DNA of 64,000 nucleotides from assembly GCA_029866215.1 (NCBI GenBank), contig JARWZU010000088.1, positions 124,001 through 188,000 on the forward strand. The letters are read 5' to 3'. The notes below the pieces were generated by a model. That model had not been told where the DNA came from. It was given only the letters and a program-made list of their open reading frames with translations, and searched no databases. Made by a program: the position numbers and the translations under genes. Of this stretch, positions 1 to 64,000 are shown in pieces. The number at the start of each line of letters is the position of its first letter. Position 1 is the first letter of the stretch. The stretch is from Akkermansiaceae bacterium (GTDB lineage: Bacteria; Verrucomicrobiota; Verrucomicrobiia; Verrucomicrobiales; Akkermansiaceae).

Positions 1-1
1 T

Positions 2-142
2 GAATTCCGCGCCCTCGACCTTGCCCGCATCTTCGAACTCATGCTGAAGCCTGCATTCGTGTTTGATGGGCGTGGCATCCTCTCGCTCGATTCCCTGAAG
101 GCCCACGGCTTCGACGCATTTGCCATCGGTAAGGGCTTCTGA
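2..142 (+). CDS. UDP-glucose/GDP-mannose dehydrogenase family protein, C-terminal fragment (5' end outside window)
   Basis: Frame 2 reads EFRALDLARIFELMLKPAFVFDGRGILSLDSLKAHGFDAFAIGKGF*, typical of the UDPGDH C-terminal domain. Confidence 0.7.
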   Translation, partial: EFRALDLARIFELMLKPAFVFDGRGILSLDSLKAHGFDAFAIGKGF

Positions 143-207
143 TCCATCGTCGCGGATTGACGGGAATTCCGCTTCCCGCACTTCGCGTTCTGTTTTTCAT
201 CAGTCGT

Positions 208-825
208 ATGAACATCTACCCCGAGTTTCACCGATTCCTACAGCGCACGGACAAGGAAACCCTTCTGGGCCAGCGCGGCATCGTGGTCTGGCTCTGCGGG
301 TTGTCGGGCTCGGGTAAATCCACCATCGCCAACGCCGCCGAACGCATCCTTCACCAGCAAGGACGCTTCACCACCATCCTCGACGGTGACAACCTCCGAT
401 CCGGCCTGAATGCAAACCTCAGCTTCACGGACGAAGATCGCCTGGAAAACATTCGCCGCATTTCGGAAATCTCCAAAATCTTCGTCTCTCAAGGAATCAT
501 CACGTTCGTTTCTGCCATCACCCCACGCGGGGAACTCCGCGCCCTCGCTCGCGAACGACTCGGCAACGACCTTTTCGAGGTCTACATCAAGGCAAGCTTC
601 GAGGCCTGCGAACAACGCGATGTGAAAGGCCTCTACGCGAAAGCCGCCCGCGGCGAAGTCCCAAATTTCACCGGCAAAGACCATTCCTTCGAGCCTCCCA
701 CCCACTCGGACCTCGTCCTCGATACCGAAACCCATTCCGTCGAAGAGTGCGCGCTCAGTCTGATCGCCGCCATTCAAAACCAGATCGCGCTCGCGAACCC
801 CAAGGTTGGCCTTCAGGCGCCTTAA
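208..825 (+). CDS. cysC: Adenylyl-sulfate kinase
   Basis: P-loop GLSGSGKST, DGDNLRSGLNANLSFTDEDRLENIRR; ORF 157..825, preferred ATG at 208. Confidence 0.92.
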   Translation: MNIYPEFHRFLQRTDKETLLGQRGIVVWLCGLSGSGKSTIANAAERILHQQGRFTTILDGDNLRSGLNANLSFTDEDRLENIRRISEISKIFVSQGIITFVSAITPRGELRALARERLGNDLFEVYIKASFEACEQRDVKGLYAKAARGEVPNFTGKDHSFEPPTHSDLVLDTETHSVEECALSLIAAIQNQIALANPKVGLQAP

Positions 826-993
826 TGCCCGCCCAACGGGTAAAAAGAGACTCCGTTTTCAAAGCCAAGAATTCGCGGGATCCGAATCATTAGTAAAAAG
901 CCCAAGATAGTAATTAACTCTTGACGCGACGTGCTTGGCCCCGTATTCCCTCCGCAAGCCGCACCGGCAATCTTTTTCAGTAATTCAATCACC

Positions 994-1899
994 ATGCCCA
1001 ACTACCACCTGAGCAACCTCGACCAGCTCGAAGCAGAAGCGATCTTCATCCTCCGGGAAACCGCCGCCCAATTTGAAAACCCCGCCCTGCTCTTCTCCGG
1101 CGGTAAGGATTCGATCGTCATGGCATGGCTTGCCCGTAAGGCATTTTGGCCCGCACGCATGCCCTTCCCACTGGTCCACATCGACACCGGCCACAATTTT
1201 GAAGAAACTATGACCTACCGCGATGAATTCGTGGAGCTCATCCGCGCCTCACTCGTCGTTGGCTCAGTTCAAGAATCGATCGACCAAGGCCGCGTGGTCG
1301 AAGAAAAAGGCCCGAACGCCTCACGCAACAAACTCCAAACGGTCACCCTGCTCGACACCATCGAGAAGAACCAATACGACGCCTGCCTCGGTGGCGGCCG
1401 CCGCGACGAGGAAAAAGCCCGTGCCAAAGAACGATTCTTCTCGCACCGCGATGACTTCGGCCAGTGGGACCCAAAAAACCAACGCCCCGAACTTTGGAAC
1501 CTCTTCAACGGCCGTAAAAACCCCGGCGAACACTTCCGCGTTTTCCCACTCTCCAATTTCACCGAAATGGACATCTGGATGTACATCCAACGCGAAAATA
1601 TTCCTCTACCCTCGATTTACTTCTCCCACTCCCGTGACGTCTTCGAACGCAATGGCTCGCTGCTCGCTGTCACCGAATTCCTCAAACCCCAAGACCACGA
1701 AACGGTCACCCAAAAAATCGTCCGCTTCCGCACCATTGGCGACGCAACCTGCACCGGCGCCGTAGAATCCACCGCCTCAAACCTCGACGAAGTGATCGCC
1801 GAAGTCGCCGCCGCCCGCCAAACCGAACGTGGCACACGCTCCGATGACAAACGCTCGGAAACGGCCATGGAAGACCGGAAGAAAGAGGGCTACTTCTGA
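994..1899 (+). CDS. cysD: Sulfate adenylyltransferase subunit 2
   Basis: ALLFSGGKDSIVM PP-loop; LGGGRRDEEKARAKERFFSHRDDFGQWDPKNQRPELWNLFNGR; start MPNYHLSNLDQLEAEAI. Confidence 0.95.
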   Translation: MPNYHLSNLDQLEAEAIFILRETAAQFENPALLFSGGKDSIVMAWLARKAFWPARMPFPLVHIDTGHNFEETMTYRDEFVELIRASLVVGSVQESIDQGRVVEEKGPNASRNKLQTVTLLDTIEKNQYDACLGGGRRDEEKARAKERFFSHRDDFGQWDPKNQRPELWNLFNGRKNPGEHFRVFPLSNFTEMDIWMYIQRENIPLPSIYFSHSRDVFERNGSLLAVTEFLKPQDHETVTQKIVRFRTIGDATCTGAVESTASNLDEVIAEVAAARQTERGTRSDDKRSETAMEDRKKEGYF

Positions 1900-1904
1900 G
1901 GGTA

Positions 1905-1945
1905 AACGCTGAAATGCTGAAACGCTGAAAATCTGAAATAAGAAA
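1905..1945 (-). repeat. Inverted-orientation copy of the TTTCAGC-type repeat behind cysD
   Basis: gctgaaatgctgaaacgctgaaaatctgaaat is the reverse complement of the TTTCAGC repeat family seen from 1983. Confidence 0.75.
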
Positions 1946-1982
1946 ATCTTAACGACGAATCCGCCCTTCGCATACACCTCTT

Positions 1983-2142
1983 CATTTCAGCTTCCCAGCT
2001 TCCCAGCTTCCCAGCTTTTCAGCATTTACCTCTAAATTTCAGCTTCTCAGTTTTTCAGCTTTTCAGCTTTTACCTCTAATCGCATTTACCTCTAAATTTC
2101 AGCTTCTCAGCTTCTCAGCTTTTCAGCATTTCAGCATTTACC
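1983..2142 (+). repeat. Pyrimidine-rich TTTCAGC/TTTACCTCTAA repeat array upstream of cysN
   Basis: Exact direct repeat gcatttacctctaaatttcagcttctcag at ~2022 and ~2082 (60-bp spacing) plus many CAGCTTYTCAG units; ends next to the cysN ATG. Confidence 0.85.
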
Positions 2143-2151
2143 TCTAATCCC

Positions 2152-3396
2152 ATGGACCTCCTTCGCTTCACCACTGCCGGCTCCGTCGATGACGGCAAAT
2201 CAACCCTCATCGGCCGCCTTCTTTACGATTCAAAATCGATCTTCGAAGACCAACTCGAAGCCATGGAGGAGTCCTCCCGCCGCAGAGGCGATGAGAACGT
2301 AAACCTCGCCCTCCTGACAGACGGCCTCAAGGCAGAGCGCGAACAAGGCATCACCATCGATGTGGCCTACCGCTATTTCGCAACCCCCAAGCGCAAGTTC
2401 ATCATCGCCGACACCCCGGGCCACACGCAGTACACCCGCAACATGGTGACCGGTGCCTCGACCGCAAACCTCGCGATCATTCTCATCGACGCGCGCAAAG
2501 GCGTCATCGAGCAAACCAAACGCCACAGCTTCATCGCGAACCTCCTGCGCATCCAACACCTCGTCGTGGCCGTCAATAAAATGGACCTCGTCGACTACTC
2601 GGAAGAAGTCTATCAGAAGATCGTCCAAGACTTCCGCAATTTTGCCTCAAGGCTCGATAACATCGTTGAAATCACCGACATCCCGATCTCCGCACTCAAC
2701 GGCGACAACGTCGTGGACAAGTCGGAAAACATGCCATGGTACCAAGGCCCGACTTTTCTCTATCACCTCGAACACGTCTACGTCGGAGGCGAGGAGAACC
2801 ATGTCGATGCCCGCTTCCCCGTTCAGTGGGTGATCCGCCCGATGAGCGATGAATGGCACGACTTCCGTGGATACGCGGGTCGCGTCGCCGGCGGAGTCTT
2901 CAAGCCCGGCGATGAAGTCACCGTCTTGCCCTCAGGATTCAAAACCCGCGTGAAAGCCATCCACAGCCCAGACGGCGAAAAAGCGGAGGCCTTTGCACCG
3001 CAGTCGGTATGCATCACGCTCACCGAGGAAATCGACATCTCACGCGGTGACACGTTGGTGAAAACCAACAACCCACCCCAAGTCTCCCAAGACATCGAGG
3101 CAATGATTTGCTGGTTTTCAAACAAGCCGATGCCTCCGCACGCCAAGTTTGTACTCCGCCACACGACCCAAGAAACCAAAGCGATCATCCAAGACGTCAA
3201 GTACCACGTGGATATCAACACGCTCCACAAGATTGAAGGGGTCGACAGTTTCTCGATGAATGACATCGGCCGCATCTCGCTGCGCACCGCCACCCCTCTG
3301 ATTCACGACTCCTATCGGCGCAATCGGATTACGGGCTCGTTTATCCTCATCGACCCTGGCACCAACGAAACGGTGGCTGCGGGCATGATCATCTGA
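2152..3396 (+). CDS. cysN: Sulfate adenylyltransferase subunit 1 (GTPase)
   Basis: GSVDDGKSTLIGRLLYDSK, DTPGHTQYTRNMVTGAS, NKMDLVDYS GTPase motifs. Confidence 0.95.
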   Translation: MDLLRFTTAGSVDDGKSTLIGRLLYDSKSIFEDQLEAMEESSRRRGDENVNLALLTDGLKAEREQGITIDVAYRYFATPKRKFIIADTPGHTQYTRNMVTGASTANLAIILIDARKGVIEQTKRHSFIANLLRIQHLVVAVNKMDLVDYSEEVYQKIVQDFRNFASRLDNIVEITDIPISALNGDNVVDKSENMPWYQGPTFLYHLEHVYVGGEENHVDARFPVQWVIRPMSDEWHDFRGYAGRVAGGVFKPGDEVTVLPSGFKTRVKAIHSPDGEKAEAFAPQSVCITLTEEIDISRGDTLVKTNNPPQVSQDIEAMICWFSNKPMPPHAKFVLRHTTQETKAIIQDVKYHVDINTLHKIEGVDSFSMNDIGRISLRTATPLIHDSYRRNRITGSFILIDPGTNETVAAGMII

Positions 3397-3462
3397 TCCA
3401 CCCTCGCTGCGAAGCAAGAAGGCCACGTCTGGCTAAAAACCTGTGCCCATGCGAGGCATCGC

Positions 3463-4158
3463 TTACGACTCAGCCCCGTCGGCCTTATTTCTGCCAAGCC
3501 ACCTCCGCACGAGTTGAATCAGCACCACTCCCACGCCAACTAGCACAATCGCCCACTTGGCCAACTTCAAATTCCCATCGGCCAATCCGGCGCCCCCCAG
3601 CACAATCCCGCTGCCGATGATGCCGTTGCTCAGAAGTGAAATCGGCAAAAAAAGCGCAAACGGCGCACGCAAAAATCCTAGAAGGTAATTCGCGAAAAAA
3701 AACGGAATGCCCGGGGTCAACTTCAGAATCAAAATCAATTTGAGATGATTTCCCTTGGGGAGCTCTGGAACCGCGATCTTGGTTTTCGAAAGCATCTTCT
3801 CAACCAGATTTCTCGCTAGACCCGCAGCCAGCCAGTATGTCCACGTTACATTGAGGGCAATCGCGAAAAAAGCCAAGCCGCAAGCCATCACCGGTTGCGC
3901 TCGCCAAACCACCCCCGCCGTCACCAGCAAGGCACTTGCGGGAATCGGCAAGCCCGGCAAAATGACCAAAGCGACAAAAAGCGCCACCGGATTCTCAACT
4001 AAATAGGCGTTCAACTCGGCCCAGTACCCTTTAAGAACGGTCAAATCCAACCCCAACCTCCATCCCAGCAGGCCAAGGATGGCAACGCCGCCCACGAATC
4101 CCGCGAGACCCATTTTCATCCTCCGATCTCCCACAAGTTTAGAAATGACACTGATCAC
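3463..4158 (-). CDS. DedA/TVP38-family (VTT domain) membrane protein
   Basis: Multi-TM; LILKLTPGIPFFFANYLLGFLRAPFALFLPISLLS resembles VTT/SNARE-associated domain. Confidence 0.7.
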   Translation of the reverse strand: MISVISKLVGDRRMKMGLAGFVGGVAILGLLGWRLGLDLTVLKGYWAELNAYLVENPVALFVALVILPGLPIPASALLVTAGVVWRAQPVMACGLAFFAIALNVTWTYWLAAGLARNLVEKMLSKTKIAVPELPKGNHLKLILILKLTPGIPFFFANYLLGFLRAPFALFLPISLLSNGIIGSGIVLGGAGLADGNLKLAKWAIVLVGVGVVLIQLVRRWLGRNKADGAES

Positions 4159-4493
4159 TTTGCTATTACAGCACCCTCGGTAAGTTTAGCAAGTCCCAGA
4201 GCGCAACATTCAACAAATTCTTACCACTTAAAACCCCAATCCATTCGCATCCCGATTTGTTCATTTTTTCTTGAACTTACATCTGAGCAAGCCACCCTCC
4301 CCAAGAGAAATCTTGGTAAATTCAAGATTTCGATTCACTAGCTCCAGAACCCGCACCGCCCCCGAGGCGTCGCAACCAAGGGCGGCAGCGTGTAATTCTC
4401 TCACAGCGTCCCCATTCTTGATGCCCCAAGGGGTTTCCCAAAACCACCCGCATCGCCAAAATCCGCGTTCCATCTCAGTCTCTTCACCTCTCT

Positions 4494-4735
4494 ATTTCAG
4501 CTTCTCAGCTTCTCAGCATTTCAGCTTCTACCTCTAAACTTTCAGCCTCTTCTTTTGAGCCTCTTCTTTTCAGCTTCTCAGTTTTTCAGCATTTCAGCTT
4601 CTACCTCTAAACTTTCAGCTTCTACCTCTAAACTTTCAACTTCTCAGTTTTTCAGCCTCTTCTTTTCAGCTTCTCAGTTTTTCAGCATTTCAGCTTCTAC
4701 CTCTAAACTTTCAGCTTTCCGCTTTCCCAATTTCA
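4494..4735 (+). repeat. TTTCAGC-type repeat array with 64-bp exact duplication
   Basis: agcctcttcttttcagcttctcagtttttcagcatttcagcttctacctctaaactttcagctt occurs at 4558 and again at 4654. Confidence 0.9.
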
Positions 4736-4753
4736 GTTTTACACCTCCCCCCC

Positions 4754-5143
4754 ATGCCTCCCAACCCACGCCTGCCAGAAGACCATCGCATTCGCGTGAT
4801 TGAAGCCCTGAAACCCTTCAATCCAGCTGTGATCTATCTATTCGGCTCTTTCGGCACCGACTACCAACATCCGGCCAGCGACATCGACATCGCTTTTTTC
4901 CCGACACTCGCCACAGACCCCGTCGACTGCTTCCGCATCGCCAATCAGCTCGCCGATCAATTGGGCCACTCCGTCGACCTCGCCGACCTCACCATGGCCA
5001 GCACCGTCTTTTCCAAAGAAGTCCTGCGCACCGGAATTCCGCTTGAGATTCAAAAACCGCACATTCAGCAGCAGTTTGAAATGTTAACCTTGGCCGACTA
5101 CGCCCGCCTCAACGAAGAGCGACAACCGGTTCTCGCACCATGA
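4754..5143 (+). CDS. MNT-type nucleotidyltransferase (MntA-like antitoxin), module 1
   Basis: VIYLFGSFGTDYQHPASDIDIAFF (GSx10DxD); overlaps the downstream HEPN gene by ATGA. Confidence 0.85.
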   Translation: MPPNPRLPEDHRIRVIEALKPFNPAVIYLFGSFGTDYQHPASDIDIAFFPTLATDPVDCFRIANQLADQLGHSVDLADLTMASTVFSKEVLRTGIPLEIQKPHIQQQFEMLTLADYARLNEERQPVLAP

Positions 5144-5541
5144 TTGACGACATCGACTTGAACAAAGCGGCAACCATCCGCCGCTGCCTGCAACGCATTT
5201 CGGAGGAGTACCGAGATGATCCGAGCCGGCTCGATGATTTCACCATTCAGGATTCCATTGTCTTGAACATCCTCCGTGCCTGTGAGGCAGCAATCGATCT
5301 CGCCATGCATCGCGTGGCCCTAGGCCGCCTTGGAATCCCCCAAACCAGCCGCGACGCCTTCGAGTTACTCGCTCAAAACGCCATCATCAGCCAAGCCGGC
5401 GCCACCGCGATGAAGCACATGGTCGGCTTCCGCAACATCGCGGTTCACAACTATCAAAACATTCAAACGCCCGTCCTTCACGCCATCCTCAAGAAGCACC
5501 TGGCAGACTTCGAAACATTCCTAAAGGAACTCTCGCTGTAG
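5140..5541 (+). CDS. HEPN-domain DUF86/HepT-like toxin, module 1
   Basis: RNIAVHNY matches RX4HXY HEPN motif; adjacent MNT gene. Confidence 0.85.
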   Translation: MIDDIDLNKAATIRRCLQRISEEYRDDPSRLDDFTIQDSIVLNILRACEAAIDLAMHRVALGRLGIPQTSRDAFELLAQNAIISQAGATAMKHMVGFRNIAVHNYQNIQTPVLHAILKKHLADFETFLKELSL

Positions 5542-5654
5542 CGCCTTCATCCGCGGTCATTCGCATTCATCTGCGGTTAAAAAAGCTCATCTCCATCCCC
5601 ACCAAAAAACCTTGTTCATTTTTATTGAACCCTCCGACCTCCGAAACTCCATCT

Positions 5655-5735
5655 TCATTTCAGCTTCTCAGTTTTTCAGCATTTCAGCTTCTACCTCTCA
5701 ACTTTCAGCTTCTACCTCTCAACTTTCAGCTTTAC
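5655..5735 (+). repeat. TTTCAGC-type repeat between the two MNT-HEPN modules
   Basis: tttcagcttctcagtttttcagcatttcagcttctacctctcaactttcagcttctacctctcaactttcagctttacc. Confidence 0.85.
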
Positions 5736-5789
5736 CCATCCGCTCCCTCTCTTGACGCTTCCACGTGAAGGGGCCATATTACTCACGCG

Positions 5790-6116
5790 ATGAATAAAAT
5801 TCTTTCCAAGCACACCCGTGAAATTGCGGATCTCTGCAGGAAATATAACGTGCAGCGCTTGGTTGCGTTTGGTTCGGCAGTACGCGCCGATTTCGACTCA
5901 TCTACCAGCGATGTCGATTTAATCGCAGTCTTCTCATCAACTCGAAAGCCTGGATATGCCGACCGCTACATGGATTTCATCCAATCCTTAGAGACCTTGT
6001 TCGGTAGTAAAGTCGATCTCTTGACCCCAAGCTCCATTCGCAACCCACGTTTCGCGGAAGCGATTCAGCGTGACGCTGTCCCCATTTATGAATTTGAGAA
6101 GTCTCAAACGGCTTGA
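5790..6116 (+). CDS. MNT-type nucleotidyltransferase (MntA-like antitoxin), module 2
   Basis: LVAFGSAVRADFDSSTSDVDLIAVF (GSx10DxD). Confidence 0.85.
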   Translation: MNKILSKHTREIADLCRKYNVQRLVAFGSAVRADFDSSTSDVDLIAVFSSTRKPGYADRYMDFIQSLETLFGSKVDLLTPSSIRNPRFAEAIQRDAVPIYEFEKSQTA

Positions 6117-6435
6117 TGATGCTGAAAATGCCTGTTGCCGGATCCAAAGTTTCCTGAGGGCGATTTCATTCGAGACCTTCACCAACTCCGAACTCCTGCG
6201 CTCCGCCGTAGAGCGGCAGCTCGAAATCATTGGTGAGGCTCTGGGAATCGCCGCCAAGGAAGACGATTCCATCTTAGAATTAGTTCCCGACATCCCGCGC
6301 ATCGTTGGCCTGCGCAATCGGCTCATCCACGGATACGATTCGGTAGATCCGGAACTCGTCTGGGACGTTGTAAAAACAAAAATCCCACCTTTAAAACACC
6401 AGATAGCCAAGGCTCGAGCCCAATCCGCTGGCTAA
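6088..6435 (+). CDS. HEPN-domain DUF86/HepT-like toxin, module 2
   Basis: GLRNRLIHGYDSVDPELVWDVV (RX4HXY); overlaps the MNT ORF; ATG at 6088 within ORF 6070..6435. Confidence 0.82.
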   Translation: MNLRSLKRLDDAENACCRIQSFLRAISFETFTNSELLRSAVERQLEIIGEALGIAAKEDDSILELVPDIPRIVGLRNRLIHGYDSVDPELVWDVVKTKIPPLKHQIAKARAQSAG

Positions 6436-6487
6436 TGCGTCAGTTTACGCCCGAAAAAGCCACATCCTACCCTCTTTACCCTCTCCC

Positions 6488-6540
6488 TTTTAGTTTTTCA
6501 GCATTTCAGCTTCTACCTCTAAACTTTCAGCTTTACCCCT
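6488..6540 (+). repeat. TTTCAGC-type repeat following MNT-HEPN module 2
   Basis: tttttcagcatttcagcttctacctctaaactttcagctttacccc. Confidence 0.85.
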
Positions 6541-6594
6541 CCTCTCCCTCTCTTGTCACTTGATCCTCGTTCCCGCTGACTTCTGAACGCTCCC

Positions 6595-7395
6595 ATGACC
6601 ACGTCCATGAAATCAAAAATCGGCCCTTTTGGGAAATCCGCACTCATCGGCCATACCGGTCTTGTCGGTAGCAATCTTACCCGCCAATTCAGTTTCGACT
6701 CGCTCTACAACTCCAAAAATATTCAGGAGATTGCTGGAGAGCATCACGACCTTCTAGTCTGCAGTGGCGTCTCAGGGACAAAATGGATTGCCAATCAAGA
6801 ACCTGATAAGGATCGAGCCGCAATTGCGGCACTTCTCCAGCAGTTAGAAAAAACCCGAGCCGATGAGCTAATCCTCATATCAACGATCGACGTCTATGAG
6901 AATCCATATCAGGTCGATGAGAAAAGCCCGGTAAACCCCGACCTACTCAACTCCTATGGGAAACATCGTTTTCAGTTCGAACAGGATGTCAAAAGCCTTT
7001 TCCCAAATGTTCTCATTGCAAGACTTCCTGCGATCTATGGATGGAACCTGCGCAAAAATGCTCTATATGATTTAATGCATCGACATGAGCTTGAAAAAAT
7101 TCACCCTGAAAGCATCTACCAATTCTACTGGCTTGAGCACCTCTGGAGCGACCTACTGATCGCCCGCGAGCAAGGAATCAAACTACTGAATTTCGCCACG
7201 GAGCCTCTCTGTATCCAAGAGGTAGCCAATCAAATATTCGGCATCCATCTGGACGGAACACCGGGATCAAAACCTGCCAATTATGACTTCCGCACTTGTC
7301 ATGCCGACCTATTCAATGGCACCGGCGGCTACCTTTATTCAAAATCAACTGCACTCGAGGAAATCCGTACTTTCGTGAAACAACAGCAACTTTAA
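6595..7395 (+). CDS. NAD-dependent epimerase/dehydratase-like (SDR) protein
   Basis: ALIGHTGLVGSNL Rossmann start; LILISTIDVYENP and SYGKHRFQFEQ (YxxxK-like). Confidence 0.7.
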   Translation: MTTSMKSKIGPFGKSALIGHTGLVGSNLTRQFSFDSLYNSKNIQEIAGEHHDLLVCSGVSGTKWIANQEPDKDRAAIAALLQQLEKTRADELILISTIDVYENPYQVDEKSPVNPDLLNSYGKHRFQFEQDVKSLFPNVLIARLPAIYGWNLRKNALYDLMHRHELEKIHPESIYQFYWLEHLWSDLLIAREQGIKLLNFATEPLCIQEVANQIFGIHLDGTPGSKPANYDFRTCHADLFNGTGGYLYSKSTALEEIRTFVKQQQL

Positions 7396-7433
7396 GCACT
7401 CGATAATCCCACCTCCACACTACCACTGTCACC

Positions 7434-8204
7434 ATGAGCAATACCCGCCTTCACTCAGAAGAAAAATCACACCGCGTCGTCGTCGTTATGCCCTCGTACA
7501 ATGTGGCGGGCGTCGTAAACAAAGCCATCGACTCCCTGCCACCCAACGTCATCCATGAAATCTATGTGATTGATGATGGAAGCCATGACGGAACTGCCGA
7601 GGTCGCCAGTGCAGCCGGAGCCACCGTCATCACGCACCCGAAAAACCGAGGCTACGGTGGTGCCCAAAAATCGGGCTACCTTGCAGCCATCGCGAGTGAC
7701 GCCGACGCCATCGTTCTTGTGCATGGCGACAACCAATACGACCCCTCGTACGCGCCCGAATTCATCCGAAAAATCCTTGAAGAGGGCTGCGACATTGTCG
7801 CTGGTACGCGCATGGTTTTAGGCGACGCATTGAAAAACAACATGCCGCTCTGGAAATACCTCCCGATCCGTGCCACCACCTTCATCCAAAACCTCATGCT
7901 CGGAACGAGTATTACCGACTATCACGATGGCTACCGCGCATACAGCGGAGCCTTCCTCAAGTCGGTTCCATTAGACCAACTCAGCAATCGTTTCGACTTT
8001 GATTTCGATATGATGATCCAAGGCGTAGTCTACCAAGCAAAAATCGGGGAAGTCCCCCACCCCACTCGCTATAGCGACGAGAACTCACAGCTCCCGTTCG
8101 ACAAGGCGGTGGCTTGCCAAATCACGATTTTCAAATCCGCCTTCAAGTTCCTTCTTCACCGCATGGGCATCTGGAAACAGGATGTTTACAAGCGCAGTGA
8201 ATAG
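7434..8204 (+). CDS. Glycosyltransferase family 2 protein
   Basis: VVVVMPSYNVAGVVNKAIDSL, YVIDDGSHDGTAEVA, NRGYGGAQKSGY, VLVHGDNQYDP. Confidence 0.9.
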   Translation: MSNTRLHSEEKSHRVVVVMPSYNVAGVVNKAIDSLPPNVIHEIYVIDDGSHDGTAEVASAAGATVITHPKNRGYGGAQKSGYLAAIASDADAIVLVHGDNQYDPSYAPEFIRKILEEGCDIVAGTRMVLGDALKNNMPLWKYLPIRATTFIQNLMLGTSITDYHDGYRAYSGAFLKSVPLDQLSNRFDFDFDMMIQGVVYQAKIGEVPHPTRYSDENSQLPFDKAVACQITIFKSAFKFLLHRMGIWKQDVYKRSE

Positions 8205-8314
8205 CTTCGTGTTAGAATGAAGCCCCGCCCTCTCTACCCGAAAAGCCGCCTCGTCAATTTTTCGAATGGCCTCAGGCCTCGGCGTCATCGCGCCGATGCG
8301 TTCACACTTCACCC

Positions 8315-9424
8315 ATGCCCAAACGCATCGTCATCGCCGGTGGAGGATTCTTTGGCTGCTCCATCGCCATGATGCTGCATCGCCGTGGCTGGCATCCGAT
8401 CGTGGTCGAGGAAGCCGATGAACTCCTGACCCAAGCATCTAGGGTCAATCAAGCCCGCGTCCACGGCGGCTATCACTACCCGCGAAGCTTGATGACCGCT
8501 TACCGGTCGCGACAAAACTACGAAAAATTCCGCACACATTACCGCGATGCCATCGTCGATCAATTCACCAAGGTATACGCGGTCGGGAGATTATTTTCGA
8601 AGGTCACCGCCGACCAGTTCGGGGTCTTCATGAAGCGGGTGGGCGCACCACTTCAGGAAGCACCACCCAAAATCCAGCGCCTATTCAACCCAGACCTCAC
8701 CGAGCGTACCTGGATCGCACAGGAATGCGCGTTCGATTGCTCGGTGTTGAGGGAAATGCTCCGGAATGAACTGCGCATGGCAGGAATCGAAGTGCGGCTT
8801 CAGACGCTGGTGGAGACGGCGACACCACATCCAACCGGTGCCCTAGCCCGACTGTCCGATGGATCGGAAATCGAGTGTTCTCTAGTTTTCAACGCGACTT
8901 ACGCCGGATTGAACCGATTGACGGCCGCCTCCGACTTACCACTCATCCCACTGAAGCACGAGCTCACCGAAATGGCATTAGTGGATCTTCCAAAGGAACT
9001 CGAGGGACTTTCCGTCACCATGATGTGCGGACCGTTCTTTTCCTTCATGCCCTATCCTTCACTGGGACTTACGACCCTCAGCCACGTGCGCTACACCCCG
9101 CACGCCCACTGGTTCGAAAACGAACAAACCGGAGCTGCCAACCCCTACCAAACATTCGACACCATCGAAAAACACAGCAATTTCGAAATGATGGTCGCCG
9201 ATGCCTCGCGCTACATGCCCGCGCTGCGCGATGCCGTCCAGCGAGACTCGCTGTGGACCATCAAGACGCTGCTGCCGCTGAGTGAAATTGACGACGGTCG
9301 CCCGATCCTCTTCCAACGCGACAACAAACTCCCAGCCGTGATCCACGTGATGGGCGGAAAAATTGATAACATCTTCGACGTCGAGGAGGAGATCGAGCGA
9401 TTAGTGGGTAACGTTGAAATCTGA
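8315..9424 (+). CDS. FAD-dependent oxidoreductase (DAO-like fold)
   Basis: IVIAGGGFFGCSIAMMLHRRGWHPIVVEEA dinucleotide-binding motif. Confidence 0.75.
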   Translation: MPKRIVIAGGGFFGCSIAMMLHRRGWHPIVVEEADELLTQASRVNQARVHGGYHYPRSLMTAYRSRQNYEKFRTHYRDAIVDQFTKVYAVGRLFSKVTADQFGVFMKRVGAPLQEAPPKIQRLFNPDLTERTWIAQECAFDCSVLREMLRNELRMAGIEVRLQTLVETATPHPTGALARLSDGSEIECSLVFNATYAGLNRLTAASDLPLIPLKHELTEMALVDLPKELEGLSVTMMCGPFFSFMPYPSLGLTTLSHVRYTPHAHWFENEQTGAANPYQTFDTIEKHSNFEMMVADASRYMPALRDAVQRDSLWTIKTLLPLSEIDDGRPILFQRDNKLPAVIHVMGGKIDNIFDVEEEIERLVGNVEI

Positions 9425-9542
9425 AAGGTTGACCGCTAAAATAATTGCATGACCCCACGCAGATTAACCACCACGACCCTAATCGCGCACCGTCGATTCC
9501 CCTTTCTGAATTTTAATTTTCAACTTTTAACTTTCTATCAAA

Positions 9543-10526
9543 TTGGACTCTAACACCGTCGTAAGCATTGTCATTGCCCTCGAACAGGATGCAAACCTGC
9601 TAGAGAACTTGGTAAGAGAAATCGACCAAACTGTTGGCTCCGCCTATCGGTTCTTTGAAATCGTACTGGTGGACGATGGATCCACCGATGGTACCTCCAT
9701 GGCCATCCAACCACTGCTCAAGGAGATCCAGCGCATCCGTTACCTTCGGCTTTCACGGTCTTTTGGCAGGGATGTAGCTCTATCCGCAGGCATCGAGTCG
9801 GCGATCGGTGATTTTGTGGTGACACTCGATCCCCAGACGGATCCGATCGAAGTCATTCCCGCCATGATTGATCTGTGCCGGAGAACTGGCGGTGTCGTTC
9901 ATGGCATGGCTCAGAACCCGATCAAACGCTCTTTCATGCGCGATTGGCTGGGTGGCATGTTCCGCAACTACTGCCGCAAGCACATCGGTGTGGACATTAA
10001 GCGCGGAGTTTCGGATTTCCGAGTGATGAGCCGCCAAGCAGTGAATGCGCTACTGCAAGTGCGCGAGCAAAGCCGCTACCTACGGGTGCTCACCCTCACA
10101 CTTGGCTATCAGCATGAGTTTTTCTCCTACACGATCTTGTCGAGAGTCGGCGGTGCTCGCACTACGACGTGGCGGACCGAGATTACCACCGCCATCGATC
10201 TACTGGCCGCCAACACCCGGCATCCGTTGCGCCTCGTCACCATGGCGGGCCTACTCGGGGCATTTCTCAATCTGCTCTATGCAGGCTACGTGGTGATCAT
10301 CTTCCTGATCAAATCGAACGTGGCTGCGGGTTGGACCACGATGTCCCTCCAACAGAGCGGGATGTTTTTCTTTGTCTGCTTGATTCTCGCCGTGCTGAGC
10401 GAATACGTCGGCACCATTCTGGGAGAAGTCCGTACCCGTCCGATGTATTTCATAGCCCAGGAAGCGAACAGCTCGGTATTGCTCGAGGACACAGTTCGCT
10501 CAAGCATCGTCAAGGAGTCTGTCTAG
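9543..10526 (+). CDS. Glycosyltransferase family 2 (DPM/polyisoprenyl-phosphate GT-like) with C-terminal TM segments; TTG start
   Basis: ALEQDANLLENLVREI, VLVDDGSTDGTSMAI, LRLSRSFGRDVALSAGIESA, two C-terminal TM helices. Confidence 0.85.
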   Translation: MDSNTVVSIVIALEQDANLLENLVREIDQTVGSAYRFFEIVLVDDGSTDGTSMAIQPLLKEIQRIRYLRLSRSFGRDVALSAGIESAIGDFVVTLDPQTDPIEVIPAMIDLCRRTGGVVHGMAQNPIKRSFMRDWLGGMFRNYCRKHIGVDIKRGVSDFRVMSRQAVNALLQVREQSRYLRVLTLTLGYQHEFFSYTILSRVGGARTTTWRTEITTAIDLLAANTRHPLRLVTMAGLLGAFLNLLYAGYVVIIFLIKSNVAAGWTTMSLQQSGMFFFVCLILAVLSEYVGTILGEVRTRPMYFIAQEANSSVLLEDTVRSSIVKESV

Positions 10527-10590
10527 TTCGCCTCGGACAGCCTCTCGGCTGCTCTCCGCGTTTTCCAGGCCACCACCATCCAAGCCCATC

Positions 10591-12510
10591 ATGTCACAAC
10601 GCCATTCCCTGACCCACGGCACCCCAGCCCGTGATCTTCCCATGATCCTGCGACTTGCTGGCATCGGGTTGATATGCTTCGTTTGGTGTCAAGTTGTCGG
10701 ATGGGGCTTGTCGTACCTCAACGCCTTGAATGCAGGTGGATATTTGGCATCAATGCCCTTCCTTATCGCTTCTGGGGTCCTTTTTTGGAGGGCCACATCG
10801 CCACATATCGCACGGCCCTTAGGGCTTTCAAAATGGTGGCGGCGTCTTAAGTCCTCGCCAGCACTTGCCGCGTGGTCCGTCATATCCTCTATCATTCTTA
10901 TTGGAGCCATCGCGCATGCACCCAGCAACTATGATGCCGTAACTTACCGCCTGCCTAGGCTTCTCTACTGGCTACAAGAAAACCACTGGCATTGGATCGA
11001 CAGCGATCATCGCCAAAGTATCAGCGGTGTTGGCTTTGAGTGGATGATGGCACCCCTCATCGCCCTCAGCCACAGCGACCGTGGGCTATTTCTTATCAAT
11101 TTCATTCCCTTCCTGCTACTTCCGGGCTTGTTTTTTTTGGCAGCCTGCGGACTTGGCATCCGCAAAGGCGTGGCCAACTGGTGGATGTGGGTTTGGCCGA
11201 TGGCGTACGGAATCGCCCTACAGGCGGGTAGCATCGGCAACGACCTGTTGCCGGCCGCACTCGCACTCGCATCATTGGCATTTGCGGCTCAGGCTCTTCG
11301 TTGCAAACCATGGCTCTGTCTCTTTTTATCCGCATTGGCAGCGGCCTCCATGACGAGCGTCAAGGCTACCTCCCTTCCCTTGGCGCTGCCAATCGGCATT
11401 TATTGGCTGCGGGTAGCATGGCAGACGCTTGGATTGCGCGGCTCGAGCACCGTGATCCTTGCGACGTTACCAGCGGCTACTCTATCCAGTTTTCTTCCCA
11501 TCGCACTCGCCTGCACGATCTACACAGGAGCTTGGAGCGGTAACCCGGGCAACCGCCATGGCGCCGAGGCCGGTCACCCCGTCGCCGGAGTCATCGGAAA
11601 TTCAATCGAAATCGGCAGCGGACTCATCCAACCGCCAGTTTTCCCAGGCTGTACGAAGGCAAACACAATCTTACAACGGTTGGCCGAAGAACAAGCATGG
11701 TATCGTTGGACGAAAAAAAATTATTACCTTTTCAAGGTCAACCTGGGGCGGGAAATCCCGATGGAAGAATCCGCGGGTGTCGGCCTGGCCATCACTACAC
11801 TTGCTCTCATCGCGCTTTTCTCACGAAAGCTCAACAAAAAGGCATATTTCATACCCTATTCAATCATTCAATGCACGTTCATGGTCGCAACGGCGATCGC
11901 CTTGCTCGCTTTCACGAGCAAAATGGGAACCGGGGGAGTCGCTCGCCTCGCCCTACCCTACATTCCCCTCATGCTGTTGTGCTGCCTCTTCGGTCTGAGA
12001 AAACAACCACCCGCGAAATGCCGCCTTAATGTGGCATTGCAGTTGATTCCAGCCGCGTTTCTTATTCCGTCACTCATTTTCAATCCGAATCGCCCACTCC
12101 TACCCGTGGCTTCTCTGGCCAGCCAGCCCGGAATGCCACAGGCAATCAAGGAGAGGATTTCTTCGGTTTACGAAGCCTATCAAAACCGAGCAACCATCCT
12201 CATGTCCCTGCAACAACGGATCCCCCAAGGTGAAACAATCGGATTCGCGGGTGAGGGCGACCATTCTGCATTGGGCCTGTTCAAACCCTACGGCTCGCGC
12301 AAAGTCATCCACCTTACACCACGCTCGGAGGCCCACCTTAACTGGATTGTTGGAACAACTGAAGGTTTAGAAGCTCATTTAAAAATCACACTGGCCGAAT
12401 GGAAGTCGAAAAATCAATTCGAGAAAATCGCTGAAGTTCAAATTGTATCCAAAGCTTCCGGAGGTCCCGAAAGCTGGTTTATTTACAAAAGGCTACCATC
12501 AAAGCCGTAG
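10591..12510 (+). CDS. Multi-TM membrane glycosyltransferase-like protein (GT-C-like)
   Basis: ~10 hydrophobic segments; APSNYDAVTYRLPRLLYWLQENHWHW. Confidence 0.5.
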   Translation: MSQRHSLTHGTPARDLPMILRLAGIGLICFVWCQVVGWGLSYLNALNAGGYLASMPFLIASGVLFWRATSPHIARPLGLSKWWRRLKSSPALAAWSVISSIILIGAIAHAPSNYDAVTYRLPRLLYWLQENHWHWIDSDHRQSISGVGFEWMMAPLIALSHSDRGLFLINFIPFLLLPGLFFLAACGLGIRKGVANWWMWVWPMAYGIALQAGSIGNDLLPAALALASLAFAAQALRCKPWLCLFLSALAAASMTSVKATSLPLALPIGIYWLRVAWQTLGLRGSSTVILATLPAATLSSFLPIALACTIYTGAWSGNPGNRHGAEAGHPVAGVIGNSIEIGSGLIQPPVFPGCTKANTILQRLAEEQAWYRWTKKNYYLFKVNLGREIPMEESAGVGLAITTLALIALFSRKLNKKAYFIPYSIIQCTFMVATAIALLAFTSKMGTGGVARLALPYIPLMLLCCLFGLRKQPPAKCRLNVALQLIPAAFLIPSLIFNPNRPLLPVASLASQPGMPQAIKERISSVYEAYQNRATILMSLQQRIPQGETIGFAGEGDHSALGLFKPYGSRKVIHLTPRSEAHLNWIVGTTEGLEAHLKITLAEWKSKNQFEKIAEVQIVSKASGGPESWFIYKRLPSKP

Positions 12511-12603
12511 AGTGCAAAAAACATTGCAGTTTGCAGAGCATTAATTGCAGATCGCCGCTAAAGCTATATCGTAAACTTTTTACATTTAAGCGTTTTAGCT
12601 TCT

Positions 12604-12662
12604 TCCTCTTCGCTAACTCTTCATTTCAGTTTTTTAGTATTTTAGCTTTTCAGCATTTACCT
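12604..12662 (+). repeat. Diverged TTTCAGC-type repeat upstream of the Wzy/ligase-like gene
   Basis: cttcatttcagttttttagtattttagcttttcagcatttacctaac. Confidence 0.7.
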
Positions 12663-12679
12663 AACTGCTTTCCCATCCA

Positions 12680-14266
12680 ATGTTAAACTCCAAATCCATC
12701 CAAGGCATCATCGTTCTGATCCTTGGTCTTTTCCTTTCAATCTGGCTTGGCCTAAGCATCGTCACCAACCAGACTGAGACGATTCTCCAAATCATTGCTG
12801 CCGCGGCCTTCATCATCTGCCTTGCATTAGGGAAGAAGATTTGGTTATTAGTACCCTTCATGGCTTCTTTAAGCATCGGTCTGCGCATCCCCGGCCAACC
12901 CGACAGCCTTCTTCTTGGCCAGATTCTTTTCATTGGATTCACTATCCCCCAATTTCTAATGCGTAAACTTCCCTATCAGCTTGCATGGACGGAGCTGGAG
13001 TACTGGTTCATCGTGCTGACTTTGGTTATTTCCCAAGTATACATGCGCAATCCCGTAGGACTGAACCTTTTTGGCGGTGATGTCGTGGGCGGAAAACCCT
13101 ATATTCTTTTTATAATCAGCCTACTGAGCTCATTGCTGCTTGTGGGATTGAAGGTTCCGCCCAGCGATTTAAAATGGATTTTACGTTTGTCCATTCTCGG
13201 AGGATTGATGAATCAAATGAACTCAATACTTGGCAGAATTTCCCCAACCTTCGGATACTACACTGGGAGTAACTACGCTCGGACTGATGAGGTAAACTAC
13301 GAAAACTTCGGAAAAGCCGTAGATGCCGGAGCTGCCACCCGCGATGGAACTCTGACGCTTTTGGGAACCAACCTTTCCCTTTGGATTTGCTCCTTTAGGT
13401 CACCACTGAAAGCCTGCCTCCATCCGCTGTGGGGATCCTTAATATTACTTTCAATCACCGCCGCGACACTCAGTGGCTACCGCAATGCAGTGGTCATGCT
13501 ATCTTTGTCTTACTTTGTAGGCCTGTGTTACCGTGGAGGCCTAGGATCAATCATGTTCTCCTCCGTTGGTGGAATCCTAATAATCACCCTGCTGGCAATT
13601 GTTAACACCATCACTCCGCTCCCTCCCAATATTCAGCGATCCCTCAGTTTCCTACCGGGCACGTGGGAAAAACGCTATGTCCTCGATGGAGAAAACTCAA
13701 GCGAGTGGCGCCTTGAAATGTGGAAAGAGGTGCTCATGACTGACCGCTGGATCCAAAACAAGTGGCTGGGAGATGGACTGGGCCTCACCGCACGGGAGCT
13801 TCAGTATGCATTGTCACAAAAGGAATCGAAATCAGTCGCAAAGGGAATGTCCGGTTTCGACGCCCAGCGCGAAGGCATGCTTGCGAATGGCAATTACCAC
13901 AGCGGTCCGGTGCAAACCATTCGCGTGGTCGGCTACATCGGACTTGCGATCATGCTACTTTTCCAAATTCGCTTAGCCATGCACGCACACCGACAGATCC
14001 AACGCTGCCGTGGTACCGAGTGGTTCCCACTCGCCCTCCTTATTGGCATTCCATTGATCTGGAACCCGGTGTTTTTTGTGTTCGTCTTTGGAGAGTTTAA
14101 AACCGCGGCCTCAACCTTATTACTTGGGGCATCGATGATCCGCCTCCTTCAAAACAACCTTCCGCTGCCAGCCATTCGGAAACAGGAGAGGAATCTCAAC
14201 CCGCTGCTGACTGGGGTGAGCCCCTCTTCAACCAAACTAGGATTGGTGTCCGGACGGAGCGTTTGA
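12680..14266 (+). CDS. O-antigen polymerase/ligase-like membrane protein
   Basis: Multi-TM, ~528 aa; SGYRNAVVMLSLSYFVG and EWRLEMWKEVL, NGNYHSGPVQTIRVVGYIGL resemble Wzy/WaaL architecture. Confidence 0.6.
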   Translation: MLNSKSIQGIIVLILGLFLSIWLGLSIVTNQTETILQIIAAAAFIICLALGKKIWLLVPFMASLSIGLRIPGQPDSLLLGQILFIGFTIPQFLMRKLPYQLAWTELEYWFIVLTLVISQVYMRNPVGLNLFGGDVVGGKPYILFIISLLSSLLLVGLKVPPSDLKWILRLSILGGLMNQMNSILGRISPTFGYYTGSNYARTDEVNYENFGKAVDAGAATRDGTLTLLGTNLSLWICSFRSPLKACLHPLWGSLILLSITAATLSGYRNAVVMLSLSYFVGLCYRGGLGSIMFSSVGGILIITLLAIVNTITPLPPNIQRSLSFLPGTWEKRYVLDGENSSEWRLEMWKEVLMTDRWIQNKWLGDGLGLTARELQYALSQKESKSVAKGMSGFDAQREGMLANGNYHSGPVQTIRVVGYIGLAIMLLFQIRLAMHAHRQIQRCRGTEWFPLALLIGIPLIWNPVFFVFVFGEFKTAASTLLLGASMIRLLQNNLPLPAIRKQERNLNPLLTGVSPSSTKLGLVSGRSV

Positions 14267-14388
14267 GCCTAAGTTTGAAAGGATTCAGGAATCGGAGAAA
14301 ATCCAAAATCTCTCTCCCACCCATCTGGATCCTAGCGTTCTCAAAATCACCCGCGCCCGTCTCGGCTAACCCGTTGTTCAATTCTCCC

Positions 14389-15921
14389 ATGTCCCGCTCC
14401 AAACGTTTCATGGCCGGCTTGCTCACCGGTTACGGCAGCATCGCTGCGAACATCGTGTTCACCATGGCCAGCATCCCGCTGGCTCTCCACTATCTCGACA
14501 AGGAACACTTCGGCCTGTGGGCGCTGGCGGCTCAGGTTAATGGCTATCTCTGCCTGATTGATCTCGGCATGAGCGGTGCTATCAGCCGCTTCATTGCCGA
14601 TTACAAAGACGAGGTCAATGGCGGTGAATATGGCAGCCACCTTCTCACTGGTGGCTTGGTTTATGTGTTTCAAGGAGGAATAATTGCAGTTGTGGGCATC
14701 GGATTTTCTTGGTTTGCACCCACATTGTTTGCGATCCCAACTCACCTTGCCGACGTTTTCAGGAGCCTACTTATGCTACTGGCCGGCATGACCGGACTCT
14801 CGGTTGCCCTACGTTCGGTCGGAGCACCATTGTGGGCGTTTCAACGTAACGACGTCGTGAACAACTGTGCCACCCTAGGAACCATCACCTCACTATTTTT
14901 GCTCTGGTTTGGCTTCCGCAGCGGCTGGGGAGTGTTCGGCTTCGCCATTGCACAGCTCCCTTCACTTCTCGGAAGCCCACTCGTCCATTTCTGGGTTTGT
15001 CACCTCAACGGTTACTATCCCGCAGCGGGCCAGTGGGGCAAACCGAGCTTGGTCATCTTTAAACGTATTTTCCATTATGGCAGGGACAATCTCTTAGTGA
15101 CCCTCGGATCGCAATTAGTCAATGCCTCTCAGATCATGATCATTAGCCGCTGGGTCGGTCTTGATGCGGCTGCCGCCTTTGCCGTCGCCACCAAGGTTTA
15201 CAACATGGCCATGCTGTTGGTTGTCAATCCGGTTGCCGCTGCTGCCCCAGGCCTCACCGAACTCCATGTGCGCGGCGAAACCAAACGATTTGTCCAACGC
15301 TACTGGGAACTAATCGCGCTGACACTAGCCGCTTCCACCCTCGTCGCTACTGGGCTTGCCATCGGCAACCGCTCGTTCGTTTCTCTCTGGACGCATGGCA
15401 GCATTCAATGGCCGTGGGCTGGCGATCTCGTTCTCGCACTGCTCCTTGTGTTGCGAAATCTCAATGGTAATTTTGTCGGCCTATTTGGATTGATAAAGAA
15501 TTGGCGGCCCGTCCGCTTCATCTACCTCTCAGAAGGGTTGGTCTTAATTCCCAGTGCCATAGGACTCGCTAAACCATACGGCATTGTCGGTGTCCTCGTG
15601 GCATCCCTCATCGCCCATCTTTTGGTCACTACTTTATTCTCGGCGTGGGCGGCGGTCCGCGTTATCGGTTCACCCATTCGAGTTGGCAAAAGTCTAGTAG
15701 TGTCGCTCGGATTGATCGCTGTCGCAAGCACGATTGGCTGGACTGGTGCACATGCTTCCATCAATTCTCTCTTTATGCTTGCGACGACTATTGGTGTTAC
15801 CTTATGCGCTTCTGGATTGATCTGGCACCTGATACTCCCCCTGGGGATGCGTCTCGAATTGAGCACGCGCCTAAACGGCGCATCCGTAATGTTGCGGAAG
15901 TATTCAGGCCGCTCTGCATAA
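14389..15921 (+). CDS. Polysaccharide flippase (Wzx/MOP superfamily)
   Basis: Multi-TM; NIVFTMASIPLALHYLDKEHFGLWALAAQVNGYLCLIDLGMSGAISRFIADYKD. Confidence 0.8.
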   Translation: MSRSKRFMAGLLTGYGSIAANIVFTMASIPLALHYLDKEHFGLWALAAQVNGYLCLIDLGMSGAISRFIADYKDEVNGGEYGSHLLTGGLVYVFQGGIIAVVGIGFSWFAPTLFAIPTHLADVFRSLLMLLAGMTGLSVALRSVGAPLWAFQRNDVVNNCATLGTITSLFLLWFGFRSGWGVFGFAIAQLPSLLGSPLVHFWVCHLNGYYPAAGQWGKPSLVIFKRIFHYGRDNLLVTLGSQLVNASQIMIISRWVGLDAAAAFAVATKVYNMAMLLVVNPVAAAAPGLTELHVRGETKRFVQRYWELIALTLAASTLVATGLAIGNRSFVSLWTHGSIQWPWAGDLVLALLLVLRNLNGNFVGLFGLIKNWRPVRFIYLSEGLVLIPSAIGLAKPYGIVGVLVASLIAHLLVTTLFSAWAAVRVIGSPIRVGKSLVVSLGLIAVASTIGWTGAHASINSLFMLATTIGVTLCASGLIWHLILPLGMRLELSTRLNGASVMLRKYSGRSA

Positions 15922-15962
15922 CGTGAGCCGTCCAACTAACCCAGGTGAGGAAGCCAAAAAAC

Positions 15963-17153
15963 ATGTCCAGCTCCCGTATTTTGTTCTTATCTGGCTCGAT
16001 GCCTCTGGGCGGAGGCTCCACTTCGATTCTTAACCTCTGTGACGGCCTGCGCAGAGATGGCACCTGGGAACCTCACGTGGCGGTCTTCGAATCGCGAGGC
16101 ACCGTCGGCGATCAAATCCGGCAGCAAGGCCACTCAGTCCACGGCCCTTGCCACGGCATTCTCCATGAAGACCGGATCGCTCAAATGCTTGATATTTGCC
16201 GCAACATCCGGCCGAGGGTGGTTGTTGCGGCTCTCGGCGGCGACTCCTTCGATTTCTTGCGGTTTGTCCCCCAAGGCTACCTGCGCGTGGCAATGATCCA
16301 AAGCGACGACGCTAAGGTCTACGAGCAGGTTGTACGCTATGCTGCTTGGATCGATACAGTGGTAGGCGTATCGCTGGAAATTTGCAGGAAGGCGAAAGTA
16401 GCGCTGGGAAATGCAATAACCCAGATTTCTTATCAGCCCTACGGTGTGCCCATGGTTGAGGAAGTTACCCTCCCAGTCCGCACTGATGTCTTGAAGGTTT
16501 TGTATTTGGGACGTGTCTGCGAGGAACAAAAACGTGTAGCCCTGATGTCACGCATCATGCGGCAATCGTTGGATTACCCGTTTCCCATCAGGTGGACCAT
16601 CGCTGGCGACGGGGAGGCTCTGCCAAAAATGCGTGATTCCTTTGCGGATCGACCTCAGCAGGTTTCCTTTCTCGGAGCAATTCCTTATGAGCAGGTACCC
16701 CAGCTATTTGCACGGCACGACGTCTATTTTTTATGTTCCGACTACGAGGGCTTGCCGCTTTCGTTGTTGGAAGCGATGGGTGCCGGGGTGGTACCGGTAG
16801 TCAGCGATCTCGCAAGCGGAATTTCCGAAGTCGTAAACCTGCAGAACGGCATCCGAGTTCCAATCGGAGATGAAGCTGGCTACCTTCAGGCATTGTTTCA
16901 GTTGGCCGAACGACAGGATCACTTGGATGAGATGGCAACACATTGCATCGCTGCGGTCCGTAAAAATTTTTCGGTTGCTTCGATGGCAGACCGCTGGCTT
17001 GTCATGATCGAGAACCATCTTGTAGGCGGTCAGCCGGATTGGTCTCAAAAAATCAAGATTTTGCCGCCGCTAGCCTACCAAAACCAATTGAAATACCATC
17101 CGCTATTAAAACCATTCCGCCGAGTAGCTAAACAATTTTTTGTTCGGAAGTAA
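15963..17153 (+). CDS. Glycosyltransferase family 4
   Basis: LFLSGSMPLGGGSTSILNLCDGL; LSLLEAMGAGVVPVVSDLASGISEVV; ORF 15945..17153, internal ATG at 15963. Confidence 0.88.
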   Translation: MSSSRILFLSGSMPLGGGSTSILNLCDGLRRDGTWEPHVAVFESRGTVGDQIRQQGHSVHGPCHGILHEDRIAQMLDICRNIRPRVVVAALGGDSFDFLRFVPQGYLRVAMIQSDDAKVYEQVVRYAAWIDTVVGVSLEICRKAKVALGNAITQISYQPYGVPMVEEVTLPVRTDVLKVLYLGRVCEEQKRVALMSRIMRQSLDYPFPIRWTIAGDGEALPKMRDSFADRPQQVSFLGAIPYEQVPQLFARHDVYFLCSDYEGLPLSLLEAMGAGVVPVVSDLASGISEVVNLQNGIRVPIGDEAGYLQALFQLAERQDHLDEMATHCIAAVRKNFSVASMADRWLVMIENHLVGGQPDWSQKIKILPPLAYQNQLKYHPLLKPFRRVAKQFFVRK

Positions 17154-17199
17154 GCCTCAATGGCATCCACTGAACACCTGAATTTTCACCCCAGAAACC

Positions 17200-18369
17200 A
17201 TGCGTCACCCTTCACCGCTCAAGATAGCCCTGATCATGGACTGTCCACTGCTCCAAAACGGCGGAGTAGAATTGCTCGTGAGGGCACTTAGCCTTAATCT
17301 CCCCACATACTTCCCGATTGTACTGGTGACACCTGAGCCGGAAAATAGCATCCCTCAATCGTACCTGGATGTAATCGATGCCCACATCAGCCTACCAAGC
17401 CCGTTCACCGTCTCCGCCGCCGCCAATCTGGTCAAATCACTGCGGAAACAGGGGGTTCAGCTTGCTCATTTTCACCTAGGTGGAACCTACAGTCTAAAAT
17501 TGAGGAGCTATTTCCAATGCCCACTTAAAGCATTTGTAGAAAGCAGCTTCCCCTATCTGATCACCAATCACGGCGTTTTTGGTTTTTATGGTTATTGCGG
17601 AGCCACGCAACCGCTTCTCTTCAAATGGGCGGTATTGCCTTATTTTTACACTTCCAGAAGCTATTTCATCGCAAAAAGCATGGGTGAGTGGATGGTCTCA
17701 AAAAATGACCTTGCTAAAATGCAGAGGTGGTTTTGGCCGCTGAAACATCGGTTTGGTGTTATCTATCATTCGCTCATGAAGGCCAGTAACCGAGTTCCGT
17801 CAAATAGTGTCCGCAAAAAACGTTTTCTCTGCGTTGGAACTGTCGGGCACCGCAAAGGCCAATGGTTACTTACCCAAGCATTCGCCGAAGTTCAAGAACA
17901 AATCCCTGAATGGCGGCTTACCATCGTCGGTCGGTTTGCTACCGAGGAATTAAAAATTAAAACGCTCGCCCCCATCAGCCATCCATCCATCTTGAAAAAA
18001 GTCGATATTATCGACAATGCGACGGACCAAGAAGTGGAGGACTTCTATAAAACTTCTGAAATTTTCGTCATTCCCTCGTTAGAAGAAGGGCTAGGATTGA
18101 CACTGCAGGAAGCACTTTTTTACGGCTGCGCCTGCATTTCAACCCGTGCCGGAGGCACCGAGGATCTTGTCGAAGACGGCGACAATGGGATCATGGTGAA
18201 TCGTGGTAGCGCCGAGGAATTGGGCGATGCCATGGTTCGTTTGGCTAGAGACTCCGCACTTCGCGAAAAATTTGCAAGTCGCGGCCCAAGCAGCATCACT
18301 GAAAAGGAAATGACCATGGATCTGATGGTGAAAAAGTATGCCGAAATCTACCGCAACATTCCATTCTGA
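17200..18369 (+). CDS. Glycosyltransferase family 4
   Basis: NGGVELLVRALSLNL; FVIPSLEEGLGLTLQEALFYGCACISTRAGGTEDLVEDGDNG. Confidence 0.9.
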   Translation: MRHPSPLKIALIMDCPLLQNGGVELLVRALSLNLPTYFPIVLVTPEPENSIPQSYLDVIDAHISLPSPFTVSAAANLVKSLRKQGVQLAHFHLGGTYSLKLRSYFQCPLKAFVESSFPYLITNHGVFGFYGYCGATQPLLFKWAVLPYFYTSRSYFIAKSMGEWMVSKNDLAKMQRWFWPLKHRFGVIYHSLMKASNRVPSNSVRKKRFLCVGTVGHRKGQWLLTQAFAEVQEQIPEWRLTIVGRFATEELKIKTLAPISHPSILKKVDIIDNATDQEVEDFYKTSEIFVIPSLEEGLGLTLQEALFYGCACISTRAGGTEDLVEDGDNGIMVNRGSAEELGDAMVRLARDSALREKFASRGPSSITEKEMTMDLMVKKYAEIYRNIPF

Positions 18370-18433
18370 CATCATGACTTGCGGCGGCATATGAGCATCG
18401 TTTCTATCAGATGATATCAGCTCATACTCTCAA

Positions 18434-19594
18434 ATGAACCTCAGTCAAAAATTTTCGGTTGCCTGCCCGATCCGCAGTGTCTGCGATCACCACGCACAGG
18501 TTTTCCAATCACTGAACAGGTTGGAGGGGAGCTATCTCGGCACACGCAATGGCGCCGCTGGAATAGCGCCTGAGTTGCAGAAGCTAAATCCATGGATCGG
18601 GGCCATATCGTATGCCGCTGCAAGGCTGATCCCCTCAATGGGCGAATGGGCGAAAGTCCAATGTTTTCCCATGTTTGACCGCTGGGTGAGCAAACAAATT
18701 CCCAAGGGGTTTGGAATCTTATCCAGTTATGGTTACGCCGTAGAAGCATTCAGAAAAGTGCGCAGTAACGGCGGTGTCACGCTGCTGGATGCCGGAAACT
18801 CACATTTCAAAAACTATTGGACAATTGTTAGCGAAGAACACCAGCGCTGGGGTGAGTCAGTTTTACCCTTTCCCCGCAAATGGTATGAGCGGGGCCTGCA
18901 ATCCATTGAACTGACAGACTGGGTTTTCAGTCCTAGCTCCTATGTGAAAAAATCTTACTTGGCTCAAGGGTTTCCAGAAGAGCGTATCTTGCACCTCCCT
19001 TATCCCGTGGATTTGCGACAATTTTCCCCACAAGGCGACACCGCTCCGCAGAAAGGTCCGATCCGAGTGATTTGCACCGGCGGTGTCTCCCTGCGCAAAG
19101 GGTTTCCTTACTTGCTGGAAGCAGTTCGTATCCTCGGTAAAAACCACGAAGTGGAACTGCTTCTCACTGAGGGAGTTCATGGATCAATGACAAAGGTCAT
19201 GGCCGGCTACAACGATCTAAAGATCCAGTGGGCTCCGCGTCTTGGGCACGACCAGTTGGGAGCTCGATTGAAATCAGCCCATGTGTTTGTTTTACTCTCC
19301 ATTGAGGAAGGCTTGGCACGGACCGCACTGGAGGCGATGGCCTGTGGTTTGCAAGTGGTTCTCACTCCAAACACGGGAGCATCAGACTTCGTGAAAGACG
19401 GCATCAATGGCGACATCGTTCCATTCGCAGATCCCGAAGCCACAGCAGCCGCCATTTTAGCAGCCTATCATCGACGCAAATCCCAAGGACTGTTTGTCGA
19501 CTCGGCGCTCCACCAGGCATTAGCCTTCGGGACATTCGAGCAGACTTTGAAACAACATATGGAGACTATCGATCGCATGGGCAGTAGAAGATGA
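18434..19594 (+). CDS. Glycosyltransferase family 4
   Basis: GGVSLRKGFPYLLEAVRIL; LLSIEEGLARTALEAMACGLQVVLTPNTGASDFVKDGINGDIV. Confidence 0.88.
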   Translation: MNLSQKFSVACPIRSVCDHHAQVFQSLNRLEGSYLGTRNGAAGIAPELQKLNPWIGAISYAAARLIPSMGEWAKVQCFPMFDRWVSKQIPKGFGILSSYGYAVEAFRKVRSNGGVTLLDAGNSHFKNYWTIVSEEHQRWGESVLPFPRKWYERGLQSIELTDWVFSPSSYVKKSYLAQGFPEERILHLPYPVDLRQFSPQGDTAPQKGPIRVICTGGVSLRKGFPYLLEAVRILGKNHEVELLLTEGVHGSMTKVMAGYNDLKIQWAPRLGHDQLGARLKSAHVFVLLSIEEGLARTALEAMACGLQVVLTPNTGASDFVKDGINGDIVPFADPEATAAAILAAYHRRKSQGLFVDSALHQALAFGTFEQTLKQHMETIDRMGSRR

Positions 19595-19722
19595 ATACGC
19601 CATCTGCGCGCGGACTAGGAAATAAAGAAGGCATGGTAGAAAGATTGCATGAATTAGATTCTTTGAGGAGCCTCGAAGCATTTTCCGTGATACGAAGCCA
19701 CCTGTTCCTTGTACTACCATAA
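19591..19722 (+). pseudogene. Acyltransferase-3 (OafA-like) N-terminal relic
   Basis: Reads MNTPSARGLGNKEGMVERLHELDSLRSLEAFSVIRSHLFLVLP*, resembling the LDSLRxxAAxxVxxxH start of acyltransferase-3 proteins; ATGA overlap with the upstream GT gene; no continuation. Confidence 0.55.
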
Positions 19723-19916
19723 TTTTTTAGCGCTTCTAGCCACGATGGATCTGCTTGGTATTAGAAAATAGGCTTCTTTCTCGCAAAATACCGCCAAAAA
19801 ATTGTTGGCACCGCTCCCAATATTCTTAAAAATTACATGGCAAGTCAATTTAAACCGATCAATGGAGGTGGCTCACGCACGTTTGAATAAGGATTACTAT
19901 ACCTCTTTCCACAAAA

Positions 19917-20471
19917 ATGAAACTTTTCATCCTAGGAATACTCCGTAAAATTTGTGTAGTAGTGGTAGCAATGAAGGGCTGCCAACTGGGTAGCGGAGTA
20001 ATCCTCAATGGCCTACCCTACATTCGCCGCAAGGGCAATGGCCGCATCATTCTGGGTAACGGCTGCACCATCAATGGCACGCGTTGGGCAAACTGGCTCG
20101 GTACGCCTGGGGCTATGATTCTCAACGCAGAAAATGGCGCAATTCTCGAACTTAAAAGTGGAGCAGGGGTCTCATCATCCCAGATTATTGCCAACATCGG
20201 CATTGAAATCGGCGAGCACTCGTTGGTCGGGGCCGGATGTCTGATATGCGATTCCGACATGCACGAGGTGCCGCTTGGCTCGGGCAAAAAGGTGGCGATG
20301 GCCCCAATCAAAATCGGCAAAGAGGTCTTCATTGGTGCGCGCTGCATCATTCTCAAAGGGGTAACCATCGGAGATGGTGCAGTGATTGGCGCAGGGTCAG
20401 TTGTAAGTAATAACATCCCTGCGAGGTCTCTTTCAGCCGGGAATCCTGCCCAAGTGATAAGAACGTTTTGA
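19917..20471 (+). CDS. Hexapeptide-repeat (LbH) acyltransferase
   Basis: IGARCIILKGVTIGDGAVIGAGSVVSNNIPARSLSAGNPAQVIRTF. Confidence 0.9.
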   Translation: MKLFILGILRKICVVVVAMKGCQLGSGVILNGLPYIRRKGNGRIILGNGCTINGTRWANWLGTPGAMILNAENGAILELKSGAGVSSSQIIANIGIEIGEHSLVGAGCLICDSDMHEVPLGSGKKVAMAPIKIGKEVFIGARCIILKGVTIGDGAVIGAGSVVSNNIPARSLSAGNPAQVIRTF

Positions 20472-20507
20472 CTATATATGGTTTATACTGTGATTCATTA
20501 GAGCTAA

Positions 20508-21656
20508 ATGCATAAAGCCATGCCAAAACTTAAAATCGCCATTCTCGCAGATTTCCCCCTCTCAGCCCTATCGGAAGGTGCCCTGGGTCGCGGCGGAGGC
20601 CAAGGCTGCACTTGGCTGCCCCAGCTCGCGCTTGCATTTCAGGAGTACCCCGAATTCGAGATCCACTGGGTCTTACTGGATCGAAGCATTGGCAAGCGCC
20701 AAGTGTTCCAAGCCCAAGGGCAGTGGTTTCACCGGGTACCTGCGGTTAAGTTCAGCCTCGATCTCGGTTTGAACTATCTGCCAGCTCGCTTCGCTCTGCG
20801 CCGTGAAATCCACAAAATCGAACCGGACATCATTCACACTTGGGGAACCGAATTGATTTACCCCGTAGCAATGCTCGACTTCAAAGGGCCTAGTATCCTC
20901 TCGATGCAGGGCATCCTAACGGAATACCACCGCATCGGGGGGCTTCCGTCTGACTGGCGGTGGCGAAAAATGATTGCCTCTGAGGCGGGATTTATCCGCA
21001 ACGCCACGATCGTGACCTCCGAAAGCCAGTGGGGCATCGACAAGGTCAAGGCCATTCACCCAAATGCCGATTGCCGAATGGTTGAATACGGGGTCCACCC
21101 AAGTTTTTACGATCTTCCATGGCAGCCCGACTCCAAGATTCCCTATGCTCTCTATGTCGGAGGGGGCGGTTCTCGTAAAGGGCTGGATATCCTTATTGAT
21201 GCGGTAAAGTTGCTACCTGACCGCGAGTGGGAGCTCAGGCTGGCCGGAGACTCCTCACTCCAAGCAGCCTGCGACGCAGCAGGGCTGCAAAATACCCGTT
21301 GTCTCGGCATGCTATCTTGGGCCGAGATGAAACTGCAACTGCAGGGAGCTTGGTGCTCGGTCCTGCCGACGCGCGGTGACACCAGCCCCAACTCAGTGAA
21401 AGAAGCCCGCGTGATTGGTGTTCCCGTGATCACCACACTCCACGGTGGCCAAGCGGGCTACATCAGGGATGGCGAAAATGGTAGAATCGTCGATCCTCTA
21501 AATTCTGAAAACCTTGCTACCACACTTAGCGAAGTCATGAAATCTCATGAGTCAGTCCTTGTTATGGGGAAAACCCGCCATCAAGAGGACCGAGATTACT
21601 TGCATTCACGTCGTACAGCAGAGTGTTTTGTTTCCATCTATAATGATTTAAAATGA
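20508..21656 (+). CDS. Glycosyltransferase family 4
   Basis: YALYVGGGGSRKGLDILIDAVKLL; PNSVKEARVIGVPVITTLHGGQAGYIRDGENGRIVDP. Confidence 0.88.
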   Translation: MHKAMPKLKIAILADFPLSALSEGALGRGGGQGCTWLPQLALAFQEYPEFEIHWVLLDRSIGKRQVFQAQGQWFHRVPAVKFSLDLGLNYLPARFALRREIHKIEPDIIHTWGTELIYPVAMLDFKGPSILSMQGILTEYHRIGGLPSDWRWRKMIASEAGFIRNATIVTSESQWGIDKVKAIHPNADCRMVEYGVHPSFYDLPWQPDSKIPYALYVGGGGSRKGLDILIDAVKLLPDREWELRLAGDSSLQAACDAAGLQNTRCLGMLSWAEMKLQLQGAWCSVLPTRGDTSPNSVKEARVIGVPVITTLHGGQAGYIRDGENGRIVDPLNSENLATTLSEVMKSHESVLVMGKTRHQEDRDYLHSRRTAECFVSIYNDLK

Positions 21657-21699
21657 TGACAGATTCTTATCTGTTTCACATTTAGTAACTGATTACCTA

Positions 21700-22944
21700 A
21701 TGAAAATTCTAGTTTCTGCCTATGCTTGTGATCCGTATCGAGGTTCAGAATCTGGGGTTGGCTGGGCTGCGGTGTGCCGGATTGCACGCGACCATGAGGT
21801 CTGGGTTTTGACCGATGATCAGAACCGGGCAGGCTGGGAGCAAGGAGCGCGAGACGGAATTATCCCCGAGAGGGTCAATGTCCAATTCTTACGGAAGTCG
21901 CGGGATCATTGCAAAAATCGATTTATCGCGCGTTTGCAAGACTGGCTGCGGTACGCGGACTTCAATCGCAAAGTCTTGGCCGCCGCACATGCCTGGCACG
22001 CGCAGGTGGGATTTGAAATGTGCCATCAAGTGACCATCGCCGCGTGGCGCATGCCATCACCCCTATGGCGATTGCCCATCCCCTTTGTCTGGGGGCCGAT
22101 TGGTGGTGCCGGATGGATGCCTCCAGCGTTTCGTTCGATGCTGAGTCCAAAGTCGCGGTTCTTCGAGACCCTACGAGATTGGAACACATGGACTGTCCAA
22201 AGATCAAAAACGTTCCATGATTGCATCCAAAACACAGCGGTAGTCATTGCAGCAAACGAGGAGACGGAACAATTTTTGAAGCCCCTCCGAGGGAGTCTGC
22301 CGTTAATACGCCTCCCCATCGTTTCGCTTTCAGCAGAAAAGATCGAAAAATTCCGGAAAAAAGAAATAACACCAAGGATTGGCAAACTGCGTTTGTTTGC
22401 TGGAGGCAATATAGAGGGACGCAAGGGAGTAAGCCTTGCGTTGCGTGCGCTCGCCGATGTCAAGGCGCGCGGAATTGATTTTCATTATACGATTGCGGGG
22501 GGTGGCCCTGAAATCGGGACGCTGCAAGTCCTCTGCTCTAGCCTCGGTTTGAATGATAAAGTTGAGTTCCATGCCGGCTACTCGGGCGATGATTACATCC
22601 GTGCCCTGCAGGAATCCGACATTTATTTCCTCCCAAGTTTTCGCGAGAGCACACCGGTGACCTTGATGGAAGCTTATCTTGCCGGATGTTATCCCGTGGT
22701 AGCGGATGCCAGCGCACAGGGCGAAATTGTGCGACTCATGGGAGGAATCGCCGTGAAAGCAGAGTCTCAGGAGACCATGGCTAAAGGCTTGGCAGATGCA
22801 CTGGTTTGGTGTCATGAAAATCGAGAACTCCTTGCTGATGAAAATGCAGTGGCCAGAGAAAAGGTATGTTCCTACTTCTTCGCCGAGCGATATGATTCGA
22901 TTCTTACTGAAGCGTATTCGGGCGCTATGGGCAAAGCATCCTAA
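21700..22944 (+). CDS. Glycosyltransferase family 4
   Basis: MKILVSAYACDPYRGSESGVGW; RLFAGGNIEGRKGVSLALRAL; FLPSFRESTPVTLMEAYLAGCYPVVAD. Confidence 0.9.
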   Translation: MKILVSAYACDPYRGSESGVGWAAVCRIARDHEVWVLTDDQNRAGWEQGARDGIIPERVNVQFLRKSRDHCKNRFIARLQDWLRYADFNRKVLAAAHAWHAQVGFEMCHQVTIAAWRMPSPLWRLPIPFVWGPIGGAGWMPPAFRSMLSPKSRFFETLRDWNTWTVQRSKTFHDCIQNTAVVIAANEETEQFLKPLRGSLPLIRLPIVSLSAEKIEKFRKKEITPRIGKLRLFAGGNIEGRKGVSLALRALADVKARGIDFHYTIAGGGPEIGTLQVLCSSLGLNDKVEFHAGYSGDDYIRALQESDIYFLPSFRESTPVTLMEAYLAGCYPVVADASAQGEIVRLMGGIAVKAESQETMAKGLADALVWCHENRELLADENAVAREKVCSYFFAERYDSILTEAYSGAMGKAS

Positions 22945-23068
22945 ATGCACGAGTCATAGGGTTCGGTCGCAAGTCCTATCACGACCACCGCTTACAGCGT
23001 CCTCATGACTCAATTCTCTTCCGTATTCAAAATCCATCACTGATCCTTAAAATTTGCGGTATCTGCCC

Positions 23069-23926
23069 ATGTCCAAATCACCCAACATCACATGGTCTAG
23101 GCTTGGCCTAGGCACAGGCACCTTAGCTTCACTTGGTCGGGCCTCCAGCGCCAAGGATGTGGAAAGAATACTCGTCTCAATGCTCGAAAACGGAGTGTCG
23201 GTGATCGATACCGCCAATACTTATGGTTCCACTGCCTGCGAGCGTTTGATCGGACGCGTGATGAAAAATATCCAAGGTCCCTTCACTCTAGTGACCAAGG
23301 CCGGCTATTGCCATGGGGATCTCCCCCTGCCCTTGCGCCCACTCAATCCTTTTCTGAAAAAAGCATTACAACGAATGGGTAGGCAGCAATGCTTTGAACC
23401 GACCTATATCGCCAAATGCTTGGAGAGAAGCCTCTATCGGCTGGGTATCGAGCGTGTTAGCACATTCATGCTGCACGATGCCACGATGGAAGCCGTTACG
23501 AATGACCACCTCCTGAGCGTGTTGGAAAATCTAAAAACATCCGGCAAAACGGTATTGGTTGGTGTTTCAACGGGAGACCCTGAGATCCTGCAACACGCAC
23601 TATCAACCGGTGTCTTTGGGGTGATCCAGACACCGGCGAGCCTACGCCACGCACAGGCATTGCAATCAGTTTGGCATCAATGTGAAGCAGCGGGAATCCA
23701 CGTCATCGCCAATCACATTTATGATCCACATTGCTTCCGGCATCTTGGCGTGAATCACGAATTGCTGATGCGTGCCAGTGCTTCTTTATTACCCGAAGGA
23801 GCTACCATCTTGTGTGGCACGCGCAATCCTTCACACCTTCGACAGTCAAATGAATGGGCTTCCAATCCAATCCCCAGGCCAGATGCAGAGAGGCTCGCAG
23901 AAGAAATCTACGCTATGGAAATATGA
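23069..23926 (+). CDS. Aldo/keto reductase family protein
   Basis: SRLGLGTGTLASLGRASS, VSVIDTANTYGSTACERLIGRVM, TLVTKAGY, LYRLGIERVSTFMLHD. Confidence 0.88.
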   Translation: MSKSPNITWSRLGLGTGTLASLGRASSAKDVERILVSMLENGVSVIDTANTYGSTACERLIGRVMKNIQGPFTLVTKAGYCHGDLPLPLRPLNPFLKKALQRMGRQQCFEPTYIAKCLERSLYRLGIERVSTFMLHDATMEAVTNDHLLSVLENLKTSGKTVLVGVSTGDPEILQHALSTGVFGVIQTPASLRHAQALQSVWHQCEAAGIHVIANHIYDPHCFRHLGVNHELLMRASASLLPEGATILCGTRNPSHLRQSNEWASNPIPRPDAERLAEEIYAMEI

Positions 23927-23983
23927 TTCAAAAATCAGTAGCCCACTGATTTGCCTAATTTTTAATTTACCCACCTGATAGAA

Positions 23984-25660
23984 ATGATCGAAGATGCAAG
24001 AACGATTGTTGCTGGCACTTGTCTGGAGGCTGACCTCTGTATCATTGGGGGCGGGGCGGCGGCAATTACCCTAGCCCTAGGTTACTTGAATTCTGGACGC
24101 AGTGTCATCGTCATCCCCGGAGGTGGCCCCAACCAGAGTGCCTTCGGGATCGATTTGTACCGAGGCGCAGTCTCGCCCCAAGGTAGTCACGAACCGCTCG
24201 AGGAGAACCGACTTCGGATGTGGGGCGGGACAACAACCGTGTGGGGCGGACGCTGCATTCCTTTCGATCCGATTGATTTCGAGAAACGCGATTGGATGCC
24301 AAACAGCGGTTGGCCTGTCGGGATCGAAGAGCTCAACCCGTATATCTCACGGGCCTCCGAGATCTCGGAAGCGGGCGAGGCAAACTACGATGCACGATCG
24401 GTATTCCCCAGAACCCAAGCAGAAATCTTAACAGGTTTCGACGATGAAGATTTTGCTTCTTGGCCTCTTGAACGATGGAGCGTACCGACTGACTTCAGCA
24501 AGCGCTACAAAGCAGAGTTGGAATCCGCACCTAACGTTCGGGTGCTACTCCATGCCCATGCCATCCACCTCAAGCTCGAGGGCTCCGGTGATTCTCTGGA
24601 ATCCGTAAAGGTAGCCTGTACACCAGGACAGGATTTCTGGGTGAAGTCGCGTGACACCGTTCTCGCCTGCGGGGCGCTTGAAAACGCAAGGCTACTCCTC
24701 GCTGCAAGAGATGTTTTACCCGAAGGAATCGGCAACAAAAATGACCTAGTGGGTAGGTACTATCAATCTCACCGTTTTGGCGTCTGCGGACATGTGGAAC
24801 TGAAAAATCCCGATAAAAATTTCATCTATGACTTCGAGAAAGACGCTGAGGGAGTCTATTGCAGAAGGCGGTTCTGGCTGACTCCAGAGGCGCAGGAGAA
24901 GCACCAGGTTTGCAACGTCGTGGGCTTCTTTTTCAGAACGGTCTCGGGCTCGTCGGAGCACCGGAATGCGATGGTCTCCACCGTATTACTCGCAAAAATG
25001 ATTCTGGGAGGTGCTCGCAAAGGCCCAAGGAGACTGTGTGAGATCCTAAAGGATCAGCGAATGGAGTTTCTCACCCACTTAAAAATCGTCATCATGGATG
25101 GGCCAAGTATCTTCGGCCAGTTGGCTGCAGTCGCCTACACACGCTTTTTCCAAAAACGACGTTTGCCCATGGTCCTACCGCCCAAGAAGATGAACCGCTT
25201 TCCCCTGTTTTTCCAGACCGAGCATGCGCCGCTGCATGACAGTCGTGTCTTGCTTGACGAATCGAGCGTCGACGAATTTGGCATTCCGAGACTTGAGGCG
25301 CGGATCAAGTTCGGCGAAATCGACTATCGCACGATTACCACCTACATTTCACTTTTCAAAAAGCGCATCGAGGAAACGGGTCTTGGAACTTTTTACCTGT
25401 CCGCTGCAGACCAGCAGTTTCTAACAAATCCTGAAAAGCAGAACTTCAACAGCAACTCACACAACATAGGAACCACCCGCATGTCGGATCGCCCCGAAAG
25501 TGGGGTTGTGGACAAAGACTGCAAAGTTTACTCCGTCGCCAATCTCTATGTCGCAGGCTCGTCGGTATTTCCGACCAGTGGCCATGCCAATCCCACGCTG
25601 ATGATCATTGCATTGACACTTCGCTTGGCAGATCACTTAGCTGCCAAGCATGCGAGGTAG
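23984..25660 (+). CDS. GMC-family oxidoreductase
   Basis: ADLCIIGGGAAAITLALGYLNSGRSVIVI; NSNSHNIGTTRMSDRPESGVVDKDCKVYSVANLYVAGSSVFPTSGHANPTLMIIALTLRLADHL. Confidence 0.9.
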   Translation: MIEDARTIVAGTCLEADLCIIGGGAAAITLALGYLNSGRSVIVIPGGGPNQSAFGIDLYRGAVSPQGSHEPLEENRLRMWGGTTTVWGGRCIPFDPIDFEKRDWMPNSGWPVGIEELNPYISRASEISEAGEANYDARSVFPRTQAEILTGFDDEDFASWPLERWSVPTDFSKRYKAELESAPNVRVLLHAHAIHLKLEGSGDSLESVKVACTPGQDFWVKSRDTVLACGALENARLLLAARDVLPEGIGNKNDLVGRYYQSHRFGVCGHVELKNPDKNFIYDFEKDAEGVYCRRRFWLTPEAQEKHQVCNVVGFFFRTVSGSSEHRNAMVSTVLLAKMILGGARKGPRRLCEILKDQRMEFLTHLKIVIMDGPSIFGQLAAVAYTRFFQKRRLPMVLPPKKMNRFPLFFQTEHAPLHDSRVLLDESSVDEFGIPRLEARIKFGEIDYRTITTYISLFKKRIEETGLGTFYLSAADQQFLTNPEKQNFNSNSHNIGTTRMSDRPESGVVDKDCKVYSVANLYVAGSSVFPTSGHANPTLMIIALTLRLADHLAAKHAR

Positions 25661-25876
25661 ATTAGATCCCATTAGTAAGTGGCCATAGGAACTCATTTAG
25701 TCCAAGTAAAGGGTGTCAGCAGATTGTTTGTGTTTTAGCGGGTCTGAATAGCCCGCGTCGCCACCGCCGACCTCAAACTGAAAAGCGACCCAGCAGATCG
25801 CTGAGACGCCAGAATAGCCCAGACCTAGTTAAATTATTGGGAAAAAGACACGACTGATTCAAAACATTCAGTGCAC

Positions 25877-26548
25877 ATGAAAAAATCACATTATTTAATA
25901 TCTATCCTCACCCTTATTTTCGGGTTCGCGTCTTTATCATTCGATAGCCTCGTCAATAACCTGTCTGTGACACCTCTTTTTTCGTTGAGCTGGTTAATGA
26001 TTCACGCGTTTTATCAGCCCAAACGAATTATTTTTGTGCTGCATATGATTTTACTCGTGTGTGTCGTTGTAAGTTTGCGAGATCAGTCAACTAGCATGTT
26101 CTATCTTCGCACGATGTCATTTATTCTAGGAGGTTCACTGGCGGCACTTTTCGCTGGATCTCGGGAAAAATCCCGAGAATTGTTGGATACGACTGTTCGA
26201 ATCATTGAACGACTTCCTGCACTGGTGGTTGCCACTGACGCAAATGGCACCATCATCGCCGCGAGTGAGAAACTTTTGGATCTAGTTAAAGACAGCTACC
26301 AACCTCTAATCGGCCATCATTTTTCTGACGTTTTCATGGGGCAGTATTCTCCCGGCAATGCGATCCGCATCTGTCACGATTGGATGCAACAATCAGTCGC
26401 TTCTGACAACGAGTTTATCTTAAGACACGAAAAGGAGATTCGGTTGTACGGAAAACCTGTCATTTCTGGGGCAGGAAATAATAAGTTGCTGACGGCGGTT
26501 TTCACCCTGGAGCAGCCGAAATCTTTTGATTTCGCTTTAAACCGCTGA
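25877..26548 (+). CDS. Membrane-anchored PAS-domain-like protein without an obvious output domain
   Basis: N-terminal hydrophobic helices, then LPALVVATDANGTIIAASEKLLDLVKDSYQPLIGHHFSDVF, PAS-like. Confidence 0.55.
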   Translation: MKKSHYLISILTLIFGFASLSFDSLVNNLSVTPLFSLSWLMIHAFYQPKRIIFVLHMILLVCVVVSLRDQSTSMFYLRTMSFILGGSLAALFAGSREKSRELLDTTVRIIERLPALVVATDANGTIIAASEKLLDLVKDSYQPLIGHHFSDVFMGQYSPGNAIRICHDWMQQSVASDNEFILRHEKEIRLYGKPVISGAGNNKLLTAVFTLEQPKSFDFALNR

Positions 26549-26686
26549 AACGACTCACGCGTAAGTCGAGCCCATAGTTCTACTTTTTCGTGATTTTCTA
26601 GGGTCTGCGGTGATCTTTTAAAATTCAAAAAATGATCTTGAGGCGGAAGTCTAGATCATCTGCAACACCTTGTCCCCCCTCTGCTA

Positions 26687-29600
26687 ATGAAAGTTCTTCA
26701 AGTATTTAACCGCTACCAAGAAAAAGGTGGCGAGGAACTCTCAGTTGAGAGGGTTTCAAATGTGATTAGCACTCGGCACAGAGTTTTTCATTGCTATTTC
26801 GACAGCATCTCATGGATGAACGAAACCGATATCATTGATCGCCTCACCCAAGCGCTGCGAATTTTCTACAATCCTCCGGCGGTCAGAAGGTTCAAACTGC
26901 AACTGAAGGCATGCAACCCAGACGTGATTCTGATGCACAACATCTTTCCCGTGGGATCGATTGGGGTTTATTGGGCAGCGATCCGCAGCGGCATTCCCGT
27001 TTTGCACTACATTCACAATTTTCGACCTTTTTCGGTCAATGGCTATCTGTGGGCAAATGAGCGCCTCGAAACGGCAGGCCTCAGGAAAAACTTTTTCCCT
27101 GAGATCTTGGCAGGATCTTGGCAAAATTCGCGACTCAAGACGGCGCTCTACGCGTTGGTGATATGGACTATGCATGCTGCTGGCATCTATCGGAAGTTTG
27201 ATGGTTGGCTGGCGATCTCGGGATTCATGCGCGACGTGTTTGTGAAAGCGGGCGTACCTGCCGAGAAAGTCTTTTTGCTTCGGCATTCGTGGGAGATGCC
27301 AAGTGCACCAAGTGCACCAAGTGCACCAAGTGCACATGGTGAAACGCCGATTCCCTATTTCCTGTTTCTTGGCAGGATTACAGAGGCCAAAGGCATCCGG
27401 GTACTGGTTGAAGCCTGGCGGTGTGTAGCGGCAGAACACCCAGAGGCGCGACTCATCATTGGTGGAGATGGGCCAGCGGCTGAGTGGCTAAGCGCTGAGA
27501 TTCGGGTTACCGACCGAATCGAATTTAAAGGCTTTGTATCAGGAGAGGAAAAAAAGCGATTGCTTCAAGGCTGTGAGGCGATGCTGGTCACCTCTGAGTG
27601 GTGGGAACCTTTGGGACTGGTGGTTTATGAAGCTTATCAATACCAGCGTCCCGTCATTGCAGCTCGATCAGGTGGACTGATGGAGACAGTGATCGATGGA
27701 AAAACTGGCTGGCTCTATCCACCTAGCAACAGCCGTGCTCTCGCAGACTGCGTCCTAGATGCTCTGCAGGCTCCTGCTGAGGCCAGTCGTCGTGGCATCG
27801 AGGGCTTCGCGTGGATGAAAAAAAATTCGCGCAACTCGGACTGGTTAGAAGATTTTGACAAAATTGCTGACGTGGTGAGGTCGCGGCGCGGAAAAGGTCG
27901 CGCCCTGAAGCCAACTGATGCACCCGACCAACCGGTGGACTTTTCAATTGTCACCGCCAGCTTTCGGCAAATTCCCTATCTCTCAAGGTGCGCAGCGAGC
28001 GTCGCCGATCAGGGTGGTGGATTTATCGTGGAACACCTGGTTCACGACGGTTGCTCTGGTGATGATTTTGACCAATGGGCTGCGAGTCAAAACTTTGCTT
28101 CATGCGTTAGCGAAAAAGATGATGGCATGTATGACGCCATCAATCGCGGTTTCGGCAGAGCTCAAGGGGCATTCCTCGCGTGGCTGAACTGTGACGAGCA
28201 GTATTTACCGGGGGCCTTAGCTCAGGTGAAGACGTGGTTCGAGAATAATCCTGACATCGATATCCTTTTTGGCGACGTGGTATTGATCACCCCTGAGGGC
28301 ATCCCTCTTGCCTATCGGAAGGCCGTCAAGCCGCTGCAGGGGCACATCCGCAGTTGCTTCCTGCCGACTTATTCGGCGGCAACCTTTGTCCGTAAAAGGG
28401 TGATTGATCAAGGATTTCTGGTCGACACTCAATACCGCGCAATTGCGGATGGGGTATGGATCGATGGCCTTTTAAGCGCCGGATTCAAAGCAGGAGTCTT
28501 GAACCAACCTCTGGCGGTCTTCACTCAAACAGGAGAAAATTTGGGACAGAGCCCCTTGGCGCGCGATGAGAACCTTGCGTGGCGCAGTCGGATGGGAAGA
28601 TCGCAGGTGATGCAACGCTTGTTATGGAGTGCAGCGCATCGATTACGAAAGCTTTTTGCGGGTGCCTACTGGAAACGAACTGTTAGAGTTCAAATTTTCG
28701 ATTTGCTGGCCAAATCACGCGTTTCGCGAGAAGCGAGAGTCGGGGAGCGTTGGGTCACCCACGTGAAGGACAATGGCGAGAGTGATCGTAATCGGGCGAT
28801 CTCATCTCCACCCTCGTCCAAATCCAAAATCGCCATCTCAGTCTACCTTGCAGATCAGAATCCAAAGCTGGGGCGAAGTTTGGGGATCTCTCGCATGACC
28901 GAAGTGATGCTGCAAGCGCTGGATCGCTCGCAAGACATCCACCTCACTGGGGTTTCTTCCGAGTCATCCATTCAGATTCTTGGCTCCACCAAAGCTGCGG
29001 TGTTGCCATGGAATACCCGTGGGGCAATGCGACGCATTCTAACCGATAACTTGCACCCACTTTTTCGTAAAGGTCAAATTCCTGATACTTATTATTTCCC
29101 GAAGGGTTTTTTACCGCGGTTGCATTGGCTTTGTTCGCCATCGGTAGTAACGATCCACGATACCATCATCCAATATTACAGTGATGTTTATCCGAAATGG
29201 CGGACTAGGATGGAATACCGTTATTGGGCCTCAATGCTCAAATACACCCTGCGACATGCAACCTGCATTCTAACGGTTTCAGAATCCGCCAAGACCCAGA
29301 TTCGAACTTTCATGGAGCGCCATGGAATCCCCGAAAAAGAGATCCTCGTGACCTATGAGCCGTGCCTCTATGAGTCCCTTCCGCAACCCGCCGAGGTGGC
29401 GAAAGAAGATTACGTGATTCACTTGGCATCACGCGAACCTCACAAACGAACGGCGCATTTGATCCAGTGGTGGCATGAAGCCGAGATGCGCGGTGATGCC
29501 TTGCCGACCCTGCATTTAATTGGCACGGTGCCATCCGAGGTAGCCCATTTGCTCACAAGCGCGCAACGAATCGTCGGTCAACCGTTTCTAAAAGAGTCGG

Positions 29601-29941
29601 CGCTGGAGGATGCCTATCGCCAAGCACGGGTGCTGATCCTACCCTCCGAGATCGAGGGCTTCGGACTACCAGCATTAGAAGCCTACTACCTCGGAACGCC
29701 CGTGTGCTATGTGAAGGGCACCTCGGTAGAGGAAGTGCTAAGACCTGCGACCGCAAAAGGCGGCTTTAACCTAGACGATGCCGCATCACTTTTCTCCGCC
29801 CTCGACGAGGTCATGACCATGAGCCCCGAAGAAGTCAAACAATGCGGACTGAAGCTAAGGGAAACCTATGCCGCCGAGAAGGTGGTAGAGAGAATGATCG
29901 ATGCATTCCGCCGTGTAGCGGCGGGGAGCTCTGGGAGGTAA
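26687..29941 (+). CDS. Fused glycosyltransferase, GT4-GT2-GT4 (1084 aa)
   Basis: Module 1: GGEELSVERVSNV...LGLVVYEAYQYQRPVIAARSGGLMETVIDGKTGWLYPP; module 2: FSIVTASFRQIPYLSRCAASVADQGG...WLNCDEQYLPGAL; module 3: FGLPALEAYYLGTPVCYVKGTSVEEV. Confidence 0.88.
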   Translation: MKVLQVFNRYQEKGGEELSVERVSNVISTRHRVFHCYFDSISWMNETDIIDRLTQALRIFYNPPAVRRFKLQLKACNPDVILMHNIFPVGSIGVYWAAIRSGIPVLHYIHNFRPFSVNGYLWANERLETAGLRKNFFPEILAGSWQNSRLKTALYALVIWTMHAAGIYRKFDGWLAISGFMRDVFVKAGVPAEKVFLLRHSWEMPSAPSAPSAPSAHGETPIPYFLFLGRITEAKGIRVLVEAWRCVAAEHPEARLIIGGDGPAAEWLSAEIRVTDRIEFKGFVSGEEKKRLLQGCEAMLVTSEWWEPLGLVVYEAYQYQRPVIAARSGGLMETVIDGKTGWLYPPSNSRALADCVLDALQAPAEASRRGIEGFAWMKKNSRNSDWLEDFDKIADVVRSRRGKGRALKPTDAPDQPVDFSIVTASFRQIPYLSRCAASVADQGGGFIVEHLVHDGCSGDDFDQWAASQNFASCVSEKDDGMYDAINRGFGRAQGAFLAWLNCDEQYLPGALAQVKTWFENNPDIDILFGDVVLITPEGIPLAYRKAVKPLQGHIRSCFLPTYSAATFVRKRVIDQGFLVDTQYRAIADGVWIDGLLSAGFKAGVLNQPLAVFTQTGENLGQSPLARDENLAWRSRMGRSQVMQRLLWSAAHRLRKLFAGAYWKRTVRVQIFDLLAKSRVSREARVGERWVTHVKDNGESDRNRAISSPPSSKSKIAISVYLADQNPKLGRSLGISRMTEVMLQALDRSQDIHLTGVSSESSIQILGSTKAAVLPWNTRGAMRRILTDNLHPLFRKGQIPDTYYFPKGFLPRLHWLCSPSVVTIHDTIIQYYSDVYPKWRTRMEYRYWASMLKYTLRHATCILTVSESAKTQIRTFMERHGIPEKEILVTYEPCLYESLPQPAEVAKEDYVIHLASREPHKRTAHLIQWWHEAEMRGDALPTLHLIGTVPSEVAHLLTSAQRIVGQPFLKESALEDAYRQARVLILPSEIEGFGLPALEAYYLGTPVCYVKGTSVEEVLRPATAKGGFNLDDAASLFSALDEVMTMSPEEVKQCGLKLRETYAAEKVVERMIDAFRRVAAGSSGR
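27301..27335 (+). repeat. In-frame 9-bp tandem repeat (aagtgcacc) inside the fused GT gene
   Basis: aagtgcacc x3 plus a partial 4th copy; encodes PSAPSAPSAPSAH. Confidence 0.95.
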
Positions 29942-29985
29942 AGCTGAAATTGGGAAAGTTGAAAGCTGAAATTGGGAGGAGAGGA
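29941..29985 (-). repeat. Inverted-orientation TTTCAGC-type repeat behind the GT fusion gene
   Basis: aaagctgaaattgggaaagttgaaagctgaaattgggagg is the reverse complement of the 30203-30362 units. Confidence 0.85.
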
Positions 29986-30039
29986 TGTGAGGTAAGTTAG
30001 ATTTTTGGACCACCACCTCCACAGTCAGCCCAGATAAAT

Positions 30040-30150
30040 ATTAAGCCACGCAAACCCTGCACCGCAGAGTTCAAAGTTCAGGCGGTTGAACTCATTCGTA
30101 CCGAGAAGCCCGTGTCCCAATTCGAGGTAAAAAAACCGTATCTTAACTAA
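30040..30150 (+). pseudogene. IS3-family OrfA transposase N-terminal relic
   Basis: Reads IKPRKPCTAEFKVQAVELIRTEKPVSQFEVKKPYLN*, similar to IS3 OrfA N-terminus; no start codon, truncated. Confidence 0.65.
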
Positions 30151-30202
30151 GCTAAAAGCCTCCAAAAATCGGTTGCATCTCAAACACATTTTCCCCGTCT
30201 TT

Positions 30203-30362
30203 CATTCCAGCTTTCAGCTTTCAACTTTCCCAATTTCAGCTTTACCCCTTCTTCCCCGTCTTCCCTTTCAGCTTTCAGCTTTCAGCTTTCCCAATTTCAG
30301 CTTTACCCCTTCTTCCCCTTTTCCCATTTCAGTTTTCAACTTTCCCAATTTCAGCTTTACCC
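30203..30362 (+). repeat. TTTCAGC/CCCAATTTCAGCTTTACC repeat array upstream of the DUF268 gene
   Basis: cccaatttcagctttaccccttcttcccc repeated three times with ctttcagctttcagctttc runs; ends at the ATG. Confidence 0.9.
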
Positions 30363-30363
30363 G

Positions 30364-31128
30364 ATGCTTCGAGCCATTTTACGCAACGCGGGAATTCATC
30401 CCCGTCGAATCCTCTCCTCCCTGACGGGTTGGCGGCGATATGCTCGGGAACGTGCGAGTTTCCGGAAAATGACGGGAGCAGATGCTCTGCCGTGGGGACG
30501 CGAACTGCCAATCCTCACGGAATGGGACGAGTCGTCCGGCTCGCTTGGGGCTTACTTCCATCAGGATCAGGTGGTGGCGCGGTGGATTTACGAAGCAAGG
30601 CCTGTACGCCATCTGGATGTGGGCTCCAGGTTGGATGGTTTCATCGGCAGCTTGTCCGTATTCCGTGAGGTGGAGGTCATTGATATCCGACCGCAGCCAC
30701 GACCGGTTCACAACGTGAGCTTTCATCAACTCGACCTCATGGGCGAACTGCAATCGCAGTGGATCGAAGCCACTGATTCGCTTTCCTGCCTGCACACGAT
30801 CGAGCATTTCGGGCTGGGACGCTACGGGGATCCCATCGATCCGCAGGGCTATCAGAAGGGTCTGGAGCAAATGAAGCGGATAGTCAAACCAGGCGGATTG
30901 TTTCATCTATCCACTCCCATCGGGCCGCAGCGTGTTGAATTCAACGCCCACCGCATCTTTGCACCGGCGACTCTGCTCGATTGGTTCGCCGACGGCTGGA
31001 CTGTAGAAAAATGCGCGGTGATCGATGACGATTGCAATGTGTTCGAGGGAGTGGGTTCAGACTTGCTGAAGGCAGCGAAGTGTCAAATGGGAGTCGGAAT
31101 CGTCGCTGCGAGGAAAGTCCAAGGGTAA
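30364..31128 (+). CDS. DUF268 family protein (methyltransferase-like)
   Basis: HLDVGSRLDGFIGSLSVFREVEVIDIRP; LHTIEHFGLGRYGDPIDPQGYQKGLEQMKRIVKPGGLFHLSTPIG. Confidence 0.85.
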   Translation: MLRAILRNAGIHPRRILSSLTGWRRYARERASFRKMTGADALPWGRELPILTEWDESSGSLGAYFHQDQVVARWIYEARPVRHLDVGSRLDGFIGSLSVFREVEVIDIRPQPRPVHNVSFHQLDLMGELQSQWIEATDSLSCLHTIEHFGLGRYGDPIDPQGYQKGLEQMKRIVKPGGLFHLSTPIGPQRVEFNAHRIFAPATLLDWFADGWTVEKCAVIDDDCNVFEGVGSDLLKAAKCQMGVGIVAARKVQG

Positions 31129-31207
31129 AGGAATACTCCAAAAAAATTGAAAGTTAAAAGCGGCCGCCGCATACGTTAGGTGCCACCCCTTCTTCTCTGT
31201 AGCATTC

Positions 31208-31258
31208 ACTTTCCAGAATTTCAGCTTCTCAGATTTTCAGTTTTTCAGCTTTTACCAC
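31208..31258 (+). repeat. TTTCAGC-type repeat upstream of the fucosyltransferase
   Basis: ctttccagaatttcagcttctcagattttcagtttttcagcttttacc. Confidence 0.85.
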
Positions 31259-31262
31259 CTAA

Positions 31263-32168
31263 ATGATACGCATCGTCCTACTGGGCCGTACTGGTAATAA
31301 CATTTTCCAATATGCACTAGGACGTGTGTTGGCTCAACAGCATGGGGTGCCGCTAGTATTGGATGCATCTTGGTTCAACGCGGAGGGTTGGGCAGAGGTT
31401 TCCCACTTTTTACGTTTACCGATCCAAGCGAAGGTGATCCGCCCATTTTCGTTGGGATCTCGTGCGTTCCGCAATCTAACGGGAAAACATTTCTGGGAGT
31501 ATCGCAGATTTCCTTTTATCAAAGAACCCACAAGCGATCAGTCGTTTGATCCTCGCTACCTCTCCAGTCCTGCTGATTGTTGCCTCTTCGGATATTTCCA
31601 ATCACCGCTGTATTTTCAGGGCATCGCGGACGAGTTGCGCGCCGAATTGAATGAACTGATTTCGTTAGGAGCACACTCACCCAGTGGAAAAGACTCGTTG
31701 TCGGATTTCGGGTCCACCCAAGGATCTCGTCGGGCTAAAATTCGATCGCTTGCCGAAAACCTGAATTCGCCTGCCAGCGTAGCCGTTCACATTCGCCGAG
31801 GGGATTATCAGCACCACCCCTGTTTCCAAGTCTGCGACTTGGAATACTATCAAAAATCCATTGAAACCATGCGCGCCCGCATTCCAGGGGCGCGTTTTTT
31901 TATTTTCTCGGACGACCCCGAGTGGTGCAGGTCAGCGTTTCGTGAGGACGATGTAGTCATCATCGACCCGGGATCAGCAGGCAAGAATCCTCTGCACGAT
32001 CTCCATCTCATGAGCCTTGCGTCTCACCATATCATCGCGAACAGCACGTATTCATGGTGGGCCGCATGGCTAGGCGACAAGCCCGATCAACAGGTCCTGA
32101 TGCCTGACCGCTGGTATGCACATGACATCACCGCGCCCATTGAAGAAAAATTTTGGAAATCGCCTTAG
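31263..32168 (+). CDS. Alpha-1,2-fucosyltransferase (GT11)
   Basis: GRTGNNIFQYALGRVLA, VAVHIRRGDYQHHP, FFIFSDDPEWCR, IIANSTYSWWAAWLG. Confidence 0.92.
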   Translation: MIRIVLLGRTGNNIFQYALGRVLAQQHGVPLVLDASWFNAEGWAEVSHFLRLPIQAKVIRPFSLGSRAFRNLTGKHFWEYRRFPFIKEPTSDQSFDPRYLSSPADCCLFGYFQSPLYFQGIADELRAELNELISLGAHSPSGKDSLSDFGSTQGSRRAKIRSLAENLNSPASVAVHIRRGDYQHHPCFQVCDLEYYQKSIETMRARIPGARFFIFSDDPEWCRSAFREDDVVIIDPGSAGKNPLHDLHLMSLASHHIIANSTYSWWAAWLGDKPDQQVLMPDRWYAHDITAPIEEKFWKSP

Positions 32169-32362
32169 CCTTGTGCATGCGACAGATCAATTCATCAATG
32201 CTGTCTCTTCCACACGTTCGGAATTCTACACCTGTAGTTGCTAAGTTCACCGCATTTTTTGCACCAATCTTAAGGCGGCTCATTACATGCTTCCCGTTGT
32301 TTCGTGTCTTGGTTTGTTAGACAAAACCACTTTTAGCGATTTTCATACCACTTCATCTCCAC

Positions 32363-33100
32363 ATGCTTCTTTCAATTATCATTCCAGTTTATAACGAGGA
32401 GCGTCTTGTTTGTGATCTGCTGGAAAAGGTCATGGATCTGCAAGTGATCAGTGGTGTCGAAAAAGAGATCATTGTGGTGGATGACGGTTCACTAGACCGG
32501 ACCCACGAAGTGGTCCAGCGGTTGATCGAGGCAAACCCAAGCAAGAAGTTGAGACTCCTTCAGCACCCAAAAAATCGGGGCAAAGGAGCTGCGGTTCGGA
32601 CAGGACTCGGTGCGGCACACGGAGAGATCGTCATTATCCAAGACGCAGATCTTGAGTATGATCCGGAAGACATCAACCGAGTCATGCAGCCGGTCTTAGA
32701 TGGAGCAGCCAAGACAGTTTACGGCTCACGGATTTTAGGAGAAAAGGCTCTCGGGAGATCTGGCATCTTCGGAATACTCACTGGCAAGCATCCTAATTCC
32801 TATATTCTCGCCTATCTCGGTGGGGTAACCGTCACCAAATGGATCAATCTCCTAACAGGCTCAAAATTGACCGATGAACCGACCTGCTACAAGTGCTTCC
32901 ATCGTAGCGCCCTCGACAAGATTCAAATTGAGCGAGAAGATTTTTCGTGGGAGCCAGAAGTCACCATGAAAATTTTAAATAGCGGCATTCGAATTCAGGA
33001 AGTGCCGATTTCGTATCACCCTCGCAAGCGCAGTGAGGGGAAGAAAATCAATTGGAAAGATGGCGCAAAGGCACTCTGGGTGGCTTGGCAGTATCGTTGA
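32363..33100 (+). CDS. Glycosyltransferase family 2 (DPM-like)
   Basis: LLSIIIPVYNEERLVCDLLEKV, IIVVDDGSLDRTHEVV, NRGKGAAVRTGL, QDADLEYDPEDINRVM. Confidence 0.93.
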   Translation: MLLSIIIPVYNEERLVCDLLEKVMDLQVISGVEKEIIVVDDGSLDRTHEVVQRLIEANPSKKLRLLQHPKNRGKGAAVRTGLGAAHGEIVIIQDADLEYDPEDINRVMQPVLDGAAKTVYGSRILGEKALGRSGIFGILTGKHPNSYILAYLGGVTVTKWINLLTGSKLTDEPTCYKCFHRSALDKIQIEREDFSWEPEVTMKILNSGIRIQEVPISYHPRKRSEGKKINWKDGAKALWVAWQYR

Positions 33101-33127
33101 GGGCAAAAGCTGTTTCTTGTTAAAATT

Positions 33128-35458
33128 TTGAAAATTCAAAATTCAAAATCGTTAATTCCACTGCTTGCATGTCTAGGGGTGGTACTGCTGTGGTTTTCGC
33201 CTTGGTGGATCGGTGGGCGAAATTTGGCTCCATTGGATTTGCTCAATGGAATGATGCAGCCCTGGCGGGGCGCGTCTGAGACTGGTGGGGCAAAGAACCA
33301 CATCGTCTCAGATGCGGTGGACCAGTACCTCGTCTATCGGATTGTCGCCGCTGAGAGTTACGCGAAAGAAGGCTGGCTGGGATGGAGCCGTTTAACCTAC
33401 GGCGGCACGGCCCAGTACGCCAATACGATGGCGCTTTACTATGATTGGACGATGCAGCTTCACCGCTGGTTTAGTTTTTGGACGGCCTGGCATCTCGGTC
33501 TCATGGCCCAAGTATTGATTGCCGCTGCTGGGATGTTGCTATTTTTGAAAGGGCGTAGCATCAGATCTCTTTGGGCATGCTGCGGCGCGCTGGCCTATGC
33601 GGCAAATTCTCAATTCGTCGTCTGGATCTATCATCGGTGGACCTTGAGTGCATTCTGCTGGGTGCCTTGGATTTTATGGGCCATCGATCGGTACCGGCAA
33701 GGCAAACACGCATCGTGGGGCTGGGTTCCAGTATTCATGGCGATGGCATTTCTCGGTGGCACCTTGCAACATGCGGCGTTCGTGGTTCTTGCTGTGATCG
33801 CAATCTGGGGTGAGGAGGCCATCACCCATGGAACCTCCGTGAAGGCACAGACCCAATTATTGTGTCGTTATGCGATCTGGGGGCTTCTGGGAGCAGGCCT
33901 CGCCGCCATGATGTTCTTGCCATGCGTGGATGCTTTTCTAGTAAGTAACCGGCTAGGATTGCACATGGGCATGCATGGAAAATCTTCCATGGGAATCTAT
34001 CCAGAGGGAATTCTGCAACCCATTCTTAACCTCGCAGCCTACCCCCTGCAGATCTTTCCATCGCTGCTGGGACGCTGCGAATCAGTCGATCTTCTTAAAC
34101 TTTTCAAAAGTGAACTTTTCTATGTAATCTACTTCGGCTCCCTGCCCGTTTTGATTGCATTCATCGCCCTTTTTAAAAGGCAGACTCCGATGCTTGCCCG
34201 CCTGCTCATGGGCGCAGGACTTCTTCTACCTCTCACACCACTGGTGCGTTTACTCTATCAGCGACTTTACCTTCTTTTCATCCTCGGCGGGATCTTTGCA
34301 TTCACTCACTTCATGGAGTCCGCATCGGCAGATACGAAAAAACGAATCTTCAAAATCACTGCTTGGATGACCAGTTGTGGGCTTTTGATTTGGTCGGCAA
34401 TCAGTGTGATTCTGCAAATGAACCACGCCGAGATACAAACGCTTCTCTATCAGAAATTTGGTTCATCAGGTGGATCTTTTGGGTATTTCCATCAATGGGT
34501 TCATGGGAGGTTGGACAAGTTTCTGGCCGATCTTTTGATTTGGAGTCCTCAACAAATGATTCCACTCGCGCTGTTCGCGATAGCACTGATTGGGTTACGG
34601 CTCACGGCATCGGCCCATGAACGCTTGATCAAGCGCGGGAACTGGATGTTGGCGCTCGCAGTCGTTCTAGAAGTTTCGCTATTTGGCTATCGATGGATTG
34701 TTTTTACGGAGCCAACTCAAAATCCACTGTACCCCGTCACCCCAGAAGTTACGGCTTTGATTCAGCATGTTGGCAAAGAAGGTCGAGTGACCACCATGAT
34801 TGAAGAAACAGGCAATCACATGGCGGTCACCCCGTTTATCCCAAACACCCTGAGCCCCTATGGGATCGCAACCATCGGTGGATATGACAGCATCATGCCC
34901 AACGGCATGATCCGCGTGAACGATCCTAGGCGAGATGCAAAATCTCTTGGTCGCTTTGGCGTGACGCACCTGATCACCTACCCAGAAAACCCAGCGGTGG
35001 GCGCGGATTGGAACAGAATCTGGCAGAGTCCCGCCATGGCACTGTATGAGAATCCCACACCGGTTGCACGATACCTTGGCTTCCGCAGTGAAGATGAGAA
35101 AGATCAGTTTTTTCAAGGGCAGCTTGGATCTAACAGTTTAAAACTTGAGGAAACGACCCACCTAGAAAATCGTCGTGAAATTCAATCCCCCACCCCTCTG
35201 CGTTGGATTCGTATCGCGGAAAACCATGCCGCCGGGTGGGAGTATCGGGATCAAAAATCGTCCACACCTTGGATTCCAGTCAAACGCGCACCCGATGCCA
35301 GCATGTTGCTCGATCTGAGCAACTTCCCGGCAAAGCCCACCGTCATTGAAATGCGCTACCATCCCCCTCTGAGGCGTTTGGGATTTATTGTTTCTGGCGC
35401 CACTCTGCTTCTCATGATGCTCGGTGAATTCATTGCCATCCGTAAGAAAATTTATTAG
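33128..35458 (+). CDS. YfhO-like multi-TM membrane protein
   Basis: 776 aa, ~12 hydrophobic segments, C-terminal VARYLGF... region; TTG start. Confidence 0.65.
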   Translation: MKIQNSKSLIPLLACLGVVLLWFSPWWIGGRNLAPLDLLNGMMQPWRGASETGGAKNHIVSDAVDQYLVYRIVAAESYAKEGWLGWSRLTYGGTAQYANTMALYYDWTMQLHRWFSFWTAWHLGLMAQVLIAAAGMLLFLKGRSIRSLWACCGALAYAANSQFVVWIYHRWTLSAFCWVPWILWAIDRYRQGKHASWGWVPVFMAMAFLGGTLQHAAFVVLAVIAIWGEEAITHGTSVKAQTQLLCRYAIWGLLGAGLAAMMFLPCVDAFLVSNRLGLHMGMHGKSSMGIYPEGILQPILNLAAYPLQIFPSLLGRCESVDLLKLFKSELFYVIYFGSLPVLIAFIALFKRQTPMLARLLMGAGLLLPLTPLVRLLYQRLYLLFILGGIFAFTHFMESASADTKKRIFKITAWMTSCGLLIWSAISVILQMNHAEIQTLLYQKFGSSGGSFGYFHQWVHGRLDKFLADLLIWSPQQMIPLALFAIALIGLRLTASAHERLIKRGNWMLALAVVLEVSLFGYRWIVFTEPTQNPLYPVTPEVTALIQHVGKEGRVTTMIEETGNHMAVTPFIPNTLSPYGIATIGGYDSIMPNGMIRVNDPRRDAKSLGRFGVTHLITYPENPAVGADWNRIWQSPAMALYENPTPVARYLGFRSEDEKDQFFQGQLGSNSLKLEETTHLENRREIQSPTPLRWIRIAENHAAGWEYRDQKSSTPWIPVKRAPDASMLLDLSNFPAKPTVIEMRYHPPLRRLGFIVSGATLLLMMLGEFIAIRKKIY

Positions 35459-35546
35459 CCCCAAAGTTCAGTACACAATGATGCCTCTTAGGATCGAATA
35501 CAAAAGACCCATCCAAACTCTCTAACTTAATCACCGAAAAAATCGC

Positions 35547-36290
35547 ATGTCACTGAAACTAACGCATCCTGATTCCTTCGATCCCCGAGCAGAGTCCATG
35601 ATGCAAGGGGTGGGTGGGTTCCCACCATCTGATCGGCCCCTGTTTCTCGCGGGCTACAGCGAGCTGTGCCGCATCGATCTCAGCGGAAAACGCGCTTTGG
35701 AAATTTGCGGCGGTTTTGGCAAACTCGCGGCAAGTTTGGCTGAGAATTTTCCACAAGCCGAGGTGATCGGCCTCGATCTCTACGCTGCAAGTGGTCCGGA
35801 AGTCGAAGCGTATCTTCAACGCCTGCCCGGCCTTTCCTTTGTTGCAGGCGATGCTTTTAACTTGTCAGGTTATGAGGCAGAATCGTTTGACCTTGTTTGG
35901 GGACAGGCAGCGCTCCACCACCTCTCTCATGATCTCACGAGATTGACAGAACAAGTTTCGCGCGTTCTTAAGCCCGGTGGGCGTTTTGTTTTTATTTTTG
36001 AGCCCATGGGACATAACTTGGCTGTTGCTGCAATTCGTGCGGTACGCATGGCCCAGGGGGAACTTGGTGATGAGAGCAATCTTTATCTCTCCCAGTTCGA
36101 AAAAATGGCGAATGAATTCTCTAGTTGCGAAGTGCAGATGTTCAACCTGCTCGGCTACCCGATGAAAGGGGTTTCGGATCGATTTAGGCCGTTATCTGAG
36201 GCCGTTCAAAAAATCGACTCTTGGCTATTTCAAAGTTTTCCAAAACTTCTGCGCTACGGTGCGAATTGCAATGTGATCTTCACGAAGTAA
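35547..36290 (+). CDS. Class I SAM-dependent methyltransferase
   Basis: ALEICGGFGKLAASLAENFPQAEVIGLDLY; FDLVWGQAALHHLSHDLTRLTEQVSRVLKPGGRFVFIFE. Confidence 0.9.
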   Translation: MSLKLTHPDSFDPRAESMMQGVGGFPPSDRPLFLAGYSELCRIDLSGKRALEICGGFGKLAASLAENFPQAEVIGLDLYAASGPEVEAYLQRLPGLSFVAGDAFNLSGYEAESFDLVWGQAALHHLSHDLTRLTEQVSRVLKPGGRFVFIFEPMGHNLAVAAIRAVRMAQGELGDESNLYLSQFEKMANEFSSCEVQMFNLLGYPMKGVSDRFRPLSEAVQKIDSWLFQSFPKLLRYGANCNVIFTK

Positions 36291-36376
36291 ACTTTCGAAA
36301 CTCAAACTGCAGCAGACGCCACCTCGCCGTCAAAAACATCAACTTGTAGCCTTCACCTCTCAGGCTTTCTTTTCCC

Positions 36377-37558
36377 ATGCGTTGGTTCACTTGCACTCCG
36401 ATTGCCTTTGGCGGTGGCGCAGATTTCTTTGCGCGCGACAGTGGATTGATGTGTCGTGGGTTGCAGATGTTAGGAGTTGCTTGCCATGCAGTGATGCCAG
36501 GTGAGGCGACTGCCGATGACGAGACGGATTTGATCCGCACCGATTACGCAAATCTGGAATCTCCTGAATGGTGGCGAAGCCAAGACCTCGACGGCGTAGT
36601 CCTCTATGCATGGGGTCGCCCTCGCTTCCGAAAAGTTGCCGCTGCGATTCGGCAAGCAGGAGTTTTTCTCGTGCTCAATCAGGACAACGGCGGTTTGGTT
36701 AGCCCGCTCGCCGGCTTTCGCGGATGGCTAATGGAACAGTGGATCATGACAGGGCGCGGCAGGAATCTGCGCTGCTGGATTTCTTTTCTGAAATTATTTG
36801 CTAGAGGACTCTCCTTAGGATTGGTGGTCACCGATCCACTGCGAGCGCATCATTTGAAACAGGGGGATGTGATCGCTTGCGTTTCGCCCGCCGCAGCAGG
36901 CCACTATCGTCGGTTATGCGGAGCCTATGGTGGCAGAAGATTGGCAAAACGAGTCGAGATGCTACCCCACCCGGTGGAGCCTACGTTCGCGTTGGTAGAA
37001 TGCGCTGAGCCTAAATCACGACAAGTGGTCTGCGTAGGCCGCTGGCAGGATCACTTGCAAAAACGCCCTCTGCTGATGCAGGCGGTTCTTCAAGCATTGC
37101 TAGAAAAAGATCCAACCGTGCAGGTCGAGATCATCGGGACAATCACTTCCGATCTTGAGCGCTGGCAACAATCGCTACAGCTGGACTTGCAAAACCGGGT
37201 GCACTTGCGTGGTCGCGTCGGTCGCGATCTACTCGCAACGATTCTCCGCCACTCACAAGTTTTCTACAGTCCTTCCGCATATGAAAGTTTTGGCATCGCC
37301 GCGGGTGAGGCCCTGTGTTGTGGCTGCTCGGTCGTGGCGAAACACTCGGTCTCCATGGCAACATTTGATTGGTTTGTGTCGCATGATTCCGGCCGCTTAG
37401 CTGCATCCGATGACACCGAGGGACATCTGCAAGCGTTAGAACAAGAACTTGATTGCTGGGAGCAGGGTCATCGAAATCCGAGCGCCATCTCCGATTCTTG
37501 GTGTGCCCTTCTTCACGCAAACCGAGTGGCCGAAAAAGTTCTGAACTTTAGAGTCTGA
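36377..37558 (+). CDS. Glycosyltransferase family 4-like
   Basis: GGADFFARDSGLMCRGLQMLG; VCVGRWQDHLQKRPLLMQAVLQALL; YSPSAYESFGIAAGEALCCGCSVVAKHSVSM. Confidence 0.85.
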   Translation: MRWFTCTPIAFGGGADFFARDSGLMCRGLQMLGVACHAVMPGEATADDETDLIRTDYANLESPEWWRSQDLDGVVLYAWGRPRFRKVAAAIRQAGVFLVLNQDNGGLVSPLAGFRGWLMEQWIMTGRGRNLRCWISFLKLFARGLSLGLVVTDPLRAHHLKQGDVIACVSPAAAGHYRRLCGAYGGRRLAKRVEMLPHPVEPTFALVECAEPKSRQVVCVGRWQDHLQKRPLLMQAVLQALLEKDPTVQVEIIGTITSDLERWQQSLQLDLQNRVHLRGRVGRDLLATILRHSQVFYSPSAYESFGIAAGEALCCGCSVVAKHSVSMATFDWFVSHDSGRLAASDDTEGHLQALEQELDCWEQGHRNPSAISDSWCALLHANRVAEKVLNFRV

Positions 37559-37562
37559 GTTT

Positions 37563-37656
37563 CCGTCCTCCGTCCTCCGTCCTCCGTCCTCCGTCCTCCG
37601 TCCTCCGTCCTCCGTCCTCCGTCCTCCGTCCTCCGTCCTCCGTCCTCCGTCCTCCG
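37563..37656 (+). repeat. Heptanucleotide tandem repeat (CCGTCCT)~13
   Basis: 94 bp of uninterrupted ccgtcct units, followed by ctttctgctttctgctttacctccc up to the next ATG. Confidence 0.98.
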
Positions 37657-37695
37657 CTTTTTGCTCTCTGCTTTCTGCTTTCTGCTTTACCTCCC

Positions 37696-38490
37696 ATGGA
37701 CTTCACCATCATCACTCCGAGTTTGAACTATGGGCGCTTCCTCGGGGACTGCCTTGCCAGTGTTGCGGGTCAGACGGACGTGACGCTGGAGCACTTGGTC
37801 TTCGATGGTGGATCAACGGATGAAAGCGCCGAGGTAGCCGCAAGATTTCCACACATTCAATGGCAGCAAGAGGTCGATCAGGGGATGTCTCACGCGATCA
37901 ACAAAGGCTTTGATCAAGCGAAGGGCGACTGGGTCATCTGGTTGAATGCCGACGATCGCCTCAAGCCTGGGGCATTGGCCATGCTTCTTCCCTTTCTTAA
38001 GAGATCCACCTCCGACGTCGTCTATGGCGATTGGGATTTCGTGAATGAACTCGGCAACTATCAACGAACCGTAAAGTCGTTAGGGTGGTCTTGGTTGATC
38101 CATATCCACCATCATTGCTATGTCGGATCGACTGCAGCATTTTATCGGCGCACGAGTGTGATCGACTCAGGCTACCGACTTCGCGAGGATTTTCGGTATG
38201 TGATGGACGGCGAGTTTTACGCACGTCTCGATTCCAACCGCAAACGCTTTGAATATGTGCCTCTGAATCTAGCAGACTTTAGAATGCACGAGTCAAATGC
38301 TTCGCAACGACACTTGGCGAAGACCCGCGATATGGAGATAATTCTCGCGGCAGAGCGACAGCACGTGGAGTCCCGTGCCATCCGCAGGGCTTACGGGATT
38401 ACACTTTTTCGAGATCCGTACTTGAACGGACTGGTCGATGGCTTGCTGTGGATTTTTACGAAAGGATGGAAGATGATCCTTAAATGGTAG
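37696..38490 (+). CDS. Glycosyltransferase family 2
   Basis: FTIITPSLNYGRFLGDCLASVAGQ, LVFDGGSTDESAEVA, GDWVIWLNADDRLKPGAL. Confidence 0.92.
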   Translation: MDFTIITPSLNYGRFLGDCLASVAGQTDVTLEHLVFDGGSTDESAEVAARFPHIQWQQEVDQGMSHAINKGFDQAKGDWVIWLNADDRLKPGALAMLLPFLKRSTSDVVYGDWDFVNELGNYQRTVKSLGWSWLIHIHHHCYVGSTAAFYRRTSVIDSGYRLREDFRYVMDGEFYARLDSNRKRFEYVPLNLADFRMHESNASQRHLAKTRDMEIILAAERQHVESRAIRRAYGITLFRDPYLNGLVDGLLWIFTKGWKMILKW

Positions 38491-38589
38491 GGTGCCGAAC
38501 ATGTTGATTCAGGAAGTCTCACTTTGACCTCATGGCACGCAAATTGTAGAATGTACTTGTGCGAATTTCGTCTCACCAAAAATTGATAA

Positions 38590-38845
38590 TCCTTCATGCG
38601 GGGCATGAACAGGATCCTCAGGCGAAGGTCATCCTCTTTGGCTCACGGACGAAGGACGACCAGCGCGGGACGAAATCGATCTACTGGTGATTTCGGATCC
38701 GCTTGATTTTCGCAAGCAGTAGAAGATCCGTAGAGACATTCTCGATAAGATCGGCTGGCAAAAGCTGGATCTGTTAGTTTACCCGACTGACCAACTCGGC
38801 TCCGGAATTGCGCATTTCGCGATCAAATCAGGTATTTCATTATGA
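38590..38845 (+). pseudogene. Decayed MNT-type nucleotidyltransferase
   Basis: IILHAGHEQDPQAKVILFGSRTKDDQRG, then a frameshift to DEIDLLVISDPLDFRKQ*KIRRDILDKIGWQKLDLLVYPTDQLGSGIAHFAIKSGISL*. Confidence 0.8.
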
Positions 38846-38940
38846 ACACAGACCCAGTTGCAATTTATTTGAGAGACAGCTTAGAGGAGCTCAGCAGGGC
38901 GCTTGCTTCGCCACTGAGTCGAACGCAGAAAATTCCTTGA
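38842..38940 (+). pseudogene. Truncated HEPN-type partner gene
   Basis: MNTDPVAIYLRDSLEELSRALASPLSRTQKIP*, ATGA-coupled to the preceding MNT relic; C-terminal RX4HXY motif missing. Confidence 0.6.
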
Positions 38941-39014
38941 GCGCAAAATCCCAGTGAAGCGGTCCGCTCTTTATTTTGCGTTTTTTTGCGGCTGAACATC
39001 GACAACATTCTAAT

Positions 39015-39935
39015 ATGTCTCCTGCTTTAAAAATTGCAGCCGTATTTGCGACGATGAATCGCGCGGCTACGGCGCTGGCTTGTGTGAGGGCACTGGCCGT
39101 GCAGTCTCGCCCGCCAGATCTAGTGATCGTCGCGGATAATGTTTCTAATGACGATACAGTGACGGCGTTAGAGGCGATGGCTGCTCTGCCATTCCCCTTG
39201 ATCGTGCATCGGATGGATGAGAATCGCGGCAATGCCGGCGGCGTGAAGGAGGTTATGGAAATGGCCTTTGCTGAAGGAGTCGACGCGGTTTGGATTCTTG
39301 ATGATGATTCGTGGCCGCGCGCAGCGGCGCTGGAGGCAATGGTGGATGGACCGTGGGATCCAATGGTGGTGAGGCATCCGCTTCAGATTGACCCGCGAAC
39401 GAACCAATTCACCTGGCCCTTGCAAGTCACGGATGGCAAGGGTGGGTGGCGCCTCATTTCAAATGTGGCTGAGCTACCTGATGGTGAGTGCGTTCGTAGC
39501 AGAATTTCGTGGACGGGAGCGCTCGTTTCACGAGAGGTGCGTGAGGCAATCGGCCCCGTGAATGGCGACTTATTCATCCGTGGCGAAGATGAGGAATATC
39601 CGTTGCGCATGGAACAAGGTGGTTTCTCACAGGAAGCGAGACGAGGCGCGGTGATGGATCATCCGGGGCCGCAAAATTTAGTTTGTTGGGCTCTTCTAGG
39701 TAAGAGCTTCTTTTTTGAGCCCGGTCTCTCAGACTGGAAGATCTACTACAAGGTTCGCAACATGGTTTGGATCAAACGCAAGCAATCGGGAAACCGTCGA
39801 GCGATTCTGATGGCGACCGTCTATGCATTGGCGGCCTTCCAGATCGATGGCATCGGGCGCCTACCGTTGATTTTCAGTGCCGCCGTGGATGGCTGGCGTG
39901 GAAAACTTGGAAAATGGCAAGGCCACCCCAGTTAG
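39015..39935 (+). CDS. Glycosyltransferase family 2 (galactofuranosyltransferase/rhamnosyltransferase-like)
   Basis: KIAAVFATMNRAATALACVRAL, NRGNAGGVKEVMEMA, VDAVWILDDDSWP. Confidence 0.85.
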   Translation: MSPALKIAAVFATMNRAATALACVRALAVQSRPPDLVIVADNVSNDDTVTALEAMAALPFPLIVHRMDENRGNAGGVKEVMEMAFAEGVDAVWILDDDSWPRAAALEAMVDGPWDPMVVRHPLQIDPRTNQFTWPLQVTDGKGGWRLISNVAELPDGECVRSRISWTGALVSREVREAIGPVNGDLFIRGEDEEYPLRMEQGGFSQEARRGAVMDHPGPQNLVCWALLGKSFFFEPGLSDWKIYYKVRNMVWIKRKQSGNRRAILMATVYALAAFQIDGIGRLPLIFSAAVDGWRGKLGKWQGHPS

Positions 39936-39987
39936 GATAAATTTTAGCACCGCCCAATGGATTTCACTTCCGCTCCCTCACCGGACC

Positions 39988-41157
39988 TTAGCGGCCCAAC
40001 GAGACAAAACGCGGTTTTGCTCTTTTGAGAAATCTCCAGATCCAAAGCGCCAAGACGACGCCTGCGAAATCGCACAGCAGATCCAGAATATCCATCCAGT
40101 CGAATCCAAAGCCAAATGCCGTTTCGGCAATTTCGATCGAAAGTGAGAGGATCATTCCAAGAGTAACTGCCGGCTTCGAACCGACCAAACTGGCGGTGAT
40201 AAGCGTTGGGATCAAAAGCATGATCACGTGCAAAATCGCCTTCGCTTCACCCACGAATGTCTTAATCCGAAGCATGAGGGACCCCTTCGGAGGGAGTTTT
40301 CCTAATGACTTGATCGCCTTCTGAGGGGGTGGCGCTGGGATTGACGGCGCCGCCAATGGCGTGGGAGCTACTCTGGGCGGTGCTTGCGCGCTGAAGCGAC
40401 CTTCCCTTTCGATCGCAAACGAAGCCCCAAACGGGCGAATCTGATGCCATGGGCCAGGCACAATGCATTGGGCACCAAGTACCACCCACATCAGAGCGGT
40501 AGCCATTCGACGAAATCGCCCAACACTTTGAAAATCGCCGATCCAAGCCCAAACCCACCATAGCCACGCTCCAGCAACGAGCCACCTGCCGATTTTCCAC
40601 CATGACGAATTGCGGATCGCCGTCGCCTCAAATTCACAAAGCTCGAGATCTCCCGATTTTCCGAGATTTTCGAGCCGTAACACCGGAGTCAGCGAACCTT
40701 CTTGCGGGCGTAGAACGAGATCCGTCCGCTTACCTCGGTGATTGAGTCGACCGGAGGCAAATGAGTCACTTGCAGACTTGGCATCGACGCCGTCTTGCCG
40801 CCACTCGATGATGCAACGCCCATCATCCCATACCTCCTTGCCGGGAATCAGATCCTCGGTGGCGATTTTTGATCGGATGTGCAGAAAGTCTCCGGGACTC
40901 ATTTTGGGCAATTCGATTAAATCGACCACCCTCGGGTGCGCCGGATCCACTCGGAGCCGGATGCGGGTCTCAGCTCCTGAGCCGAGCCACTCCACTCCTG
41001 GAGTCGGAGCGGAATGCTGCCGCAGGTACTCCGCGTTGATCATGAACGAGTCTGGAGACCGCTCGAAGCGGTGTTGCCAAATCAAGTAAACCGCCGCCCA
41101 GAGGACCAAGAAAGTCCACATGAAGGTCAATCGGCGCATGCATCGGATATTCAGCAC
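39988..41157 (-). CDS. Hypothetical membrane protein with VanZ-like C-terminus
   Basis: C-terminal KAILHVIMLLIPTLITASL...IEIAETAFGFGFDWMDILDLLCDFAGVVLALWIW resembles VanZ-like proteins. Confidence 0.5.
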   Translation of the reverse strand: MLNIRCMRRLTFMWTFLVLWAAVYLIWQHRFERSPDSFMINAEYLRQHSAPTPGVEWLGSGAETRIRLRVDPAHPRVVDLIELPKMSPGDFLHIRSKIATEDLIPGKEVWDDGRCIIEWRQDGVDAKSASDSFASGRLNHRGKRTDLVLRPQEGSLTPVLRLENLGKSGDLELCEFEATAIRNSSWWKIGRWLVAGAWLWWVWAWIGDFQSVGRFRRMATALMWVVLGAQCIVPGPWHQIRPFGASFAIEREGRFSAQAPPRVAPTPLAAPSIPAPPPQKAIKSLGKLPPKGSLMLRIKTFVGEAKAILHVIMLLIPTLITASLVGSKPAVTLGMILSLSIEIAETAFGFGFDWMDILDLLCDFAGVVLALWIWRFLKRAKPRFVSLGR

Positions 41158-41337
41158 GCCTTAACGGGTTTTCCAACTCAAATCCTTGTCTGTCGGCGCA
41201 TTTTGCCGGAGGCACCAACCCTCCACATTATGGGATTGCAATCGCAGCGACTCCCCCGAATATGCCTGTGCAACTAAATTGATCTACCGAAGACCAAGAG
41301 TCTCTCAAAACTTGATCATTTCTCCTCAATTTTCAAA

Positions 41338-42735
41338 ATGACAAATAGCCGAAAAGATTCCTTTGTTTTGGAAGGACTACAAATCGCCGACGCGCTGCTC
41401 GTCTTCATCTCATTCTGGCTCGGAGGCCTCATCCGATTTTCCGTAGGGCGCGGAACTCAAGATGAGGTTCTAGCGGGCGAGTCACTGAGTTGGATTCTTT
41501 TCATCGCAGTCCCACTTACCCCTCTTGCGCTGCGACAATTCGGGTTTTATCAGCACCTCAGAGACAAATCGTTTAGTACAGCCATTTCGCAAATTTTTCA
41601 AGTCCTTCTGCTCGTCACGCTGATTCTTTCGTCCTTTCTGGTGTTTACCAAACAACCTGACACGCGGCGGCTCGTTTTTGGCTTTGGTTTGCTAATCTTG
41701 GGTATGACGCTCTTCATACGAGACCGTCTCACTCAACTTTGGCTGAATTCGAGACTTAAAAAGGAGTCCGACCGTGAGCGAATCGTGATTGTAGGCACCC
41801 AAAAGGAGACTTCCGACTTGCTTGCCCAATTGGGCTTGGGCATCACCGCAAGCTGGAATTTGGTGGAGCAACTTGACCTGGCCACTTTTCAAGTTGGCGA
41901 CTTCTTCGAGTTATTGAAAAACGAATCGGTGAGTCGGGTGATCTTCGCTGCAGGCTCCTCAGAGTTTGACAAAGTCGCACTCGCTGTCGAGGCATGTGAG
42001 CTACAGGGCGTAGAGGCTTGGATTTCGGCCTCGTTCATCAGCAGTCGAATTGCCCGCCCCACCTTCGACGTGATCGGCAATAAACCGATGCTCGTATTGC
42101 GCTCGACCCCAGAACTTTCGTGGGCGCTGCTCTTTAAAGCCGTAGTTGACCGAGTCGGTGCTCCATTGCTCATCCTCGCGACCTCGCCTTTATGGATTTT
42201 CGCGGCCATCGGCATTCGATGGTCCGACCCAGGTGCACCAATTTTATTCTCCCAAATGCGGGCTGGCAGATATGGCAAGCCTTTCCGAATTTGGAAGTTC
42301 CGAACGATGGTCGCGAACGCCCCCGAATTGCTTGACCAGGTCAAAGAAAATCATGGGAATCAGATGGATGGACCGGTCTTTAAACTCAAGAACGACCCAA
42401 GGATTTTCCCCTTCGGCGCACTGCTTCGTAAGCTTAGCATCGACGAACTCCCACAGCTTTTGAATGTATTCTCTGGTGAAATGAGCTTGGTAGGACCAAG
42501 GCCTCTTCCAACCTACGAAGTGGATGCATTTTCCGAGATCACCTATCGTCGCCGCTTGAGCGTGAAGCCCGGGATCACTTGTGAATGGCAGGCCGGAGGG
42601 CGCAATAAAATCACCAGTTTCGATGCATGGGTGAAGATGGATCTCGAATACATCGACAACTGGTCGTTGCTTCTCGACTTAAAAATTCTGCTTAAGACGA
42701 TTCCCGCAGTATTGTTCAGCAAGGGCGCGTCTTGA
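41338..42735 (+). CDS. Polyprenyl glycosylphosphotransferase (WcaJ/bacterial sugar transferase)
   Basis: SQMRAGRYGKPFRIWKFRTMV, LLRKLSIDELPQLLNVFSGEMSLVGPRPLP, KPGITCEWQAGGRNKI. Confidence 0.93.
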   Translation: MTNSRKDSFVLEGLQIADALLVFISFWLGGLIRFSVGRGTQDEVLAGESLSWILFIAVPLTPLALRQFGFYQHLRDKSFSTAISQIFQVLLLVTLILSSFLVFTKQPDTRRLVFGFGLLILGMTLFIRDRLTQLWLNSRLKKESDRERIVIVGTQKETSDLLAQLGLGITASWNLVEQLDLATFQVGDFFELLKNESVSRVIFAAGSSEFDKVALAVEACELQGVEAWISASFISSRIARPTFDVIGNKPMLVLRSTPELSWALLFKAVVDRVGAPLLILATSPLWIFAAIGIRWSDPGAPILFSQMRAGRYGKPFRIWKFRTMVANAPELLDQVKENHGNQMDGPVFKLKNDPRIFPFGALLRKLSIDELPQLLNVFSGEMSLVGPRPLPTYEVDAFSEITYRRRLSVKPGITCEWQAGGRNKITSFDAWVKMDLEYIDNWSLLLDLKILLKTIPAVLFSKGAS

Positions 42736-42818
42736 AAATCGCCCTTAACCCACGACGGTTTGCGCGCCCAGCCGCCTCGTGAGGATCATCGCTGGATCAT
42801 TGATCAATTCTTGATTTC

Positions 42819-45026
42819 GTGTCCATTTTCACCTCCATCTTTCTGGTTGCAGGGTTGATCCTGTCGGTATTGATCGGGCCACAGACTCGTCCATGGACAT
42901 GGGGACCAGCGATGCTCTTGCTTGGAATCTCCGCCGCTTCGACCTTGCCTGGCCTTTGGAAAAAAGGGCTGGAAGTAAAAGATTTTGGGTTTGTCGTGCT
43001 GGGTGGGGTCACGATGAGTTGGTTCGCATGGCGAGCTCATGGCTCGCCCGTTGCCGAGCTCGGCCAGGCAGACCTTCTGCTACTTGCTGGTGCCGCCGCC
43101 GCATTTTTCAGCATGCGCGGCTGCGATGTCCATGGAGTCGCTGGGCGCATCGTGATTTGGGGCATCGCCCTGCTACTCCTCGCTAATGCGATTGCCATCG
43201 GCATGCAGGTGGCCGATCCGACGTTTAGCCCAATCATCCGCTCGCGAGCGTCCCAGTTTCCCTCTGGCTTTTATGGCCACTACAACGAGGCTGCCAATTT
43301 TTTGATCGGATCCTCGCTGATTGTTGCTGCTGCCGCCTTGTTGGGCAATGAAGGGAAATTCACACGATTCCTCTGGTTACTCATTGCAATCGCCGGCCTC
43401 GCTGCAGTGTATTTCACCCGGTCCCGAGGCGGCATTTTGGCGGCAGCCGTGGGCACGGGGATTCTCGTGATCATGTCGATTTCAGTCGCCCACCGCCGAG
43501 GGGCTCGATGGTTTGGGCCATTGCTGATCGCGATTCCTCTCATCGGCCTCGGAATTTCTGCCTACTTATTCTCGGGCTGGGACGACTCCCAAGAATTGCG
43601 GCATGCCGCCGCCGGCAACATTCTCGACAATGACTGCCGACTCTACTTCATGGGCATCGCCCTGACTTGCATTTCAACGCACCCATGGCTGGGCGGAGGC
43701 AGCCAAAGCTTCAGTTGGGAATCACTGCAAATTTTGAGCCAAGATTTGATGGGGGCTGTCCGCAACAAGCCGGAAATGGTTCACAATGAACTTCTGCAAG
43801 CGGCGACGGACTACGGCTTGATCGGAGCAGGTTTGCTGATCGGCTTGCTGACCGCTTCCGCTTTCATCGCTCTGCTTGCCATTTTTTTGCCAGAGACCCC
43901 AGAGGAGTCGTCGTCGGATAGTAGCTGGCACGTTGGTGGCATCGCTGGCCTTTCTGGGATGTTTGTGCAATCCTGCTTCAGCTTTGTGTTCCATCTTTTG
44001 CCTGGCATCGTTTTGCTTGGAATCTGTCTCGGTGCCAGCTCTCGATCCACCACAGCCCTCACCCCCAGCTGGAAAGGGCTGGTTGCCAAATCGATTCAGA
44101 CCTTGGCCATTCTCGCCTGTCTTTTCCTATTGATTCCGGCCGGATGGAAAGGATCTCAAGTGATGCAGATTCTATGGCCCACCTACTTCAGCAAAGCCTC
44201 TTGCCCCAGCGATGATTCAAGCTTAGACGCCCTTGCTAAGGCGATTCAAATTTGGCCACAGGCAGAATTTCACAAAATGCGAGCCATGATCTTGCATCGT
44301 TCATTCAGCTCGGCCTTTGGCAGTCAAAAGACAGCGATGGCCCGCGCCGCAATGTCCGAGTTCCAGAAAGCGGGTGAATTGAATCCGAACGACCCTTCCC
44401 ACTTCGTAAACCAAGCCAACCTCCTGAGCTATCTCAAGCAAGACGCTGATGCCGAACTGACTTATCATCGGGCGATTCAACTCCAAGGAGGCATGGAATC
44501 AGGCTACCGTGGGCATTTTTACCTTGCCAGCCATTACTTCAACCAAGGCCGCCGATCCTTGTTTGAAAACAAAAACGTGAAAGCGCGCGAGGCGTTTGAA
44601 AAAGCCGCCACTGAAATCGAGCTGGCTGCCGCACAATCGCCGCCTCACGTGATGGGCAATGAGGGACGCCTGAAGCGAATTTCCATCCACGACAATCTTG
44701 GTAGCACCCGGGAGAATGCCGGAAATCTTAAAGGTGCCATGGAATCGTATCGAGCTGCAGCCAGCATCCCCAGCGGAGAAGCCGTGCATTACCGCGAAGG
44801 CGTCTTGCTCAGCAAAACGGCCAAGGCCTTATTGCAAAATCGCCAACCCGGAGAAGCACTTGGCTACTTCATTGAGGCCAGACGAAGGATCAGCATGGCA
44901 CCTGGCCTACCCGAACGGGTGACTCCTCTGGAAAAATCCGAGTTCACCAAGCAGCTCGACCAGACCATCAACTCAATGAAAGAGGCGAAAATCGAGGCTG
45001 TCCCCTACCCCGAGACCCCGCGCTAG
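42819..45026 (+). CDS. O-antigen ligase-like membrane protein with C-terminal TPR region; GTG start
   Basis: ~10 TMs; PSGFYGHYNEAANFLIGSSLIV, YFTRSRGGILAAAVG (Wzy_C-like), then helical FQKAGELNPNDPSHFVNQANLL repeats. Confidence 0.8.
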   Translation: MSIFTSIFLVAGLILSVLIGPQTRPWTWGPAMLLLGISAASTLPGLWKKGLEVKDFGFVVLGGVTMSWFAWRAHGSPVAELGQADLLLLAGAAAAFFSMRGCDVHGVAGRIVIWGIALLLLANAIAIGMQVADPTFSPIIRSRASQFPSGFYGHYNEAANFLIGSSLIVAAAALLGNEGKFTRFLWLLIAIAGLAAVYFTRSRGGILAAAVGTGILVIMSISVAHRRGARWFGPLLIAIPLIGLGISAYLFSGWDDSQELRHAAAGNILDNDCRLYFMGIALTCISTHPWLGGGSQSFSWESLQILSQDLMGAVRNKPEMVHNELLQAATDYGLIGAGLLIGLLTASAFIALLAIFLPETPEESSSDSSWHVGGIAGLSGMFVQSCFSFVFHLLPGIVLLGICLGASSRSTTALTPSWKGLVAKSIQTLAILACLFLLIPAGWKGSQVMQILWPTYFSKASCPSDDSSLDALAKAIQIWPQAEFHKMRAMILHRSFSSAFGSQKTAMARAAMSEFQKAGELNPNDPSHFVNQANLLSYLKQDADAELTYHRAIQLQGGMESGYRGHFYLASHYFNQGRRSLFENKNVKAREAFEKAATEIELAAAQSPPHVMGNEGRLKRISIHDNLGSTRENAGNLKGAMESYRAAASIPSGEAVHYREGVLLSKTAKALLQNRQPGEALGYFIEARRRISMAPGLPERVTPLEKSEFTKQLDQTINSMKEAKIEAVPYPETPR

Positions 45027-45084
45027 TTTCCTTTCGCTTGAGTTTCGCGAGCATCATGCTGCGCATTTTCCTTGGCCACCCCTA

Positions 45085-45822
45085 CTAGAGACTCTTAATC
45101 TGCTCCCACTGAATTTGCTTCTCGGAAAATTTTGCTAGAAATTTCTGGAGCTTTGCATCGGCCTCTTGGACGGATATCTCCTTTTCGATCCAATCCATTT
45201 TCCCATACCACATCGAAACCGACGCGTAAGCCCAGCGTTGGTCCATCCCTCTCACCAAGCGATCCTTCATATCAATGAACGTCCGCCCCAAATGATCATT
45301 GGTCACAGCGTCGTGCCCGACAAAAAAATAGTAGGTCAGGCACTTCATTTTTACATATTCTTCGCGATTCGAATTGCTGGGAACCCTCCTCGACTGAATC
45401 GAAACCAAACGCTTGGTGATCAACTGACGCCCATTGGCAAGCTTCAGCGTGCATTCTCCAGACTCCATGATTTGATGCCCTTGAGCTGGCATGCAGCGCT
45501 CTGGCCGGTGGATCGAGTTGTTCAAATCCGCCCCCGATAAGACGATCGAAAGATCCAAACGATCTGGCACGATGTAACCATCCAAATCAAATTCCCCAGG
45601 CCTTGCCGTGAGACAAATCGCTTTGGAAAAACGAGTATCCGACGATAAGGTACCCAATTCCTCCGGACTCGCAACCTGCTTGCGAAACTGCCAATCGCCC
45701 GAGCTTTCAGGCAAATCCATGATCACCGCTGACTCTGCGACCTTGCCGACTTTCGGCAAAACATAAATTGCGCTCAGGGTGACACCCATAAACAGGGGCA
45801 GTATCCAATTGGGTTTCGTCAT
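45085..45822 (-). CDS. Exosortase-associated EpsI family protein
   Basis: SIHRPERCMPAQGHQI motif; directly coupled (ATGA-type overlap) to the exosortase. Confidence 0.85.
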   Translation of the reverse strand: MTKPNWILPLFMGVTLSAIYVLPKVGKVAESAVIMDLPESSGDWQFRKQVASPEELGTLSSDTRFSKAICLTARPGEFDLDGYIVPDRLDLSIVLSGADLNNSIHRPERCMPAQGHQIMESGECTLKLANGRQLITKRLVSIQSRRVPSNSNREEYVKMKCLTYYFFVGHDAVTNDHLGRTFIDMKDRLVRGMDQRWAYASVSMWYGKMDWIEKEISVQEADAKLQKFLAKFSEKQIQWEQIKSL

Positions 45823-46823
45823 GACTCGGGAATCGTTGCGCTGGAATCTTCGCTTGAGCGCGTCACCACAACGCGTCGAAGCTTACGCTGATTGGACTTT
45901 CGCCAAGGCACCCCACCCTCAAGTGACGAGTGGAGAAGCAGCAACAGCATCATTGAAAATGGATAAAAAAGCAGTAACCCAGACCAATCATGCCACGTAT
46001 TGGTCGCCCACTTAGCATCGCCATATTCTGCGATCACAAAGATCGAAATCACCCGAAGCGCATTCCCAATAATGGCTAAGGGAAATGCTGCTAGAAAAAG
46101 CACCGTCTTCTTCCACAGTGCCATCTTGGCAATAAACGCCCATGCAGCAGAAATCATCAAAAGCGCCATGAGCGAGCGAATACCGCTGCACCCTTTGGCG
46201 ATATCCAATGGCTCCCAATCCCCTTTGATCGGCAAGACCTTGGTGCCCTCCACATACGTTTCGACCCCAAACAAGCCGGACCCATGGTGTGCCATGGAGG
46301 TAGCAATCAATTGAAGATGCGTCGTGGCCTGCTGGAAGCTCGGTAGCGGTATCGCCAGCCAAAAGAAAAACAACGGAAACGTCAGGATTTTCGCAACCCT
46401 CCATCCCCACAAATAACAAGCGCCCCCCCAGAAAAAAAATGGCAACCCCGCCATGGCGATCCGCGGTTGGAGCGTACGAAAGGCAGCAACGTAGAATACA
46501 ACCCCAATCCACAAAACCACCAAGCCCCACCAACTTCCCTCACCACTCACCCTCTTGAGGTCTTTGAATCGATAAATCACCAATCCAAGGATCACAAAAG
46601 GAAACATCAACCCATGCTCGTAGTCGGTCTCGCCATTCCACGCACTGTAAATCCAATTCAAAGCAGACTGAGAGCGATTCGAGCCAAAGCGATACTCAAC
46701 CCCGTAAAACCAAACCAGCACAAGCAACGAGAGCAAAATCGCAATCCACCCCCCGAGACCCGATCGAGGCGAATTCGTTCCTGGTTGGGGTTCTTGGGCT
46801 GAAATGGTTGAGTTGGCGGACAT
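45819..46823 (-). CDS. Exosortase (exosortase/archaeosortase family)
   Basis: Multi-TM; DIAKGCSGIRSLMALL (catalytic Cys), NALRVISIFVIAEYG (Arg), TWHDWSGLLLFYPF (His). Confidence 0.92.
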   Translation of the reverse strand: MSANSTISAQEPQPGTNSPRSGLGGWIAILLSLLVLVWFYGVEYRFGSNRSQSALNWIYSAWNGETDYEHGLMFPFVILGLVIYRFKDLKRVSGEGSWWGLVVLWIGVVFYVAAFRTLQPRIAMAGLPFFFWGGACYLWGWRVAKILTFPLFFFWLAIPLPSFQQATTHLQLIATSMAHHGSGLFGVETYVEGTKVLPIKGDWEPLDIAKGCSGIRSLMALLMISAAWAFIAKMALWKKTVLFLAAFPLAIIGNALRVISIFVIAEYGDAKWATNTWHDWSGLLLFYPFSMMLLLLLHSSLEGGVPWRKSNQRKLRRVVVTRSSEDSSATIPES

Positions 46824-46920
46824 CCAGAAATTTGGCTTTGATGAATTTCGAGCAAAGTATTGCCGACGGACTTTCTCCTGTCAACAATGCCGCCGCCTTC
46901 TCGGCCATCCTCACCTTTTC

Positions 46921-47847
46921 ATGAAAATCATCAGTGGAACCGCTCATCGTGCCCTTGCCCAAAGCATCGCAGATAACCTTGGTCAAAGCTTAGCCGACGT
47001 CCACGTCTCAGCATTTCCGGATGGCGAAACTGAGGTGAAAATCAACGAAAACGTCCGCGGGGCGGATGTCTTCATCATCCAACCCAGCTGCCCACCCACC
47101 AATCACAACATCATGGAATTGTTGATCATGGTGGACGCCGCCCGCCGTGCTAGCGCCGAACGAATCACCGCCGTGATGCCATTTTTTGGCTACGCTCGGC
47201 AGGACCGCAAAGACCAACCTCGCGTCCCGATCACCGCAAAATTGGTCGCCAATCTTCTAACGTCCTCCGGCGTCAACCGCGTCCTCACGATGGACCTCCA
47301 TGCACCCCAAATCCAAGGGTTTTTCGACATCCCAGTGGATCATCTCTACGCAAAATCCGTGCTGATCAGCTACCTGCGTGAACGCCACCCCGACACCTCG
47401 AACCTAACCGTCGTCTCCCCCGATGTCGGCGGCGTAAAAATGGCCCGCGCCTACGCGGACGCCCTCGGTGCCGAACTCGCCATCGTCGCCAAACACCGAG
47501 TCAGCGCAACCCGTGTCGAGGCCATGAACGTCATCGGCGAAGTCGAAGGCAGAGACGTGCTCTTGGTCGATGACATGACCGAAACTGCCGGAACACTCAC
47601 CGCTGCGGCAGAAATCCTCCACAAAAGCGGCGCAAAACGCATTTACGCCGGGGTCTCCCACGCCATCCTCGCGGAGCTCGGCCAACAACGCATCCAAAAC
47701 TCTGCCATCGAGGAAGTCATCACGACCGATTCCGTGCCGCAAGCGGTCGGCCCGAAGGTTCGCGTCGTCAGCATTGCCCCACTCATGAGCGAAGCGATCC
47801 GACGCATCCACAACGGCCAATCGATCACCTCACTTTTCTCGCTGTGA
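46921..47847 (+). CDS. prs: Ribose-phosphate pyrophosphokinase
   Basis: GTAHRALAQSIADNLG, FPDGETEVKINENVRGADVFIIQ, FGYARQDRK, VLLVDDMTETAGTL; real start inside ORF 46804..47847. Confidence 0.95.
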   Translation: MKIISGTAHRALAQSIADNLGQSLADVHVSAFPDGETEVKINENVRGADVFIIQPSCPPTNHNIMELLIMVDAARRASAERITAVMPFFGYARQDRKDQPRVPITAKLVANLLTSSGVNRVLTMDLHAPQIQGFFDIPVDHLYAKSVLISYLRERHPDTSNLTVVSPDVGGVKMARAYADALGAELAIVAKHRVSATRVEAMNVIGEVEGRDVLLVDDMTETAGTLTAAAEILHKSGAKRIYAGVSHAILAELGQQRIQNSAIEEVITTDSVPQAVGPKVRVVSIAPLMSEAIRRIHNGQSITSLFSL

Positions 47848-47968
47848 GAAATTCAGGCCGATTCTTCAAACAATTTTTTGACAAGAGCGCTCTGGGCCGT
47901 TAAACACCCCCCCCCGCACTGGGTTCAGTATTCCCCGGCGGCAATCAATACCAACGCCCTTATTCGTC

Positions 47969-48556
47969 ATGGCCAAAAAGACATCGCTCAAAGCAGCTAC
48001 ACGCGCTCGCACCGGCTCCGGCCGCCTCAACCAAATGCGCCGCGAAGGCTGGGTCCCATCCGTCATCTACGGACGTGGAACCGAAAACATCAACCTCAAG
48101 GTCGATGCCAAAACCTTCTCCGAACTCCTTGCCCACAGCAGCTCGGAGAACATCTTGGTGAACCTCGAAATCGAAGGTCAAGCCACACGCCTCGCATTCC
48201 TTCAGTCGATCCAGCATGACCCACTCTCCGGTGCCGTGCTTCACGCAGATTTCCGTGCCATCGACGAAAACACCGCCATCGTCGCTCACATCCCGACCCA
48301 CCTCAATGGTGAGTCCATCGGCGTAAAAGCCGGAGGCTTGGTGGAACAATACGTTCACGCCATCGAAATTTCGTGCCTTCCAAACGATCTCCCTGAAACG
48401 ATCGAGGTCGACATCACTCACCTCGAAATCGGAGCATCGCTTCACATCGGCGACATCACCTACCCAGCAGGCGTCCGCGCCACTCACGCAGCGGATGTCG
48501 TCGTTGCCCACATCGGCAAACCAGCCGCCGCCGTTTCCGAAGCTGCTGCAGGCTAA
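47969..48556 (+). CDS. rplY: 50S ribosomal protein L25/general stress protein Ctc
   Basis: LKAATRARTGSGRLNQMRREGWVPSVIYGRG; LQSIQHDPLSGAVLHADF. Confidence 0.93.
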   Translation: MAKKTSLKAATRARTGSGRLNQMRREGWVPSVIYGRGTENINLKVDAKTFSELLAHSSSENILVNLEIEGQATRLAFLQSIQHDPLSGAVLHADFRAIDENTAIVAHIPTHLNGESIGVKAGGLVEQYVHAIEISCLPNDLPETIEVDITHLEIGASLHIGDITYPAGVRATHAADVVVAHIGKPAAAVSEAAAG

Positions 48557-48581
48557 TCAGCCAGCGCAGTGACTTTTGCGT

Positions 48582-48619
48582 AACGCCCGGCCTGCTGATG
48601 CGGTCCGGGCGTTATTTTT
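48582..48619 (+). terminator. Rho-independent terminator after rplY
   Basis: aacgcccgg-cctgctgatgcggt-ccgggcgtt followed by attttt. Confidence 0.85.
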
Positions 48620-48643
48620 GATCAAGAACCCTCTCCCTTCCTC

Positions 48644-49261
48644 ATGTCCTTTTCGCTCATTGTAGGCCTCGGAAACCCAGGAAAAACCTACGAGGAAACC
48701 CGACACAACGTGGGCTTCATGGTTCTCGATCGCCTCGCGACCTCCTCGGGCACCAAGTTTGAATCCTCCCCAAAATGGCAGAGCCACATCGCGAAGCTCC
48801 CAGCCAGCGGCGCACTGCTCCTCAAGCCCCAAACATTCATGAACTTGAGCGGACGCGCAATCCAGCAGGTTCTCTCATTTCACAAGTGGCTCCCAGAGCA
48901 AATGCTGGTGGTCTATGACGATGTCGCCCTACCGCTCGGAACCCTCCGATTTAGGGAAAAAGGCTCCGCGGGCGGGCACAACGGCATCAAATCGATCATC
49001 CAACATTTGGGGACCGATGCCTTCCCCCGCCTCAAAATCGGCATCGGCGGAAGCCGCCCTGGCGAAATGGTTGGCCATGTCCTTGGAAAGTTTTCGCCTG
49101 ATGAACGATCGATCGCGGAAAACATGCTTGCCACCGCGCTCGAAGCCGTTCAGTTTTCGCATTCCCAAGGCATCGCCGCTGCGGCGCTTCGCTTTCACAC
49201 ACGCAACACTCCACTCCCAGCACCACATGAGTCGCAAATACCAAGGCCTGATTGTCCTTAA
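48644..49261 (+). CDS. pth: Peptidyl-tRNA hydrolase
   Basis: LIVGLGNPGKTYEETRHNVGFMVLDRLA, PQTFMNLSGRAI, GSAGGHNGIKSI. Confidence 0.95.
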   Translation: MSFSLIVGLGNPGKTYEETRHNVGFMVLDRLATSSGTKFESSPKWQSHIAKLPASGALLLKPQTFMNLSGRAIQQVLSFHKWLPEQMLVVYDDVALPLGTLRFREKGSAGGHNGIKSIIQHLGTDAFPRLKIGIGGSRPGEMVGHVLGKFSPDERSIAENMLATALEAVQFSHSQGIAAAALRFHTRNTPLPAPHESQIPRPDCP

Positions 49262-49514
49262 CACCAAATCTCTCGAAGGCAACGTCGACGAGCTCGTCTC
49301 CGCCATCGCCAAAGATTTTGAAGCCGAAGGCGCCAAAGTCGAAAAAGTCGCCCAAATGGGACGCCGCCAGTTCGCCTACAACGCCCGCCACCTCGAAGCC
49401 GGTCATTACGTGCACTACACGTTCAATGGGGCACCTGAGACCATCACAAAAATCCAAAGCCGCCTCCGCCTCAACGACCACGTGCACCTCCAGCATTTCG
49501 TGCGGGTCGCTTGA
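49227..49514 (+). CDS. rpsF: 30S ribosomal protein S6
   Basis: MSRKYQGLIVLNTKSLEGNVDELVSAI...GRRQFAYNARHLEAGHYVHYTF; ATG at 49227 within ORF 48915..49514; overlaps the pth 3' end. Confidence 0.9.
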   Translation: MSRKYQGLIVLNTKSLEGNVDELVSAIAKDFEAEGAKVEKVAQMGRRQFAYNARHLEAGHYVHYTFNGAPETITKIQSRLRLNDHVHLQHFVRVA

Positions 49515-49559
49515 ACCGAGCCCCAACTTGGGTATTAAACCCTCAACATCCTCTTCATT

Positions 49560-50027
49560 ATGGCAAATCTCAATAAAGTCATGCTGATCGGCAATCTCAC
49601 CCGAGATCCCGAACTTCGCCACACCCCTTCCGGCAAGTCTGTTGCAGAACTTGGCCTTGCCATCAACCGCTCATGGACCAACGACCAAGGGCAGAAACAA
49701 GAAGATACCACCTTTGTCGATGTCAGCGTCTGGGGACGCCAAGCGGAAGTCATCCAACAATACGTGACCAAGGGCAGCCCGATCTACATCGAAGGACGAC
49801 TCCAACTCGACAGCTGGGACGACAAGGCCACCGGACAAAAACGCAGCAAACTCCGCGTAATCTGCGAAAACTTCCAGTTCCTCGGCGGCAAAGCCGGTAC
49901 ACCCGGCACAAACTCCGGAGGCGGTTCATCCGACCGTCCATCCCAAGGCACTCCTTCGAAAGCACCTAAAGGCGCATCAGCCGCCCCGGCCGATGACTTC
50001 CAAGAGGACGACGACATCCCATTCTGA
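49560..50027 (+). CDS. ssb: Single-stranded DNA-binding protein
   Basis: MANLNKVMLIGNLTRDPELRHTPSGKSVAELGLAINRSW...; acidic tail DDFQEDDDIPF. Confidence 0.97.
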   Translation: MANLNKVMLIGNLTRDPELRHTPSGKSVAELGLAINRSWTNDQGQKQEDTTFVDVSVWGRQAEVIQQYVTKGSPIYIEGRLQLDSWDDKATGQKRSKLRVICENFQFLGGKAGTPGTNSGGGSSDRPSQGTPSKAPKGASAAPADDFQEDDDIPF

Positions 50028-50055
50028 TCCTTTCATTGACCTTCCATTCGAATCA

Positions 50056-50085
50056 GCGAGGCCGTTCTGCGGCCTCGCTTTTTTT
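50056..50085 (+). terminator. Rho-independent terminator after ssb
   Basis: gcgaggccg-ttctg-cggcctcgc followed by ttttttt. Confidence 0.95.
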
Positions 50086-50119
50086 ATGCAAATCATCGGA
50101 ACAAAGCGACAGACTTTCG

Positions 50120-50875
50120 ATGATTATCTCAATCATGCTTCAGTCATCATTCATCACCCGATTGGCCGCCTTGTCAGTCGTTCTTACGTCCTGCACCACG
50201 CTCCCATTGCCATTTCAAGGGAACAGCTCAACGCACAACGCTCTCGGCCATCGCCCAGGGCCAAGTGGATTCAAAGTGGTGATGATCGATGCCGGCCACG
50301 GCGGCAAAGATAACGGAGCGGTAAGCCGATTCACTAAACAGAAGGAAAAAGATCTCGCGCTGGATACCGCCAAACGCATCCGCCAGCAGTTAGCACCCGA
50401 TTTCAAAGTGATTCTCATGCGCTCAAACGACACGTTCATCGACCTCGACGAACGGGTCGCTCGTGCAAATCGCTCGGGTGCCGCCGTGCTGGTGAGCGTT
50501 CACTACAACAGCGGCCCCTCAAACTGCTGTGGCCCCGAGACATATTACTGGCGCGTCGATAGCCACGGCCTCGCCACCCGCCTGCAACAGGCGATGTCGC
50601 ACGCAAGCCCGACTGGCGATTCCTGCCGCGGCCTCGTACGCCGCAGAATCCGCCTCACCCGAAATCCAATAATCCCATGCGTACTCGTCGAAGGCGGCTA
50701 CCTCAGCCATGCCAGCGAAAGCCGCCGCATCTCTGACCCAAGCTACCGCCAGAAACTCGCGACCGCCATCGCATCCGCGATCCGCACCCAATCTGCCATC
50801 GGCGACGCAGGAACAGGCCCACCTCCCCGCCCGATCAACGCCCCGCCAAGCCGACCCACCGACCCACGGCAATGA
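50120..50875 (+). CDS. N-acetylmuramoyl-L-alanine amidase (lipoprotein-like)
   Basis: VVMIDAGHGGKDNGAVS, NRSGAAVLVSVHYNS, CVLVEGGYLSHASES; lipobox-like VVLTSC; ORF 50036..50875 would begin before the terminator, so a start at 50120/50135 is preferred. Confidence 0.88.
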   Translation: MIISIMLQSSFITRLAALSVVLTSCTTLPLPFQGNSSTHNALGHRPGPSGFKVVMIDAGHGGKDNGAVSRFTKQKEKDLALDTAKRIRQQLAPDFKVILMRSNDTFIDLDERVARANRSGAAVLVSVHYNSGPSNCCGPETYYWRVDSHGLATRLQQAMSHASPTGDSCRGLVRRRIRLTRNPIIPCVLVEGGYLSHASESRRISDPSYRQKLATAIASAIRTQSAIGDAGTGPPPRPINAPPSRPTDPRQ

Positions 50876-51050
50876 ACCCGCCATCTCTGAGATGTTGCGT
50901 TTGCGTGGCTTGGTATTCATCTGGGCTGATGATGGAGGTGGTGGTTCAAAAAAGCTAGCTCACCTCAGAGGTCATAGTCGAAGCTCCATGGAAGAAGGGA
51001 TTGATCATAGAGATTCTCGAATGATCCTGAGATAGGAGGCAGGGTTAGGT

Positions 51051-51497
51051 TCAATCCCCATCAAGCGGATTCCAGACGCGCTTGAAGCCGCAGTCGCGGA
51101 AGTCCTTTTCGTTGACGGTGGCAAATTCGGTGACGCCTTGTTGGATGAGGAGGAGCGCGGCACGCCAATCGTAGGCGCGGCGGCGGGCGAAATCGGTTTC
51201 GCGGAGTTTCGGCCAGAAGGCGTCATGGAAGTCCCGACTGTCAGGAGGGAAGCCGATGACTTGCCAACGGGGGTGCTGGCGAAAGGCCTGGCAGACATCG
51301 GCGGCGGCGGCGGGCGAGAGGGGCTTGGCAAGCACGGCGGGATTCCGCAGCAGCACGTAGAGTTCGAGCAGAATGAATTCACCGATCGCAACATCCTGCC
51401 GATCCCGGAGGGATTCTATAAACGCCGCAGCCCTCTGGTGATGGGCATTGCGGGATTCGACGGCGGGCAAAAGGATGTTGGTATCCAGCGAAATCAT
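51051..51497 (-). CDS. vapC: PIN-domain toxin (VapC family)
   Basis: MISLDTNILLPAVESRNAHHQRAAAFIESL; FARRRAYDWRAALLLIQQGVTEFATVNEKDF. Confidence 0.88.
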   Translation of the reverse strand: MISLDTNILLPAVESRNAHHQRAAAFIESLRDRQDVAIGEFILLELYVLLRNPAVLAKPLSPAAAADVCQAFRQHPRWQVIGFPPDSRDFHDAFWPKLRETDFARRRAYDWRAALLLIQQGVTEFATVNEKDFRDCGFKRVWNPLDGD

Positions 51498-51751
51498 CGG
51501 TCGGCGATGCTGCGAGTGGTTTCGTCATCGGCAGCGATGTCGCGAAGGTTCTCCAAGGGAACCTTGATGCCGCCCGCATCGACGCGAGGAAGCGTCCAGG
51601 CTCCACGTGCTAGCTCGGTGCTTGGGAAGCGGTCAAGAAACAACTCCAAACCACGGCGGGTGACCTCAGCAAGCGAGAGTTCCCGCTGTGCGGCGAAGGC
51701 TTTGGCCCGTTGGTAAAGCTCGTCTGGGAGCTGGATCTGGGTGCGCGTCAT
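51494..51751 (-). CDS. vapB: VapB-type ribbon-helix-helix antitoxin
   Basis: RTQIQLPDELYQRAKAFAAQRELSLAEVTRRGLELFLD; ATGA overlap with vapC. Confidence 0.88.
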   Translation of the reverse strand: MTRTQIQLPDELYQRAKAFAAQRELSLAEVTRRGLELFLDRFPSTELARGAWTLPRVDAGGIKVPLENLRDIAADDETTRSIADR

Positions 51752-51817
51752 GCTGTAAATTCTACATCACTGGAGGGTGGTGTCAATTCGCCGGTTGATG
51801 ACCGCGCAGTCATTTGG

Positions 51818-51834
51818 CCGGTCAGATGGACCGG
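51818..51834. promoter_or_regulatory. Inverted repeat upstream of vapB (possible operator)
   Basis: ccggtc-agatg-gaccgg; ccggttga direct repeat at 51791 and 51831. Confidence 0.35.
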
Positions 51835-52220
51835 TTGACAGTGACGCCTGAACATGAATCTCCATGTCGATCTTGAGACGCTTCGACTTCTCCAAGGACT
51901 GGGCCAGCGCAACGCGATGCATCCCCACGCTTCAAGCGCGGCGAATCCGCCCGTCTCCAGATGGTTTTTCTCGAAAGCGGCCTAATCCCTGCTACGATTG
52001 GCGATCCGGGTGTTCTCCAAATCCAGATCGGTATCAGGTCACGAATCCGATCTGATGGGTCTAATCTGGCCCATTGTTCCGATGGGTCAATACCATCGGA
52101 GGGAGACGACACCCCGGCCTACGAATGTCCTCAGCCTCAACACGCTCAACCTCAGCCCTGCGCTCAGCGTCAAATCGGGCTCCTCCAAGGAGCTTTCTGA
52201 AATCACGCGCACGGGTGCCA

Positions 52221-52277
52221 TTACATCGTGCACGGGCAATTTTACATCGTGCACGGGCAACTTTACATCGCGCACAA
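52221..52277 (+). repeat. 21-bp tandem repeat, ~2.7 copies
   Basis: ttacatcgtgcacgggcaatt / ttacatcgtgcacgggcaact / ttacatcgcgcacaagc. Confidence 0.95.
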
Positions 52278-52428
52278 GCACCCGAACATGATGAAAACGG
52301 GGGGGTATTTGGCGCACGGGAACCCGTGGGGCGTTGGTTTTCGTTTTCAAACGCCGACAAGATCAGTACTTGCGCTCCTCGCCATCGCTCTTAACTGCGG
52401 ATTAGATCTCAAACCCACACGCTAAACC

Positions 52429-53622
52429 TTATTTCTCGAGGGATGGAATTCCAACCGCAGGATCGGTATCCGCCGCGTAATCCACACCCTCAAGGCCAAA
52501 GCCAAAAAGCCGCAGAAAGCTCGACTGATATCCAGCAAAGTCGCCAAGCGTGGTGAAATTCTCCGTGTTGACATCCTCCCAACGTTCTCCGACGAGTTTT
52601 TGCACCTGAGGAGCCATTTCCCAGTCGTCCACGCGGATGCGCCCCGCCTCATCCGGTTGCGGCTTGCCATTGTAGAGCCGGTCGCGCAACAAACGGTCCA
52701 TTTGTTCAATGCAATCTTCATGAGTCCCCTCGGCCTTCATGACCTTGTATAGCAACGAAATGTACAGCGGCACCACGGGGATGGCTGAACTGGCTTGGGT
52801 GACAAGCGCTTTGTTTACCGAAACCCATGCCTTACCGTGAATGGGAGCCAACTTGGCATCCAATGCGCGCTGCACCCGCTCAAGATCCTCCTTGGCACGG
52901 CCAATGGTTCCATTTTTATAAATCGGCCATGTCACTTCAGGCCCGATGTACGAATAGGCGAGCGTTTGCACTCCCTCCGCTAGCACCCCCGCTTCCATCA
53001 GCGCATCCGTCCAGAGCTCCCAATCCTCGCCGCCCATGACCGCAACCGTTTGACGGATGTCATCACCCTCCGCCGGTTCAATCGTGACTTCGTTCACGAC
53101 TCCAGTCGTGGTATTGAGGTTCTTATTCGTGTAGCTCGAACCGATCGGCTTGAGGACTGACTTGTAAACCTCGCCCGTGTTCGGATCGGTACGACGAGGT
53201 GAGGCGAGACTGTAAATCACCAGATCGATCTGCCCGAGGTCAGCCTTGATGGCGGCGATGACCTCCGATTTGATTTCATTAGAAAATGCATCGCCATTGA
53301 TCGACCGAGCGTAAAGGCCAGCGGCGGCAGCTTCTTGCTCGAAGGCACGGGTGTTATACCAACCCGCGGTCGCTGCGCGATCTGCCTCACCCGGGCGCTC
53401 AAAAAACACCCCAAAAGTTGCGGCATTTGAGCCAAAGGCAGCAGCAATTCGCGAAGAGAGCCCGTAGCCAGTGGAGGACCCGATCACCAGCACGCGCTTC
53501 GGCCCATTTTCGATTAGGCCACGGCTCTTGACCACGGCGATTTGTTCGGCGACGTGCTTGGCACAACCCTCTGGGTGGGCGGTGGTGCAAATGAATCCAC
53601 GGATTTTCGGTGCGATGATCAT
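52429..53622 (-). CDS. fabV: Trans-2-enoyl-CoA reductase (enoyl-ACP reductase FabV)
   Basis: MIIAPKIRGFICTTAHPEGCAKHVAEQI, GPKRVLVIGSSTGYGLSSRIAAAFG, YSYIGPEVTWPIYKNGTIGRAKEDLERV. Confidence 0.95.
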   Translation of the reverse strand: MIIAPKIRGFICTTAHPEGCAKHVAEQIAVVKSRGLIENGPKRVLVIGSSTGYGLSSRIAAAFGSNAATFGVFFERPGEADRAATAGWYNTRAFEQEAAAAGLYARSINGDAFSNEIKSEVIAAIKADLGQIDLVIYSLASPRRTDPNTGEVYKSVLKPIGSSYTNKNLNTTTGVVNEVTIEPAEGDDIRQTVAVMGGEDWELWTDALMEAGVLAEGVQTLAYSYIGPEVTWPIYKNGTIGRAKEDLERVQRALDAKLAPIHGKAWVSVNKALVTQASSAIPVVPLYISLLYKVMKAEGTHEDCIEQMDRLLRDRLYNGKPQPDEAGRIRVDDWEMAPQVQKLVGERWEDVNTENFTTLGDFAGYQSSFLRLFGFGLEGVDYAADTDPAVGIPSLEK

Positions 53623-53734
53623 ACGGGTTGAGAGACTACCGAGCGACGAACGAGAGGCAACTGTTTTTGCGGCGGGTCCAAGGTTCACCCACCGCATGCG
53701 TTAGGCAATCCATGCCGGAAATTTTTGTTAGCCC

Positions 53735-54679
53735 CTAGGGCGACGATTCGGCTGCTCGCGGCTTCCACTGCATGATGACATTGGCCGCTAAAATCAAGGC
53801 TCCTCCAACGATCATCGAAATGGACGCCTTTTCGTTCGCATAATCGAGGCCTACCCATTTCCCGAGGATGATCGGCAGAAAAAGCACATAAACCGCAGTG
53901 AATGCCGGCTCGGTGGTGTAGATGAGCCCGGCCTCGGTGGCGGATACCCGCGGCTGCCACGTATTCATGAGCAGATAAGCACCCACCGAACAGAAAATCG
54001 TTAGACAACTGACCAACCAAACCGCTGCCAATGACGCTCCAGGCGTGAGACACGCTTGAAGACCGGGAGCCGTGCTCAAAGTGATTGGAATGAAAAGCAC
54101 CGTGATTCCAAGAAACATCGTGAAACTCACCGGCAATCCGCGGTTGGTTGCGTACTTCGGATTTTCAAGGGTTAGAATTTGGAAGGCAAACAAAAGGGCC
54201 GCGAACAAGGTCTCGACCTCGCCACGCCCGAGGCCGAGGTGGTCAGGCCGAATTCCCGATAGAACCGCCCCACCGATTAGAACCATTAAAGTCGCGACGA
54301 TGACTCGGGCACCTGGGTGCACTCTGAGCCGAAATGAAGTCCATAGCGGAATGAAAACACAATATGCGCCCGTCAAAAACGCCGAGGTGGAGGCCTCAGT
54401 GTAAGCGAGCGCATCCGCCTGCAGCCACATCGCCAAGCCGCCCCAAAACGCGAGGATCAGGCCTTGGCGCATCTCAAGCCTGGAGAGCCCCTTCTGACGA
54501 ATCACGAATGGCAGCACCAAAATGGTAGCAAACCCAAAACGAGCAAACTGAAGCCACGAAGCAAGAAACAAACTGGATGCCCCAGGCAGGCGCGCAGCTT
54601 GCTCAAGGTTCAAGACTTTCAAAAGCGGGAAACTTAGCCCCCAGAGCGCGCAGGCAATGATAAGAAAAAAAACGGGCAT
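53735..54679 (-). CDS. EamA/DMT-family transporter
   Basis: 10-TM pattern; IIACALWGLSFPLLK, ATEAGLIYTTEPAFTAVYVLFL; alternative start MPVFFLIIACALWG. Confidence 0.85.
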   Translation of the reverse strand: MPVFFLIIACALWGLSFPLLKVLNLEQAARLPGASSLFLASWLQFARFGFATILVLPFVIRQKGLSRLEMRQGLILAFWGGLAMWLQADALAYTEASTSAFLTGAYCVFIPLWTSFRLRVHPGARVIVATLMVLIGGAVLSGIRPDHLGLGRGEVETLFAALLFAFQILTLENPKYATNRGLPVSFTMFLGITVLFIPITLSTAPGLQACLTPGASLAAVWLVSCLTIFCSVGAYLLMNTWQPRVSATEAGLIYTTEPAFTAVYVLFLPIILGKWVGLDYANEKASISMIVGGALILAANVIMQWKPRAAESSP

Positions 54680-54792
54680 ATAGAAAATGAAACTATCGGA
54701 CGTTCTGCCAAACAGGTAAACCGTAAAATCGATTACCTTCAGGGTTGCCTCCCGACTTGCGTTTCCTAAGTGTATTCTACAGGCTATCACCC

Positions 54793-56325
54793 ATGGTAGG
54801 CGATGGTATCACAAGGCGACAGCTTCTCAAAGGATCAAGCGCATGGCTCGGAGCTTCCGCCCTTGGATTCGCGGCGGAGCGCGAGGACACGAAGACGGTT
54901 TCGATTTTTCACACCACCGACTTGCACGGCCACATCTTACCAACTCAAGGGTATGACGGAGCAAAAGACATCGGCGGCTTCGCGCGCTGCGTTTCCTGCA
55001 TCCGCACTTGGCGCAAAGAAGCGCCCGACTCGCTGCTGGTCGACATCGGCGATGTCTATCAGGGAACGGCTGAAAGCCTCATCAGCCAAGGAGCATTGAT
55101 GATCGGCTTGTTCAATCGCCTAGGCTACGATGCATGGACGCTCGGGAATCATGACTTCGACTGGGGCCCAGAGGTGACCGAGAAGAATCTTTCCATTTCG
55201 AAGTCGCCGATTCTAACAGGAAACATCCAGCGGGGCAACAAGCACCCTGGAACACTTGAGGGTGCTTGGAAGAAGGTGAAACCATGGACCATGAAAGAGG
55301 TCGGCGGTTTCAAGATCGCCTTGATCGGTCTGGTGACTCCGGGGTTACCGTTTTGGCTCGCCCCCGCGACCCTCGGCGGAATCACTCCCACGGATCCGGT
55401 CGAATCACTCAAGCAATCCCTCGCCGAAGCCCGTTCCGCAAAAGCAGATGCAGTGGTCGTGATGGGCCACATGGGATGGCGTGATGACGATGATTTCGCC
55501 AATCCAATCCGTGCGATTCTCAAGGACAATGCAAACGTAGATGTCTTCCTTGCGGGCCATACACACAAAGATAAACCCGCATGGGAAATCAATAGCGTAC
55601 TTTGCTCACAAGCCAGTTACCATGGAATCCACTGCGGGAGAGTTGATCTAACATTCGATGTGCATTCGCGAAAAATCGTAAACCGCCATGCATACACAGT
55701 ATTGATGGATAAACGCTTCGACCTCGACCCCGTGGTGATCGAGGTCGCTCAGCCAGATTTGAAAAAATCAGAAGAACAATTGGCCCGAACGCTTGGAATG
55801 GTCACACAACAGATCTCTGGATCAGGTCGTGGCAATCGACTCAGCCAGCTTTTTTGTGAATTTTTCAGCGAGTCACTCGAACGCAACCACACGCCTGTCG
55901 ATGGCATCTTCCATGGAACCTTCAATACCGGTAACCTTGAGCTAGGTGAGATTAAGGTCGCCGATTGTTGGAAAATGCTACCTTATGAGAACCTCCTCGC
56001 CATCATCGAGGTGAGTGCTAACGATTTATTAGATATTGTAATGGAGGACGCCGCCGAGCTTCGCTCAGACCGCTTGCTCTGGCCGTTTGAGCTGATCCTT
56101 GGCCAGGATGGGCAACCGATTCGCTTAATCCACAAAGGCAAGCCCGTCGCTGGAGACCAAAGGTTTAGGATTGGGTTTAATAGCTATGACCTGCAATCCG
56201 GCGGACAACGATTGATGCGATTGCGCGAAATCGGAGCAGACCCGTCCGCCAAGCAAATGACCACCCGAATCGATACCCGAAGCGCGTTGATCGATGGCAT
56301 CCTCAACCGCAAGGAAATCGCTTGA
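54793..56325 (+). CDS. Metallophosphatase/5'-nucleotidase (UshA-like), probable Tat signal
   Basis: RRQLLKGSSAWLGASALG; IFHTTDLHGHILPTQGYDGAKDIGGFAR, TLGNHDFDWG, VFLAGHTHKDKP. Confidence 0.9.
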   Translation: MVGDGITRRQLLKGSSAWLGASALGFAAEREDTKTVSIFHTTDLHGHILPTQGYDGAKDIGGFARCVSCIRTWRKEAPDSLLVDIGDVYQGTAESLISQGALMIGLFNRLGYDAWTLGNHDFDWGPEVTEKNLSISKSPILTGNIQRGNKHPGTLEGAWKKVKPWTMKEVGGFKIALIGLVTPGLPFWLAPATLGGITPTDPVESLKQSLAEARSAKADAVVVMGHMGWRDDDDFANPIRAILKDNANVDVFLAGHTHKDKPAWEINSVLCSQASYHGIHCGRVDLTFDVHSRKIVNRHAYTVLMDKRFDLDPVVIEVAQPDLKKSEEQLARTLGMVTQQISGSGRGNRLSQLFCEFFSESLERNHTPVDGIFHGTFNTGNLELGEIKVADCWKMLPYENLLAIIEVSANDLLDIVMEDAAELRSDRLLWPFELILGQDGQPIRLIHKGKPVAGDQRFRIGFNSYDLQSGGQRLMRLREIGADPSAKQMTTRIDTRSALIDGILNRKEIA

Positions 56326-56337
56326 TCAGTTTTCCGC

Positions 56338-57363
56338 TTAGATTGCTCGAGCGATCTCTCGCACCAGCTGCGGACCCTGATAGATAAAAGACGTATAAAT
56401 TTGAACAAGCGAAGCACCGGCTTGGATTTTTACTTGGGCGTCTTCGACTGAAGAGATTCCACCCACCCCGATGATAGGGATTTGCGTACCAAGGTGACTG
56501 GAAAATGCCTTGAGGGTCTCAGTGCTTTTCACGAATACCGGACGCCCCGAAAGTCCGCCCGCTTCAGCGGCTCGCGAATGACCTAACACCTGGTCACGGT
56601 CGAGAGTGGTGTTTGTGGCGATGAGGCCGTCGAGCCCACCATCGAGAAAAACGCGTGAGAGCTCACGGATGTGGGTCTCGTCCAAGTCTGGGGCAACTTT
56701 AAACAGCAACGGCACTTTCCTTCCGTGCTCGGATTCAAGTTTCTGCTGCTCTCTTTTTAAGGTAGCTAATAGCCGCGCACTTGCTTCGGCTCCCTGAAGA
56801 TCCCGCAGCCCCGGGGTGTTAGGCGACGAAAGATTCACCGCAATGTAATCCGCAACCGAATACGCCTTACGCAAACAAATCAGATAGTCTTCTGCTGCAT
56901 TTTCATTAGAAGTGTCCTTGTTCTTGCCAATGTTGAAACCGACGATTCCATCAAACGACTTCGCCGAACGAACGTTCGCGACCCCTGCATCGATGCCTGG
57001 GTTATTGAAGCCCATGCGATTGATGATCGCTTCATGATCGATTAGGCGAAAGAGCCGCGGCTTGGGATTGCCTGCCTGCGGACGTGGAGTAATCGTACCA
57101 ATTTCAATACTACCAAATCCGAGCCTGCCAAGCGCATCGATCGTGTTGCCTTCTTTGTCCAAACCAGCGGCCAAACCAATCCTGTTAGGAAATTTCAATC
57201 CCATCAATTCCACGGGCTCGGCGAATTCAACCCGCGGAGACACTATGCCCAAGATGCCTGTTTTCTCTGCAAGCCTCAATGCGGCCATGCTGGTGTGATG
57301 AGCAACTTCTGCATCAAGGCGGAACAATAAGGAACGGGCGAGAGCGTAGCTTGTGTCAAACAC
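56338..57363 (-). CDS. pyrD: Dihydroorotate dehydrogenase (quinone)
   Basis: KFPNRIGLAAGLDKEGNTIDALGRLGFGSIEIGTITPRPQAGNPKPRLFRL; VNLSSPNTPGLRDLQ; IIGVGGISSVEDA. Confidence 0.96.
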   Translation of the reverse strand: MFDTSYALARSLLFRLDAEVAHHTSMAALRLAEKTGILGIVSPRVEFAEPVELMGLKFPNRIGLAAGLDKEGNTIDALGRLGFGSIEIGTITPRPQAGNPKPRLFRLIDHEAIINRMGFNNPGIDAGVANVRSAKSFDGIVGFNIGKNKDTSNENAAEDYLICLRKAYSVADYIAVNLSSPNTPGLRDLQGAEASARLLATLKREQQKLESEHGRKVPLLFKVAPDLDETHIRELSRVFLDGGLDGLIATNTTLDRDQVLGHSRAAEAGGLSGRPVFVKSTETLKAFSSHLGTQIPIIGVGGISSVEDAQVKIQAGASLVQIYTSFIYQGPQLVREIARAI

Positions 57364-57631
57364 GAGTGGAAATTGAGGGATCCTGGATCACTTGTCCAAT
57401 CCCAGATGCGTCAAAATGGCACCCGTGGTGGGCAAAATGCACTCACCGTGCAATTTGTCACAGCACCGAAAAGAATTTTAACTCATTATCAGTGAGTTAC
57501 GTTATGAAAATAAAGGCACGTGATTTGCTAGTTGAAAAACGTTGAGAGTTACCGATCCAACATTTCCCCCAAGAAAAATAGGAAGAAACACGGTTCGGTG
57601 CCGATCAACTCATAACGAACCCCACCAAACC

Positions 57632-58489
57632 ATGGCCTACGAAGCAGAAAGCAGCCTGAAAATTTATCTCAAGGAGATCGGCAAAACCCCTCTTTTGACG
57701 ATCCAAGAGGAAATCGACCTCGCAGAGCGGATTCAGAAAGGAGATGCCGAGGCTCGCTCGCACATGATCCGAGCGAATTTGCGCTTGGTCGTTAAAATCG
57801 CACAAGACTACGCAAACTATGGGATGCCCGTGACGGATTTGATTTCCGAGGGCAACATCGGCCTCATGAAAGCGGTCGAACGTTTCGACCCAGAGAAAGG
57901 CGGGAAGCTTTCGACCTATGCCGCTTGGTGGATCAAACAATCGATCAAACGCGCATTGGCCAACCAATCGAAAACGATCCGCCTACCGGTGCACATGGTC
58001 GATAAAATTGCAAAAATGCGACGCATCGCCGCAATTCTAACAGAAGCCCTCGGTCGTGAACCGACCGATGAGGAATTGGCGGACGAAGTCGGATTGCCCC
58101 ACCGCAAGCTGGCACTCCTCAGGCAGGCGTCTTACCGCCCAACCTCACTGGATGCCCCAATCAACGAAGGGGAAGCAACCGAGTTTGGTGATGTGATCAG
58201 CGATGAGCGTGCGGTCAATCCACTCGAGATTCTCTCTGACAAAAACATTCATGGCGAATTGGACGGTCTGCTGGCGGTGCTGGACGAGCGCGAACGGCGG
58301 ATCATCGATGAGCGTTTCGGTCTGAATGGGCGCACAGCGATGACCTTGGAGGAAGTCGGACGCGAGTTCGGCGTGACGCGTGAACGCATCCGGCAGCTGC
58401 AAAATTCCGCGCTAACGAAAATGCGGCGCGCTCTGCGCAAAAAGGAAAAGCCGGCACCCAAAAAGGTGGCTAGGTTGGCGAAGGCTTAA
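57632..58489 (+). CDS. RNA polymerase sigma-70 factor (RpoD/SigA-like)
   Basis: SSLKIYLKEIGKTPLLT, LISEGNIGLMKAVERFDPEKGGKLSTYAAWWIKQSIKRALANQSKTIRLPVHM, TMTLEEVGREFGVTRERIRQLQ. Confidence 0.95.
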   Translation: MAYEAESSLKIYLKEIGKTPLLTIQEEIDLAERIQKGDAEARSHMIRANLRLVVKIAQDYANYGMPVTDLISEGNIGLMKAVERFDPEKGGKLSTYAAWWIKQSIKRALANQSKTIRLPVHMVDKIAKMRRIAAILTEALGREPTDEELADEVGLPHRKLALLRQASYRPTSLDAPINEGEATEFGDVISDERAVNPLEILSDKNIHGELDGLLAVLDERERRIIDERFGLNGRTAMTLEEVGREFGVTRERIRQLQNSALTKMRRALRKKEKPAPKKVARLAKA

Positions 58490-58642
58490 TCCAACAGGTA
58501 ATCCAGAGCGGAACGAAGAACTTCAGCGGCGTGGAATCAGAGACGGCAGCAGGTAAGTGATTTTTGAGAAAAGCATTCTCAATGATCAACCATTGCTGCA
58601 GGCTCCGTCTTCCTCGCCGCTGATTTTTCCATTACCACTCTC

Positions 58643-58921
58643 ATGCCTCCTCCACAAAAAGGTTATAAAATCATCAATCACCATGACGTGCAATACCGCT
58701 GGATCATGCAAAATCGACGTGGAGTGAATGAACTCGTGATCGAGGCCAGCGCGCCGGTGAATGGACAAATTCTCACTGCCGAGCTCCCTCGCATCGTCAG
58801 TTATGACATGGTTACTGAAGCGATCGATTACGGTAATGCAAACGGATGGAAGCCATTCGAAGCGGGTGCCGTTTTTCGCTGCAAGTGGGTAAGAAAACAA
58901 TTTTTACCTGCTGACACTTGA
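58643..58921 (+). CDS. Hypothetical protein
   Basis: 92-aa ORF between defined genes, no recognised domain. Confidence 0.5.
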   Translation: MPPPQKGYKIINHHDVQYRWIMQNRRGVNELVIEASAPVNGQILTAELPRIVSYDMVTEAIDYGNANGWKPFEAGAVFRCKWVRKQFLPADT

Positions 58922-58973
58922 GTCGCTGGTGCTTGCCGATCAAGGGAGCGACCTCTAGCATCCGGCCATTCCC

Positions 58974-59543
58974 ATGGTCATCGCATTTCATAAACCCTAC
59001 GGAGTTCTCTGCCAATTCACACCAGACCAACCCGGTCAGCGAACTCTGGCAGATTTTGGATTTCCATCAGGGGTTTATCCAGTAGGACGTCTGGACATGG
59101 ACTCTGAGGGGCTCCTTCTTTTAAGCGATGAGCCTGGATTCAATAACCGCTTATTGGATCCAAAGACCGCCCACCCGCGCACGTATTGGGCCCAAGTGGA
59201 GGGTATCCCAACGACCGATGCCGTGGAAAAATTGAAGCGAGGCGGTGTCGCCATTCAGGGCCACCGCACGCTTCCCTGCCAAGCTCACATGCTCGAAATC
59301 GAGCCTAAAATCGATCCACGTGACCCTCCAATCCGATTTAGACAGGCAATTCCAACCTCTTGGCTAGAACTCCGCTTGATCGAAGGAAAAAATCGTCAGG
59401 TGCGCCGGATGACGGCAGCGGTGGGATTCCCAACACTGCGCTTGATCCGAGTAGCGATTGGCAATTTCGTTGCACCCAACTTGGCCACAGGAAATTGGGA
59501 GAAACTTGAATCTAACAGTATCCAAAGAATTTGGCAGCGATAG
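58974..59543 (+). CDS. RsuA/RluE-type pseudouridine synthase
   Basis: GVYPVGRLDMDSEGLLLLSDE, LIEGKNRQVRRMTAAVGFPTLRLIRVAIG. Confidence 0.93.
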   Translation: MVIAFHKPYGVLCQFTPDQPGQRTLADFGFPSGVYPVGRLDMDSEGLLLLSDEPGFNNRLLDPKTAHPRTYWAQVEGIPTTDAVEKLKRGGVAIQGHRTLPCQAHMLEIEPKIDPRDPPIRFRQAIPTSWLELRLIEGKNRQVRRMTAAVGFPTLRLIRVAIGNFVAPNLATGNWEKLESNSIQRIWQR

Positions 59544-59651
59544 AAAGTCAGCCGGCAATGGACATTCCGATACAACCATTGCAGGAGCTTTTCGAGATGC
59601 ATTTGACTTTTGACTTGCCCGAGAAATCCAATTCGCAAAAGATCGTGCGTG

Positions 59652-60041
59652 ATGCTGAAACGCATGAGACTTGTCGGCCATTGGCTACTCATAGCGACAC
59701 TTTTTGTGTCGTTGGGTGGCCACTTGTCGCTGCTCCAGACCTTCGCTTGGGGAAACATGCTTGTGGACTTCTCTCGCACAACTTCCCTCAAGGAGGCCAC
59801 CAGCAAAACGTTTGACGGTGACCACCCATGCTCATTGTGTAAAGTGGTCAAGGAGACCAGAAAACAAGACGATAAAAAATCCTTACTGAAGGCAGAATCC
59901 AAGATGGAAGTCGCTCTGCCGTCGCAGGTATCACTAAAGGATCCCGCCGGTGTCTCCGTGACAATCGTGGTGCCAGGCTATTTTGGAATTCCCTCCGAGG
60001 TGCCTATTGGCGTGCCCTTGCAGCCGCCAAGATTTGTTTGA
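59652..60041 (+). CDS. Hypothetical exported/anchored protein with CxxC motif (DUF2946-like?)
   Basis: N-terminal hydrophobic segment, DGDHPCSLCKVVKE. Confidence 0.5.
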   Translation: MLKRMRLVGHWLLIATLFVSLGGHLSLLQTFAWGNMLVDFSRTTSLKEATSKTFDGDHPCSLCKVVKETRKQDDKKSLLKAESKMEVALPSQVSLKDPAGVSVTIVVPGYFGIPSEVPIGVPLQPPRFV

Positions 60042-60237
60042 TTTCCCCTATCGTGGCGCAACGCAGGCCTACCCCCACATTCGCGGGGACTTAAACTCCT
60101 GATGCGTCGTTCTAACGGATGCTAACCCGCCATGGCTGGTTTAGCGCTCCTAGACCGATGGTGCATTACCATTTCATGGTGGAATGAACTGCATCGATAT
60201 CCGGTCATAGGCATGATCAAACGATTCTAAAAATACA

Positions 60238-60891
60238 TTGAAATATCACCAACCCAGCCGGGGATTCTCCTTGGTTGAAGTACTCGTCATGGTCTCGCTC
60301 ATCGCGGCTCTGTCCGCGCTGGCCGTACCCATCTCACGCACCATGCTAACACGCAGCCATGCAGTGAATTGCGCCAGCAACCTGCGCCAGATCGGCATGG
60401 CAACGATGATGTATGCAAGCGATTATTCCATGACCCTCCCAGTCACCACCCATCAAAGGCGGTCGGGCGGTTTGTCATGGTCGCTATCTCTGCAGCCATA
60501 CGCTTCTGGGAAGGTCACGTTCAAGTGCGCGGACGACGAAGAGAAAAAACGTCCTTACACTTACCTCATCAACGATTTTCTAACACCCAATCCTGCGGGC
60601 GCACCCGATCTCGATTTCTCCCGCCTCTCGAAGATTCAACGCCCTGAAACGACATTTCTATTCGCGGAGGCATCTGCAACGTATCTGAACTCCGACCACT
60701 TCCATTTCTCAGACTACCGCGGCCATTCGATACCACCTGCCGCTTTTGCGAAGCAAGTGGCGGTCGAGAGGCATGGCGGCAAATCAAATTTCCTCTTCAC
60801 AGATGGTCACGTGGAAACGCTGTCATGGAAGGAAGTACAAAATCGACTCAAAGCGACTGGATCCCGATTTGTGGACCCCTCGAATCCTTAA
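60238..60891 (+). CDS. Type II secretion/DUF1559-like pseudopilin protein (TTG start)
   Basis: RGFSLVEVLVMVSLIAALSALAVPI prepilin N-terminus; FLFTDGHVETLSW C-terminal motif. Confidence 0.8.
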   Translation: MKYHQPSRGFSLVEVLVMVSLIAALSALAVPISRTMLTRSHAVNCASNLRQIGMATMMYASDYSMTLPVTTHQRRSGGLSWSLSLQPYASGKVTFKCADDEEKKRPYTYLINDFLTPNPAGAPDLDFSRLSKIQRPETTFLFAEASATYLNSDHFHFSDYRGHSIPPAAFAKQVAVERHGGKSNFLFTDGHVETLSWKEVQNRLKATGSRFVDPSNP

Positions 60892-60915
60892 CCAACTCAA
60901 CAAACAACATCTTCT

Positions 60916-61818
60916 ATGAAACCCAATAATCCACTCCCCATCATCCTCTTTGCATTGGCATTCGCTGCTCCATTTGCATCCGCCCATAACCACTTTGCCG
61001 CAGGCATTGTCGACACGAACCAGAACAACGAACCCGACCCCGGCGAACCACTGCAATTCATCGGTTCCAACGGGACGGATCTCACATTCCACCTTCTTCC
61101 TCGACCAGTCGGACAACGTTGTGGTGGCCTCTATATGCTAGACGGATTACCGCGCACGTTGTTTCCCGATGATGCTTTCTCGCTCACCGTTCAGTCCGAC
61201 GGCCAATTTGAAGCCGAAGGATCCCACCATGCGCACACGGGTTCATGGATCTGGGTAGAAGTGGTTAGCGTAACAGGCCCTTCTGGTGCGACATTGGGTT
61301 TCTGGGAGGAAAACGCCTCCGTCGTAACCCAAGCGTTCGCGACCAATCAAGCGACCGATATGGTAAGGTTTCCAATCAGTGAGGGATTCGATGAGATTAA
61401 CCAAGACCCCCAAGGTCACATCCATGGACGCGCATGGACAGCGGACAAGCCAGGAAACTATAAGGTTGGCATCCGTCTAGTAGATTTAAGTACTACCGGA
61501 CCCGATGGTGGCCCATGGCACCCACCAAGCCAAATCCACATCTATCATTTCAGCGCGGGACCAGACTTCCAACCGTCGCTCCAACGGAACCCCGACTCCA
61601 CCGCCACGCTGACATGGCAAAGCCAAATGGGCATCTGGGAGCCCTATCAGACTGGAATAACGTTTCATATCCAGCGCACCGAAAATCTCACTGCCAATAA
61701 CTGGAGCACGATTGGTTCGGTGACGGGAACCACCGCAGATACCATCCGCTTCACCGATCCCTCTCCACCTTCAAACAAGGTTTTCTATCGACTCGCTTTT
61801 GACTGGTCTAACCCTTGA
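60916..61818 (+). CDS. Secreted His-rich hypothetical protein (possible metal-regulated family)
   Basis: Signal peptide-like N-terminus ending AHNHFAAG; EAEGSHHAHTGSWIWVEVVSVTGPSGATLGFWEE. Confidence 0.5.
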   Translation: MKPNNPLPIILFALAFAAPFASAHNHFAAGIVDTNQNNEPDPGEPLQFIGSNGTDLTFHLLPRPVGQRCGGLYMLDGLPRTLFPDDAFSLTVQSDGQFEAEGSHHAHTGSWIWVEVVSVTGPSGATLGFWEENASVVTQAFATNQATDMVRFPISEGFDEINQDPQGHIHGRAWTADKPGNYKVGIRLVDLSTTGPDGGPWHPPSQIHIYHFSAGPDFQPSLQRNPDSTATLTWQSQMGIWEPYQTGITFHIQRTENLTANNWSTIGSVTGTTADTIRFTDPSPPSNKVFYRLAFDWSNP

Positions 61819-61868
61819 TCCCACAAATCTCAGCCAAGAATAAGTCACATCAACATATGGTAACACCA

Positions 61869-62666
61869 ATGAAAACCAGCACCGTCATCGTCCTAGTCAT
61901 CCTGGCAAGCGCCGCCTCAGCCTTTGCACATCTCACCTATACCAACCGCAATTTCGGCACCCTTAATCCGGGCAACGAAACCACGTCCGTCACAAAGTCC
62001 AGTAGTATCTCTAGCACTTTCGGTTGGGCGTACTCCACCGATGCTGACTATGGAGACAGTCACCGCAACCGCGCCTTCCGCTTCACACTCACCACCGCGG
62101 GACAAATCCAACTTTCTGCGCAGAGCACTGGCGCAGGCAATGTGTTGCTGCCAGCACTCTCGATTTACTCAGGACTGGCGCACATCGCCCCAGATTCATT
62201 AGATCATGATGGTACTTTGCTCAGCGTCTCTTATCTGAATGGACGATTCGGCCCTGATGTCGCGCAGGGATCTTTCAACGCCCTTGGCGATTGGGCGATC
62301 GGCAACGAAGACGTTTACAATACCCCAGGAGATTCGACGAGTAGCGTCGCGGTACCAGCAAGCCTCAGCCACTTTAGCTATATCGGAAATGTAGCAGACG
62401 GAACCTCTACCAATTACGGCTCGTCAGCGGGAATTCATGGCGATGGAACTGCAGACGGAAAGGTGAGTGCATGGTTCGATCTTCCCGCCGGCGACTATAC
62501 AGTCATGGTCGGCGGCGCAACGATGTACAGCGGAAGCCTTCCAGCAGGACCTTACACCAGCTACCCGGTGAACGTCACCTTGAGCGTAATTCCTGAACCT
62601 TCCGCGCCTCTACTTTTTGCACTTGCAACTCTAGGCCTAACATTTCGTCGCCGCCGACTGGTCTAG
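61869..62666 (+). CDS. PEP-CTERM sorting domain protein
   Basis: Signal peptide then C-terminal VIPEPSAPLLFALATLGLTFRRRRLV. Confidence 0.85.
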   Translation: MKTSTVIVLVILASAASAFAHLTYTNRNFGTLNPGNETTSVTKSSSISSTFGWAYSTDADYGDSHRNRAFRFTLTTAGQIQLSAQSTGAGNVLLPALSIYSGLAHIAPDSLDHDGTLLSVSYLNGRFGPDVAQGSFNALGDWAIGNEDVYNTPGDSTSSVAVPASLSHFSYIGNVADGTSTNYGSSAGIHGDGTADGKVSAWFDLPAGDYTVMVGGATMYSGSLPAGPYTSYPVNVTLSVIPEPSAPLLFALATLGLTFRRRRLV

Positions 62667-62746
62667 AGTGATAAAAGATTGATAGAGGGACTACCCCTTG
62701 ATGAATGATCGCAATCCTTCGCCCTTACTTTACAAAGGCCCTAGCC

Positions 62747-64000
62747 TCAGATCCTCGAGAGAAGGATCTCATTTCCCAACAGAACGAAATCCACGCTCCC
62801 CTTGAGCGTTTGATTGATGAACGGCGTGTTTTGTGACTTCGACTTCATAAACTCTGCCGTGAAGGTGGTCTCCCCTTCCGCGTCGAATAGGATGAGATCG
62901 GCAGGCTGCCCGACCTCGATCGCAACGGCCGGCAACCCCATGAGACGACGAGGTTCGGCGGAATAACGCTTCACGATGAGATCCCAACCGAATTTTTCCG
63001 TGAGGACGAAATGATGAAAAAGAGAGACCAGCGCGGTGTCCATGCCAGTGATTCCGTTGGGAGCACTCACAAAATCCTGCGATTTCTCAAACGGCGTGTG
63101 CGGCGCATGATCCGTTGCGATCAGGTCAAAGACCCCATCGATGAGACCTTGCAGAAGCCCATCGTTGTCAGCCTGGGTGCGGAGCGGAGGGTTCATTTTG
63201 TAATTGGTGTCAAAATCCCCAATGTGCTCGTCCGTAAATAACAAATGATGCGGCGAAACCTCTGCGGTGACCTTCACATCGCCGCGCGCTTTCCACCACC
63301 GAATGGTTTCCATGCCCAACTTGCTCGATACGTGCTGAATATGAATGTGAGCACCGGCGGCGTGAGCAAGGCGAATGTCACGATCGATGATGATTTCCTC
63401 GGCACATGCCGGGGAGCCTTTGATGCCGAGCCGATAACTGACCACCCCGTCATTGAGGGCACGGGGACCTGCAAGTTCTGGAACTTCACAGTGACTGGCA
63501 AAGAACATTCCGAATTCCGCCGCGTATTGCATCGCACGGAACAAAACTGCAGGATCGCCGGTGGTATCGCCGTCATCCGTGAGCATTTTCACCCCGAGCG
63601 CACGCATGCCATCGATGCCAGCGAGCTCCTTGCCATGTCGATCCTTGGTGACACAGCCCGAGGTGTGGACCGGGATGCGGGCAGTTCGCTTCGCGATTTC
63701 CAGCACGTTCGCCACCACGGTGGCAGAGTCGATCGCTGGACGGGTATTGGGCATCATCACAACGCCGGTGATCCCGCCATTGATGGCCGCCTCGGATCCA
63801 GTGGCGATGGTTTCCTTGGCCTCAAAGCCCGGCTCGCGAAAATGGACATGGGCGTCGAACATTCCCGGCGCGAGCACCCGCTTGGCAGCGTTAATGACCT
63901 TAGCCCCTGCTGGAGCCGTTAGATTCTGACCGATCGCTTGAATTTTCCCATTGGAAATGAGGACATCGCCATCGACGAGCGCAGGAGAATGTTCTGAAGC
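62747..64000 (-). CDS. pyrC: Dihydroorotase/amidohydrolase family, N-terminus beyond window
   Basis: GMFDAHVHFREPGFEAKETIATGSEAAINGGITGVVMMPNTRPA; reading frame open to 64000 (ASEHSPALVDGDVLISNGKIQAIG...), so 63877 is not the true start. Confidence 0.92.
   Translation of the reverse strand, partial: ASEHSPALVDGDVLISNGKIQAIGQNLTAPAGAKVINAAKRVLAPGMFDAHVHFREPGFEAKETIATGSEAAINGGITGVVMMPNTRPAIDSATVVANVLEIAKRTARIPVHTSGCVTKDRHGKELAGIDGMRALGVKMLTDDGDTTGDPAVLFRAMQYAAEFGMFFASHCEVPELAGPRALNDGVVSYRLGIKGSPACAEEIIIDRDIRLAHAAGAHIHIQHVSSKLGMETIRWWKARGDVKVTAEVSPHHLLFTDEHIGDFDTNYKMNPPLRTQADNDGLLQGLIDGVFDLIATDHAPHTPFEKSQDFVSAPNGITGMDTALVSLFHHFVLTEKFGWDLIVKRYSAEPRRLMGLPAVAIEVGQPADLILFDAEGETTFTAEFMKSKSQNTPFINQTLKGSVDFVLLGNEILLSRI

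Follow-up and report, generated by a model that had tools for sequence, protein, structure and literature searches.

Among toxin-antitoxin (TA) modules, MNT-HEPN pairs are predicted to rank with the commonest. In the genome of an Akkermansiaceae bacterium (G000; 3.03 Mb in 88 contigs), two such pairs follow one another beside sulfate-activation genes, with arrays of short tandem repeats around them. The locus raises the question of how the pairs came to this place and whether the repeats brought them there. An initial annotation of the window (the whole 64,000-nt stretch analyzed here, G000:C4:124001-188000) had proposed that the modules were gained by recombination between the repeats. We compared the window with 261 genomes of the family (61 genomes for the counts within the genus), using one genome per species. 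In the account that we consider probable, two independent MNT-HEPN operons would have been gained separately at a hotspot beside cysC-cysD-cysN (cysCDN) and a glycan cluster, and the arrays would be leader repeats of the operons (Table 1).

Table 1. Features of the window discussed in the text (coordinates of arrays 1 to 3 are approximate)
Feature	Position	Strand	Description and basis
cysC, cysD, cysN	157-3396 (cysC 157-825, cysD 931-1899, cysN 2152-3396)	+	Sulfate activation, conserved anchor of the hotspot; names by sequence reading; order kept in relatives
cysD-cysN array	1976-2147	+	Same type as arrays 1 to 3; ends just before the cysN ATG (2152)
VTT-domain membrane protein	3463-4158	-	Between cysN and the modules; Pfam PF09335 (1e-9), synteny
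Array 1	4475-4738	+	TTTCAGC octamers and 21-nt TTTCAGCTTCTACCTCTAAAC units; leads to the MntA1 ATG
MntA1	4754-5143	+	Type VII antitoxin, minimal nucleotidyltransferase, GSX10DXD; NCBIfam NF047752 (6.9e-27), PDB 5yep_A (7.6e-13)
HepT1	5140-5541	+	Type VII HEPN toxin, RNIAVHNY = RX4HXY; NCBIfam NF047751 (1e-45), PDB 6m6u_B (2.8e-37)
Array 2	5652-5755	+	Leads to the MntA2 ATG
MntA2	5790-6116	+	MNT antitoxin of another subfamily, GSX11DXD; Pfam PF01909 (1.9e-11), PADLOC PDC-S09 (9.4e-27)
HepT2	6088-6435	+	HEPN toxin of another subfamily, RNRLIHGY = RX4HXY; Pfam PF01934 (1.3e-22)
Array 3	6488-6560	+	Leads to the RmlD-like ATG at 6595; array end similar to the end of array 2
Start of glycan cluster	6595-12510	+	RmlD-like gene (6595), glycosyltransferases (7434, 9543), FAD oxidoreductase (8315), membrane protein (10591)
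Decayed third MNT-HEPN module	38558-38940	+	Frame change, stop codon and beginning of a HEPN frame; tblastn match in L197, translation

The initial annotation had described two MNT-HEPN pairs, and open frames, profile matches and motifs bear this out, with both pairs intact at 4754-5541 and 5790-6435. In module 1, MntA1 scored 93.4 bits against the NCBIfam MntA_antitoxin model and HepT1 154.5 bits against HepT_toxin, both above the cut-off of 60. The GSX10DXD motif of MntA1 reads GSFGTDYQHPASDID, and Y105 of HepT1 pairs with Y104 of Shewanella HepT in the alignment to 6m6u. The two genes are co-directional and overlap by 4 nt (5140-5143). Module 1 thereby has both equivalog scores, both motifs and the adjoining genes that mark type VII HepT/MntA systems. 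It resembles the solved Shewanella structures by sequence match, and the relatives of HepT1 at 64 to 86% identity among named records include Akkermansiaceae MAGs. HepT is an RNase, and MntA moves AMPs onto the Tyr of RX4HXY by means of GSX10DXD (PMC7641770). By family inference, HepT would be an RNase toxin in each of the two pairs of the window, and MntA would be the antitoxin that silences it through AMPylation of the RX4HXY Tyr. Module 1 shares with the Shewanella oneidensis pair (SO_3166/SO_3165, PMC7641770) its families, RX4HXY and GSX10DXD motifs, equivalog-level scores and gene adjacency; it differs in lying in a cysCDN/glycan hotspot and in that its activity is predicted from sequence.

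Module 2 is an MNT-HEPN pair in the wider sense. MntA2 and HepT2 exceed the cut-offs of the Pfam models NTP_transf_2 and HepT-like (44.6 and 80.2 bits, respectively), and both RX4HXY and the GS...DXD motif of MNT proteins are present. Against the NCBIfam type VII equivalogs, the two proteins stayed below the cut-offs of 60, at 34.3 and 37.8 bits. The HepT2 ORF is open from a GTG at 6070, and the ATG at 6088 is the likelier start. The GSX11DXD motif of MntA2 is one residue longer than GSX10DXD; since the relatives in G276 and G193 have it as well, we read the extra residue as a subfamily trait and not as decay. HepT2 is 71% identical to its homologue in G276, 65% to that in G193 and 40% to that in G013, and the motif is invariant. 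Module 2 is probably of the COG1669/COG2361 type. It resembles the mobile two-gene MNT-HEPN modules of PMC2701414 in its short MNT gene and overlapping HEPN gene with RX4HXY, and GSX11DXD sets it apart. That study reports recent insertions of MNT-HEPN modules in Deinococcus and Thermus and, as far as consulted, describes no recurrent site for them at cysN.

The two modules differ in sequence, as had been noted at the outset, and belong to distinct subfamilies. HepT1 and HepT2 can be aligned along no more than 35 residues (20% identity), and pairwise comparison of MntA1 with MntA2 found no alignment. We therefore ruled out that one module is a duplicate of the other, the pairs being nearly unrelated. 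Their very low similarity also makes cross-talk between the neighboring modules, raised in the initial annotation, appear unlikely. Module 2 occurs without an intact module 1 in G193 and G276, and module 1 occurs without module 2 in G192 and G004. A Pfam model search of the genome gave no HepT-like gene beyond HepT1 and HepT2. The decayed third module farther downstream matches, at 46 to 56%, the MNT of a cysN-adjoining module in G081, and the related module also stands beside cysN in G017. Taken as systems, both modules of the window are ordinary type VII-like (HepT/MntA) pairs in an interesting place.

Comparison with the relatives for presence and absence, which the initial annotation had suggested, found both modules to be patchy: HepT1 (E <= 1e-30) was present in 12 of the 261 family genomes and HepT2-type genes in 13 of the 261. 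The tree of MntA1 plus HepT1 disagreed with that of cysD plus cysN in AU tests. A clade of G000, G192 and G004 was rejected by the cysD-cysN data (P = 1.6e-6), and a group of G004, G185, G081 and G194 was rejected by the module 1 data (P = 0.0096), both P values being indicative since the groups were picked after the identity table had been seen. The conflict supports the view that module 1 moved horizontally. In a vertical history, the modules would instead be old residents of the cysCDN locus that were lost in most lineages, and the arrays would be unrelated to them. Linkage to cysCDN is indeed kept across two genera, and the modules of G185, G081 and G194, all upstream of cysC, group in the module tree. 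However, the AU tests reject a common history of module and cysD-cysN for G000, G192 and G004, and the position of the module relative to cysCDN varies, so that we regard a vertical history as very unlikely.

Comparison of the relatives shows that such modules enter the cysCDN locus again and again. HepT1 lies 0.6 to 7.5 kb from cysN on the same contig in 10 of the 12 genomes that carry it; of the other two, G190 has it at a contig end and G275 has it unlinked, which makes 10 of 11 resolvable cases. Module 1 is placed upstream of cysC, between cysN and the VTT gene or past the VTT gene. Module 2 of G193 lies between cysN and an inverted VTT gene, and beside it, beyond the VTT gene, are homologues of the glycan genes at 6595, 8315 and 9543. 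Among the 35 HepT-like matches listed for the 61 genus genomes, 10 fall within 5.2 kb of cysN, a tally that, given the relatedness of these genomes, does not amount to an independent test. Other TA-like genes occupy the locus in relatives, for example RelB/ParE-like and MNT genes in G001. The island of G276, which adjoins a VTT gene and has cysN on another contig, holds AbiEii, DUF433/DUF5615, MNT and HepT-like genes. The novelty lies in the place: the family keeps gaining such TA pairs beside the same sulfate-activation genes. A literature search found no publication tying TA hotspots to cysN, and a search joining HepT, MntA and tandem modules found nothing relevant.

Two further observations concern these loci. 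One stretch of G276 (L272:2678-12111) is a dense island of nucleotidyltransferase-type TA genes with heptamer arrays at many boundaries and with VTT and glycan neighbors. In G001, an ORF at L099:15164-15607 was read as REP-associated-transposase-like and had no Pfam match.

To our knowledge, movement of MNT-HEPN modules without a transposase or an integrase is poorly documented. Two relatives carry what may be footprints of such movement at the 3' end of cysN. In G081 (L122:4196-5295), a full cysN is followed by an MNT-HEPN pair and then by cysN codons 374 to 414; in G023 (L109:6566-7492), a full cysN is followed by a DUF2281-PIN pair and then by cysN codons 380 to 414. The module of G081 is found at the equivalent site in G017 (HEPN 94%, MNT 89%) without a second cysN end, and the agreement between G081 and G017 stops right after AAATAAGTAACCGC. 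Compared by eye, the second cysN end of G023 differs from the genome's own cysN by synonymous changes only, as expected of an end that was recently part of a working cysN. Both arrangements fit an insertion anchored by cysN homology at one flank and closed by an illegitimate joint at the opposite flank; the second cysN ends could also be local duplications. Homology-facilitated illegitimate recombination is known from transformation and conjugation (PMC3240628). An insertion of this kind, homologous at one end only and joined illegitimately at the opposite end, would leave a module together with part of a gene, which is the layout seen in G081 and G023. Unlike the process described there, the one proposed here is read from footprints in the sequences of relatives only. 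No cysN 3' copy flanks the modules of the window's own genome, so for these we infer from the two relatives that entry may have occurred by recombination that was anchored by cysN homology and completed by an illegitimate joint. A more far-reaching version, in which the cysN 3' end would be a recurrent integrase-free docking site for TA modules and glycan islands, with the arrays as secondary breakpoints, is somewhat unlikely in our judgment. If true, it would tie TA carriage to the sulfation/glycan locus across Akkermansiaceae.

Further partial gene copies were seen in the relatives. Orphan cysN ends in G207 and G217 were discounted, as they match at the ends of contigs; in G217, the two cysN copies first agree and then diverge into different island sequence. 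These patterns fit assembly overlap or strain mixture. In G232 (L356:4027-4188), a partial cysN 3' end directly follows glycan genes and the full cysN is on a different contig, which is a weak lead. G030 (L107:6561-8621) has a partial VTT copy (residues 10 to 111) about 1 kb from the full VTT gene, a possible footprint.

The initial annotation had described the modules, within 4754-6435, as each bracketed by the same repeat. Arrays do occur before, between and after the modules, but array 1 lies outside that interval, and the presence of a further, fourth array of this kind between cysD and cysN implies that the repeats mark more than the modules alone. Compared with array 1, array 2 shows 95% identity over 81 nt; array 3 shows 67% across the whole unit and is closer over a shorter core. 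No other arrays in the genome resemble one another as much as arrays 1 to 3 do. The exact 17-mer TTTCAGCTTCTACCTCT has seven copies in the 3.03-Mb genome, all at the module locus; with up to two mismatches allowed, its chance expectation in the window is 0.00. A looser octamer pattern is present in 44 of the 61 genus genomes. After the cysD stop, a short inverted array (1904-1938) faces the forward array at 1976-2147, and opposed array pairs are seen in relatives too.

The placement of the arrays points to genes more than to modules. All eight window arrays that we checked (those preceding cysN, MntA1, MntA2 and the genes at 6595, 12680, 30364, 31263 and 37696) have a pyrimidine-rich coding strand, and the distance from the end of the array to an ATG is at most about 60 nt; the ATGs led in this way include those of cysN and glycan genes. 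Island loci contain 99 intergenic arrays that we scored; 48 of them stand before a start codon in the pyrimidine-coding orientation, compared to 11 in the opposite one. Array density is 2.34 per 10 kb in the island and 0.28 to 0.48 on the rest of the contig. In random stretches of G000 and related genomes, we counted 0.43 arrays per 10 kb, and 3 of 496 ORFs were flanked on both sides. The modules look bracketed because each operon has its own leader, namely array 1 for MntA1, array 2 for MntA2 and array 3 for the glycan gene at 6595. The arrays therefore look like gene-leader repeats and not like an insertion device; the pyrimidine arrays would precede island operons as leaders and serve at most as occasional breakpoints. 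The TAACTGA heptamers of Beggiatoaceae (PMC4679880) are similarly short, tandem, of one orientation and just upstream of starts, whereas the window arrays have other units and are concentrated in the cys/glycan island.

A further reading concerns the arrays only and is compatible with separate gain of the operons. The arrays might be contingency (phase-variation) repeats that tune the following operon through their copy number, with the modules sharing the leader type of the island. Their closeness to ATGs agrees with this, as does the description of start-codon heptamer repeats in Beggiatoaceae (PMC4679880). A perfect 13.6-copy array of the 7-mer TCCGTCC at 37562-37656, shortly before the glycosyltransferase-like gene at 37696, is a candidate phase-variable leader. 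Most arrays are imperfect, however, and we consider phase variation fairly unlikely.

The proposal that the modules are cassettes, gained, lost and shuffled by recombination between near-identical flanking arrays, can draw on the likeness of arrays 1 and 2, on the core shared by array 3 and on the array family being largely confined to the island in G000. Long arrays also flank module 1 on both sides in its three closest copies, those of the mobile clade (G000, G192 and G004). In G276, the MntA1 frame ends inside a heptamer array and HepT1 is missing, so arrays can sit at breakpoints; MntA2-HepT2 of the same genome sits between two heptamer arrays. However, the array units vary among close copies of module 1 (TTTCAGC-type; CCTACCA/GCCTCCC; CGCCCTAC/CGCCCTC) and therefore offer no shared sequence for transfer across species. 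No array was found within 600 bp of module 1 in G188, G185, G194 and G275, and none adjoins module 2 of G193; around module 1 of G081, G179, G180 and G176, the tandem repeats are short or mixed and in some cases lie on both sides. With units differing or arrays absent, no one repeat bounded the module across genomes. Arrays were also rejected as a general mark of MNT-HEPN modules, since the majority of the HepT-like loci in the genus are not flanked by arrays on both sides. Arrays likewise head cysN and glycan genes, pointing at start codons.

The initial proposal thus divides. Horizontal gain is supported by the tree conflict and the patchiness; the repeats as its agent are not supported, given their leader-like placement, the unit differences, the array-free copies and the clearer footprints at the cysN 3' end. 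Breakpoints in the repeats have one cross-species example, G276, whereas several module copies are array-free. Gain by recombination between repeats would therefore be a weak proposition, and we judge the cassette model to be unlikely. Since arrays 1 to 3 are the most alike and the mobile-clade copies are array-flanked, some role for the arrays may still exist.

One chromosomal site in the family takes up MNT-HEPN pairs repeatedly, sometimes with a readable footprint. This makes both the route of entry and any effect of the modules on their sulfation and glycan neighbors testable.
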